A DNA stretch of 43,298 bases from an uncultured Myxococcales bacterium. GTDB lineage: Bacteria > Myxococcota_A > UBA9042. This document shows positions 1 to 43,298 of this stretch, piece by piece. The notes below the pieces were generated by a model. The model was given only the letters and a program-made list of their open reading frames with translations. It was not told the DNA's origin and made no database searches. How positions within the stretch are numbered: the first letter of the stretch is position 1; each line of letters begins with the position of its first letter. A program made the translations under genes and the position numbers. The DNA is taken from positions 1-43,298 of the forward strand of contig CALENB010000353.1 in the NCBI GenBank assembly GCA_937910235.1, in the 5' to 3' direction.

Positions 1-60
1 CCCCGTTTCAACCCGTTCCCCTGGCTAGACCAATCAAAAACCCTAGCCATACGCCTAGCC

Positions 61-90
61 AAAACGACAAAACCGCCTCGCGGCGGTCTT
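61..90 (-). terminator. Rho-independent terminator after tRNA-Met
   Basis: Read on the minus strand, a 6-bp GC-rich stem (ACCGCC / GGCGGT, positions 72-87, 4-base loop) is followed by a T-rich run (TTTTGTCGTTTT) at positions 61-72. It lies just downstream of the tRNA-Met gene, on the same strand. It is the clearest intrinsic terminator in the window and probably ends the tRNA or rplM-rpsI-tRNA transcript. Confidence 0.75.
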
Positions 91-107
91 GCTTTCTCAA
101 TGAAATC

Positions 108-184
108 TGGTGGCTGGAGACGGACTTGAACCGTCGACCTAGCGATTATGAGTCGCTCGCTCTAACCAGCTGAGCTACCCAGCC
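108..184 (-). tRNA. tRNA-Met (anticodon CAU)
   Basis: The reverse complement folds as a 77-nt cloverleaf. The acceptor stem pairs GGCTGGG with TCCAGCC (one G-U). The D-arm contains AGCTCAGCTGGTTAGAGC. The anticodon loop is CTCATAA with anticodon CAT, the T-loop contains GGTTCAAGTCC, and the 3' CCA is encoded. The body resembles the elongator tRNA-Met of other bacteria (GGCT...CTCATAATCG) rather than the initiator, which has a mismatched first pair. A CAU anticodon can also belong to the lysidine-modified Ile2 tRNA; overall similarity favours elongator Met, but this is not proven. It sits 51 bases past the rpsI stop, on the same strand. Confidence 0.93.
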
Positions 185-194
185 AGAACGCCGG

Positions 195-220
195 CCAGCT
201 CGGCGAAAACGCCGAGCTGG
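195..220 (-). promoter_or_regulatory. Perfect 11-bp hairpin between rpsI and tRNA-Met
   Basis: CCAGCTCGGCG at 195-205 and CGCCGAGCTGG at 210-220 are perfect inverted complements around a 4-base loop (UUUU in the minus-strand transcript). No U-tract follows on either strand, so this is not a textbook intrinsic terminator. It lies 15 bases past the rpsI stop and 10 bases before the tRNA 5' end. It could protect the 3' end of the r-protein mRNA, pause polymerase, or mark an RNase processing site separating mRNA from tRNA. Confidence 0.6.
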
Positions 221-235
221 AACCAGCGAATTGTA

Positions 236-658
236 TCAACGCTTCGAGAACTGGAAGCGAGCGCGGGCGCCGCGCTGTCCGTACTTCTTCCGCTCTTTCG
301 CACGCGCGTCACGCGTGATCATGCCAGCCGTCTTCAGCGAGCCACGCAGCTCCGGATCAACCAGCGTCAGCGCGCGGGCGATGCCGTGGCGGATCGCGCC
401 GGCTTGGCCAGAGAGGCCACCACCGCGAACGGTCGCTTTGATGTCGAAGTCCGCCGCGCGCTCGACGAGCTCGAGCGGCTGCTTCACCACCATGGTCAGG
501 ATCGGGCGAGCGAGGTACGCGTCGATTTCCCGGCCATTGATGAAGATACGGCCGCTGCCTTCGCTCAGGTAGACACGGGCGGTGGCTTCCTTGCGGCGTC
601 CGGTGGCGTACCAGCGCTTCTGCGCGGTCTTCTCGTTTACTCGTCGGGTCGTGGCCAT
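236..658 (-). CDS. rpsI: 30S ribosomal protein S9
   Basis: The 140-aa product is S9 of the small ribosomal subunit, whose C-terminal tail reaches toward the P-site tRNA. Seen in the sequence: the [15 protein letters not shown] block near residues 17-31, [10 protein letters not shown], the [19 protein letters not shown] block near residues 79-97, and the basic C-terminal tail ending in FQFSKR. The length suits the family, allowing for a short N-terminal extension. It lies 58 bases downstream of rplM on the same strand, the conserved bacterial rplM-rpsI order, so the two are almost certainly cotranscribed. The start is the ATG at 656-658, preceded by GAGGAAGCCCC. Confidence 0.98.
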
Positions 659-716
659 GGGGCTTCCTCTAGTAGGCTACACGTAGGGTGCGGGCTGTGA
701 TTAGAGCTGGTTGCTA

Positions 717-1157
717 TTAAAGCTGAAATACAGCGGGGTTCTGGGCGGCGTGAGGGTGCTCGACACCCGGGTACACCTTCAGCTTCCGAAGCATCTGCCG
801 ACCCAGCGGGCCTTTGGGCAGCATGCCGCGAACCGCGTGACGTACGGCCTCTTCGCTCTTGGTCGCCATCATGTCCCGGGCGCTGGTCACTTTGAGACCA
901 CCGGGAAAGTTGGTGTGATAGCGGTACATTTTCTGGTCGATCTTGTTGCCAGTCAACACCGCTTTCGCCGAGTTGATGACGATGACGAAGTCGCCGCAGT
1001 CGTTGTGCGGGGTGAATGACGGGCTGTGCTTGCCGCGCAGCACAGTCGCGATGCGGGTCGCCGCGCGGCCGAGGGTGGCGCCGTCGAGGTCGACCACGTG
1101 CCAGGCGCGATCGATGTCGATGGCGCGAATGCTGTCGGTGCTTTTGCTCAGGCTCAT
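717..1157 (-). CDS. rplM: 50S ribosomal protein L13
   Basis: The 146-aa product is L13, an early assembly protein of the large ribosomal subunit. Diagnostic segments are WHVVDLDGATLGRAATRIA near residues 19-37, LRGKHSPSFTPHNDCGDFVIVINS near residues 40-63, VLTGNKIDQKMYRYHTNFPGG, and AVRGMLPKGPLGRQMLRKLKVYPG near residues 108-131. The N-terminus is a few residues longer than in E. coli. First gene of the rplM-rpsI pair. In E. coli L13 represses its own operon by binding the mRNA leader; an upstream leader of more than 200 bases would allow that here, but no specific structure was identified. Confidence 0.98.
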   Translation of the reverse strand: MSLSKSTDSIRAIDIDRAWHVVDLDGATLGRAATRIATVLRGKHSPSFTPHNDCGDFVIVINSAKAVLTGNKIDQKMYRYHTNFPGGLKVTSARDMMATKSEEAVRHAVRGMLPKGPLGRQMLRKLKVYPGVEHPHAAQNPAVFQL

Positions 1158-1479
1158 GGCTTCTGTCCTCTCGTCCTGTCCCGTAAACCGGGCTCGCTAC
1201 TGTGAGCTGGCGGCCTTGTTCGGGCCGGCCGTCTGGGGGGCGACGACGTTTGGGGTGGCGCGCTTGGCGCCCGTCCCGCTCGTCGTGCCATCTGGGCTTT
1301 GGTGCCTAGCACCCTCGTTCGTTCACCCGCTGCGTCACGCTGTCGGCCGCTTGTCGCTCAGCGGTCACCCGGTGGCGGGGCGCGCATTGAGGCAACATTT
1401 GGCCTTCTTGTCAAGATGAATTCGGCCGATCCCGTCGGACCGTCTGCCGAAGTCACGCTCCGGCGCGCTCCCGTCGGCG
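1158..1479. other. Intergenic region upstream of rplM; no gene seen
   Basis: About 320 bases separate the rplM start from the metK stop. Open frames on both strands here lack recognisable protein character and a convincing ribosome binding site. The stretch would hold the rplM-rpsI promoter (candidate at 1386-1414) and a long 5' leader. No clear intrinsic terminator for metK is visible. Confidence 0.6.
1386..1414 (-). promoter_or_regulatory. Candidate sigma-70-type promoter for rplM-rpsI
   Basis: On the minus strand a perfect TTGACA (1409-1414) is followed by 17 bases and then CTCAAT (1386-1391), a weak -10 with 3 of 6 consensus bases. It would start a transcript roughly 220 bases upstream of rplM, just after the metK stop. 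Only the -35 box is strong, so this remains a prediction. Confidence 0.4.
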
Positions 1480-2649
1480 CTAGAGCCCCAGCGCTGACTT
1501 GAGCGCCTTGACGCGATCGAGGCGCTCCCAAGGAAACGCCACGTCTGGACGGCCAAAGTGACCACCTGCAGCGGTTTGGCGGTAGATCGGACGCAGCAGA
1601 TCGAGGTGTTCGATGATGCGCGCCGGTCGGAAATCGAAGATCTGACGAACCTCGCGCTCGATGGCGTCGGGGTCTACGTGCTCCGTGCCGAACGTGTCGA
1701 CTTTGATGCTGGTGGGCTCCGCGACGCCGATCGCGTAGCTGACCTGCACCTCGACCTCTTCGGCCGCGCCGGATGCGACGATGTTCTTCGCCACGTAGCG
1801 CGCGAAGTAGCTCGCCGAACGATCGACCTTGGACGGATCCTTGCCGGAGAACGCGCCGCCGCCGTGGCGACCCCAGCCGCCGTAGGTGTCGACGATGATC
1901 TTTCGACCCGTCAAACCGCAGTCCGCGTGCGGGCCGCCTTTGACGAAGATGCCGGTCGGGTTGATGTGGTAGCGCGTATCGCCGTGCAGCAAGTGCGCCG
2001 GCAGCACCGGCTTGACCACGTGCTCCAAGATGGCGTCGCGCAGATCGGCGTGGGTTACCCGATCGTAGTGCATCGTGCTGACGACGACCGCCTCGATCGC
2101 GGCCGGCTTGCCGTCTTCGTAGCGGATCGAGACCTGGGTCTTGCCGTCGGGGCGGAGCCAATCGAGCGTGCCGTCGCGCCGGACGGCTTCGAGCTGGCGG
2201 CTCAGGCCGTGCGCGAGCGAGATCGGCAGGGCCATCAGCTCGTCGGTCTGGGTGCACGCGTGGCCGAACATCAAGCCTTGATCGCCGGCGCCTTGCTCTT
2301 TGTGCAGGCCCGCGCCGACGTCGACGCCGTCCGCGATATCTGAGCTCTGCTTGTCGATCGAGGTCATGACCGCGCACGAGCGTGCGTCGAAGTGGTCAGC
2401 CGGGTCGTTGTAGCCGATGTCCGCGATCGTCTGCCGAATGACCGCCGGCATGTCGACGTAGCAGGTCGTCGAGATCTCGCCAGCGACCATCGCCATACCC
2501 GTGGTCACCATGGTCTCGCAGGCGACGCGTGCTTCCGGATCCTGCGCGATGATCGCGTCGAGGATCGCGTCAGAGATCTGATCTGCGACCTTGTCGGGGT
2601 GTCCGCCGGTGACGGATTCGCTGGTGAAGGTGAAGTTCTTCAACGCCAT
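1480..2649 (-). CDS. metK: S-adenosylmethionine synthetase
   Basis: The 389-aa product makes S-adenosylmethionine from methionine and ATP in the cytoplasm. Motifs: [21 protein letters not shown] near residues 11-31 (the catalytic-His HPDK motif), [12 protein letters not shown] in the middle, the [20 protein letters not shown] segment (here [15 protein letters not shown]), and the P-loop-like [19 protein letters not shown]. The C-terminus ends in ALKSALGL. The start is the ATG at 2647-2649, giving the standard [13 protein letters not shown] opening; GTGGAG lies about 7 bases upstream. A longer in-frame extension exists, but it starts before the candidate promoter and matches nothing expected in the family. 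No SAM riboswitch was recognised in the leader. Confidence 0.98.
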
Positions 2650-2700
2650 TGTGCGCTCCACTTGAGTCGACGCCACTGCCCAATCGGTGGCGGGCGGCGG

Positions 2701-2729
2701 AGCATCCGTGCAGCACCTATGGCTGTCAA
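2701..2729 (-). promoter_or_regulatory. Candidate promoter for metK
   Basis: On the minus strand TTGACA (2724-2729) is followed by 17 bases and GATGCT (2701-2706), a weak -10 with 3 of 6 consensus bases. It lies about 50 bases upstream of the chosen metK ATG, which also supports that start over the longer in-frame extension. Not experimentally shown. Confidence 0.4.
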
Positions 2730-2866
2730 GTGGAACCATCGGCGGAGGCTGCTGTCGCTCGCCACGCAACCTCGTGATTTTCTGGCTTCCTGCCACGCGG
2801 TTGCGGTACTCTGTAGGGTTCATGACGGTGGCAGATGTCTACGGACCGCCCCGCAAGGAGACCCAC

Positions 2867-5056
2867 GTGCCGGCCAATTCAGCCAGAATGCTCCGCCCCC
2901 ATCGGCACCCTGATCCGCGCTCAGTCGCCGTGTCGCTCGTGATTCTCGCGGCTTGCCTGAGCTGCGGTTCGGAGTATGCGCTGGAGGCGAACACGCAGCC
3001 GATCAACACAGGCGGTGGCTGGACTTTTCTCAGTGACGCCACCACGGACGCCGCGCAAGACGTGGGTGGCGCGCCAGGCCTGACCGACGTGGCGGCGGCA
3101 GACGTCGCGCTCCAAGACGGGCAGTCGGAGGTCGGCGCAGCCGGAGACGCCGATTCGGCCAGCCTTGACGTGTGGATCGGCCTCGATAGCGCGTCCAACT
3201 CCGACGTGGGGTGCGCGGCGCCGTGTACGGTCTCGGCGGATTGCACGGCCAACGTCGCCAACGTCTGCACGCTCTCCTTGTGCATCGCAGGCTGCTGCAA
3301 AAGCGCCGCAGCCCCCGCAGATTCGGCCTGCGACGACGGTGATCTCTGCACCAAGGGCGATCAATGCGGCGTTGACGGGAGCTGCGCCGGCGCGCCGATC
3401 GTGTGTGACGACAACCTGCTGTGCACGGCCGATAGCTGCGATCCCACGTCAGGGAGCTGCGCACATAGCGCCGTGGCCGGTCACTGCGCGATCGGCGCTA
3501 GCTGCGTCCTTGCGGGGACCGTGGAGGCAGGAAAACCTTGCTCAGTGTGCGACCCGACGCTGACCGCCTCGGCGTGGTCGGCGAAGCCAGGGTGCTGCGG
3601 CCAAGACAGCGATTGCCCCACCGCGAACGTCTGTGACGCGCCGAGCTGCGACGCCGCGACAGGCACCTGCAAGCCGGGGAAGAAGCTCGGCTGCTGTTCG
3701 GTGGACGTGGAGTGCAGCGACGGCAACCCCTGCACGCTCGATGTGTGTGACGTGGCGACCGGCAACTGCAAGATCACGCCGAAGACCTGCACCGACGCGT
3801 CATCCTGCCAACAAGGGGTGTGCGACGGATCGTCAGGAGTCTGCCAGCAGGCGATGAAAGCGGGCTGGTGTCTCATCGGGGGAGCGTGCATCGCGTCCGG
3901 GCAGGCCAAGCCGGGCTCGGCGTGCGAGAGCTGCGCGCCGGCTTCGCAGGCCGCGTCGTGGACCATCATGACCGGCGCGCAATGTGACGATGGCGATGTG
4001 TGCACCAACTCGGATGCTTGTGACGCGGCGGGTAGCTGCTCTGGCGTAGCCGCCACGGGCTGCTGCAAGAGCCACCTGGACTGCGCCAAGCTCAACACCG
4101 CCTGCACCACGGCGACGTGCGACCTCCAGGGCCACGTCTGCATCAAGGCCACCCAACCGGGCTGCTGCGAGGGCGGCGCCTGCTGCGATCCCGCGACCAA
4201 CAAGCTCAAAACCGCGAAGACGCTGTGTGGCGGCGCGATGGCGGGGTATGACTACCAGTGCAGTGGCCAGCAGATTCAGCGTCGCAACGTCTACCCAGGC
4301 TGCAGCGGGCTCGACGCGACGACGTGCACCGCGGAGGCCCAGTTCGCCTACATGGGCCCTTGGACCGGACTCTCGACGTGCCCGAGCAACACGCTCTGTA
4401 CCACCACCGCGCCGTCGGTCATGCCGACGTGCAAGGCCAAGGAGCCGACCGGCACCTGCAATGGCGCGTGTGGCGGCGCCGCTGCCGATGGCACGTGCCA
4501 ATGCGGCGCGTCATGCACCACGCTCGGCAACTGCTGCAAGGACTTCACGTCGAGCTGTGGCTGCACCTCCGGCGCGTGCTGCGATGTCGCCAAGAAGTTC
4601 CTGATGCCCCCTGGCAAGGCCTGCGCGTCGGCCACAGAGTTCAGCTGCAGCGGCCAGATCATCCGCAAGCGCACGTCGAGCGCGGTCTGCAGCGGCACGT
4701 CGAGCGTCTGTCCGGTGGGATCTTGGGGGGCGTGGGCCAACGTGAGCACCTGCGGGACGGGCACCGTCTGCACGGTCGCCGCCGACAAGACCTCGGCGTC
4801 GTGCAAGGCAGCGGGCGGTTCCTGCGCCGGAATCTGCGGCAAGCAGGCGGCGACGGGCTGCTGGTGCGACGACAAGTGCGCGGGTTTTGGGGACTGCTGT
4901 ACTGACTTCGCCAAGACCTGCGCGTGCGGCGGCAACCCGCTGCTGACCTGCAAGGGCACCTGCGGCTCGAAGGGGGCTGGTGGCTGCTGGTGTGACGCGT
5001 TGTGCGTCGACCTTGGCGATTGCTGCGGCGATCGCACGGCCTGCTGCGGCCCGTGA
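2867..5056 (+). CDS. Cys-rich lipoprotein with somatomedin-B-like modules
   Basis: A predicted 729-aa lipoprotein of unknown function, probably on the cell surface or in the periplasm. The GTG at 2867 is chosen because AGGAG lies 6 bases upstream and a lipoprotein signal follows (residues 1-30, lipobox LAAC, Cys30). Then come an Asp/Ala-rich linker (about 45-115), several CDDGxxCTxxDxC-type repeats (about 120-430), and two similar blocks beginning CCDxxxxK (about 440 and 570). Three modules of pattern Cx3C-x7/9-CxC-x3-C-x5-CC-x5/6-C sit near residues 528-566, 648-690 and 694-729. That eight-Cys spacing is the somatomedin-B signature. Cys-rich repeats of the first type are typical of myxobacterial surface proteins. 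The SMB assignment is by eye but the spacing match is close. The gene is divergent from metK. Confidence 0.85.
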   Translation: MPANSARMLRPHRHPDPRSVAVSLVILAACLSCGSEYALEANTQPINTGGGWTFLSDATTDAAQDVGGAPGLTDVAAADVALQDGQSEVGAAGDADSASLDVWIGLDSASNSDVGCAAPCTVSADCTANVANVCTLSLCIAGCCKSAAAPADSACDDGDLCTKGDQCGVDGSCAGAPIVCDDNLLCTADSCDPTSGSCAHSAVAGHCAIGASCVLAGTVEAGKPCSVCDPTLTASAWSAKPGCCGQDSDCPTANVCDAPSCDAATGTCKPGKKLGCCSVDVECSDGNPCTLDVCDVATGNCKITPKTCTDASSCQQGVCDGSSGVCQQAMKAGWCLIGGACIASGQAKPGSACESCAPASQAASWTIMTGAQCDDGDVCTNSDACDAAGSCSGVAATGCCKSHLDCAKLNTACTTATCDLQGHVCIKATQPGCCEGGACCDPATNKLKTAKTLCGGAMAGYDYQCSGQQIQRRNVYPGCSGLDATTCTAEAQFAYMGPWTGLSTCPSNTLCTTTAPSVMPTCKAKEPTGTCNGACGGAAADGTCQCGASCTTLGNCCKDFTSSCGCTSGACCDVAKKFLMPPGKACASATEFSCSGQIIRKRTSSAVCSGTSSVCPVGSWGAWANVSTCGTGTVCTVAADKTSASCKAAGGSCAGICGKQAATGCWCDDKCAGFGDCCTDFAKTCACGGNPLLTCKGTCGSKGAGGCWCDALCVDLGDCCGDRTACCGP

Positions 5057-5072
5057 TCCCGACCCTGGGCGA

Positions 5073-6002
5073 CTACATCCCGGCGAACGCCATCACCGCG
5101 TAGAAGCAGGACTGCGACGCGGCCTGGAGCGCGGCTTTGCGGACGCGATCGGGCACGTCGCCGGCCATCGCCTGGGCGTCGTTGACGAAGTCACGCGCCG
5201 TCTCCGCCGCGTAGGTCATCTCGCTGCGCTTTGGCCGGCTGCGCCCTTTGGCCTCGTTGAGCCAGTAGCGCGCGGAGGGGCCGCTGCCGCCGGCGAGGCA
5301 CAGGTACCCGGTCATCTCGGCGAATCCGCCCTTCACCGGCGCCTCGTGCGGGACCTGCAGCGCTGCGGCCTGCGCGCGGTCGTACAGGCGCGCGGTCATG
5401 CAAGCGGTGGCGAGGTAGACTTGGCCGTGGCCCTCTCCGAGCACGTTCGCCATCAGATCGCCGCCGGCGGCGGCCAACGTCAAGTTGCCAACTTCGAGCC
5501 ACTCCGCCATCGCATCGAGCAGCTTCGAGGGCCACGCCACCGCCGGCATCCCGAGCAGCTCGACCAGCTCGTCGAGCGCGGCCTTCGGGTCGTCGGAGCT
5601 CGACAGGTACGTGTTGAGCGAGTTCATGACGTCCGCGCCGAGCGGGGCGTGGCAGCGCGCTGCCCATTCGTGCGCGTATTCGGCGTCGACGAGGTAGGCG
5701 AACATCCGCGCCATGCGGTCCTTCGGCCAGCTGTCGATCTTCCAGCGCTCCCAGAGCTCCTGCACACCGAGCCACAGCAGCACCTGAAAGCCCTCGTCTT
5801 TCGTGCCGCTGGTGCGCATCCACGCGTCTTCCAGGTCCGACTGTGCACCGGCGGCCATGGCGTCCGCAGTGAAGGACTCGCGCGTGATCGTGACGCCGAG
5901 TTGGCCGAGGCCATCGATCATCTCCTCGTCGCTCCAGTCGCGGAGGTCGGGGACGGTGCCGTCCCAGGTGGCGAGGCGTCCGGTCGGGGTGAAGTCGCTC
6001 AT
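5073..6002 (-). CDS. Hypothetical protein, 309 aa
   Basis: No family was recognised. The ATG at 6000-6002 gives MSDFTPTGRLATWDG and has GGAG about 8 bases upstream; a longer frame without such a site extends to 6068. The protein looks soluble and largely helical: no signal peptide, no membrane segment, many Trp/Ala/Leu helices, and a middle stretch resembling SEL1/TPR-like helical hairpins only loosely. The N-terminal WDGTVPDLRDWSDEEMID stretch is acidic. It ends 16 bases from the convergent Cys-rich lipoprotein gene and starts about 70 bases after the peroxiredoxin gene on the same strand, so the two could be cotranscribed. Confidence 0.8.
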   Translation of the reverse strand: MSDFTPTGRLATWDGTVPDLRDWSDEEMIDGLGQLGVTITRESFTADAMAAGAQSDLEDAWMRTSGTKDEGFQVLLWLGVQELWERWKIDSWPKDRMARMFAYLVDAEYAHEWAARCHAPLGADVMNSLNTYLSSSDDPKAALDELVELLGMPAVAWPSKLLDAMAEWLEVGNLTLAAAGGDLMANVLGEGHGQVYLATACMTARLYDRAQAAALQVPHEAPVKGGFAEMTGYLCLAGGSGPSARYWLNEAKGRSRPKRSEMTYAAETARDFVNDAQAMAGDVPDRVRKAALQAASQSCFYAVMAFAGM

Positions 6003-6070
6003 GATGCAGCTCCGTAGCGTGGGCCAGCAGGTGTGGCGAAGCGGGTTTGAGTTCGATCCAGGCCGCAATC

Positions 6071-6547
6071 TCAGGCTGATTGCAGCTCGCCGAGGCGTGT
6101 CAGGACGGCGTCGACGTGGTTCTTGACACGCAAGTTAACCCAAGCCGCCGCGATTGTGCCGGCCGGGTCGATGATGAACGTCGAGCGGATGATGCCCATG
6201 TACGTCTTGCCGTAGTTCTTCTTCTCGCCCCAGACCTGCCACGCTTCCATCATCGTGTGGCCTGGATCGCTGAGCAGTCGGAACGGCAACGCCAGCTTGG
6301 CGCTGAAGCGCGCGTGCGACTGGAGCGAGTCGGCGCTCACGCCAAACACCTGCGCGTCTGCGCTACCGCGGAGGTCCTCGTGCCGGTCGCGGAAGTCGCA
6401 GGCCTCGGTGGTGCAGCCCGGGGTGTTGTCCCGCGGATAGAAGTACAGCACGACCCAGCTGCCCCGCAGCGCGCTGAGGCTGACGACTGTGTCGTCGTCG
6501 GCGGTGAGCGTGAAGTCAGGGGCGATGTCGCCGACGCAAAGGGCCAT
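6071..6547 (-). CDS. bcp: Peroxiredoxin, Bcp/PrxQ type
   Basis: The 158-aa product is a thiol peroxidase that reduces H2O2 and organic hydroperoxides. It has the AhpC/TSA thioredoxin fold: GDIAPDFTLTADD near residues 6-18, then YFYPRDNTPGCTTEACDFRD with peroxidatic Cys45 and resolving Cys50 five residues later, the atypical 2-Cys arrangement of Bcp. Downstream are FGVSADSLQSH and the conserved Arg region GIIRSTFIID. The start is the ATG at 6545-6547 with GGAGG about 6 bases upstream. No signal peptide, so cytoplasmic. Confidence 0.95.
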   Translation of the reverse strand: MALCVGDIAPDFTLTADDDTVVSLSALRGSWVVLYFYPRDNTPGCTTEACDFRDRHEDLRGSADAQVFGVSADSLQSHARFSAKLALPFRLLSDPGHTMMEAWQVWGEKKNYGKTYMGIIRSTFIIDPAGTIAAAWVNLRVKNHVDAVLTRLGELQSA

Positions 6548-6749
6548 GCAGAACCTCCAGATGGTGGGGCGGCGGCAGGCTCGCACGCACCTCTGGCCAG
6601 CGTCAACGCGCCGAGAATCCGGGTCCGCAGCGCGCTGGCTAGGTTTCCGGCGCGCCACGGACCCTGATGAAATCGCGGCTGACTCTCCCAGAACGCTTGC
6701 GCGGCCCTCGGCCTCTGGTAGCTTGCTACGGTTAGCCCAGGAGCCCGCC

Positions 6750-7484
6750 ATGCGCCTCGCCATCATCAGTGACGTCCACGCCAACATCCAAGCGCTCACG
6801 CGCGTGCTTGGCAAATGCGATGAGATCGGCGCGGACGAGATCATCTGTCTCGGTGACGTGATCGGCTACGGCGGCAACCCAAACGAGTGCTGCGAGCTGC
6901 TGCGAGAGCGGTGCGAGGTCGTGCTCATGGGTAATCACGACGCCGCCGTCATCGGCGTGATGGACACCGACTACTACTACGAAGCCGCCCGCAAGGCCCT
7001 GTATTGGACGCGGTCTGAGCTCAGTGAAGAGAACTTCCGCTGGCTCTACTCGCTGCCCTACAGCCACCTGCGTGACGACATCAACTGCGCATTTTTCCAC
7101 GCCGCGCCCATCTTGCCGAGCGCTTTTTACTACGTCGTCCGGAACGAAGAGGCGGAGGCGCTGACGCGGATGAAGACCGGGCTCCTGGGCCACAACTTCA
7201 TCGGCCACAGCCACCTGACCACGACGTACGAGTACCACGGCAAACGGGTGAAGGACGTCAGCGGCAACTACCGCTGCAAGGAAGGCGCGCGCTACCTCAT
7301 CAACGTCGGTTCGGTCGGCCAGCCCCGCGATCGCAACCCGGACTCGTGCTTCGTCCTGTTTGACACCGAGACCCGCCAGATGGCCCACGTGCGTATCGAC
7401 TACGACATCGCCTCCGCCGCCGCGCAGATTCGCCGGGTCGGTCTGGATGAGAAGTTCGCCCGGCGTCTGGCCGTCGGCGTCTAG
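6750..7484 (+). CDS. Metallophosphoesterase (YfcE/ApaH-like fold)
   Basis: A 244-aa cytoplasmic calcineurin-like phosphoesterase. The metal-binding motifs appear in order: IISDVHAN (Asp8, His10), CLGDVIGYG (Asp36), GNHD, a His in FFHAAP, and GHSH, followed by NVGSVGQPRD. This set is typical of small bacterial metallophosphoesterases acting on phosphodiesters or phosphoproteins; the substrate cannot be read from sequence. The start is the ATG at 6750 with AGGAG about 6 bases upstream. It is divergent from bcp and convergent with the large Ser/Thr kinase, 35 bases away. A PPP-type protein phosphatase role opposite the kinase is conceivable, but the motifs fit the YfcE/MJ0936 type better. Confidence 0.92.
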   Translation: MRLAIISDVHANIQALTRVLGKCDEIGADEIICLGDVIGYGGNPNECCELLRERCEVVLMGNHDAAVIGVMDTDYYYEAARKALYWTRSELSEENFRWLYSLPYSHLRDDINCAFFHAAPILPSAFYYVVRNEEAEALTRMKTGLLGHNFIGHSHLTTTYEYHGKRVKDVSGNYRCKEGARYLINVGSVGQPRDRNPDSCFVLFDTETRQMAHVRIDYDIASAAAQIRRVGLDEKFARRLAVGV

Positions 7485-7519
7485 GCACCGATTGCATTGA
7501 TTCGGCCAACTCGCCGGGC

Positions 7520-10327
7520 TCAGTCGTTGGGCAAGTCCAGCTTCATGTCGTCGCCGTCGGTCAACGCCCACCTCGCGCGAAGGCGATAGTGCGATGCCTG
7601 CGGCGCGCTCCCCTTGCGGCGGCGCTGCGTCGTCGGCGTCTTGAGACGCTCCACCTTGAGCAGAAACCCGACCCCGGTGCCGTTCACCAGCATGTCTTGA
7701 TCGTTGGTGCTCGGCGTGACCTGGATCTTGCGCACGTCGGAGTTGGTGCCCAGGTCGCGCACAGTGAGCCAGTAGGCGCTGCCCTCAGGGGCGCCCGCTT
7801 CGAGTCGGATGCGTCGCATCTTCGCGTCGCCGCCGTTGATTCGGATCCAGTCCACGCCTGCGGCGTCGTCCGCGTTACCGACATGCCAAGCACCCAGGAC
7901 CATCGCAGCTGCGGACGCGGCCGTGTTGTTCGGCTCGGTCTCCGTCTGGTCGCTAATGTCCTCGACCCGGTACCACATGCGATAGTGGATCTCGTCATCC
8001 GCCCCGGGTTTCCAGCGGTTTCGCGCCTCGTCGCTCCACTGCAGCACGATCCGGTGCGGCTCCTGGCTCGTCGTCGCGGCGAAGGCGAGCACGCTCGACT
8101 TCTCGCCGTCGCGCAGCTGGTCGGCCGAGAGCACGCGGCCCTTGTTGTCCTGCACCGTGACCCGCAGGCCCTCCAGCGAGCGATCGTTGGCGCTCGCCAC
8201 GTGAATCCGCAGGATGCGGCTGTCGAAGCGCTCGGCGAGCTGAAACACGTCGACGTCCAGGGGACCGTCCAGCGATCCGTTGACGCTTTTGCCGCCCGTT
8301 AGGTTGTTGCTGCGTTTGCCGTCGTTGGGCTCCGTCTCGGTCCAGGCGCTGCGTGGCTTGGTCTCGACCCGCAGCGTGTACATGTCGCTCAGGCTCTCAC
8401 CGGCCACCTTGCCCGTACGGGCGCGCTCGGTGATGCACACCGTTCGCGGACCGAAGCGCGTGTCGACATGACGCAGCACCTCGCCACGCCCCTCGCCGCG
8501 GTGGCTCAGCACCACGCGCGCGACGCCGGCCGTGTCATGCAGCGACACCTCCAGATCCATGGTCGGCACACCGCGCACCTGAATCGTCAGATCATCGCTA
8601 GGCGCCACGTTAGGCAGCACAAAACAGTCTTTGTCCGCCATCTCACGGGATCGCCGCTGGCCGATGCTGCCCTTCGCCTCGTGCGATGCGTCCAGGTGAT
8701 TCGCTTGGTCCGGCGCGTCATTCGGCTCTTGCTCCTGCCCCACACCCTTGCCCGCGAAGCTCAGCATCGCCGCTGCCCCTGCACCCAGCAGCACGACCAA
8801 GATCGCGACAAAGGCGAGGCGCTGCATCAGGCCAGTGCGCCGCACGTGACCCTCCAGGGCATCCTGGTCGGCAAGCAGCGCGTCGGTGCGTTTTCGCTCC
8901 GCGGACGTCATCACCTCGCCAGCCGGCACCGCCTCGCGCTGTGGCCCGATCCCGGCGCCCGTGAAGTCGGACTTGCGCGCCTCCACCAGCGCCGCGGCGA
9001 GCTCATCCATGGACTGGAAGCGGTCTTTCGGTGCCTTCGCCAAGCACTTCGCGACGATGTGCTCCAGCGTCTCCGGCACATGCGCACCACCCGAGACCTC
9101 GCTCATCTTGCGCGGCGGCTCCATCAGGTGCGCTTTCAGGATGTCGAACGTGCTCTTCTCTTGGCCGAACACCTGCTGGCCGGTGAGCATGCGAAACGCG
9201 AGCGCGCCCACGGCGTAGATGTCGGAGCGACCGTCCACGTCGCTGGCGCGAATCTGCTCCGGGCTCATGTAGAACGGCGTGCCGAAGATGTCTTTCTGGG
9301 AGTGGATCGTATACGGGTCGTCGACGTCTTCGACCTTCGCGAGCCCAAAATCCAGGATCTTCACGAAGTCCGGGTGCGGCCCGTCGGACTGCAGCATCAC
9401 GTTCTCTGGCTTCAGATCGCGATGCACGATGCCCGCCTTGTGGGCCTCGGCGAGCGAATCGCACATCTGCAGCAGGATCGCGGTCGCGCGCACGGCAGGC
9501 ATTGGGCCTTCACGCACCAGCGCTTCGTCCAGCGCCTCGCCGCGCAGCAGCTCCATGACCAGGTAAAACACCTCACCCCACCGGCCAAAATCGTAGACCA
9601 TCACCGTGTGAGGGCTGGACAGCCGTGAGATCGCCCGGGCTTCGCGGGTGAAGCGGCTGACGAGCTGCTTCTTGGAGATCAGGTTCTCGTGCAGCAGCTT
9701 GATCGCCATCTCTTTGCGGAGATGAATCTGCTCCACCCGGTAGACGGCGCCCATGCCGCCGCGGCCGACCAGCGATTTCACCAAGTAGCGCTCATCGATG
9801 AGCTTGCCGACGTAGGCGCTCCGCTCGCCGTCTTCGTCCGGCGCTTTGAGGTCCTCCGTCGACGAGAGCCGCGTCGCCGCGTCATGATCGACGTCGCCCT
9901 GTGGCGCTTCTTTCGCCTGGGGAACGGCTTTTTGTCGATTGGTATCACGCGGGTGGGGCGGCGGCGCGTCCGGCAGCGCGTCCAAGTCGGGGGCCGCCGG
10001 ACCGGCGCCGGGGCTGCCCGGCAGCGCGCGCGCATACATCAACGTGTTGTCACGTCGGGCGTCGTTCGTGTCGAGTCCGAGCTGCTGCGCAGCTTGCGGC
10101 GGGGCCTGTCGTTGCACCGGCGCGTTCAGCTCCTCGTCGGTCGGCGCGCTCGCGGAGGTCGAGCTGCGCTTGCGGTTTCGTCCGCCCAGCGGCAGCGGCG
10201 GCGGATTGGCGACGACCGCGCCTCCCGAAGCCGGCAAGAGCGCCTGCCCATCGAGCGGGCAGTACTGCTTATCAGCCGGATATTCGGCTTTGCAGCTGGG
10301 ACAGACCTTCTGGGTTGACGGTGTCAC
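7520..10327 (-). CDS. Transmembrane Ser/Thr protein kinase with zinc ribbon and PPC-like modules
   Basis: A 935-aa Hanks-type kinase. Order of parts: an N-terminal zinc ribbon (Cys9, Cys12, Cys23, CPLDG); a Pro/Ala/Gln-rich linker to about 175; a kinase domain at about 181-450 with glycine loop VGRGGMGAVY, Lys210, HRDLKPEN with Asp304, and DFG at 326-328; and one TM helix (about 503-524). The extracytoplasmic part has three modules starting with EPND or EPNN (near 534, 666 and 798), each about 125 residues and beta-rich, like bacterial pre-peptidase C-terminal (PPC) domains. All key catalytic residues are present, so it should be active. The external modules probably sense or bind something in the periplasm. 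The start is the ATG at 10325-10327. It is transcribed away from the TolB-like gene end. Confidence 0.95.
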   Translation of the reverse strand: MTPSTQKVCPSCKAEYPADKQYCPLDGQALLPASGGAVVANPPPLPLGGRNRKRSSTSASAPTDEELNAPVQRQAPPQAAQQLGLDTNDARRDNTLMYARALPGSPGAGPAAPDLDALPDAPPPHPRDTNRQKAVPQAKEAPQGDVDHDAATRLSSTEDLKAPDEDGERSAYVGKLIDERYLVKSLVGRGGMGAVYRVEQIHLRKEMAIKLLHENLISKKQLVSRFTREARAISRLSSPHTVMVYDFGRWGEVFYLVMELLRGEALDEALVREGPMPAVRATAILLQMCDSLAEAHKAGIVHRDLKPENVMLQSDGPHPDFVKILDFGLAKVEDVDDPYTIHSQKDIFGTPFYMSPEQIRASDVDGRSDIYAVGALAFRMLTGQQVFGQEKSTFDILKAHLMEPPRKMSEVSGGAHVPETLEHIVAKCLAKAPKDRFQSMDELAAALVEARKSDFTGAGIGPQREAVPAGEVMTSAERKRTDALLADQDALEGHVRRTGLMQRLAFVAILVVLLGAGAAAMLSFAGKGVGQEQEPNDAPDQANHLDASHEAKGSIGQRRSREMADKDCFVLPNVAPSDDLTIQVRGVPTMDLEVSLHDTAGVARVVLSHRGEGRGEVLRHVDTRFGPRTVCITERARTGKVAGESLSDMYTLRVETKPRSAWTETEPNDGKRSNNLTGGKSVNGSLDGPLDVDVFQLAERFDSRILRIHVASANDRSLEGLRVTVQDNKGRVLSADQLRDGEKSSVLAFAATTSQEPHRIVLQWSDEARNRWKPGADDEIHYRMWYRVEDISDQTETEPNNTAASAAAMVLGAWHVGNADDAAGVDWIRINGGDAKMRRIRLEAGAPEGSAYWLTVRDLGTNSDVRKIQVTPSTNDQDMLVNGTGVGFLLKVERLKTPTTQRRRKGSAPQASHYRLRARWALTDGDDMKLDLPND

Positions 10328-10425
10328 GTGAGGCCGGTTCTGTGGGGTGGTCTGCGTTCGCCCCTGTCGACAGAGACGCTACGAATGATTGTACAAAGCG
10401 CGAAGGCCGGCTAGGGCACCCCGCA

Positions 10426-12105
10426 TCATGGCCGAAACGGCGTCGGCAGCCCACCCGGTTTCTTACGCCACACGGGCGTGTAATAGCGGCCGGGCGGCAG
10501 CGCAAGGGCTTGACGCGCCGCGCCATCGTGACTGGCGACCCAGAGGCGCGCGCCCCGGCCGTCTTCGTTGGAGACGTACACCACGCGCCGACCGCAGCTC
10601 GTCCAAGATGGCTCGAGCGATCGCTTGCCACGCCCTGGCGTGAGGCGCTGCATCTGCTTGGCCATGTCGACGGTCAGGATGTCCACGGCGCCGCCCCGCA
10701 GCCCGGAGTAGACGATCTTGTTGTTCGAGCCCCAGTCAGGTCCGGTGTTGTAGGGCCCCGCGAACGTCATCCGCTGCACGTTCGAGCCGTCCGCGTTCAT
10801 GGTGTAGATCTGTGGTCGGCCAGTGCGATTGCTAACAAACGCCAAGCGCGTGCCATCGGGTGACCAGGACGGATCGAGGTCGTCGGACTCATGATTGGTG
10901 AGGTTGCGTACCGGTTTGCCCGTCGCGTCGAGCAGCCACAGATCGGCTTGATCGCCATCGTTGATCGTCGCCACCACCTGGCCAAAACGATTCATGGCGG
11001 CGGTCCGAAACTGCAGGTTCTCGCCCATCGCCCAAGGCTTGCTCGGCATCCCGGGCAGCTTGCCCGGCGCCGCGCTGGCCTTCTTGGCCGTACGCCGCGC
11101 TCCCTTCTTGCCGCGTTTGCCGCGTTTGCCGCGTTTGTGCGACTTCGCCCCGGCCTCGTCTTTGCCCAGCACCACTGGCGTCAGCCCGTTTGGCGAGGTG
11201 CTCCAGGCCCGCTGCACAGCCGCGCCGTCGAGACGAAACAGCGAGGGGAGGTCCGGCGAGAAGCTGACGAAGTTCACGCCCAGGTCGAGCGTCGGACGCG
11301 GCAGCATGTGAATCCCCTTGCCACCAGCGATGACACGGGCGTTGAAGCCGTCAGCGTCAGCCATCCAGATGCAACGATGGCAGCCAGGGCCGGGTGCGCT
11401 ATAGAAGAGCTGGTCGTCGAAGCTGCCTTCAACCCCAGTCAGGGCGCCAAAAATCGCGTTGGCAGCGCGGTGCGCCAGCAGTCGGATCTGCTTCGCGGGG
11501 CCACGCTGCACGGCGCGTTTGCCCAGCTCGAGGCGCTTGCCAGTGCGCACGTCGATCACGCCGACGTGCACCTCGATCATGCCTTTCTGGCCTCGCGCCT
11601 TCCGCGCCCAGCTCGCCACAGCGTAGACGACGTGGGCGCTGCGAGCCGCGGCGAGGTTGACCTCGAAGGCCGGCAGATTGTAGCGCTTGATGCTCTCAAC
11701 TTGGCCTTTCTTCAGGTCGAGCGCGCGCACGACGCCGCTCAATCGCAGGTCGTTGTGGAGGACGGCGTGGACCTCGTCGCACCAGACCTTGTAGGGACCA
11801 CACGCGGTGGGCAGCACCAGCGCGCCGTCCATCGGCCGCTGGGTCGCTTCGACGATGACGTACAGCGACTCCCCGTCCGCGCCGGCTGGGTCCGCGCCGG
11901 CTGGGTCCGCGCTCGGTTTCGTCGCTGGCGCCTTCGCCGCAGGCGTCGCAGCGGCGGCGGACTGGGCTGTTGCCGTCTGCGTGACGGCCGGCAGCGCGCA
12001 CACCCACAGGAGCAGGACGGCGAGCGCACGCGGCAGGGAGATGCCGCTGCGGGGCAGGACGATGCGGTGGCAGGGCGTGGCGAGCGGGCGGGGGCGTTCG
12101 ACCAT
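10426..12105 (-). CDS. TolB-like beta-propeller periplasmic protein
   Basis: A 559-aa exported protein. The ATG at 12103-12105 (GGAG about 6 bases upstream) gives a basic N-terminus and a hydrophobic segment ending near ALPAVTQTATAQS, a likely signal peptide. Residues about 75-230 resemble the TolB N-terminal alpha/beta domain. The C-terminal half has WD40-like/PD40 repeats such as DDLDPSWSPDGTRLAFVSNRTG followed by IYTMNADGSNVQRMT, typical of TolB propellers. TolB partners Pal and TolA in outer-membrane integrity; no tolA, tolR or pal genes are nearby, so a distinct role is possible. A Lys/Arg-rich insert sits around residue 330, between the two halves. Translationally separate from its neighbours. 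Confidence 0.88.
   Translation of the reverse strand: MVERPRPLATPCHRIVLPRSGISLPRALAVLLLWVCALPAVTQTATAQSAAAATPAAKAPATKPSADPAGADPAGADGESLYVIVEATQRPMDGALVLPTACGPYKVWCDEVHAVLHNDLRLSGVVRALDLKKGQVESIKRYNLPAFEVNLAAARSAHVVYAVASWARKARGQKGMIEVHVGVIDVRTGKRLELGKRAVQRGPAKQIRLLAHRAANAIFGALTGVEGSFDDQLFYSAPGPGCHRCIWMADADGFNARVIAGGKGIHMLPRPTLDLGVNFVSFSPDLPSLFRLDGAAVQRAWSTSPNGLTPVVLGKDEAGAKSHKRGKRGKRGKKGARRTAKKASAAPGKLPGMPSKPWAMGENLQFRTAAMNRFGQVVATINDGDQADLWLLDATGKPVRNLTNHESDDLDPSWSPDGTRLAFVSNRTGRPQIYTMNADGSNVQRMTFAGPYNTGPDWGSNNKIVYSGLRGGAVDILTVDMAKQMQRLTPGRGKRSLEPSWTSCGRRVVYVSNEDGRGARLWVASHDGAARQALALPPGRYYTPVWRKKPGGLPTPFRP
11094..11140. repeat. Tandem 9-bp repeat encoding a Lys/Arg-rich insert
   Basis: The plus strand repeats CCGCGTTTG three times in succession at about 11112-11138, with related sequence around it. 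On the coding (minus) strand this gives KRGKRGKRGKKG within the TolB-like protein. The repeat is in frame, so length changes would only alter this basic insert. Confidence 0.8.
11876..11910. repeat. Tandem 15-bp repeat near the signal peptide of the TolB-like gene
   Basis: The unit TCCGCGCCGGCTGGG occurs twice in tandem with a partial third copy. It encodes DPAGADPAGAD in the linker after the signal peptide. It is in frame and is probably a simple slippage product. Confidence 0.7.
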
Positions 12106-12195
12106 GTCGGACTCCAGAGCGAGGCGGGACGACCGCCGCTTCGAGCGGGGGTGTCCACGTGGGAAAAGGCGGCGGCGCGTCGCGCGTCGCACAGA

Positions 12196-13515
12196 CTACC
12201 CTACTGTGAGCGTGAGTTGCGGGTTGTCGCGCAAGTCGGCCACCCAACCTGCAACGACGGCGACATCCTCGGCGTACACATACGTCCGCTCCATGAAGGT
12301 CGTGTCGGCGTAGCGGTTGAAGAGCTTGGTGGCCTCGCCGAGGGGTTGATAGCGCGGCGCTCCCAGGCGTGGCTGGATCCGCACGTAGATCTGACATTCA
12401 TCCTCAGTCCGGCCGCGGTACTTCGAGACGGCGCCCTTGCTGGTGACGTGCACGTAGTCGAGGCCCGCGTCGTCCAGCCGACTCTCCAGCGCGTTGAGGT
12501 CATCGGTGCGGCCATGCCAGCCGCGCTCGGCGACGCAGCTCAGCGGTGTGCCCGACAAGATGCCGCGCGCCCAGCGGGAGGCCTTGGCGCCTCGCTCGAG
12601 CGCCCGAAAGACCGCAGGATCGTCAAAGGAGAGGAACGCCTCTGGTTCGGCTGGCACCGTAAAGCCCGGAGTCTCCTCGTAGAAGCGCTTCAGCATCTGG
12701 TCGAGGCACTCCACCTTGTTGTGGAAGTAGACCATGAGGAACATGTGATAGCGCGACAGCAGGAAGTCGTCGAAGGTGTAGAGCGCGCGATCTTCGATGG
12801 CGAGGTGCAGGGCGCCTTCGTCCGTCTCGTAGTAGGTCAGCTTGCCGATGAGCCAGTCGTGGTCGAACTTGCCGTAGGACACGCCGCTGAAGTAGCTGTC
12901 GCGCAGCAGGTAGTCCATGCGATCGACGTCGACTTCGCTCGAGCAGATCGACGACAGCACGCCGCGCAGGTTGCGGTTTGAGACGATGAACGCGTCGTCC
13001 GCGTCCGTGATGCCGCCATACAACAGCGCGGCGATGTGATGGGGCGAGATGCCCATGGGGCCAAAGGCGCGCTCGATCACGGTCGTCAGCGATGAGTCCA
13101 TGAGCAGCTTGAAGGTGTAGTGCTCGTGGCGCGCCTGTTTGGGCGAGTCGGCGCCGCGCATGTGCGGGATCTGGAGGGCGGCGATCGACGGAAACAGGGC
13201 CTCCGAGGTGTGGGAGAGGGGCGCGTGGCCGGTGTCGTGGCAGAGGGCGGCCAGTCGCAAGATCTGACGCAGACGGCCGCGATCCTCGCCTGCGAGCCAC
13301 GTCGCGTCCTTGAACACCGCGTCGAACGCGCAGCCGGCGAGGTGCATCACGCCGATGGAGTGCAAGAACCGGGTGTGCACCGCGCCAGGAAACACCAAAT
13401 ACGCAAACCCAAGCTGCTTGATGCGCTGCAGGCGCCGGAAATAGGGGCTCTCGATGACGGCTCGCTCACCGTCGTTGACTTGGATGTTGCCGTGAATCGG
13501 GTCGCGGATGTCCAT
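12196..13515 (-). CDS. HD-domain phosphohydrolase (SAMHD1/YwfO-like)
   Basis: A 439-aa cytoplasmic HD-superfamily hydrolase. The N-terminus reads RDPIHGNIQV, then RRLQRIKQLGFAYLVFPGAVHTRFLHSIGV. The metal-binding HD pair is His93-Asp94 in LAALCHDTGHAPLSHTSE, with His52 upstream and a conserved Asp in SSEVDVDRMDYLLRDSY. This layout matches the family of SAMHD1, YwfO and dNTP triphosphohydrolase-like proteins, so a dNTPase activity is likely but untested. The C-terminal third (about 310-439) is the family's accessory region. The start is the ATG at 13513-13515, preceded by GAGGA. It follows the GT-C gene on the same strand by about 90 bases. Confidence 0.92.
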   Translation of the reverse strand: MDIRDPIHGNIQVNDGERAVIESPYFRRLQRIKQLGFAYLVFPGAVHTRFLHSIGVMHLAGCAFDAVFKDATWLAGEDRGRLRQILRLAALCHDTGHAPLSHTSEALFPSIAALQIPHMRGADSPKQARHEHYTFKLLMDSSLTTVIERAFGPMGISPHHIAALLYGGITDADDAFIVSNRNLRGVLSSICSSEVDVDRMDYLLRDSYFSGVSYGKFDHDWLIGKLTYYETDEGALHLAIEDRALYTFDDFLLSRYHMFLMVYFHNKVECLDQMLKRFYEETPGFTVPAEPEAFLSFDDPAVFRALERGAKASRWARGILSGTPLSCVAERGWHGRTDDLNALESRLDDAGLDYVHVTSKGAVSKYRGRTEDECQIYVRIQPRLGAPRYQPLGEATKLFNRYADTTFMERTYVYAEDVAVVAGWVADLRDNPQLTLTVG

Positions 13516-13609
13516 GGCGCTGGGTTCCTCGCGGTGGGGCGTCGGTCGTCGCCGACGGGGCTGAAGCGGCTGCGGCCGCTGTGTACCACAGCCCGCCAAG
13601 CATCGGCGA

Positions 13610-15649
13610 TCAGGGCGCGATCGGCGGTGTGCCCGCCGCTGGCGGTGTCGCGACGGGTGCGGGAGACGCAGGCGCCGCCGCGCGCAGCAAGGCCTGCTCC
13701 GTCGGGCCTGGCCATTGTGCGCAGGCGCGCAGCAGCGCCGCCGTGTGGTTGGCGCGCGCCTTGGTGCACAGATCGATCGCCTGCATGAGCGGCGCACGCA
13801 TGGCGGGCCGCGCCGCCGAGAGGGTCTGTAGGCGCCGCAGCGCCTGCTGCGGCCGTCCTGCGAGCCGCTCGGCGTAGACCGCGGCCGCCACCCAAGCTGG
13901 CTGCGTCGCCGGCTGCGCGTGGAACTGCCGCGCCCACGCCTCCGCGTGGGGATCTGCAGCGGCGACGCCCGCCACGTAGACTTTGCGACCCCACGCCACC
14001 GTCACCCGCCGCAGCTGGCGGCCAAACATGAACGCGCGGGCATAGCGACGGCACAGGACGTCGGCGTCGACCGCGGCCTTTCGGGTGGCGTCGTCCTGCC
14101 GTGACAGCTGCCCCACTTCACCCAAGAGGGCGTCTGTGCGGGCGCAGTCGCCAAGCTTGGTGTGGGCCTGAACCAGCAGCGTCCACGGCGCGGTGGCCGA
14201 CGGGTCGAGCTGGTGAGCGGCCTCCAGATCGACCACCGCGGCGCGCGCCTGGCCGGTGTCGAACCGCAGCCGGCCGAGGTTGTAGCGCATGCGCAAGCTG
14301 CGTGGACGCGCCGCGGCGCCGTGTTTGAACAGGGCCTCTTCGCTGCGCCAGTGGCTGCCTTCGGCGATGCTCTCGCTGACCCACGGCAGGCTGAGGCCGA
14401 GCAACAACGCCAGGGCAGCGCGGCGTGCATGGCCAGGGCTGACCAGGGCGCGGCCGAGCAGCACGCTGAGGGCGCCGAGCGCCGCGACGGACGGCAGAAA
14501 GAGCAGGCGATCGGCATAGAGCACGGTTGACGGAAACAGCAGGTGGGACACCGGCAGCCACGCCGCGGCGAGCCAGACGACCGCGGCGGCGGCGCGCCCG
14601 GCGCTCGGCGATCCTGCGCGGGCGCGGCGGAGATCCCAGACCGCGAACGCGAGCAGCCCCAGCATGATGAAGCCGCCGAGCGCGACGAAGCCGGCCCCCG
14701 GGGCGAGCACGGGGAGGGCGTCAAAGGTGTCATCCGGCGCCAGATCAAAGGGCCACAGCAGCTTGTGCGCGGCGTAGGTCACGAGCCAGAGGCCGCCGAG
14801 CAGGCGCGGCACGATCGACACGTGGCCGAGCGGGTTATCGTGGGCGGAGACGTAGGGCAGGCTCAGCCACGTCGATCGCCACCCCAGCCAGGCAGCGCAG
14901 AGCAGCGTCGCCACGACGAGCCACGTCCACGCCCGACGCCGCGATTGTGCCGGATTTGCGACCCCGGAGCTGTCCCTCGCGGCCGTGTGCTGCAGGCCAG
15001 CCCAGACGGCCCAGGGCGCGAGCACCGTGACCGCCGACTCTTTGCTCCACAGCGCCGCGAGCAGCAAGAGCGCCGCAGCCGGCCCCGCGCCGCGTCTTCC
15101 GCGCACCGCGGCGAGAAAAGCGAGGCTCGCCAGGAGCGCGAGCGCGCAGGCCATCAGCTCTGGCCGGTACGACACGCTCATCACCGACGACGTGTGCAGC
15201 GGATACGCCGCGAACAGCACCACCGCCACCATCGACGAGACGCGCACCATGGGCGGCGCGCCGCCGCGCAGCAGCGACGCGATGAGCTGCCCAACCAATC
15301 CGCACACCAGACCGTAGAGCAGCAGGTTCACCACGTGGCGACCGCGGCTGCCGAGGCCAAGGCCAGCCTCCACGGCGTACGTTAGCGTGACGAGCGGCCG
15401 GCTCAGGCCCTGTGTCGCATAGCCTCGCTTCGGTCCAAACCACGGCGTCGTGAAGATCTGTTGGATCGGCGGCGGCCACGTGACGTTCGGATTATCGAGG
15501 AAGGTCGGGTGGTCATCGTGCACATACGCGGCCGACAGGGCGTTGGTGCCATGCACAAGCCCGACCACGAGCAGGCCGAGGGCGAGCAGCGTGGCGGTCA
15601 GATTGGGCTCGCCGCGGCCATCGACGTTGGCGGCGCGTGCGGCCGTCAT
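13610..15649 (-). CDS. TMTC-like GT-C glycosyltransferase with C-terminal TPR-like repeats
   Basis: A 679-aa multispan membrane protein. After the first TM helix comes an external loop YVHDDHPTFLDNPNV (Asp45-Asp46), then SRPLVTLTYAVEAG and RHVVNLLLYGLV. This set is characteristic of the TMTC/DUF1736 group of GT-C enzymes, which transfer sugars from lipid-linked donors; the acidic pair is the expected catalytic/metal site. About ten hydrophobic segments follow. The C-terminal part (about 430-650) contains TPR-like helical pairs such as RSLRMRYNLGRLRFDTGQARAAVVDLEAA. Its ATG overlaps the rodA stop as ATGA, so it is translationally coupled to rodA and made in proportion to it. Substrate unknown; O-glycosylation of exported proteins is the natural guess. 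Confidence 0.85.
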   Translation of the reverse strand: MTAARAANVDGRGEPNLTATLLALGLLVVGLVHGTNALSAAYVHDDHPTFLDNPNVTWPPPIQQIFTTPWFGPKRGYATQGLSRPLVTLTYAVEAGLGLGSRGRHVVNLLLYGLVCGLVGQLIASLLRGGAPPMVRVSSMVAVVLFAAYPLHTSSVMSVSYRPELMACALALLASLAFLAAVRGRRGAGPAAALLLLAALWSKESAVTVLAPWAVWAGLQHTAARDSSGVANPAQSRRRAWTWLVVATLLCAAWLGWRSTWLSLPYVSAHDNPLGHVSIVPRLLGGLWLVTYAAHKLLWPFDLAPDDTFDALPVLAPGAGFVALGGFIMLGLLAFAVWDLRRARAGSPSAGRAAAAVVWLAAAWLPVSHLLFPSTVLYADRLLFLPSVAALGALSVLLGRALVSPGHARRAALALLLGLSLPWVSESIAEGSHWRSEEALFKHGAAARPRSLRMRYNLGRLRFDTGQARAAVVDLEAAHQLDPSATAPWTLLVQAHTKLGDCARTDALLGEVGQLSRQDDATRKAAVDADVLCRRYARAFMFGRQLRRVTVAWGRKVYVAGVAAADPHAEAWARQFHAQPATQPAWVAAAVYAERLAGRPQQALRRLQTLSAARPAMRAPLMQAIDLCTKARANHTAALLRACAQWPGPTEQALLRAAAPASPAPVATPPAAGTPPIAP

Positions 15650-16761
15650 GCCCGCGCACGGCGGCGCAGGGCGATGTTGACCAGAAAGCCGCAGCCGATC
15701 AGGACGGTCAGCACGCTGGAGCCGCCATAGCTCATCAAAGGCAGGGTCATGCCCACAACCGGCAGCAAGCCGATGACCATTCCGGCGTTGATGAAGAACT
15801 GCCAGAAGATAAGCGCTGCGACGCCGACGGCGACCAGCGCGTCATAGCGCTCCCTGGCGTGGTTCGCTAAGTAGATGGCCCACCATACTACCCCCAGATA
15901 TAGGCCAAATAGCGCCAATGTCCCGACGAGACCGAACAGCTCAGCCCACGAAGCCAACGCAAAATCGGTGTACAAAAACGGCAGATGACGCAGCACCGAC
16001 CGCCGCGCATCGTCCAGGTCGCGACCGAGCATCCGCCCCGATCCCACGGCCCACAACGCCTGCTCTGACTGCGAAGCGCGGGCGCTGCGGCGCTGGGTCA
16101 CCGCGTTTTCATCGAGGGCCATCCACGCCTGCACGCGCCCCTTCTGGTAGTCCCGCACCGCGCCCATCCGCCACGCGATAGGGACCCCGACCAGCAGCAG
16201 CAGCGCGCCGGCGATCAGCGTCTGCTTGCGCACCCCTTCGTAGAGGATGATGGAGCCGCCGATCATCGACACACACAGGGACGTGCCGAGGTCAGGCTCG
16301 AGGTTGATCAGCACCACCGGCGCACCGACCAGCAGCAGCGGCATGATCAGCTGCCGCAGCGGCCACTCCTTGGTGCGACGGCGCGAATCGAACCAGTCGG
16401 CCAGCATCAGCACCACCCCGAGCTTCATGAACTCAGACGGCTGCATGTTCATCGGGCCGAGCTCGATCCAGCGGCGGCTGTGGTTGATCTCGCGACCGAA
16501 GATGAGCACCGCCACCAGCAACACGCAGAGCGCTAGGTAGATCGAGAAACCCATGCGCCGGATGAAGGCCATGTCCAGCCCAGCCGCCACGCCGCCGCCC
16601 ACCGCGCCGACCACCAACCAGATCATCTGGCTGCGATGGAAGCTGGTGTCGTGCAGCGTGTCGATGAACCACAGGTTGAAGATGGACGACGCGCAGATCA
16701 GCAACAAGCAGCCGAGGCCGATGAACAGGGAGCCCTGGCGCATGCGTGCGGCGAGACTCAT
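15646..16761 (-). CDS. rodA: Rod-shape-determining SEDS glycosyltransferase RodA
   Basis: The 371-aa polytopic product is the peptidoglycan glycan-strand polymerase of the elongasome, working with PBP2. SEDS signatures: RRWIELGPMNMQPSEFMKLGVV near residues 95-116, NLEPDLGTSL near 153-162, GSGRMLGRDL, and the C-terminal GLLPVVGMTLPLMSYGGSSVL block near 330-350. About ten TM segments. Its start codon overlaps the mrdA stop (ATGA) and its stop overlaps the next gene's ATG in the same way. This order and coupling identify RodA rather than FtsW. Confidence 0.96.
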   Translation of the reverse strand: MSLAARMRQGSLFIGLGCLLLICASSIFNLWFIDTLHDTSFHRSQMIWLVVGAVGGGVAAGLDMAFIRRMGFSIYLALCVLLVAVLIFGREINHSRRWIELGPMNMQPSEFMKLGVVLMLADWFDSRRRTKEWPLRQLIMPLLLVGAPVVLINLEPDLGTSLCVSMIGGSIILYEGVRKQTLIAGALLLLVGVPIAWRMGAVRDYQKGRVQAWMALDENAVTQRRSARASQSEQALWAVGSGRMLGRDLDDARRSVLRHLPFLYTDFALASWAELFGLVGTLALFGLYLGVVWWAIYLANHARERYDALVAVGVAALIFWQFFINAGMVIGLLPVVGMTLPLMSYGGSSVLTVLIGCGFLVNIALRRRARA

Positions 16762-18998
16762 GGGGTGACACCTTCCGCGGAAAAGTCGCGCTCCGGATCT
16801 GGACCGTATCGCACAGGCAGGGCCGGGGCGACTACCACGGGTTTGACGCTACCGACCGGATATTTGGTGAAGTAGCGCGACAGGATGCGCTTGGCGATCG
16901 GGCCCGAGACGTGGCCACCGTGGCCGCCGTGCTCAACAAACACGGCGACGACGATCTGAGGCTTGTCGGCCGGCGCAAACCCCACAAACCAAGCGTGATC
17001 GTCCTTGAGCCATCGCGCCACATCCGGTGGCATACCCGGCTTGGCGCGCTGCGCGGCCTCCGCCGTTCCGGTCTTGCCGGCCATCGACGTCTCTTCGAGC
17101 CGCACCTTGCGCGCGGTGCCGTTTTTACCCTCCACCACCCGCAGCAGCCCGACTCGAATCGCGCGCAGGGTCGAGGGCTTGAGGCCCATGTTCCGCGGCG
17201 CCCGACGCACCATGGGCGCAAAACTGGTCTTCTCGCCTTCGAGGGCGTCGAGCACCGTCACGTTGGGCAGCAGGCCGTCGTTGGCGATCCCGGCGTACAC
17301 ACGCGCGAGCTGGAGCGGCGAGGCGGTCGCGTCTTTCTGGCCAACGGCCGTCGACAGCGCAAATCCGGGGAAATAGCGGCCCCGCGCCTGGGTGTACCAA
17401 GCCTTCGTCGGCACCTGACCCGTCTGCTCGCGGATCTCTACGCCCGTGGCCTCGCCAAAGCCCATCTTGTGCGCATAGTGGGCCATGCGGTCGATGCCGA
17501 GCTGCTCGCCGAGCTTGTAGTAGTAGACGTCGCACGACTGCGCCAACGCCTTGGAGAGGTCCACCTCGCCGTGACCGGTCTTCTTGTGGCACCGGAAGCG
17601 TCGCCCGCCAAACTCGTAGTATCCGGGGCACCAGAACGTCGTCTTGGGCGTGATCAAGCCCTCCTCCAAACCCGCCGCGGACGCCACCACCTTGTACGTC
17701 GACGCCGGGGGAAAGGGGTGGACGGCCTTGTTCATGAGCGGCGCATACGGCGACGCGTCGGTGCGCGCCTTGATCTCAGACGTCAACCGACCCGACCACG
17801 CGTTGGGGTCGAAGCTCGGTTTGGAGTACATCACCAGGACGCGGCCAGTCCGCACGTCGAGCGCGACCACGGCGCCGGAATGCACGTGCGCCATGGCGAT
17901 TTTGGCGGCGCGCTGCAGATCCATGTCGAGGGTCAGGCGCAGGTTGAGTCCAGGGACGGTATGGCGCGGCTGCATGGCCGCGACCAGCTCATCGAGCCCC
18001 TTGGCCTGCTCCTCGCGTCCGCGGCGGCGCACCAGGACCTGCTCGCCGTCCACACCGCGCAGCAGCGCGTCGAGGCCACTCTCCAGCCCGACTCGGCCGA
18101 CCGTGTCGTTGCTGGAGAAGCGCGACGGCCCCTCCTCATCGAACGGCCGCATGTCACGCGCGCTGACACGGCTGACGTAGCCCAGCAGGTGACTCGCCAA
18201 GTAGCGGTACGGGTATTCTCGCTGAATCGCCGTGCGAATGCGGGCCTCGGGCAGGATGTGCAGGTTGCTGCGCAGGATCGCCACCTCGTCGTTGAAGGTG
18301 CGACCACACATCGCGCAGCGCAGCGCATGGCGGCCCTTGTGAACGGGGGTGTCGTCATACGGGCACGTGTCGCGGTCCAGAAACTCGCGCGCGCAGACGG
18401 GGCAGTGCAGCCCGTCACCGTTACCGCTGGGCACCAGCTTTCGTCGATGCACCGGGCACGTGTGACGGCGCGGCACCCGCTCATACGTACGACCGCACGT
18501 GTTGCAGAACGCGTAGGCATGATCGCCGACCAGCTCCAGTCGGTGGGAATCGTAGGGGCAGTGCGACGAGACGAGACCGCGGCGCACCACCATCGGCTTG
18601 TGACGCTGTGGATCCACCGGTTTCGACAGCTCCGCGACGAGCCCCTTGACCTCAGAGTCCGTTAAATCAAGCAATTGGCGGAGCGTCTGCGCGATGGGCT
18701 CGACTCGATTGGGCTTGACGCGGTGGGTCAGCACCTCTAGCCGATGACTCTCGATGTTGCGTGCCAGCACGTCGCCGCTGCTGCTGACGACGAGGCCCCG
18801 CGGCGCGGTCGATCGCACCTTGGAGACCCGCTCGATCGTGGCAAACTTCTCGTAGCGCTCGCCGCGGACCGCCTGAACCAACAGCAGCCGCGCTCCGAGG
18901 AGCACCATGCCGGCGATCACGACCGCCAGCGCGATGCCGTTGCGCACCTCGAAGTTGCGTGCGTCGTGCGAAGGACCGAGCTGAAAGCGTGCGTTCAT
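16758..18998 (-). CDS. mrdA: Penicillin-binding protein 2 with inserted zinc-ribbon motifs
   Basis: A 746-aa transpeptidase that crosslinks peptidoglycan during elongation. It has an N-terminal TM helix (about 20-40), a pedestal domain, then a transpeptidase domain with SxxK (Ser433-Lys436, PASTYK), SCD at 488-490 and KTGT at 642-645. The canonical pedestal parts are recognisable: QRHKPMVVRRGL before and EYPYRYLASHLLGYVSRVS after. Between them, residues about 146-235 hold an extra segment with Cys147, 165, 168, 181, 199, 202, 212, 228 and 231. These read as CPxD/CPxH and CxxCGRxY/F motifs, like tandem zinc ribbons. Usual PBP2 proteins are about 600-650 residues and lack this. The position is in frame, with intact flanks, so it is a true insertion. 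Its stop overlaps rodA. No good Shine-Dalgarno precedes the ATG at 18996-18998. Confidence 0.95.
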   Translation of the reverse strand: MNARFQLGPSHDARNFEVRNGIALAVVIAGMVLLGARLLLVQAVRGERYEKFATIERVSKVRSTAPRGLVVSSSGDVLARNIESHRLEVLTHRVKPNRVEPIAQTLRQLLDLTDSEVKGLVAELSKPVDPQRHKPMVVRRGLVSSHCPYDSHRLELVGDHAYAFCNTCGRTYERVPRRHTCPVHRRKLVPSGNGDGLHCPVCAREFLDRDTCPYDDTPVHKGRHALRCAMCGRTFNDEVAILRSNLHILPEARIRTAIQREYPYRYLASHLLGYVSRVSARDMRPFDEEGPSRFSSNDTVGRVGLESGLDALLRGVDGEQVLVRRRGREEQAKGLDELVAAMQPRHTVPGLNLRLTLDMDLQRAAKIAMAHVHSGAVVALDVRTGRVLVMYSKPSFDPNAWSGRLTSEIKARTDASPYAPLMNKAVHPFPPASTYKVVASAAGLEEGLITPKTTFWCPGYYEFGGRRFRCHKKTGHGEVDLSKALAQSCDVYYYKLGEQLGIDRMAHYAHKMGFGEATGVEIREQTGQVPTKAWYTQARGRYFPGFALSTAVGQKDATASPLQLARVYAGIANDGLLPNVTVLDALEGEKTSFAPMVRRAPRNMGLKPSTLRAIRVGLLRVVEGKNGTARKVRLEETSMAGKTGTAEAAQRAKPGMPPDVARWLKDDHAWFVGFAPADKPQIVVAVFVEHGGHGGHVSGPIAKRILSRYFTKYPVGSVKPVVVAPALPVRYGPDPERDFSAEGVTP

Positions 18999-19070
18999 CG
19001 AGGTAGGGACCAGGGGGAGCGAGAAGGAGCCGGGCTGAGAACTGGACCCGATGATTGGGGCCGGGCGTGC

Positions 19071-19586
19071 TCAGCGAAACATCGAGCCGGTGGCGGAGCG
19101 ACGTTCGAAGAAGGCGCCAACCCGGTTGAGCAGCGCGAACTGTAGCGGAGCCGCGAGCATTGTGATCAAGGCCAATGGCAACGCCATGCGTAGCGCCTGA
19201 GCATGACTGCCAAAATCGCGGTGAAAAATCGTCTCAAACAGCATGAAGAGGGCGGTGGCGAAGAGCGTGGCGATGGCGCTGGTCGCCATCAGGCTGATCG
19301 ACGTGCCCAGGTTGGTGTGGCGCGAGGCGAAGCGCATGCCGAGGAAGACGAGCACCCCAACCTCGGCAAAGACCCCGACGGGCGCCGCGAGGCAGAAGCC
19401 GTCTTTGAGCAAGCCAATCGCGAACACGGTCAGCGCACCCGGCAGCAACGCGCCGCGGTGGGCGATGTACAGCGCGGAGATGACCAGCACGTCTGGCGCA
19501 AACAGCTGCGTGCTGAATGAGCCGAGCAGCGGCGACTCCAGGCCGAGCAGCATCCAGGTGACACACAGCCAAGCAGCATATTTCAT
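19071..19586 (-). CDS. mreD: Rod-shape-determining protein MreD
   Basis: A 171-aa inner-membrane protein with about five TM helices. The pattern FAPDVLVISALYIAHRGALLPGALTVFAIGLLKDGFCLAAPVGVFA matches MreD, including the conserved GLLxDxxxxxPxG segment. MreD is an accessory of the elongation complex with MreC, RodA and PBP2. The ATG at 19584-19586 has GGAG about 7 bases upstream. It precedes mrdA by about 70 bases but is separated from mreC by an outer-membrane protein gene and a small membrane-protein gene, an unusual split of the mreCD pair. Confidence 0.85.
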   Translation of the reverse strand: MKYAAWLCVTWMLLGLESPLLGSFSTQLFAPDVLVISALYIAHRGALLPGALTVFAIGLLKDGFCLAAPVGVFAEVGVLVFLGMRFASRHTNLGTSISLMATSAIATLFATALFMLFETIFHRDFGSHAQALRMALPLALITMLAAPLQFALLNRVGAFFERRSATGSMFR

Positions 19587-19699
19587 CGCGGCGCTCCTTG
19601 GTCAGGCCGGCTGAGCGGTCAGAGGTGAACCAGCAGGTCGCCGCGCACGCCCGTCAGTGTGGGCGGGCTTGGCCCCAGGCTCAAGTTCCGCGGCCAAGT

Positions 19700-20602
19700 T
19701 TAGAGCGCGACGCCGAGCCCGATGCTGAACGCGAGCTGGTTGAGGTTCAATTGGCTCACGTCTTCGGGTCGAGCCGTGGTGATGAACCCGTCTCCCGTCT
19801 CCAGCGCGGTCCAATTGGTCTGGATGAAGCGCCCCTCAAAGTGGATCCACCAGGGTCTGCCGTGGCTGGAGAGAAACAGCCGCACGCCCGCGGTATAGCC
19901 GAACGACCAACCGCTGTAGTCGACGTGCGGCACGTTGATCTCGGCGTCGACGCACTCGATGTCATCGCACACTTGGCCCGTCGCGGTCTTCGACGTGCCC
20001 ATGCTGGTGAACAGCAGATCGATCCCGACGTAGGGGTCCAACCGGCGACCGGCAAGCGGGTGCCACACCAAGCTCGGGCCGAGCAACAAGAGCGAGCTCG
20101 ACTCTAGCTCGGAGCTCAGCTCGTTCTGCCACGCGACGCGATTGAGCGGCCCGAATCCGGCGGAGATGCGCAGCCCGAGGTCGAACAGGCCGCCGGGCGA
20201 GCTCACGCCGAAGAGCAGATCGAGCCCCGTGCTGTCCTCGAACTCGAGACCGGCGCCGATGTTCTTGGTGAGCGCAAACGAGCGATCGCCGATCGCAGTG
20301 AAGTGCGTGACCGCGAAGGCGAACACGCCGTGCCAACGGTCACTGACGCTGCGCATGGGGGGGCGGCGCCGGCGTGAAGGGGGCTGGCGATAGGGCCGCG
20401 GGTTCATCCCCGCCGGGGGCTGTGGTGCCTGCTGAGGTGACGGCTGTGGCTGGACGTGCGGCTGCGGCTGCACCTCGGGCTGGGGCTGCGGCTCGTCGAT
20501 CGGCGCGCCGGCCGTGGGTGGGTGGGGCTGGGCGTGGGCGGGGGCCGCTGCGAGCGCCAGGCCAAGCGCTGCGAGCGCGATGCGGCTTCGTAGTGACACC
20601 AT
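19700..20602 (-). CDS. Outer-membrane beta-barrel protein
   Basis: A 300-aa exported protein of unknown function. A Sec signal peptide ends at AAAPAHA (about residue 24). A Pro/Gln-rich linker follows (about 25-80), with repeated PQP motifs. Residues about 85-300 alternate polar and hydrophobic strands, contain several Gly/aromatic turns (YVGIDLLFTSMG, YTAGVRLFLSSHG) and end FSIGLGVAL, typical of an OmpA/porin-like small barrel. The start is the ATG at 20600-20602 with GGAGG about 4-5 bases upstream. It lies between the small membrane protein and mreD on the same strand. The Pro-rich linker may span part of the periplasm; no peptidoglycan-binding OmpA motif was seen. Confidence 0.82.
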   Translation of the reverse strand: MVSLRSRIALAALGLALAAAPAHAQPHPPTAGAPIDEPQPQPEVQPQPHVQPQPSPQQAPQPPAGMNPRPYRQPPSRRRRPPMRSVSDRWHGVFAFAVTHFTAIGDRSFALTKNIGAGLEFEDSTGLDLLFGVSSPGGLFDLGLRISAGFGPLNRVAWQNELSSELESSSLLLLGPSLVWHPLAGRRLDPYVGIDLLFTSMGTSKTATGQVCDDIECVDAEINVPHVDYSGWSFGYTAGVRLFLSSHGRPWWIHFEGRFIQTNWTALETGDGFITTARPEDVSQLNLNQLAFSIGLGVAL

Positions 20603-20681
20603 GGTTCCTCCAGCGAGCGGTGAGCCGCCACAATGACGGCCTGCGCGCCACCATAGCGACTTCTGCGCTGCGTGCCATCGG

Positions 20682-20816
20682 TCAGCGCCGCATTCGACGC
20701 TGCGGTGGGTACAGACGCACCGTTACGACACAGCGGCCCGCAAAACCGGGGTCCTTGAGCTCCTGACCGACCTTGCCCGAATCGCGCAGCAGCCGCATGA
20801 CCGCGTCGCCGCCCAC
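20682..20816 (-). CDS. Possible small ORF, 44 aa
   Basis: A short frame begins with GTG one base after the stop of the 72-aa membrane protein gene, or with an internal ATG at 20796-20798. It encodes a soluble peptide containing MRLLRDSGKVGQELKDPGF and CVVTVRLYP, ending in basic residues. The composition looks more protein-like than random high-GC sequence, but no family was recognised and no Shine-Dalgarno is evident. It could instead be the worn remnant of a larger gene or chance. Confidence 0.25.
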   Translation of the reverse strand: MGGDAVMRLLRDSGKVGQELKDPGFAGRCVVTVRLYPPQRRMRR

Positions 20817-20817
20817 G

Positions 20818-21036
20818 CTAGACCCCCAGCCGCGTCGCCACCACGAGCGCCGCGCTGATCCCGCCACATACCAACAGCGTCTGCACGACGCCGGTGCAGA
20901 GGTACGGCGCCACCATGAGCACCACGCCGCCGCCGATATGGAGGATCCGCGCCTGCTTCTTGCCCCAACGGTACAGGCCGAAGCCAAACGTCGAAAAGAC
21001 GAAACCAAGCAACAACGTCCCTGCATCGAACTTCAT
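20818..21036 (-). CDS. Small membrane protein, 72 aa
   Basis: The sequence MKFDAGTLLLGFVFSTFGFGLYRWGKKQ begins with a TM helix, has a short basic loop (RWGKKQAR), and continues with two more hydrophobic stretches (GGGVVLMVAPYLC and TLLVCGGISAALVVA). It resembles a widespread group of small uncharacterised inner-membrane proteins of the form LLGxxFxxxGxGxxxYGKKQ; function unknown. The start is the ATG at 21034-21036; upstream GAGGAACC could be the ribosome site. It follows mreC by 19 bases, so it is probably in the mreC transcript. Confidence 0.75.
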   Translation of the reverse strand: MKFDAGTLLLGFVFSTFGFGLYRWGKKQARILHIGGGVVLMVAPYLCTGVVQTLLVCGGISAALVVATRLGV

Positions 21037-21055
21037 GTTGGTTCCTCGACTGGGT

Positions 21056-21991
21056 TCAGCCGTCCGGCGTGTTGGCCGGGTCGACACGCACGCGCGACCG
21101 CCGCGCGGCGGGCGCTGGCAGGGCATCACCGTCTCTCGCCACGGCGCGATAACCCGTGACGATCAGTACCTCTTCCAGCGTCGCAAAAGCCACCGCCGGG
21201 GTGAGCGTGTACTCGTGATACGGCCCGCGCTGCGTCGACTTGGCCGAGGAGACGTGACCGATCTCCAGGCCGGGCGGGAAGACGCGATCATGACCGGTCG
21301 TGACCACCGCGTCGCCGGGTTGAATCGGCTCGCGCCGATCGGCGCGATCGAGGTGCACAAACTCCACACCGAACTGCTTGCGCCTGCCCTTGCCCTTCAC
21401 CGTGCCGACGACGCCCTTGCCGCTGATGGAGGCGTGGGCCTGACTGCGGCTGTCCGTGACGAGCATCACGTCGGCCCAATCGCCCGACACCTTCTCGATG
21501 CGCCCCACGACCCCGCCGTGGGTGATCACCGCCAGCCCGGGCCGCAGATGTTCGATGCCGTCGACGTCGATACGCACACGCAGCACGCGGAAGAACTGGC
21601 TGACCTCGCGACCGATCACCTTCGCTGGCACGGTGTCGAGCTCTTTGCGGCCTTGCTTGAACTCACAGAGCTTCTTGAGCCGTCGCAGCTCCTCCTGCAG
21701 CGCACGCGACTTCAGCGCTTCGCCCAGCAATACGCGGTTATCGCGCTCGAGCTGGGTGTTGTTGCGCTTCACCTTGGTCAGCAGCACGTAGTCGTCGATC
21801 ACGCCGCCGACCGAGCCGAGCGCAGCCCGCGTCGTGGCCTGCATCGGCGCCGTCACGGCCATCAGCCCCTTCTCGATCACGCTCGTATTTCGGTTGGATT
21901 TGCCGTGGTAGTACATCAGCGCGAGCGGCAAAATCAGCGCCACGCCCAGCAACAGGGAGCCTTGGTAGCGCTGCAGGAGGTCACGAAACAC
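21056..21991 (-). CDS. mreC: Rod-shape-determining protein MreC
   Basis: The 311-aa product is the periplasmic scaffold that activates PBP2 in the elongasome. Seen: a short cytoplasmic N-terminus, one TM helix (about 12-28), a coiled-coil (about 68-110, many Leu/Arg/Glu), then the beta-barrel MreC domains (about 118-285) with GVVGRIEKVSGDWADVMLVTD, the typical G(L/V)VGxVxxV motif, and GDAVVTTGHDRVFPPGLEIG. Start at ATG 21989-21991. The downstream mreD is not adjacent and mreB is not upstream; a 4-TM protein and a ferredoxin precede it. Confidence 0.95.
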   Translation of the reverse strand: MFRDLLQRYQGSLLLGVALILPLALMYYHGKSNRNTSVIEKGLMAVTAPMQATTRAALGSVGGVIDDYVLLTKVKRNNTQLERDNRVLLGEALKSRALQEELRRLKKLCEFKQGRKELDTVPAKVIGREVSQFFRVLRVRIDVDGIEHLRPGLAVITHGGVVGRIEKVSGDWADVMLVTDSRSQAHASISGKGVVGTVKGKGRRKQFGVEFVHLDRADRREPIQPGDAVVTTGHDRVFPPGLEIGHVSSAKSTQRGPYHEYTLTPAVAFATLEEVLIVTGYRAVARDGDALPAPAARRSRVRVDPANTPDG

Positions 21992-22000
21992 CGCTCGCTC

Positions 22001-22459
22001 CTACAGTCCCGCTTCGGCGCGGGCGCGTGGCATCAACACGAAAAGATGGGTCACGAGCAGCACCACCGTCAGCAACCCTAGACTCACGGGCACCCAGAAC
22101 AGCCCCTGTGCGCCCAGGTCGACCGCGACGTCGTCGACCACGGTCCAACCCACTTGGGTCTTCTCGAACAGCAGCGCCGTCCACGCCAGCACGACCACGC
22201 TGCTGAACGACATGGCCGTCGCGCGCCGCACCCACACCCGCCGAACGCCGAGGCGCGCGTAGTTCGCGACGACGATGGCGGTGCACAGGTTCATCAGGGC
22301 GTACAGGTACCAATCTTCATATTGAAGATTCCACGTGATCACCGTCGTGCTCAGCGCGCCGCCCAGATACACCCACACCGCCAGCTTGGCGACGCCGTGG
22401 GATCGGTCCCGCCACTTGCGCTCGTCGACGGCTGCGGCCTGCTCGGTATCCACCGTCAT
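22001..22459 (-). CDS. Four-TM integral membrane protein
   Basis: A 152-aa protein of unknown function. After a polar N-terminus there are four hydrophobic stretches of about 20 residues (around LAVWVYLGGALSTTVI, YALMNLCTAIVVANYARLG, AMSFSSVVVLAWTALLF and FWVPVSLGLLTVVLLVTHLFV). It ends with a short basic tail. The ATG at 22457-22459 is chosen; a TTG three codons earlier directly follows the ferredoxin stop. It lies between the ferredoxin and mreC genes with gaps of about 10 bases on each side, so it is probably cotranscribed with mreC. No family recognised; an accessory elongasome role is only inference. Confidence 0.8.
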   Translation of the reverse strand: MTVDTEQAAAVDERKWRDRSHGVAKLAVWVYLGGALSTTVITWNLQYEDWYLYALMNLCTAIVVANYARLGVRRVWVRRATAMSFSSVVVLAWTALLFEKTQVGWTVVDDVAVDLGAQGLFWVPVSLGLLTVVLLVTHLFVLMPRARAEAGL

Positions 22460-22468
22460 GCCCGACAA

Positions 22469-22822
22469 TCAGGGCTGATAGTCGTACTTCACGTAGTTCG
22501 CGTCGATCTCGTCCTGCGTCGGCGCGTGACCCTTGATCACCTCGGCGACCTCAAAATCGTCCTCGAAGTCGACCATCTTGTAGTTCAGGGCGATGTCATC
22601 GGCGAACATCTCCGGCGTCTCGTCCTCTTCGAAGACGGCGTTCCACGGGCACGCGGGCTCGCAGTTGGTGCAGTCGATGCACTCATCGGGGTTGACGTAG
22701 AGCTGGTTTGGGAACGTGGCCTTGTCGTCGCCGGTGTAGTCGTAGATGCACTCTACCGGGCAGACGTCGGCACACGCGGTGTCCTTACAGTCCACGCAGA
22801 GTCGGGTGATGATGTAGGCCAT
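22469..22822 (-). CDS. fdxA: 7Fe-type ferredoxin
   Basis: A 117-aa electron carrier with two cluster motifs: CVDCKDTACADVCPVECIYD at the N-terminus (Cys9, 12, 17, 21) and CIDCTNCEPACPWNAVF in the middle. The spacing and the downstream EDETPE stretch closely follow the Azotobacter ferredoxin I/FdxA type, which carries one [3Fe-4S] and one [4Fe-4S] cluster. The C-terminal tail is acidic. The start is the ATG at 22820-22822 with AAGGGAG about 6 bases upstream. It is the first gene of the mre-mrd block on this strand; no functional link to cell shape is known. Confidence 0.93.
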   Translation of the reverse strand: MAYIITRLCVDCKDTACADVCPVECIYDYTGDDKATFPNQLYVNPDECIDCTNCEPACPWNAVFEEDETPEMFADDIALNYKMVDFEDDFEVAEVIKGHAPTQDEIDANYVKYDYQP

Positions 22823-22854
22823 GGGGTGCTCCCTTCTTGATGAGGTGTTCGGGT

Positions 22855-22875
22855 CGTTCGCATGCGCGTCGAACG
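22855..22875. promoter_or_regulatory. Inverted repeat upstream of the ferredoxin gene
   Basis: CGTTCG at 22855-22860 and CGAACG at 22870-22875 form a perfect 6-bp dyad with a 9-base spacer, about 30-50 bases upstream of the fdxA start. It could be an operator. It does not match a consensus I can name, and no promoter boxes were recognised around it. Confidence 0.3.
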
Positions 22876-22913
22876 TTGGATGACAGGTTAGCGGAAAATC
22901 CTCTGGTCGATTC

Positions 22914-22939
22914 AGGCCGTCAGCTTAGGCCGTCAGCTT
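22914..22939. repeat. Tandem 13-bp duplication at the end of the IDH-like gene
   Basis: AGGCCGTCAGCTT occurs twice back to back. It covers the stop codon and last codons of the degenerate dehydrogenase gene, so its short C-terminal tail probably arose or changed by this duplication. Confidence 0.7.
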
Positions 22940-23963
22940 CGGACATCGCCGCGATGATGGCGGTGGTCATCTCGCTTGTCGAGGCAGCGCCGCCGTGCGC
23001 GGGTACAACCTCTGTACCCTCACGTAGCACAGTCGAGATCGCCGTGCGAATCCGGTCGGCGGCGGCGACCTCTCCGATGTGGTTGAGGAGATCGAGCGCC
23101 GGCATCAACAGGGCCAGCGGGCTCGCTTCGTGCGGCGCGTCGTCGTCGCTGGACCCGACATGCAACGTCGCCTCGAACACGAAGGCGTCTGGGCTGGCGT
23201 TGATGCCGGTCACGATGAGGCTGGAGCCGATCAGGCCTGCGCCGATATCGCCGAGAATATCGCCGAAGAGGTTGGCCGCCACGATCACATCGAACTGCTC
23301 AGGCCGCGCCACGAGCTGCATGGCGGCGTTGTCGGCGATGATGTCCCGGTAGGCGATGTCCGGAAACTCGACGGCGATCTCTTTGCCGATGCGGCGAAAC
23401 ATGCCGTCGCTCATCTTCATGATGTTGGCTTTATGCACCAGCGTCACCGCTTTGCGGCCGCGTCTCCGGGCTTCGTTGAAGGCAAAACGAATCACCTGCT
23501 CGCCCTTGGCGCGGGTGGTGACCTTGATCGTCTCGACCACGCCGGGGATGATCGTGTGCTCAATGCCGGAGTACGTGCCCTCCGTCAGCTCGCGCACCAG
23601 CACGATGTCGACGTCGGTGTAGCGGCTCGGGATCCCCGGCAGGCTGCGGATGTGGCGCACGCCAGCAAAAACCCCGAGCTCCTTGCGCAGCGTGACGTTC
23701 GGCGAGGTGTAGCCCGAGCCCATCGGTGTGCGGAGCAACGGCTTGAGGCAGAGGCCGGCGTCGCGGATCGCCTGCACGGTCGACGCTGGCATGGGGTCGC
23801 CACAGGCCGCGACCGCACGGACGCCGGCGGCCACCGGCAGCCACGTGATCGCGATCCCTGCGGCGTCGATGACCCGCTGCACGGCGTCACTGAGCGCGTC
23901 GCTCGTGGCGCCACCCTGAAGCAGGGCGACGGTCGGCGCATCCGTCGGGTTCGTCTGGGTCAT
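22920..23963 (-). CDS. Isocitrate-dehydrogenase-like protein, degenerate (regulatory-type) subunit
   Basis: A 347-aa member of the beta-decarboxylating dehydrogenase family. The substrate-site residues are kept: SPNVTLRKELGVFAGVR (Ser87, Asn89, Arg93, Arg103), Arg124 in VRELTEGTYSG, Tyr131, Lys178 in VHKANIMKMSDG and Asp235/Asp239 in NLFGDILGDIGAG. But the N-terminal GDGIGPE motif is replaced by QGGATSDALSDA, and the NAD-binding HGSAPDIAGxGIANP loop by VGSSDDDAPHEASP. This is the pattern of regulatory subunits of eukaryotic NAD-IDH, which bind substrate but not NAD. It lies 82 bases downstream of a canonical paralogue on the same strand. It probably forms a hetero-oligomer with it; an independent enzyme with another substrate is less likely. 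Confidence 0.85.
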   Translation of the reverse strand: MTQTNPTDAPTVALLQGGATSDALSDAVQRVIDAAGIAITWLPVAAGVRAVAACGDPMPASTVQAIRDAGLCLKPLLRTPMGSGYTSPNVTLRKELGVFAGVRHIRSLPGIPSRYTDVDIVLVRELTEGTYSGIEHTIIPGVVETIKVTTRAKGEQVIRFAFNEARRRGRKAVTLVHKANIMKMSDGMFRRIGKEIAVEFPDIAYRDIIADNAAMQLVARPEQFDVIVAANLFGDILGDIGAGLIGSSLIVTGINASPDAFVFEATLHVGSSDDDAPHEASPLALLMPALDLLNHIGEVAAADRIRTAISTVLREGTEVVPAHGGAASTSEMTTAIIAAMSEADGLS

Positions 23964-24045
23964 GGCCGTGGCCTCCTGGTAGAAACGGGTCTGCGGCGCG
24001 ACCGTCGCGGCGGCGGGCGGTCGCCACGGTCGCCGATCGGCCGCG

Positions 24046-25056
24046 TTAGCCCTGCGCGTGCAATGTCGCGATGATGGCGTCGGTGAACTTGGCGGTGTTG
24101 GCGCGCCCTCCGAGGTCGCCCGTACGCACCTCGCCCCGCTCTAGCACCGTAAACAAGGCCCGTTCGACGGCAGCGGCAGCCGAACGCTCGCCGATGTGAC
24201 GCAGCAAGAGCACACCGGATTGCAGCAGCGCTGTCGGGTTCGCGATGCCTCTGCCGGCGATGTCTGGCGCCGAGCCGTGCACCGCCTCGAACACTGCGTA
24301 GCGATCGCCGATGTTGGCGCCGGGCACGACGCCGAGCCCGCCCACCAAGCCGGCGCACAGATCGCTGAGCACATCGCCGTAGAGATTCTCCATGACCATG
24401 CAGTCAAAATCGCTCGGATCGATGACCAAGCCGCGGACGACGTCGTCGATGAGCCGCGCCTCATGCGTGAGGAAGGGGTAGTCGTCCGTCACCGCGTTGA
24501 AGGCGTCGAGAAACAGCCCGTCGCTCAGCTTCATGATCGAGGCTTTGTGCACCAGCGTGAGCTTCTTGCGGCCCTCATTGCGGACGTAGTCGTTGGCCCA
24601 GCGCGTGATGCGTGTGCAGGCCCGCTCGGTGATGACACGCAGGGTCTCGACGACGCCGGCCACCGGAGAGTGCTCACGACCGGAGTAGAGCCCCTCGGTG
24701 TTCTCGCGAAACACCACGAGATCGACGGCCTCATGGCGCGTCGGCACACCGGGGATCGACTTGACCGGGCGCAGGCTGACGTACAGGTCCAGCGCCTGGC
24801 GGATCGCGACGTTGACGGAGGTGAAGCCGTGGCCAACCGGCGTGGTGATCGGGCCTTTGAGCGCGACGCGGGTGCGCTCGACGCTGCGCAGCGTCTCGTC
24901 GGGTAGCGGTGAACCGTGGCTCGCCACCGCTGCGGCGCCCGTGGGCATCGACTGCCAGCGGATGTCGACGCCCGCGGCGTCCAACACGCGGATGGTGGCG
25001 GCGGTGACCTCGGGGCCAATGCCGTCGCCTTCGATGAGGGTGAATTCGTAGCTCAT
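24046..25056 (-). CDS. NAD-dependent isocitrate dehydrogenase-like, catalytic-type subunit
   Basis: A 336-aa decarboxylating dehydrogenase. It has GDGIGPEV (residues 10-17), SVNVAIRQALDLYVSLRP with Ser80, Asn82, Arg86 and Arg96, FRENTEGLYSG with Arg117 and Tyr124, VHKASIMKLSDG with Lys171, ENLYGDVLSDLCAGLVGGLG with Asp228/Asp232, and HGSAPDIAGRGIANPTA (from residue 260). The Ser-x-Asn-x3-Arg segment and the NIG region resemble NAD-IDH (IDH3-type) more than isopropylmalate dehydrogenase, where the segment reads RxxLxxxxNLRP. Likely reaction: isocitrate + NAD+ to 2-oxoglutarate + CO2 + NADH; homoisocitrate or another hydroxy acid cannot be excluded. The ATG at 25054-25056 has GGAGG 10 bases upstream. 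Paired with the degenerate paralogue just downstream. Confidence 0.88.
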   Translation of the reverse strand: MSYEFTLIEGDGIGPEVTAATIRVLDAAGVDIRWQSMPTGAAAVASHGSPLPDETLRSVERTRVALKGPITTPVGHGFTSVNVAIRQALDLYVSLRPVKSIPGVPTRHEAVDLVVFRENTEGLYSGREHSPVAGVVETLRVITERACTRITRWANDYVRNEGRKKLTLVHKASIMKLSDGLFLDAFNAVTDDYPFLTHEARLIDDVVRGLVIDPSDFDCMVMENLYGDVLSDLCAGLVGGLGVVPGANIGDRYAVFEAVHGSAPDIAGRGIANPTALLQSGVLLLRHIGERSAAAAVERALFTVLERGEVRTGDLGGRANTAKFTDAIIATLHAQG

Positions 25057-25199
25057 GATGCCGCGGCCTCCTGCCTATCCGCCCGGCCAGACCGGCCTGG
25101 CGAGTGGGCGCGCGGACCATAGCGATCAGGGGTTCGGGGGGCAACCGCGTGGTCGGTTGGATGCGAGCGCATCGCCGCGTCGCTTGTCCGCGATCAACC

Positions 25200-26414
25200 T
25201 CAGGCCAGCTCGAACGGAAACGCCAGCACTTGCTCGATGTCATCGTAGCCGCCCAACACCATGAGCAGGCGATCCACCCCCAGGGCGACCCCCGCAGCCG
25301 GCGGACACCCCTCGGCCAGGGCGTTCAGGAAGCGCTCGTCGATCGGGTAGACCGGCAGGCGCGCCGCCTCTCGTGCCGCCAAATCAGCCTCAAAGCGCGC
25401 GCGCTGCTCCGTCGCGTCGACCAGCTCGGTGAAGCCATTGGCCAGCTCAATACCGCGGACATAGACCTCGAAACGCTCGGCTACGGCGGGATCGTCCGGG
25501 TCCTGACAGGCCAGCGAGGCGAGGCAGATGGGCCAGCGCTCAATGACCACCACCCGGTCCCGCGGCAAGTTGGGCTCGACGCGCTCGACCATGGCTTGCA
25601 TCAGGATGTCGGCTTCGTCGTCGCCGTCCCGCACGTCCAGGCCCGACGCCCGCGCTCGCTGCCGCAGCGCTGTCAGGTCCGTGTCCCGAATATCGAGCCC
25701 AGCCCAGCGGCCCAGCGCCTCAGCGAAGGTCACCCGCAGGGGCTCGCCCATCGTCAAGGCGTCGGTCTCAGGAGCGCCGCGACTGGCCCGCACAGCCGCG
25801 ATCGCGCCGGCGCAGAGCGGCAGCAGCGCGAGCAGGTCGTCGACGATCGCAGGGTAGCGCTCGCCGGCCCGATACCACTCCAGCATGGCGAACTCAGGGT
25901 TGTGCCAGACGCCGCGCTCGCCCGAACGAAACGCCTTGCCGAGGCTGTAGATCCGCTCAAAGCCAGCCGAGAGCAGCCGCTTCATGTGGAACTCGGGGCT
26001 GGTGACGAGAAAACGCTCCGTCAGCGCGCCGCCCATGCCCTCCCGAACGCCGACCGAGATGGCGTCGAGGTGCAGCTCCAGCCCCGGCGACGTCGCCATC
26101 GCGGGCGCGTCGATCTCGATGAAACCGTGGTGATCGAAGAAGCTGCGCAGGGCTCGGAGCAGCGCCGCGCGCTCCAGGACGGCGCCGTATCGGAGGCCGC
26201 GCTCGGCGGAGAGCCGGCTCAAGTCGCCGTGCGCGGACGGCAGCTGGGTAGGCCGCGACACCAGCACCAAGCCCTCGGAGACGAGGCGCACCAGATCGCC
26301 CGCGCGCAAGGTCAGCCCCGGTCGGGTCGGGTGGTCAAATACACGCCCAGCGATCCAGAGCCGCGCTTCGTCCTCGCTGACGGCCAACACCCGCGCCAGG
26401 GTTCCGTGCTGCAC
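25200..26414 (-). CDS. epmA: EF-P lysine aminoacylase-like protein (EpmA/GenX)
   Basis: A 404-aa class II LysRS-like enzyme that, in other bacteria, attaches (R)-beta-lysine to elongation factor P. The class II motifs are present: FLVTSPEFHMKRLLSAGFERIYSLGKAFRSGERGVWHNPEFAMLEWYRAG near residues 140-187, and GVALGVDRLLMVLGGYDDIEQVLAFPF at the C-terminus. It lacks a full LysRS anticodon-binding domain. Unlike E. coli EpmA (about 325 aa), it has about 75 extra N-terminal residues with short beta strands (LARVLAV, ARLWIAGRV, LRAGDLVRLV), perhaps a small OB-like domain. It starts with GTG at 26412-26414, four bases after the upstream gene's stop. EpmB (lysine 2,3-aminomutase) and efp are not in the window. 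Confidence 0.88.
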   Translation of the reverse strand: MQHGTLARVLAVSEDEARLWIAGRVFDHPTRPGLTLRAGDLVRLVSEGLVLVSRPTQLPSAHGDLSRLSAERGLRYGAVLERAALLRALRSFFDHHGFIEIDAPAMATSPGLELHLDAISVGVREGMGGALTERFLVTSPEFHMKRLLSAGFERIYSLGKAFRSGERGVWHNPEFAMLEWYRAGERYPAIVDDLLALLPLCAGAIAAVRASRGAPETDALTMGEPLRVTFAEALGRWAGLDIRDTDLTALRQRARASGLDVRDGDDEADILMQAMVERVEPNLPRDRVVVIERWPICLASLACQDPDDPAVAERFEVYVRGIELANGFTELVDATEQRARFEADLAAREAARLPVYPIDERFLNALAEGCPPAAGVALGVDRLLMVLGGYDDIEQVLAFPFELA

Positions 26415-26420
26415 GACCGG

Positions 26421-27056
26421 CTATTCCACCATCAGGGTGCTGCTGCGGTTGATCGCCTTGCGGTCGATCGCCGCGCGCACCAGCTCCCAAACAGGCGGAT
26501 GCTTCGCCACAAAAGTGCCGTCGGGTCGCTCGGTGCCCTGCAGCACGATGAGGCGCGTCACATCGGACTCGCCGCCCGACGCCGGAGGGGCTCCGACAGG
26601 TTTGCCCTCGACACGGATCGCGTTCGCGCCGCGGTTGAGCGAGCTCGTCAGGTCCACCGTGAACGGTCCCGTGTTCAACTCAATCACCCGAAACTTCTTG
26701 TTGTTTACGTAGATCGTGAAGGTGTACGGCACCTTCGGGTTGGGCCGATACAGCAGCACGTAGCGTGCTTTGGGCTTGGCGGCCTGCGCCTTGACGTTGC
26801 CAAAGTCCGACGAGCCGGTGATGCGCAGCGGTTTTCCGGTCTTGTCGGTGATCACGCGGTACCCGGGCGAGATGATGTGGACGTTGCCGAGCGCGTCGAA
26901 CTTCACGGCGCAGTTGGTCATGTCCGCGGTCTTGAGGCCGGTCGCCTTTACGCCGTTGACGTAGACATCCAGCGCGTGAGCGGGCGCAGCAGCGAACGAC
27001 GTCGCGGCGAGGGTCGCGGCGAAGGTCGCGGTGAACAGAGTAGGTGAGAAACGCAT
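26421..27056 (-). CDS. Secreted protein of unknown function, LDVYVNG type
   Basis: A 211-aa exported protein. The second ATG (27054-27056) is chosen, because GGAGG lies 7 bases upstream of it but only one base before the first ATG. A signal peptide ends at AAAPAHA (about residue 27). The mature part begins LDVYVNGVKATGLKT, with NCAVKFDALGNVHIISPGYRV, then a second beta-rich part with YTFTIYVNNKKFRVIELNTGPFTVDL. This LDVYVNG pattern, which recalls PEGA-like surface modules, recurs in deltaproteobacterial secreted proteins as I recall it; the function is unknown. Only one Cys in the mature part. Followed within 7 bases by epmA, so probably cotranscribed. Confidence 0.8.
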   Translation of the reverse strand: MRFSPTLFTATFAATLAATSFAAAPAHALDVYVNGVKATGLKTADMTNCAVKFDALGNVHIISPGYRVITDKTGKPLRITGSSDFGNVKAQAAKPKARYVLLYRPNPKVPYTFTIYVNNKKFRVIELNTGPFTVDLTSSLNRGANAIRVEGKPVGAPPASGGESDVTRLIVLQGTERPDGTFVAKHPPVWELVRAAIDRKAINRSSTLMVE

Positions 27057-27232
27057 GGCCATGCCTCCAGCTCCTGGGCGGCGTACGTGCACGCCCGCGA
27101 ATGATCCCAACGCCCCGGGGGCGCGTCGCATTCGGTTCGAGGATGCCACGCGTCGCGTCGCCGGCCAGAAAACCGAGCGAATCGCCCGCATTCCTAGGGT
27201 CAGCGCGCGCTCAGCGTGCGTTCTGCGTCGGG

Positions 27233-28081
27233 TCAGCGTTTGTGCGGATCTGGGAGCGGCTCACACTGCTCGGTGTGCAGCGTGCAGACCTTGGGCGTGC
27301 CTTGAGCGGCGCCAAACGCCTTGATGTAGCACTTCTTCTGCGCCTCGACCGTCGCGCTGACCGCGCCGCCCGGTGTCATCTCCTGAAAACACCGCCACTC
27401 GCAACAGTCGAGCTTCTCCTTCGCCGTGTCCCACAGCTGGCACGTCTTCAGGAAGCCGCAGAAGCCTTTGCAGACCTGCTTGGCGTCGGTGAACTTTGGG
27501 TCGGTGATCTTGTCTTTCCAGTCGCAGACCACCGGATCGATCACCAGCTGGCCGTGTGTGTCGGGCGATTGGCAGACGCGGGTCGGCAAGCCGGGGTACA
27601 GCGGCGCGGCCTTCCATTTCGGTTTGTCGCAGGTGTCCCAGCCCGACCAGAGGCTCTTGCACGTGTCGGAGTTGTTGCAGATGGGCGCGCAGAACGTCGC
27701 CGCTGCGCCCTTGAAGTCCGGCGGCAGCGCGATGCACAGGCCGGCGCGACCGTGGCTGCCCAGCGTGTCGCAGTAGTCCCCCGGGTTGGCGCACACCTTG
27801 CTGCACCACGGCTGTGACGCCCAGTCGCCGTCCATGCAGGTCAGTCCCGCCGCGCAGACGCCGTCGTCACAGCGTTCGCCGAAGCCGGGCGGGGCGGCGC
27901 CGGACCCGTCGGCGGCGCCTGACGTCGCATCTGTCGTCGTGCTCGCCGGGTCGGTGCCACACCCGACGAGCAGCAGGAGGCATGAGAGCAGCAGGACCGA
28001 CCGCAAACCGCGCAGAACGAGCCGCTGAGCGACGTGGTTCGCGGCGCCGCGCGGTGGGTTGTCGACACAGGTGCTGGTCAT
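27233..28081 (-). CDS. Cys-rich lipoprotein, unknown function
   Basis: A 282-aa predicted lipoprotein. The ATG at 28079-28081 overlaps the epimerase stop as ATGA. A hydrophobic segment (about 27-40) ends in the lipobox LVGC (Cys41); the signal region is long for a type II signal. A Thr/Ser/Ala/Gly-rich linker follows, then a Cys-rich domain (about 70-282) beginning GERCDDGVCAAGLTCMDG, with many spaced Cys pairs and Trp residues (WSGWDTCDKPKW), probably a disulfide-stabilised extracellular fold. The CDDGVC motif recalls myxobacterial cysteine-rich surface proteins and the larger lipoprotein at 2.9-5.1 kb, but the rest is distinct. Translationally coupled to the epimerase. Confidence 0.82.
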   Translation of the reverse strand: MTSTCVDNPPRGAANHVAQRLVLRGLRSVLLLSCLLLLVGCGTDPASTTTDATSGAADGSGAAPPGFGERCDDGVCAAGLTCMDGDWASQPWCSKVCANPGDYCDTLGSHGRAGLCIALPPDFKGAAATFCAPICNNSDTCKSLWSGWDTCDKPKWKAAPLYPGLPTRVCQSPDTHGQLVIDPVVCDWKDKITDPKFTDAKQVCKGFCGFLKTCQLWDTAKEKLDCCEWRCFQEMTPGGAVSATVEAQKKCYIKAFGAAQGTPKVCTLHTEQCEPLPDPHKR

Positions 28082-29001
28082 CGGGTCACGCCGCGGAAGA
28101 ACGCGAACGTCGCCGCGATGCCGTCGTCGAGGCCGTGCGCGGGCCGCCACCCTGCGGCGCGCAGCTTGTCGACGCCCGCGCGCGAGTGGCGCACGTCGCC
28201 AGCGCGCTGCGGCCCAAAAACCAGGGGCGCGGCTGTGTCCGCGGTCGCCACAATGCGTTCGGCGAGGGCGCGAATCGTGATTTGGTCGCCGTAGCCGACG
28301 TTGTGCGCGCCGTGCAGATCGGGGTGTGTCGCCGCAAAGACCAGCGCGCCCACCACATCCTTCACGTAGATGAAGTCGCGGGTCTGCTCGCCGTCGCCGT
28401 AAATGGTGATGGTCTGGCCCGCCAGAGCGCGCTCGATGAAGATCGGCACCGCCGCCGCATAGGCACCGGTGGGATCCTGGCGGGGACCAAAGACGTTGAA
28501 GAAGCGCAACGAGGCCGTCGGCACCAAGCCTTCGCGCTGAAAAAGCTCGCAGTAGTGCTCGCCGTCGAGCTTGGTGATCGCGTACGGGCTCTTCGGCTCG
28601 GGCGTCATCGTCTCCACTTTGGGCACGATCGGGCTGTCACCGTACACCGCGGCGGAGGAGGCCAGCACCACCTTCTTGACGCCCGCATCCGCCGCCTCAC
28701 GCAAGACGTTCAGCAGGCCGGTGACGTTGATGTCGATGCACGTGTCCAGCGCCGTCATCGATTCGGGCACCGACACCAGCGCGGCGAGGTGAAAGACGTA
28801 GTCCACCCCGGCGACCGCCTCGCGCACCACCGCCCGATCGGTGACCGAACCAGCGATGAACGTGTGGGTCAGCCCTTCGAGGTTACGCAGATACCCGGTG
28901 CGCAGGTTGTCGAGCACCCGAATCTCGCTCGCGATCCCCTGAAAATGCGCGACCACGTGACTGCCAATGAATCCGGCACCGCCCGTCACTAAGATCTTCA
29001 T
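28078..29001 (-). CDS. NAD-dependent UDP-sugar epimerase (GalE/WbpP-like)
   Basis: A 307-aa extended SDR enzyme. It has the Rossmann motif TGGAGFIGSHVV near residues 6-17, FHLAALVSVPES, LASSAAVYGDSP, and the catalytic YAITK (Tyr-x3-Lys) in KSPYAITKLDGEHY, plus RFFNVFGPRQDPTGAYAAAVP and YGDGEQTRDFIYVKDVV near residues 170-220. This is the set of GalE- and WbpP-type 4-epimerases of UDP-hexoses or UDP-GlcNAc; the exact sugar cannot be told. The start is the ATG at 28999-29001, preceded by GGAG. First gene of the minus-strand group to epmA; divergent from the universal stress protein. Confidence 0.93.
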   Translation of the reverse strand: MKILVTGGAGFIGSHVVAHFQGIASEIRVLDNLRTGYLRNLEGLTHTFIAGSVTDRAVVREAVAGVDYVFHLAALVSVPESMTALDTCIDINVTGLLNVLREAADAGVKKVVLASSAAVYGDSPIVPKVETMTPEPKSPYAITKLDGEHYCELFQREGLVPTASLRFFNVFGPRQDPTGAYAAAVPIFIERALAGQTITIYGDGEQTRDFIYVKDVVGALVFAATHPDLHGAHNVGYGDQITIRALAERIVATADTAAPLVFGPQRAGDVRHSRAGVDKLRAAGWRPAHGLDDGIAATFAFFRGVTR

Positions 29002-29170
29002 CCGACTCCGCCTGCGCGCCGCGTTCGAGCAGCTGTGGCGCACGACAGTACGCGTGCGTCCGGCGTTTCTGCAAACTAGACCAAGCCCATCGCAACCTGT
29101 GCGCGGCCAGTAGCCCCTTCGCCAAATGGCGTGCTAGTTTCCCGGTCCTACGTCGCTCTTGGAGTTCGCC

Positions 29171-30082
29171 ATGTTTGACCGCGTCTTGTTGCTCACCGAC
29201 CTTGATGATAGCCCTGAACTCACCGCTCGCCCCGTAAAGGCGCTCTCCGATGTGTTCGCTTGCAAAGTTCTCGTCTTTCACGCGATCCGCGGCTCGAGCG
29301 AGCTGTTTTACCTCCAGGACGACGCCGACCAGGTGCGACGGCTCATCGACAAGAAGGCCGAGGAGCACGCCCGCCCCGCGCTGGAGAAGTTCGCCAAGCA
29401 GCTGGAAGATATGGGTGTGAACACGGGCATCGTGACCCAGGTCGGCACGGCTTTTGACCTAGCTTTGCGGGCTGTGAGCGACTTGCAGATCGATCTGATC
29501 GTCATCCCTCAGGAGGGCTACGCAGACTTCACCGATCGCGTCAGCGGCTCGACGACGGCGCGCCTGATTCGCGAGAGCAACGTGCCTGTGCTGACGATCA
29601 ACCAGTCGTTTCTCAACCACCGCGACCGCTGGGATGGCTTTCATCGCATCCTCTATCCGACCTCGCTGTCGGGTGGAAAGAGCGCGCGGCTGAGCGAGGC
29701 CGAGACTTTTGCGGCGGAGATCGGTGGCAGCTTGGAGTTGGTCCACGTCGTCGATCCGATTCACGCACAGGTGCTGGAGACGCCGGAGGGGGATCTCATC
29801 CTGCCAAAGGACATCAACTACCGGATGCGCAGCCGTCTTGAGCGTCGCTTGAGTGATCTGGCCCACTCCGTGAAGAAGGTGCCGTGCATGTGGCGTCTGC
29901 TCGAGGACACCAAGCCTGGGTCCGGTGTGATGGCGTATGCCGATCGCAGCAACGCCGACCTGATCATCGTGCCGCCGCTGGAGTTCGGGGATACCCGCAA
30001 CACCGTGATGGGCAGCGTCGCCGAGCACGTCATTAAACACGCCCGTGTGCCGGTGCTGACGATCAAGGCCACCGGGCAGTGA
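29171..30082 (+). CDS. Double-domain universal stress protein
   Basis: A 303-aa cytoplasmic protein with two Usp folds in tandem (about 1-150 and 160-300). Domain 1 opens FDRVLLLTDLDDSPELTAR and ends near SNVPVLTINQ. Domain 2 opens FHRILYPTSLSGGKSARL and ends NTVMGSVAEHVIKHARVPVLTIK, where GS-x9-PV resembles the ATP-binding loop of UspA-type proteins. Domain 1 has a less complete loop (GSTTARLIRESNVPV). The start is the ATG at 29171 with GGAG 6 bases upstream. Its stop overlaps the GTG of rarA. Such proteins bind ATP and help in stress survival; the partner is unknown. Confidence 0.93.
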   Translation: MFDRVLLLTDLDDSPELTARPVKALSDVFACKVLVFHAIRGSSELFYLQDDADQVRRLIDKKAEEHARPALEKFAKQLEDMGVNTGIVTQVGTAFDLALRAVSDLQIDLIVIPQEGYADFTDRVSGSTTARLIRESNVPVLTINQSFLNHRDRWDGFHRILYPTSLSGGKSARLSEAETFAAEIGGSLELVHVVDPIHAQVLETPEGDLILPKDINYRMRSRLERRLSDLAHSVKKVPCMWRLLEDTKPGSGVMAYADRSNADLIIVPPLEFGDTRNTVMGSVAEHVIKHARVPVLTIKATGQ

Positions 30083-31446
30083 AATCTCCGGCAGTGAGCT
30101 CTCGGGCAGCACCGTCCCAAGAGAGCCTGTTTGCGGCCGAGAGTGGTGGGCTGCAGGCGCCGCTCGCGGAGCGCATGCGGCCGCGTGATCTCGACGAGAT
30201 CGTCGGACAGCGAGCGCTCGCCGGAGCCGAGGGTTTTCTGCGCCGCGCCATGCTGGCTGAGCGGCTGCCGTCCATCATCTTGTGGGGGCCTCCCGGCACC
30301 GGAAAGACGACGTTGGCGCGGCTGTTGGCGCGCGGACGGGCCCGATTTGTCGCCCTCTCAGCGGTGTTGAGCGGCGTGGCGCAGGTGCGCGACGTGGTGG
30401 AAGAGGCGCGGCTGGCGCGGCAACGGGGCCACGCGACGGTGCTGTTTGTCGACGAGATTCATCGCTTTCACAAAGGCCAGCAGGACGCCTTTCTGCCACA
30501 CGTCGAGGCGGGCACGATCACGCTGGTCGGCGCGACGACGGAGAACCCGGCGTTCAGCTTGAACAGCGCGCTGCTGAGTCGGTGCGCGGTGCTTGTGCTG
30601 GAGCCGCTCGCGGAGGCCGAGGTGGTCGGGCTGCTGCGGCGCGCCATCGACGATGAGCGGGGCTACGGTGGCAGCGGGCTCTCGGCCACCGACGACGCGC
30701 TGCAGCGGATCGCGCGGGAGGCTGACGGGGACGCGCGGCGTGCGCTGACGGCCTTCGCGGCGGTGGCTGACGCCGTGCTGGAGGACGCCGCGCGAGACGA
30801 GACGCTGGTGGCAGCTGTGACCGGTGAGGAGCTGGCGCGCGTCGCGAACCACGGTGGACCTCGCTACGATCGGGGCGGAGATACGCATTTTCAGCTGCTC
30901 AGCGCCCTCATCAAGTCCATGCGCGGCTCGGACGTTGACGCAGCGCTCTACTGGCTCGCGCGCATGCTGGACGCGGGGGAGGACGGCCGTCTGATCAGCC
31001 GTCGCCTCGTCGTGTTCGCCGCCGAGGACGTCGGGAACGCCGACCCGCGTGCGCTGCCGTTGGCGGTGGCCGCCGCGCAGGCCCATGAGCTGGTCGGTCT
31101 GCCAGAGAGTCGCATCTCCATCGCGCAGGCGGTGACGTTTCTCGCCACCGCACCGAAGAGCAACGCCAGCTACAAAGGCCTCAACGCAGCCATGGCGGCG
31201 GCGCGCAGCCATGGCACGCTGCCCGTACCGAAGCGGCTGCGGAACGCGAGCACCGCGCTGGCGCGTCGCCTGGGCCACGGCGAGGGGTATCGCCACCCGC
31301 ATGACGAGGGTGGCTTCGTGGCGGACGGCTGCCTGCCCGACGCGCTCGCTGGCGCGCGGTTCTACCAACCGACCGGCAACGGCTACGAGGCGCGCATCGC
31401 CGAGCGCCTCGCCACATGGCGTCGCCTGCGAGAGGAAGCCGAATAA
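30079..31446 (+). CDS. rarA: Replication-associated recombination protein A
   Basis: The 455-aa product is an AAA+ ATPase of the RarA/MgsA/WRNIP1 family, acting at stalled replication forks and with SSB. ERMRPRDLDEIVGQ precedes Walker A GPPGTGKTT (about residues 70-78). Walker B is VLFVDEIHRF, followed by GQQDAFLPHVEAGTITLVGATTENPAFSLNSALLSRC, the RarA-specific sensor region. The C-terminal part has DTHFQLLSALIKSMRGSDVDAALYWLARML and GYRHPHDEGG, the tetramerisation and conserved C-terminal domain. Starts with GTG overlapping the universal stress protein stop by four bases, so the two are translationally coupled. Confidence 0.97.
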   Translation: MKSPAVSSRAAPSQESLFAAESGGLQAPLAERMRPRDLDEIVGQRALAGAEGFLRRAMLAERLPSIILWGPPGTGKTTLARLLARGRARFVALSAVLSGVAQVRDVVEEARLARQRGHATVLFVDEIHRFHKGQQDAFLPHVEAGTITLVGATTENPAFSLNSALLSRCAVLVLEPLAEAEVVGLLRRAIDDERGYGGSGLSATDDALQRIAREADGDARRALTAFAAVADAVLEDAARDETLVAAVTGEELARVANHGGPRYDRGGDTHFQLLSALIKSMRGSDVDAALYWLARMLDAGEDGRLISRRLVVFAAEDVGNADPRALPLAVAAAQAHELVGLPESRISIAQAVTFLATAPKSNASYKGLNAAMAAARSHGTLPVPKRLRNASTALARRLGHGEGYRHPHDEGGFVADGCLPDALAGARFYQPTGNGYEARIAERLATWRRLREEAE

Positions 31447-31467
31447 AGTGGACCGGTCGCGCGGAGC

Positions 31468-31496
31468 TTGACCCCCTGCTGGGCCGCTCCTACGCT
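31468..31496 (+). promoter_or_regulatory. Candidate promoter for the DsbA-like operon
   Basis: TTGACC (31468-31473), 17-base spacer, TACGCT (31491-31496), about 80 bases upstream of the triple-DsbA ATG. The -35 is 5 of 6 consensus, the -10 weak. It starts just after the rarA stop, suggesting that the redox operon has its own promoter. Confidence 0.4.
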
Positions 31497-31578
31497 ACGC
31501 CGCCCCTGCCCACGCCCCTCCCCAGTGTCTTGGTCGTGCGCGGCGTTCTGTTCCAGCTGGTACCTTCGGAGTTCATCC

Positions 31579-33645
31579 ATGTTCAGTCTCCCTCCACGCC
31601 AAGACGCCCCACTCCTGCGGCGCCACGCCACGCTGGCGCTCCTCGCGGCCGTCGTCGTGCTGACCGCCGCTTGCGGCAACAAGAAGTCCACCACGGGCGA
31701 CGCCGCCGGCCCTGGCGCCGCAAAACCGGGCGCGCAGGCGGCGGCTGGCCTCGACCGCGCCAAGCTCGGCGCGACGCAACCCACGGTCGACGTGCTGGCC
31801 TTTGTCGGCTTCGAGTGCCCGCACTGCCGCGCCAGCGCGGACACGCTGATGAACGTGCTCGAGGCCAACAAGCAGGTGATGCGCCTTCGCATCATCAACC
31901 TCCCGCTCGACGTGCACCCGCACAGCGTCGCGCTCGCCAAGGGTTTCGTCGCCGCGCGGCGCCAGGGCCAGTGGCAGTCGTACTGGCGCCACATCTTCGG
32001 CCTCAAAGCCGCGACCGAGGCGGACGTCTTGAACTGGGCGTCCGGCGTCAAGCTCGACCTCGCCAAGTTCAAGGCCGACCTAGCTAGCGCAGAGGTCGCC
32101 GCCGAGCTCGGCGCCGACGCCGGCCTGGCGGAGGCCCTCGGGGTCGCTGGAACGCCGAGCTACCTCGTCAATGGCGCGTTGCTACAGGGCGCTCGCAAGG
32201 CCGACGAGTGGCAGCGCATCATCGCGAGCCAGGTCGCGCTCGCCGCTGATCTGCGCAAGAAGGGAACGAAAGACCCGGATTTGCTGCGCGCGCTCGTCGA
32301 CCGCAACAGCCCCAAGCGCGCGCCGCACTACGCCACGCTGGTGCTTGAAGGCCAAGCGCCGAAACCAGCAGTGGTTCCGGTCGTCACCAAAAAGCGCACG
32401 AGCGGCGTCGTCTCGGCCAAGCTCCTGCCCGGCGGCGGCGGCGGCGGCGGCGGCGCTGTGCAGCTCGGCGGACCGCGACCCGGCGCGAGCATCGATGAGA
32501 CGCGCACCGTGTGGCGTGTCGTCGTTCGGCCCGACGATCCAGTCCGCGGGCCCAAGACTGCGCCGCTGACGGTGGTCGTCTTCTCGGACTACGAGTGCCC
32601 CCACTGCAAAACGCTGCAGGCGACGCTCACAGCGCTCATGGCCAAGTACGGCAAAGACCTCCGCATCGTGCACAAACACAATCCGCTGCCCTTCCACGCC
32701 CTGGCGATGGCGGCGGCAGAGGCGGCAGAGGCGGCGCGCGCCCAAGGCCATTTCTGGGAGATGAACGACGCGCTCTTCGCCGCGGCGCCTGCCCTCAAGC
32801 CGGCCGCGCTGAGCCGCATCGCCGAGGAGATCAAGCTCGACAAGCAGAGCTTCGACAACGCCATGAGCGCGCACGGGGCTCGCAATCGTGTGCAGGCTGA
32901 CATGGAGCAAGCCGCCGCGGTGGGTGCGCGGGGCACGCCGAACCTGTTCATCAACGGACGCAAGGTCGTCGGCGCCAAGACCGTGGCCGACCTGACGCCG
33001 TTGCTCGACGCGGAGCTCGCCGTGGCCAAGAAGCTCATCGCCGATGGCACGGACGCCGCCGCGGTGTACGAGAAGATCGTTGGTGAGGGCCGCCTGCTCG
33101 ACAGCCTGGCGCCGAAACCGGTGCAGATCGAGACCGCCGGCGCCGCCACACGTGGCGCCAAGGGTGCCGCTATCCACATCGTGACGTTTCAGGACCTGCA
33201 ATGCCCCTTCTGCGCGCGCCTCGACGTGCATATCGCCGCCATGGAGAAGGAGTTCGACGGCCGCGTGAAGGTGACGTGGATGGACTTCCCGCTGCACAAG
33301 ATCCATCCGCAGGCCCAGCTCGCCGCGGAGGCCGGGAAAGAGGCCTTGGCGCAGGGTAAGTTCTGGCCATTCCACGCGGTGGTGATGGCCGATCAGAGCA
33401 AGCTGGACGAGGCCGGTCTTGTGGCGCTCGGCACCAAAGCCGGCTTGGACACGAAGAAGCTGCGCGCGGCGCTTAAGAGCCACAAGTGGGCGGCCGCGGT
33501 CGCCAAGGAAGCCGCGGAGGCTGCGAAGTTGGGGCTTAAGGGGACGCCGAGCGTCTTCATCAATGGCTACGCTTTCACGCCACAGCTGGGGTTCTCGGCC
33601 AACACGTTCCGCTCAGCGATTCGTCGCTTGCTCGGTGCGCGCTAG
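31579..33645 (+). CDS. Lipoprotein with three tandem DsbA-like thioredoxin domains
   Basis: A 688-aa predicted periplasmic lipoprotein (lipobox LTAAC, Cys32). Three DsbA/thioredoxin domains follow: domain 1 (about 68-225) with CPHC at 80-83 and cis-Pro loop GTPSYLVNG (Pro193); domain 2 (about 325-490) with CPHC at 340-343 and GTPNLFING (Pro454); domain 3 (about 528-688) with CPFC at 542-545 and GTPSVFING (Pro657). All three keep both active-site Cys and the cis-Pro, so all should be redox-active. Domain 2 is preceded by a glycine run encoded by GGC repeats. DsbA proteins oxidise exported proteins, while DsbG/C-like ones isomerise; the direction cannot be read here. The start is the ATG at 31579 with GGAG 7 bases upstream. 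First gene of a four-gene operon. Confidence 0.93.
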   Translation: MFSLPPRQDAPLLRRHATLALLAAVVVLTAACGNKKSTTGDAAGPGAAKPGAQAAAGLDRAKLGATQPTVDVLAFVGFECPHCRASADTLMNVLEANKQVMRLRIINLPLDVHPHSVALAKGFVAARRQGQWQSYWRHIFGLKAATEADVLNWASGVKLDLAKFKADLASAEVAAELGADAGLAEALGVAGTPSYLVNGALLQGARKADEWQRIIASQVALAADLRKKGTKDPDLLRALVDRNSPKRAPHYATLVLEGQAPKPAVVPVVTKKRTSGVVSAKLLPGGGGGGGGAVQLGGPRPGASIDETRTVWRVVVRPDDPVRGPKTAPLTVVVFSDYECPHCKTLQATLTALMAKYGKDLRIVHKHNPLPFHALAMAAAEAAEAARAQGHFWEMNDALFAAAPALKPAALSRIAEEIKLDKQSFDNAMSAHGARNRVQADMEQAAAVGARGTPNLFINGRKVVGAKTVADLTPLLDAELAVAKKLIADGTDAAAVYEKIVGEGRLLDSLAPKPVQIETAGAATRGAKGAAIHIVTFQDLQCPFCARLDVHIAAMEKEFDGRVKVTWMDFPLHKIHPQAQLAAEAGKEALAQGKFWPFHAVVMADQSKLDEAGLVALGTKAGLDTKKLRAALKSHKWAAAVAKEAAEAAKLGLKGTPSVFINGYAFTPQLGFSANTFRSAIRRLLGAR
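32431..32456 (+). repeat. (GGC)n microsatellite encoding a poly-Gly linker
   Basis: Eight consecutive GGC-type codons give a run of Gly in the linker between domains 1 and 2 of the triple-DsbA protein. The repeat is in frame, so slippage would lengthen or shorten the linker without disrupting the protein. Confidence 0.85.
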
Positions 33646-35563
33646 TCGCCTAGGCCGTTGGGCTTGGGTCGCGGCCGCGCTGCTGGCGCCGGTCGCGGCG
33701 ACGTCGCTGGCGCCGCTCACGGCGACGGCTGCGGCGGGACCAACTCCGATCGCGCCGCGGGCTGAGCCGACCGCGCAGGCGGTGTTCTCCGACGCTGCTA
33801 GCCCGGTTATTCGGCTGTTTCTCGATCTTCAGGATCCCGCGTCGCGGTCCGCTTGGCGGGCCTATCGCGCGGCCATGGCCGGCGGCCCCGGTCGCATCGT
33901 CGTCCATCCGTTGCCGCTGGCGCGCCACGCCGACGCCCGCGCCGCCGCACACGCAGCCCTCGCGGCCCGACGTCTTGGCAATGAGACCGGTTTCGTCGAC
34001 GCGCTGCTCGCGCGCCACGCGCTGGGCGTCGCCGACTTGCGCGCTGCCGCCGCCATCGCAGGCCTGCCAGCCGCCCGCTTCGAAGCCGAAAGGGTGAGCG
34101 CCGGCGTCCGCGCCCAGGTGGAGCGCGAGCGACGCGCGGCGATCGCGTTTGGTGTCCGCGCCACGCCGAGCGCGCTCCTGGTGGGTCGCGGCGTCTCGGG
34201 CTTGCCGTCCCGGAGCGCTTTGCCGGCCGCGCTCGCCGCCGCGATTGTGCGCTGGCGCGCGTGTCAGACCGCGTCAACCGCAGACTGTGAGGCCGACAAG
34301 GTCGGCGCTGGCGGTCCGACCGCCCTGGCTGCGTTCCAGAACCTGCGCCGCGCCGAGGCGTCCACTGCTGCCGCCGCGACCGGCGGCGGTGTGTTGGTCC
34401 CCGCGGCGCCCGGCCACCTCGGCACACGCTGGCGGGTCACGCTGCCCAACGACCCCTTCCAGCTCCCGGGGAGCCCCGACGCCATCGCGGTTTGGTTCGT
34501 CGACCCCGCAGATCCGGGCTTTTCGCGCAGCGCGGACGTGCTGCTGCGCGCCGCCCGCGCTGGTCGCGTCCGACTCGTGCTGGTGCCAATCACCGGCGCG
34601 AAGGCCCCGCTCACGCCGGCCCTCGCGGTCCACGGCGCCCTCGCCGCCCTCACACAGGCGCAACGCGAGCCGCGGCTCCACGCCCTGCTCGCTAGCGTTG
34701 ACCCGCAGGCCAGCGGGCTGGGGAGGCGCCTGGGCATGACGGCAAAGCAGGTGACGGCCGCGGCGGCGACGACACAAGCCGTCGTGCGCTTGGAGGCCGC
34801 GCTGCAGCTGGCCCAGCAGGTCGCCGCCGAGCCGGGCAGCCTGTTCCTCAACGGCCGTCGTTGGCATGGACGCCTCGATGATCCCGCGCTGAACAAGGCG
34901 ATGGCCATGGCCACCGCCGAAGCGAAGGCCCTCACTCAGATGCTGGGCAGTGAGCGCTACATCCGACTCGTCGCGAACGGTCGCAGCCGAAGCCAAGCCG
35001 AGGCCGATCTCGGACCGATGTTGCCGCCGAGCGCGCTCGACGGCCTCGCCGACCTGGGCCACGCCGCCCCGCCGAGCGCAAGTGGCGTCGTGCACGCCTG
35101 GCTGCTGGTGGATTTCCGACGCATGGGCTCGCGTGCGGCGTTCTATGCGCTGTTGTTGCTTCGCGCCGCCGCCAACCATCCGGTGCACTTGCACGTCGCA
35201 GCGATAGCGCCGTCCCGCCGCGCCGCGTCGCCCGCCAGCGTGGCCCTGCTGATCGCCGCACGCCACGGCAAAGCCGTCGCGTGCGCGCGCCGGCTGTTTG
35301 GCCTCGCCAACCCGAGCGATCAGCGCCAGCTGCGCCGACTGTACTCGGCGATCGGTCTCGATCCGCGCCTGCTGGTCTCCGACGCGCGCCACCCCGCCAT
35401 CCGCGCCGCCGCCGCCGCGACCGCGACGCTGCAGCGCAGGTACGCCCTTCAGGACGCTCCCGTGATGTACCTCGGCGGGCGTCGCTACGTGGGTCCGATC
35501 GACGAAAACCGCATCACGGCCGCCGTCGCTTTTGTGTCCGCACATCCGGAGTCGCGACCATGA
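33635..35563 (+). CDS. Redox-dead paralogue of the triple-DsbA protein
   Basis: A 642-aa exported protein with three DsbA-like domains but no CxxC. The GTG at 33635 overlaps the previous gene by 11 bases and gives a signal peptide (about 1-34). Ungapped alignment to the upstream protein shows CPHC replaced by DPAS in domain 1 (residues 67-70; FLDLQDPASR against FVGFECPHCR), CPHC by DPGF in domain 2, and CPFC by RMGS in domain 3. Domain 1 keeps the cis-Pro loop (ATPSALLVG, Pro178); domains 2 and 3 keep only partial remnants (SLFLNGRRW, PVMYLGGRRY). Only three Cys remain, outside the active sites. The frame is intact over 1.9 kb, so it is not a pseudogene. It probably acts as a binding partner or chaperone rather than an oxidoreductase. 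Its stop overlaps the next start. Confidence 0.85.
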   Translation: MRASRLGRWAWVAAALLAPVAATSLAPLTATAAAGPTPIAPRAEPTAQAVFSDAASPVIRLFLDLQDPASRSAWRAYRAAMAGGPGRIVVHPLPLARHADARAAAHAALAARRLGNETGFVDALLARHALGVADLRAAAAIAGLPAARFEAERVSAGVRAQVERERRAAIAFGVRATPSALLVGRGVSGLPSRSALPAALAAAIVRWRACQTASTADCEADKVGAGGPTALAAFQNLRRAEASTAAAATGGGVLVPAAPGHLGTRWRVTLPNDPFQLPGSPDAIAVWFVDPADPGFSRSADVLLRAARAGRVRLVLVPITGAKAPLTPALAVHGALAALTQAQREPRLHALLASVDPQASGLGRRLGMTAKQVTAAAATTQAVVRLEAALQLAQQVAAEPGSLFLNGRRWHGRLDDPALNKAMAMATAEAKALTQMLGSERYIRLVANGRSRSQAEADLGPMLPPSALDGLADLGHAAPPSASGVVHAWLLVDFRRMGSRAAFYALLLLRAAANHPVHLHVAAIAPSRRAASPASVALLIAARHGKAVACARRLFGLANPSDQRQLRRLYSAIGLDPRLLVSDARHPAIRAAAAATATLQRRYALQDAPVMYLGGRRYVGPIDENRITAAVAFVSAHPESRP

Positions 35564-36066
35564 GCCCTGCCGTGTCCACAGCGCCTCGCCGCGGCTTGTT
35601 GACCTGGACGCTGCGCGGCACGTGGCTGGCGTCGCGTGCGCCCGACGTGGTGCGCCCGGCCGAGCTGGTGCTCACGGCCTCGTTGCCGCCGCGAGGCACC
35701 GCTGGACCGCGGCACCTCGCCCTGCACGGCCAGCTGCACCTCGATGGTTGGCTGAACGCGGCTCCCGTGACGGGTCAGCTCTCCCTGGTACCGGGCCTGC
35801 GCCTCGGCGTGCGCTACGACCTCGACGTGCTGAGCACGCCGCCGATGCGGCTCGCCTTCTCGCTCAGCCCGCGGCTTGACCAGCCGATTGACAGCGTCAC
35901 ACGCCTCTGCACGACGCTCACCAGCGACGACGGCGCGGTCGGCGTCCTGCACCTCCGTTTCGACGTCCGCCGCGACCTCGCGCCGCACCTGCTGACCGCC
36001 CTGCGCGGCCGCAAGGCGCCCTCGTCACCCGGGACTATCCCCTCCTCACGCCGGACCAACCCATGA
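35560..36066 (+). CDS. Hypothetical protein, 168 aa
   Basis: Starts at ATG 35560 overlapping the previous stop (ATGA) and ends overlapping the aminotransferase start in the same way. The sequence is beta-rich, with repeated phrases such as LHGQLHLDGWLNAAPVTGQL and LGVRYDLDVL, then an extended GVLHLRFDVRRDL. It vaguely recalls the small calycin-like accessory domain found at the end of some lipase and GMC oxidoreductase proteins (GTV...PVxGxL...MRYxL), but I cannot assign it with confidence. No signal peptide or TM segment. Tight coupling to the redox genes and the aminotransferase implies a shared pathway. Confidence 0.75.
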   Translation: MSPAVSTAPRRGLLTWTLRGTWLASRAPDVVRPAELVLTASLPPRGTAGPRHLALHGQLHLDGWLNAAPVTGQLSLVPGLRLGVRYDLDVLSTPPMRLAFSLSPRLDQPIDSVTRLCTTLTSDDGAVGVLHLRFDVRRDLAPHLLTALRGRKAPSSPGTIPSSRRTNP

Positions 36067-37292
36067 CGCCTCAGCTGTCTCGCCGCGCCGTCGACGCCCC
36101 CGCCTCTCCCATTCGTCGCCTCGTGCCCCACGCGGACGCAGCGCGGAGTCGCGGGATCTACGTCCACCACCTCAATATTGGTCAGCCCGACATCTCGACC
36201 TCGAGCACGATGCGGGCCGCCTATCGGGCTTATTCGGAGGAGGTCGTGGCCTACAGCCCCTCGCAGGGCACCGCGAGTCTGCGCAGCGCGCTGGCGTCGT
36301 ACTGTGCGACCAACCAGCTGCACGGCGCGATGCCACCGGTCACGGCGGACCAGATTCTGGTGACTGTCGGCGGCAGCGAGGCGCTGCTCTTCGCCGTCGC
36401 CGCGGCGTGCGACCCGGGCGACGCGATCTTGGTGGCGGAGCCGTACTACACCAACTACCACGGCTTCGCGCATCTGCTCGGCTGCGGCGTCGTGCCGATG
36501 GTCACCAGCGCCGCCGAGGGCTTCGCCGTGCGGGCGGAGCGTGTCGCCGCCGCGCTCGCTTCCAACCCACAGATCCGGGCTTTTGTGGTGCCGTCACCCG
36601 GCAACCCGACCGGCGCGGTGCTGAGCCACGACGACCTCGTCGCGATCGGCGGCATCTGCAAAATGTTCGGCGTGTTTTTCGTCGTCGATGAGGTCTATCG
36701 CGAGTTCGTGTACCGCGACGACCTGCGAGGCGGCGTCGCGCCCTCTGTGCTCGCCGTCCCGGGCCTTGAGCAGGTCGCGGTCGTCATCGACTCGGTGTCG
36801 AAGCGCTACTCGGCGTGTGGCGCCCGTGTGGGCTGCCTCGTGACACGTAACCCGGCGTTCTATGCTGCGTGCCTCAAGTTCGCGCAGGCGCGGCTCTCAC
36901 CGCCCACGGTCGATCAGTTCGCGGCCGAGGCGGCCGTGCGCACGCCGGCAGCGGAGATGCTGGCCAATATCGCCGCCTATCGCGCGAGACGCGACGTTGT
37001 CGTCACAGGTCTCAACGCGATCGAAGGGGTGTCGTGCCCGCAGCCCGACGGCGCCTTCTACCTGGTGGCGGACTTGCCGGTCGTCGACGCGGAGGCGTTC
37101 TGTCGCTTCTTGCTTGACGAGTTCGACCTCGACGGCGAGACGGTCATGCTCGCGCCCGCCGAGGGGTTCTACAGCACCCCAGGCGCCGGTCGACATCAGG
37201 TCCGTGTGGCCTATGTGCTCGACATCCCAGCGCTGCGTCGCTGTTTGGTGATCCTCGCCGCCGCGCTCAAGGCGTGGGCAGCGCGGGGCTGA
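36063..37292 (+). CDS. PLP-dependent class I/II aminotransferase
   Basis: A 409-aa fold-type I aminotransferase. Substrate/cofactor motifs: HLNIGQPDI near residues 38-46, YSPSQGTASLRSALASYC, VGGSEALLFA, EPYYTNYHGF, SPGNPTGAVL (conserved Asn-Pro), DEVYREFVY, and the PLP-binding Lys247 in SVSKRYSACGARVGCLV. C-terminal RVAYVLDI carries the substrate-carboxylate Arg. It is closest in pattern to aspartate/aromatic-type aminotransferases (AspC/PatA-like); the substrate cannot be told. It is the last gene of the operon that begins with the triple-DsbA lipoprotein. Its TGA abuts the DedA stop head-on (TGATCA), leaving no room for a terminator. Confidence 0.93.
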   Translation: MTPQLSRRAVDAPASPIRRLVPHADAARSRGIYVHHLNIGQPDISTSSTMRAAYRAYSEEVVAYSPSQGTASLRSALASYCATNQLHGAMPPVTADQILVTVGGSEALLFAVAAACDPGDAILVAEPYYTNYHGFAHLLGCGVVPMVTSAAEGFAVRAERVAAALASNPQIRAFVVPSPGNPTGAVLSHDDLVAIGGICKMFGVFFVVDEVYREFVYRDDLRGGVAPSVLAVPGLEQVAVVIDSVSKRYSACGARVGCLVTRNPAFYAACLKFAQARLSPPTVDQFAAEAAVRTPAAEMLANIAAYRARRDVVVTGLNAIEGVSCPQPDGAFYLVADLPVVDAEAFCRFLLDEFDLDGETVMLAPAEGFYSTPGAGRHQVRVAYVLDIPALRRCLVILAAALKAWAARG

Positions 37293-38024
37293 TCAGACGC
37301 GTTCGTCGGTCGCTGCCGGTGCGTCGACGCTCGCGGCCGGATCGTCGCCGGAGCCGGTGGCCACGCCGACGCCCTCCTCTTTCGTGCGGCGGCGCCCCTC
37401 GAGCCAGTGTTTGGCCAGGAAGACGCCGCCAGCGATTACGATCAGCGCCAAGATGCCGTGTTCGGCCTGGCGTGCTTTGTCGATGACGCTGTCAAACTGC
37501 TCACCCCAGTACCAGGCCGCACCGACGAGCGCAGGGACGCTGATCAGCATGGCGACGCCGTCATAGCGCAGGAACGTGGAGAACGAGATCCCCAACGTGC
37601 CGCTCGTAAAAAACACGACCGACCGCAGCCCAGGCATGAACCGCGCGCTGAAGAGCACCTTCGGCCCGTTGCGCTGCAAGAAGCTGCGCGCCTTGTCGAG
37701 GCGGTCGCCCCCGAACATCGTGCGAAACGGCCAGACGCCAATCAACCTGTCGCCGAACTTGCGGCCCAGAAAGAACATGAAGCTGTCGCCGATCATGACG
37801 CCCAAGACCCCGACAATGAGCGCCGTTCCGATCCAAGCGTGGGGCCGCGGCGAGCCGTCCGGCATGGCGTGATACGTCATGTATCCCATCAGCAGCAGCG
37901 TGACGTCTTCCGGCACCGGCAAGCCGACACCGCAGAGCAGCAGCACGGCGAAACCAATCGCGTAGATGGTCGCGCCGTCGAGAGACATCAGATACGTGAC
38001 GACGTCGCCGATCCAAGCGTCCAT
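37293..38024 (-). CDS. DedA-family membrane protein
   Basis: A 243-aa inner-membrane protein of the DedA/SNARE-associated (VTT) family. Seen: an N-terminal hydrophobic helix, GVGLPVPEDVTLLLMG near residues 33-48 (the PxPxE-type motif), GVMIGDSFMFFLGRKFG, then FLQRNGPKVLFSARFMPGLRSVVFFTSGTLGISFSTFLRYD, the conserved re-entrant motif with F-x-R-x2-PG-x-R. These proteins act as lipid (undecaprenyl phosphate or phospholipid) flippases or scramblases in other bacteria. The C-terminal tail is acidic and cytoplasmic. It follows the HEAT protein by 18 bases on the same strand. Confidence 0.93.
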   Translation of the reverse strand: MDAWIGDVVTYLMSLDGATIYAIGFAVLLLCGVGLPVPEDVTLLLMGYMTYHAMPDGSPRPHAWIGTALIVGVLGVMIGDSFMFFLGRKFGDRLIGVWPFRTMFGGDRLDKARSFLQRNGPKVLFSARFMPGLRSVVFFTSGTLGISFSTFLRYDGVAMLISVPALVGAAWYWGEQFDSVIDKARQAEHGILALIVIAGGVFLAKHWLEGRRRTKEEGVGVATGSGDDPAASVDAPAATDERV

Positions 38025-38042
38025 GTGGTCTCCGAGCGAGGA

Positions 38043-38786
38043 CTAGTCCCGCTGCTTGTGCCGTAGCTTGATACGTTTGCTCGCGTCGCGCGCCCAGCGG
38101 CGTACCTGCGAAGGCTGCGACAGATTGGTCCAGGCGCCTACCTTCGTCAGGAACTTTGCGTCGTCGGGCCCGCCGATCTCACCCATCAGCTCAAGCGCCG
38201 AGTCGAGCATGTGGGCGGAGGGGTGGTCGAAGTACTTGCGGAGCCGGGGCAAGATGGCGGTTGGCTCGTGGTGGATCAGCGCGTCGCCCGCGGTGCAGCG
38301 CACGTTGCTGTCCGGGTCGAGCAGCGCGCCGAAGAGGGCGTCCACCGCCTCCGGATCATCGAACCGCGCCAACGCCCGCGCCGCCCGCCAGCGCACGTTC
38401 CACTCTCCTTCATCCGCGGCGGCCACCAGCGTGTCGAGCGCGTCGACGCTGTCGGGCCAGCCCTCTAGCCCGCCGACGGCCGACGCGCGCACCTCGACGA
38501 CCTCGTCCGCGGCGCGCTCGAGCAGCTTGGCCAGCGCGGCGTCACCCTGCCACACCGCCAAGCCATCCATCGCCAGCTCTCGCGTCGCGTCGTCTTCGCT
38601 GTCGCCGTGGCGCAGCAGCTCGCGCTCGATGTCTTCCGCCGCGAACGCGTCATAGGTCGCCTGCCAACCGACCCGCTTGTCGTCGTCGACGTCTGCGCCG
38701 AGCAGACGCACAAGCCGCCGAAGCGCCCGCGTAATCATAGCTGGGTTGTCCGAGCGCAGGCCGCGTACGATGGAACCGGTGGACAT
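38043..38786 (-). CDS. HEAT-repeat protein
   Basis: A 247-aa helical repeat protein. Residues about 60-220 show repeating units such as DDATRELAMDGLAVW, VVEVRASAVGGLEGW, EWNVRWRAARALARF and DSNVRCTAGDALIHH, each with the D-x-x-V-R/V-R-x-x-A-A-x-A-L pattern of PBS-lyase/HEAT repeats. Such proteins are binding scaffolds, often for phosphoproteins or cofactor enzymes. No signal peptide or catalytic motif. The ATG at 38784-38786 has GAGGAG 6 bases upstream. Lies in a likely operon with the NTF2-like gene upstream and dedA downstream. Confidence 0.9.
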   Translation of the reverse strand: MSTGSIVRGLRSDNPAMITRALRRLVRLLGADVDDDKRVGWQATYDAFAAEDIERELLRHGDSEDDATRELAMDGLAVWQGDAALAKLLERAADEVVEVRASAVGGLEGWPDSVDALDTLVAAADEGEWNVRWRAARALARFDDPEAVDALFGALLDPDSNVRCTAGDALIHHEPTAILPRLRKYFDHPSAHMLDSALELMGEIGGPDDAKFLTKVGAWTNLSQPSQVRRWARDASKRIKLRHKQRD

Positions 38787-38846
38787 GAACGCTCCTCAAT
38801 GCGTGGGGTGTGGCGTCAGGCGAGTTGGGTGTGTCGCGCGCGCACG

Positions 38847-39308
38847 CTACCGCGGCAGCTCCTCATCGAGACCGTGCGGCGACTTGTGCACATGCACGAC
38901 CCGCCACCCACCCTCGTGCGCCTCCAGCACGACCGTCTCGTCCGAGTGGGCCTGCACGACCACGCCGTGTTCGACCGCCTGCACACGCAGCGTGTAACAC
39001 GCCACGGCGACGGCGCCGTACAGCCGCATCAGCAGGTCTTCGAGCGTCCACGAGATGTCGACGGGCGCTATTTGCTCGCGAATCCAGTCTTCGTGGAGGT
39101 TTCTGCCCTCTATCCGACCGTCCTGCGTGTACCACTCGTAGGTGGTGACCTTGGGGTCGGTGGTCGCCAGGAACACCTCCAGCTCGTGGTTCAGATTCGC
39201 GCCGACCCACGCCTCCAACGTCGCGTAAACCGCCGCGCTAGCTGAGTCGTCGTCCAGCTGGCTCGTGAGCACTGCGGGATCGATGGAGAACAGGGGGATG
39301 GCGTTCAC
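38847..39308 (-). CDS. NTF2/SnoaL-like small protein
   Basis: A 153-aa soluble protein. The overall shape fits the NTF2-like cone fold: N-terminal helix (ASAAVYATLEAWVGANLNHELEVFLATTDPKVTTYEW), followed by RIEGRNLHEDWIREQ and a series of beta strands (YTLRVQAVEHGVVVQAHSDETVVLEAHEGGWRVVHVHKS) ending like SnoaL/DUF4440 proteins with the W(R/K)-V-x-H-x-H-x-S pattern. Substrate unknown; many such proteins are small-molecule binders or enzymes with unclear chemistry. The ATG at 39306-39308 is plausible, but the Shine-Dalgarno is distant. Confidence 0.75.
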   Translation of the reverse strand: MNAIPLFSIDPAVLTSQLDDDSASAAVYATLEAWVGANLNHELEVFLATTDPKVTTYEWYTQDGRIEGRNLHEDWIREQIAPVDISWTLEDLLMRLYGAVAVACYTLRVQAVEHGVVVQAHSDETVVLEAHEGGWRVVHVHKSPHGLDEELPR

Positions 39309-39382
39309 GGGGGAGCTCCGTCGTCGGTGTCGGGCACACCGATGTTGTGGGGGCGGGCGTCGCTAGGGGCTGAGTTGGCGCC

Positions 39383-39404
39383 GTCACCGATCCGTCACCG
39401 ATCC
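39383..39404. repeat. Tandem 11-bp repeat between genes
   Basis: GTCACCGATCC is repeated twice in direct succession in the gap between the NTF2-like gene start and the kinase stop. No clear role; possibly a slippage product. Confidence 0.6.
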
Positions 39405-39445
39405 GACAACGCGCCGCTTGCGGGGCGTCTGTTGCGGGGCGCTGG

Positions 39446-41236
39446 TCATGGTGCAGGGGCGGCGAGGGAACGCGCGCAGCAATCCCTGAAATCACAGAGG
39501 ATACGCTTCTTCAGCAACTTGCTGGGATCGTCGGGAACTTGAAAGCGCACGTCCTTGAAGGGCGGGCATTCGTCGCACACCGCGGTGGGCAAACACCGCA
39601 TCGTGTAGCTGCGACCGGTCTCCAGGGGCAGTCGTTTCACGCCGTTTTTGGTGACCAGCTTGTTGTCCAAGTAGATCGTGGCGCTCGGCGGCAGGCTCGT
39701 CAGCGTGAAGACGACCAGTCCCTTCGGAGCAGGCGGCGCCACCTGTGTCGAGCCGCCGGCGCTCGTCGGCTCGGTGCCGCGGGTGGGGCGCGGTTGGCGC
39801 CGCTTGGGTCGTATCGGCACCAGGAGAGGCCGGGCGACGGCCACGGCGGTCCCGGCGTCCGTCCTCGCGCCGGCGTCCTGATCTTTCGCGGCGCCCGCGT
39901 CCGGCGCCAGCGCAGGATCGGTTGGCGCAGGATCGGCTGGCGCGGGGTGGGTCAGACGTCGCAGCGCGAGCTGATCTGCGGCGCGTTTCGCGATGCGCGC
40001 GGTCATCTTGGCGGTGGCCGGCGCGCTCGGCAGGGCCGCAGTCTCTACCGCGTCTGTCGGGAGCGGCGGGGCGCGTGGCTTCGGCGGCGGCGGTCGTGTG
40101 CCCACCCACGTGCCCGCAGCGGCGGCCAGCACCGCCGCGAACGCAGCGACCCCGCGCAGTCGTTTGCGACGGCGAGAGCGTGACGTCAGGTCGCTCAGCC
40201 CCTTCTTCGGCTCGCTAGCGTCAGGGTCGATGGCGAGCGCGCGGTTGTAGGCGTTGATCGCCAGCGCCAGGGACCCACTGCGCGCCTGGCTGCGGCCCTC
40301 CGCGGAGAGCACCTGCACCAGCACCGGCCGCCATTCCATCTGAAACTGCTCGGGCGCCAACAGGAGCCGCGGCAACAGCTTGGCCACGTCGCCCATCTGA
40401 AACGTGCGCAGATAGGCGTCGAGCGCGTCCTGAACGGCGGCCATGGACGTGAACCGGTCATCGGGATTGCGCGCGAGGCACGTCGACACGATCTCCTCGA
40501 ACCGGCGCCCCACCGCGGCGGAGTAGCGACTGGGCGGATCGTACTGACCCTCAAGAATCAGGCGAAAAAGCGCGTGCGGGTTGCTCGCCATGAACGGCAG
40601 CTCGTTGGTCACCAGCTTGTAGAGCAGGGTGCCAAACGCGAAGATATCGACGCGATGATCTGCGGTAGAGCCCTCGATCTGCTCTGGCGCCATGTGCGCG
40701 GGCGACCCTAGGATCGCGCCCGTCGCCGTCATCTGCTCAAGATCGACCGCCATGGCGATACCGAAATCCATGAGCTTGATGGTGCCGTCGCTTGAGATCA
40801 TCAAGTTGTCGGGCTTGATGTCCCGATGGATCAGCTTCTCGGCGTGCGCGTGCTTCAGCGCGTCGGCGATGGCGTACCCCATCAGCGCGGCCGCCTGAGG
40901 CAGAAACGGCCCGTGGGCCTCGCAGAACTCGGTCAGCGTCACGCCACGCACAAACTCCGTCACCATGTAGGCTTCGGCGTCGGCGTCCTTTGACGAGTCG
41001 AACACGGTGACAATGTTTGGGTGCTGCAGCCGCGCGATGGACTGCGCCTCACGGTTGAACCGCGCCCGCGCGTCCTGGCGACTGGCCAGGTGCGGATGCA
41101 GCACTTTGATGGCGACGTCGCGTTTCAGCTTGGTGTCGCGGCCCAGGTAGACCGTAGCCATACCACCGCTGCCGACCTGCTCTACGACGAGGTAGCGGCC
41201 GCCAAAGACCCGGTTTTCTGTCCCGTGATCCGCCAC
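39446..41236 (-). CDS. Transmembrane Ser/Thr protein kinase with PEGA-like C-terminus
   Basis: A 596-aa Hanks-type kinase. The GTG at 41234-41236 is chosen: GAGG lies 7 bases upstream and it directly precedes the kinase domain; the longer frame begins without a ribosome site. Kinase domain at about 11-280: glycine loop VGSGGMATVY, Lys44, HRDIKPDN with Asp139, and DFG at 157-159. All catalytic residues are present. After a basic stretch there is one TM helix (about 361-378), a Pro/Ala linker with DAG/TDP repeats, then a beta module (GLVVFTLTSLPPSATIYLDNK) resembling PEGA domains. The last 45 residues are Cys-rich (CDEC, CDFRDCC). Divergent from the transporter gene, 250 bases apart. Confidence 0.95.
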   Translation of the reverse strand: MADHGTENRVFGGRYLVVEQVGSGGMATVYLGRDTKLKRDVAIKVLHPHLASRQDARARFNREAQSIARLQHPNIVTVFDSSKDADAEAYMVTEFVRGVTLTEFCEAHGPFLPQAAALMGYAIADALKHAHAEKLIHRDIKPDNLMISSDGTIKLMDFGIAMAVDLEQMTATGAILGSPAHMAPEQIEGSTADHRVDIFAFGTLLYKLVTNELPFMASNPHALFRLILEGQYDPPSRYSAAVGRRFEEIVSTCLARNPDDRFTSMAAVQDALDAYLRTFQMGDVAKLLPRLLLAPEQFQMEWRPVLVQVLSAEGRSQARSGSLALAINAYNRALAIDPDASEPKKGLSDLTSRSRRRKRLRGVAAFAAVLAAAAGTWVGTRPPPPKPRAPPLPTDAVETAALPSAPATAKMTARIAKRAADQLALRRLTHPAPADPAPTDPALAPDAGAAKDQDAGARTDAGTAVAVARPLLVPIRPKRRQPRPTRGTEPTSAGGSTQVAPPAPKGLVVFTLTSLPPSATIYLDNKLVTKNGVKRLPLETGRSYTMRCLPTAVCDECPPFKDVRFQVPDDPSKLLKKRILCDFRDCCARSLAAPAP

Positions 41237-41486
41237 GAGCGTGCCTCGGAAATGGCCAGGGATGTGGTGCAGGGAGCCGTTCCCCAGACCAGCAGACACA
41301 CGGACACCTGGGTGCGCGCGCCCGCCTCTATTCAAGACCAACGCGGCTCCAGGCGCAATCACCTCGGTCGCAATCGCTTTCGCTGCAGGGATCGCGGGTT
41401 GACCGTCGCCGCGACGTGCCGTGCGCCAGCGCGTTGACGCGGGTGGATCTCGCGGCGGAGACTAGGCGCTAAAGCTGGAGGTGCGT
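41237..41486. other. Divergent intergenic region between kinase and transporter
   Basis: About 250 bases separate the two divergent genes. It must hold both promoters. No box pair with good spacing was convincing on either strand; a TTGACG lies near 41435 on the plus strand without a matching -10. No small gene was recognised. Confidence 0.5.
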
Positions 41487-43235
41487 GTGGCAACTGTTGA
41501 CCCCAAGAAACGTGGATTATTGGCTGGAATCGCGGAGGACTTCCGAAATCTCATCGGCTGCTCGCGGGACTTGTGGATCGTGTACGCGGTCAAGTTCATC
41601 GAGAGCGTCGCCTATTTCGCCGTGCTCGGGGTCCTGATCCTGTACTTGCACGACGATCTGCACCTCTCCGATGAGACCTCAGGGCTCGTCTTTGGCACGT
41701 GGGGCACCGCCGTCAGCCTCATGACCTTTGTCTCCGGTTTTGTCGCGGACGCCATGGGTCTCCGCAAGGCGCTGCTGTTCGCCGCCGCGACCCTCGTTGT
41801 GGGACGCGGCATGCTGCTGACGAGCGAGATCCCATTTCTTCCGCTGGTCGGTCTCGCGATCTCGGTGTGGGGCGTCGCCTCGATGAAACCGGTGATGACC
41901 GCCGCCGTGAAGCTCTATGCGCCCGGAGAGCTGCGGGCTTTTGCGTACAACATCTTCTACGTCGTGATGAACCTCGGCGCCTTCGTCGCGGGTCATGTCG
42001 TCAGCTTTCTGCGCCGATCGCTGCTCGGTCGGGTGCTGCGTCCCGGTGAGCTGCTGGACGGCGTCGTGCCCGCAACGTCGGCAGCGCAGCAGGCGCTGGC
42101 CCTCAAGCTGACCCCCGCGTTCCCCGCGCCAGAGGGCGCCAAGGCGGCAATCGACGGCGCGGTCGCGTTTGGCAAACGGGTCACGGGTGGCCGAGACCTC
42201 GCGTTCTGGACGGACGGCGACCTCTCCGCCATTCGCAAAGCCGCCGAAGCGGTACAAGCCGGCGGCGTCCTGCCCGACGCGCCGTTCGGCGTGAGCGGCT
42301 ATGAGCTCATTTTTCTGGTCTCTGCGGTGCTCTCCATTGCCAGCCTGCTGCTGCTCACGCGCATGAGCCCCGACGCCCGCGCGAGCGTCACGGCTGCACA
42401 CGCCGACCCCGCGACGGGCCCGGCCGCCCGGCAGCCATCCGGCGCAGCCGCCGTCCTCGCGGCGCAGCTGGCAGGGTTCCGAGCGCTGATGCGCGCCGCC
42501 GTGAGCATCGGCGCGGGGCTGCTCCGCGAGCCGACTTTCCGGGCGTACATGCTGTTTATCTCCGTCTTGGTCCTGGTCCGCGCGATCTTCGTGCACGCGC
42601 ACTCCACCTGGCCGACCTACATGATCCGTGAGTTTGGCTCGGACGTGCCACAGGCCGCCCTGTGGTCGCTCAACCCGCTGCTCATCATCTTCCTCACCCC
42701 GGTGGTCGGTTCGCTCACCAGTCGCTTCTCGTCCTGGTCCGTCATCATGTGGGGGTCGTTCATCACCGCCTCGTCCGTGCTGTTCATGGTCATCGCAGAG
42801 CCCAGCGCCGTCGCCGCGCACGCCGTGTTCACGCCCCTGTTTGGCGCCGCCCTCGACTACCGGCTCGCTGGCCCGGTGATGTTTGTGGTGGTGCTCTCAC
42901 TCGGTGAGGCGCTCTGGTCGCCGCGCTTGTATGACTACGTGGCCAGCATGGCGCCAGAGGGTCGCGAGGCGAGCTACATGGGCCTCACCCAGCTGCCCAT
43001 GTTCGCAGCCAAGCCCGTCGTCGGCCTGATGAGCGGCTGGCTGCTCAGCAACTATTGCCCCGAGAATGGGGTGCATCAGACGGGCATCCTCTGGACGATC
43101 GTCTTTGCCACGACGCTTGTCGGACCGCTCGTCGCGCTCGGCTTCGCCTCCTACATCCGCGCCGCTGAGTTCGCCAAAGCTGCCGCGGACGCCGCCGCCG
43201 ACACCCCAGCCGCGGCATCCACGCCCGCCGCGTAG
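41487..43235 (+). CDS. MFS-type transporter, POT/PTR-like
   Basis: A 582-aa polytopic membrane protein with about twelve TM helices and a long cytoplasmic loop in the middle (about 185-270) rich in Ala/Gly. The first half has VLILYLHDDLHLSDETSGLVFGTWGTAVSLMTFVSGFVADAMGLRKALLFA, the MFS signature with a GxxADxxGxRK loop, and SMKPVMTAAVKLYAPGELRAFAYNIFYVVMNLGAFVAG, which recalls the PTR/POT GxxKP...N...N...G segment. POT proteins carry di- or tripeptides with protons; the ExxER motif of TM1 is not evident, so the substrate is open. The GTG at 41487 is chosen, with GGAG six bases upstream; an earlier GTG at 41481 abuts that site. No gene follows in the last 60 bases. Confidence 0.9.
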   Translation: MATVDPKKRGLLAGIAEDFRNLIGCSRDLWIVYAVKFIESVAYFAVLGVLILYLHDDLHLSDETSGLVFGTWGTAVSLMTFVSGFVADAMGLRKALLFAAATLVVGRGMLLTSEIPFLPLVGLAISVWGVASMKPVMTAAVKLYAPGELRAFAYNIFYVVMNLGAFVAGHVVSFLRRSLLGRVLRPGELLDGVVPATSAAQQALALKLTPAFPAPEGAKAAIDGAVAFGKRVTGGRDLAFWTDGDLSAIRKAAEAVQAGGVLPDAPFGVSGYELIFLVSAVLSIASLLLLTRMSPDARASVTAAHADPATGPAARQPSGAAAVLAAQLAGFRALMRAAVSIGAGLLREPTFRAYMLFISVLVLVRAIFVHAHSTWPTYMIREFGSDVPQAALWSLNPLLIIFLTPVVGSLTSRFSSWSVIMWGSFITASSVLFMVIAEPSAVAAHAVFTPLFGAALDYRLAGPVMFVVVLSLGEALWSPRLYDYVASMAPEGREASYMGLTQLPMFAAKPVVGLMSGWLLSNYCPENGVHQTGILWTIVFATTLVGPLVALGFASYIRAAEFAKAAADAAADTPAAASTPAA

Positions 43236-43298
43236 GGCGGGCGGGCCTCGATCATCGTTTCGTCCATGACGGTAGACCAGGCAGTCTCGCGAACACCC

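Follow-up and report, generated by a model that had tools for sequence, protein, structure and literature searches.

Introduction

The eukaryotic endoplasmic reticulum (ER) has well-known thioredoxin-fold proteins that are non-catalytic, and calsequestrin, an acidic calcium store, carries three Cys-free thioredoxin folds per chain. Non-catalytic or CxxS-type members of the PDI family (ERp27, ERp29 and the b/b′ domains; AGR2 and ERp44), in which Cys is lost or CPHS is found, serve in client binding or retention, and the CxxS PDIs AGR2 (CPHS) and ERp44 (CRFS) are holdases (PMC12384036). The folding sensor of UGGT is a series of DsbA-like domains and is thought to recognise misfolded clients (PMC7687155), and DsbA is able to chaperone Cys-free substrates (PMC8386657). 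In a non-exhaustive search of the open-access literature covering DsbA in Myxococcota, multidomain DsbA and Cys-free bacterial DsbA-like proteins, we found no description of a Cys-free tandem DsbA fixed beside an active sister in bacteria, nor of the gene pair reported here.

This pair, P1 and P2, lies in a window of 43,298 nucleotides from an uncultured Myxococcales bacterium (the source genome; contig CALENB010000353.1). Like it, the PDI-family proteins are thioredoxin-fold relatives of a redox enzyme in which Cys is lost or the same CPHS motif stands; they differ in being eukaryotic, of a different thioredoxin subtype and without three DsbA domains, and their genes do not form a pair. Bacterial DsbA, BdbD, ScsC and 3gyk-type oxidoreductases match single domains of P1 (TMt 0.8-0.87) and P2 (0.76) in fold, but they have one domain and an active CxxC. 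Taken as a whole chain, P2 is structurally matched best by the TRXL1-4 region of UGGT, with its tandem DsbA-like domains, although the overall TM-score is low (0.3) and the glycosyltransferase is absent from P2. Since P1 matches UGGT too, below ordinary DsbAs, this fold match is not specific to P2; the UGGT Pfam domains Thioredoxin_12-15 gave no match among the 20 P2 orthologs, which match only DSBA and Thioredoxin_3/4/5. Homology of P2 to UGGT was rejected on these two grounds.

Architecture of P1 and P2

The features of P1 are as follows.

31579-33645, + strand: P1, 688-aa lipoprotein with three DsbA/Thioredoxin_4 domains (Pfam PF13462, AlphaFold2, invariant Cys32)
31672-31674, + strand: P1 lipobox Cys32, likely lipidation site
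31774-32244, + strand: P1 DsbA domain 1, aa 66-222
31816-31827, + strand: P1 site 1, CPHC (aa 80)
32554-33018, + strand: P1 DsbA domain 2, aa 326-480
32596-32607, + strand: P1 site 2, CPHC (aa 340)
33166-33642, + strand: P1 DsbA domain 3, aa 530-688
33202-33213, + strand: P1 site 3, CPFC (aa 542)

P1 matched PF13462 in three stretches (5.1e-58), and its AlphaFold2 model (pLDDT 83.9) contained three DsbA-type domains. Cys32, which follows the signal segment, is invariant: every one of 20 orthologs has Cys there. An earlier note, made from the DNA letters, had ascribed to P1 three CxxC sites with cis-Pro loops, and the sequence of the source genome bears this out, each site being accompanied by a GTP cis-Pro loop. 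The thiol-oxidase combination of CxxC with cis-Pro is found at three sites here and at 0-3 sites in the orthologs.

P2 begins within the end of P1 and comprises the following features.

33635-35563, + strand: P2, 642-aa exported protein with three DsbA-fold domains and no active-site Cys (Pfam, AlphaFold2, hhalign)
33635-33645, + strand: last 11 bases of P1, shared with the start of P2 (P2 GTG at 33635; P1 stop TAG at 33643-33645)
33791-34252, + strand: P2 DsbA domain 1, aa 53-206 (AlphaFold2; hhalign with P1 domain 1)
33833-33844, + strand: P2 site 1, DPAS
34166-34168, + strand: P2 domain 1 cis-Pro, P178, invariant
34466-34924, + strand: P2 DsbA domain 2, aa 278-430, most divergent (AlphaFold2)
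34511-34522, + strand: P2 site 2, DPGF
34835-34837, + strand: Gly401 in the cis-Pro position of P2 domain 2
35066-35542, + strand: P2 DsbA domain 3, aa 478-636, best Pfam DSBA match (AlphaFold2, Pfam)
35120-35131, + strand: P2 site 3, RMGS, then invariant Arg500
35459-35461, + strand: P2 domain 3 cis-Pro, P609 (in 'DAP'), nearly invariant

PF01323 (DSBA) matched P2 with 32.1 bits against a cut-off of 25.6 (E 1.3e-7), as it matched all 20 P2 orthologs. The AlphaFold2 model of P2 (pLDDT 83.8) showed three DsbA-type thioredoxin domains, all with the thioredoxin fold and inserted helical domain in the DSSP order of elements, and Foldseek returned DsbAs; a lack of thioredoxin folds, which would have spoken against the earlier note, was thus not what the predictions gave. 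Profile-profile comparison aligned P1 with P2 along their entire length (573 columns, E 5.6e-44), with DPAS, DPGF and RMGS falling where P1 has its CxxC sites. The shared three-domain plan that had been read from the DNA is confirmed. The CxxC active site of thiol oxidases is absent from P2. For the source genome the replacement of all six active-site Cys in an intact frame was confirmed, as was the overlapping start. The retention of a cis-Pro loop was also correct, although two such loops (P178 and P609) are kept rather than one, with G401 in domain 2. N-termini are signal-like in nearly all P2 orthologs.

Distribution and neighbourhood of the gene pair

P2 directly follows P1 in 21 of 21 family genomes with enough DNA, a conservation that the earlier note had proposed to look for and that makes the pattern far beyond chance. 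Contig limits bear on three assemblies: in G005 P2 stands at the contig start, the G002 contig stops inside P2, and the G020 contig appears to stop within P1. The kept gene order is USP-rarA-P1-P2-aminotransferase, and the overlap of P1 and P2 is seen in the window genus. P2 was found only in one uncultured Myxococcota family; the contig search yielded 17 matches, apparently all genomes of the P1-P2 family, and a search of the rest of the class gave no full-length match. One further reading frame of the window adjoins P2.

35560-36066, + strand: small ORF, possible operon member, with 4-base overlaps with P2 (ATGA) and with the next aminotransferase gene

It had no Pfam or NCBIfam match, and tblastn found a counterpart in only 3 of 20 relatives.

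Loss of cysteines across the family

CxxC sites in P1 number three in one genome, the source genome alone, two in five, one in ten and none in four, and most losses are from CxxC to CxxS/T. At site 1 the first Cys is kept in 20/20 orthologs and the second in 6/20; site 2 is CxxC in 12/20 and CxxS/T in 4/20, with both Cys and the cis-Pro gone in 4/20; at site 3 QCPF is invariant and the second Cys occurs in 5/20, being otherwise S/T. Site 1 of P2 is CxxS/T in 11/21, CxxC (CPHC/CQHC) in 3/21 and Cys-free in 7/21, a history of at least three changes by parsimony. No ortholog of P2 has CxxC or CxxS/T at site 2 or any Cys at site 3, where SPHS is commonest. Four genomes have no CxxC in either protein, and genus g6 has it in neither P1 nor P2. 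A CxxS/T site is present in most P1 and P2 orthologs and absent from the pair of the source genome. Throughout the family, sites 1 and 3 of P1 keep their nucleophilic Cys, and the DsbA folds and most of the cis-Pro loops are likewise constant.

A fixed division between an active P1 and an inactive P2, as first proposed, is not supported, given 0-3 CxxC sites in P1, none in g6, and a Cys at P2 site 1 in 14/21. Judged by these motifs, the apparent contrast of one active and one dead protein is peculiar to the source genome. Of the suggestion that P2 is a non-redox partner, what stands is a selected, non-redox protein always beside P1; what lacks support is a constant division of labour. With intermediates from three CxxC to none within one syntenic pair, the family lends itself to studying how a redox enzyme turns into a module that binds proteins, and which tasks DsbA domains have once their chemistry is gone.

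Selection on P2 and alternative explanations

Where P1 was kept, P2 was neither missing nor decayed. Its dN/dS was 0.17-0.29 over eight pairs, with the highest values (0.28-0.29) for the window pair and G004/G011, and its frame was open in 20 genomes of many genera; the G002 fragment was open as well, with a readable first domain and APEA at site 1. This purifying selection indicates that P2 is not a decaying gene. P178, G184 and R500 were invariant in P2 orthologs, conservation of the cis-Pro loops (0.82, 0.67 and 0.64 in domains 1, 2 and 3) stood above that of the domain remainder (0.57, 0.46 and 0.51), and the former active-site loop exceeded the remainder in domain 1 (0.66) and domain 3 (0.71). 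Outside g6 P2 evolves faster than P1, as expected of a loosely constrained protein. This fast evolution and the loss of all catalytic residues could point to a pseudogene or decaying duplicate, but against the dN/dS, the open frames and the invariant residues such an origin is extremely improbable, and it was rejected on the first two. The retention of P2 under selection despite Cys loss suggests a protein-holding, not disulfide-making, job.

P2 might instead have a structural role in an obligate complex with P1, as suggested in the earlier note: its dead DsbA domains would pair with those of P1 and position them. The unvarying adjacency and order, the overlap in the window genus and the whole-length homology accord with this; however, P1-P2 rate covariation beyond that of neighbouring genes was absent (partial r = -0.19), and in G007 domain 2 of P2 is deleted beside a P1 that still has three, which domain-by-domain pairing would not tolerate, so that we hold such a complex to be unlikely. 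It is likewise unlikely that P2 is, in most of the family, a monothiol protein forming a covalent trap with P1 through CxxS at site 1, a role lost in the window genus, where P2 would be a remnant under relaxed constraint. The variable site 1 and the position of the dN/dS peaks would fit, but sites 2 and 3 are motif-free family-wide, so two thirds of P2 never trap within the family, and every species of the window genus whose DNA extends far enough has an intact P2, free of frameshifts, still under purifying selection and predicted to have three folds. A further rival has P2 binding an ion or other small ligand, in the manner of calsequestrin with calcium; the equal domain count and the non-redox roles possible for Cys-free thioredoxin folds speak for it. 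We think it very unlikely, as P2 has DsbA-type folds and ranges from neutral to strongly basic (pI 7-11.4 among orthologs; 40 acidic and 70 basic residues in the source genome), the opposite of acidic calsequestrin; a calsequestrin-like calcium store, which needs a strongly acidic chain, was ruled out by this charge.

Proposed function

Our preferred reading, to which we give about an even chance, makes P1 a protein that captures disulfides or isomerises them and P2 its non-redox, client-binding sister, both drifting from dithiol chemistry to holding. It builds on sequence, predicted folds, co-linearity, synteny, selection and the pattern of Cys loss, and would extend these to a periplasmic location, client binding, a holdase role and cooperation of P1 with P2. 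The raised conservation of the P2 loops, the presence of VKOR without DsbB and the chaperoning of Cys-free substrates by DsbA also speak for it, and it has parallels in non-catalytic PDI domains, CxxS holdases and the DsbA-like domains of UGGT. Counting against it are the missing rate covariation of P1 with P2, the faster evolution of P2 outside g6 and the poor specificity of the UGGT match. P1 would be held at the membrane as a lipoprotein, the nucleophilic Cys of its sites 1 and 3 capturing or isomerising client disulfides, and the mixed disulfide would be longer-lived at CxxS than at CxxC sites, giving a holdase. P2 would be exported and bind client or partner polypeptides non-covalently, probably through the retained DsbA peptide-binding face made of the active-site helix start and the cis-Pro loop, and in the source genome it would carry out no redox chemistry. 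A bolder and distinctly unlikely extension is that P1-P2 forms a dedicated bacterial periplasmic folding-sensor/holdase, in which a triple-DsbA protein was duplicated and its redox sites progressively removed, covalent holder P1 and non-covalent reader P2 cooperating as an independently arisen counterpart of UGGT/PDI-type quality control.

Origin and paralogs

P1 and P2 most likely arose when a DsbA lipoprotein of three domains was long ago duplicated in tandem. The domain tree gave a single origin for each P2 domain group, with weak support for domain 2, and its deeper order is unsafe because the P2 branches are long. Triple-DsbA paralogs of the source genome occur at contigs C254 and C364, and further ones in other families of the class. 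These Myxococcota tandem DsbA/Thioredoxin_4 proteins have three tandem DsbA domains, like P1; in the paralogs examined, each domain seen carries CxxC, bar one CPFS domain at C191, whereas P1 and P2 are losing it. The nearest NCBIfam model, NF041057, scored 141 bits, under its cut-off of 190. VKOR was found in 21/21 relatives and DsbB in 0/21, and the ORFs at C363, C414 and C40 join VKOR to Thioredoxin_4 domains; such VKOR-DsbA fusions, instead of the P1-P2 pair, may perform bulk disulfide formation.

Domain architecture of P1 and P2

The P1-P2 pair is real, conserved and unusual, and P2 is best classed with the non-catalytic thioredoxin-fold sisters of redox proteins, a kind already known. The two genes are:

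31579-33645, forward strand: P1, 688-residue triple-DsbA protein, with a hydrophobic segment at the N-terminus
33635-35563, forward strand: P2, downstream sister without active-site Cys, starting at GTG and overlapping the final 11 bases of P1

P1 contained three Pfam Thioredoxin_4 matches, with the active sites CPHC, CPHC and CPFC and a GTP cis-Pro loop at each, and its N-terminus, together with a Cys at residue 32 found in every ortholog, would fit a lipoprotein. P2 has an N-terminus resembling a signal peptide and a Pfam DSBA match (1.3e-7) that is also found in 20/20 orthologs. Profile-profile alignment joined P1 and P2 end to end, including the linkers (573 columns, E 5.6e-44), and placed DPAS, DPGF and RMGS of P2 against the three CxxC sites of P1. 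AlphaFold2 models, for which each window protein was aligned with its orthologs, gave three DsbA-type domains for both P1 (mean pLDDT 83.9) and P2 (mean pLDDT 83.8). The Pfam match, the profile alignment and the model bear out the earlier note's observation that P2 shares the three-domain plan with its CxxC sites replaced. That note was also right that a cis-Pro loop is left in P2 but counted only one, for domains 1 and 3 both retain the cis-Pro, with Gly instead in domain 2.

Distribution and maintenance of the pair

The pair occurs in one family of Myxococcota, where the named records are metagenome-assembled genomes (MAGs) mostly titled 'Myxococcales', and all related genomes are MAGs or lack a known cultivation status. 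No full-length P2 was found beyond the family among 52 class genomes, and a scan of genome_contigs returned 17 matches, apparently from the same family genomes. One locus (L091, CAMDBH010000011.1) lies in a MAG titled Klebsiella pneumoniae, an organism label that looks wrong for a Myxococcota P1-P2 locus.

In 21/21 family genomes with sufficient DNA, P2 lies immediately 3' of P1 or, as in G005, at the beginning of a contig, a count that takes in G002, where P2 is a fragment; in G020 the contig seemingly ends inside P1, adjoining rarA. The kept order is universal stress protein, rarA, P1, P2 and aminotransferase, followed on the opposite strand by VTT-domain and HEAT-repeat genes. In the window, a small ORF (35560-36066) without Pfam or NCBIfam match has 4-base overlaps with P2 on one side and the aminotransferase gene on the other, and tblastn detected it in only 3/20 relatives. 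A Cys-rich lipoprotein-like ORF (27233-28150, reverse strand), also without Pfam match, is 69-70% conserved within the genus and 39% in G009.

Judging from sequence, P2 is maintained. Its reading frame is open in 20 genomes, and dN/dS was 0.17-0.29 in eight pairs, against 0.085-0.27 for P1 (Nei-Gojobori; ratios rough, since several dS values exceed 1). In the 21 genomes with sufficient DNA, P2 was neither absent nor decayed where P1 was kept; absence or decay there would have counted against the earlier note's proposal. P2 evolved faster than P1, except in g6, a genus of four family genomes, where rates were similar. The G007 ortholog (L073, minus strand, 8015-9322) is a 448-aa open frame lacking the entire middle domain, despite which its P1 still has three; domain 2 of P2 is therefore dispensable. 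Long branches make the deep branching order of the P2 domains unsafe.

Loss of CxxC sites across the family

The number of CxxC sites per P1 ortholog was three in the window alone, two in five genomes, one in ten and zero in four; the numbers of Cys losses are minimum estimates, because certain inner nodes of the species tree are weakly supported. The commonest change was from CxxC to CxxS or CxxT, and the first Cys of sites 1 and 3 is invariant (20/20). The four P1 proteins without CxxC are those of g6 (G008, G012, G015 and G017; loci L085, L084, L086 and L083), in which neither Cys of domain 2 is left and its cis-Pro is gone too (AQES/AQET/AQEA, GFAALY). This loss repeats the change in P2, and neither protein of the g6 pair has a dithiol site.

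At site 1 of P2, 11 genomes have CxxS/T, three have CxxC and seven have no Cys (the window genus, G014, G009 and G007); neither CxxC nor CxxS/T occurs at sites 2 and 3 in any family genome. A fixed division into active P1 and inactive P2, as first proposed, does not survive these patterns, in which P1 ranges from three CxxC sites to none and site 1 of P2 is often CxxS/T. The window P2, with all six Cys lost, therefore stands at the end of a trend that runs through the family, whose shared function cannot be dithiol oxidation. A Cys-less P2 site 1 was mostly paired with a full CxxC at P1 site 1 (window, G001, G009, G014 and G007; exceptions G003 and G002), which may merely reflect ancestry.

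In the window genome and elsewhere in the class, the triple-DsbA paralogs that were examined kept CxxC in every domain seen, so that the trend is particular to the P1-P2 locus, bar a CPFS domain on contig C191 of the window genome. The latter (3161-3640) is a further DsbA-type domain, the only one detected in a 721-aa open frame. Given that VKOR was found in 21/21 relatives searched and DsbB in 0/21, and that Thioredoxin_4 and VKOR matches share one reading frame on each of contigs C363, C414 and C40 of the window genome, general disulfide formation is probably done by VKOR-DsbA fusions.

Possible function of P2

In DsbA, the active-site/cis-Pro face binds the substrate peptide, which the cis-Pro loop anchors (PMC13269488), and Cys-free substrates can be chaperoned (PMC8386657). 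The cis-Pro loop of P2 is conserved above the rest of the domain in all three domains, as is the former active-site loop in domains 1 and 3, and Arg500, adjoining site 3, is invariant. The explanation we rate highest is that P1 could capture or isomerise client disulfides, while P2 would hold clients without chemistry. Solely the fixed gene order suggests that they cooperate, and a rate-covariation test of P1 and P2 gave cooperation no support. Among ER PDI-family proteins, those with CxxS have been described as holdases (AGR2 CPHS, ERp44 CRFS), and several others lack the motif entirely (PMC12384036). UGGT is thought to detect misfolded proteins via DsbA-like domains (PMC7687155). No sequence-level membership of P2 in the UGGT sensor was found; at the structural level this sensor was the top whole-chain match of P2 (E 1.7e-8), and P1 matches it too.
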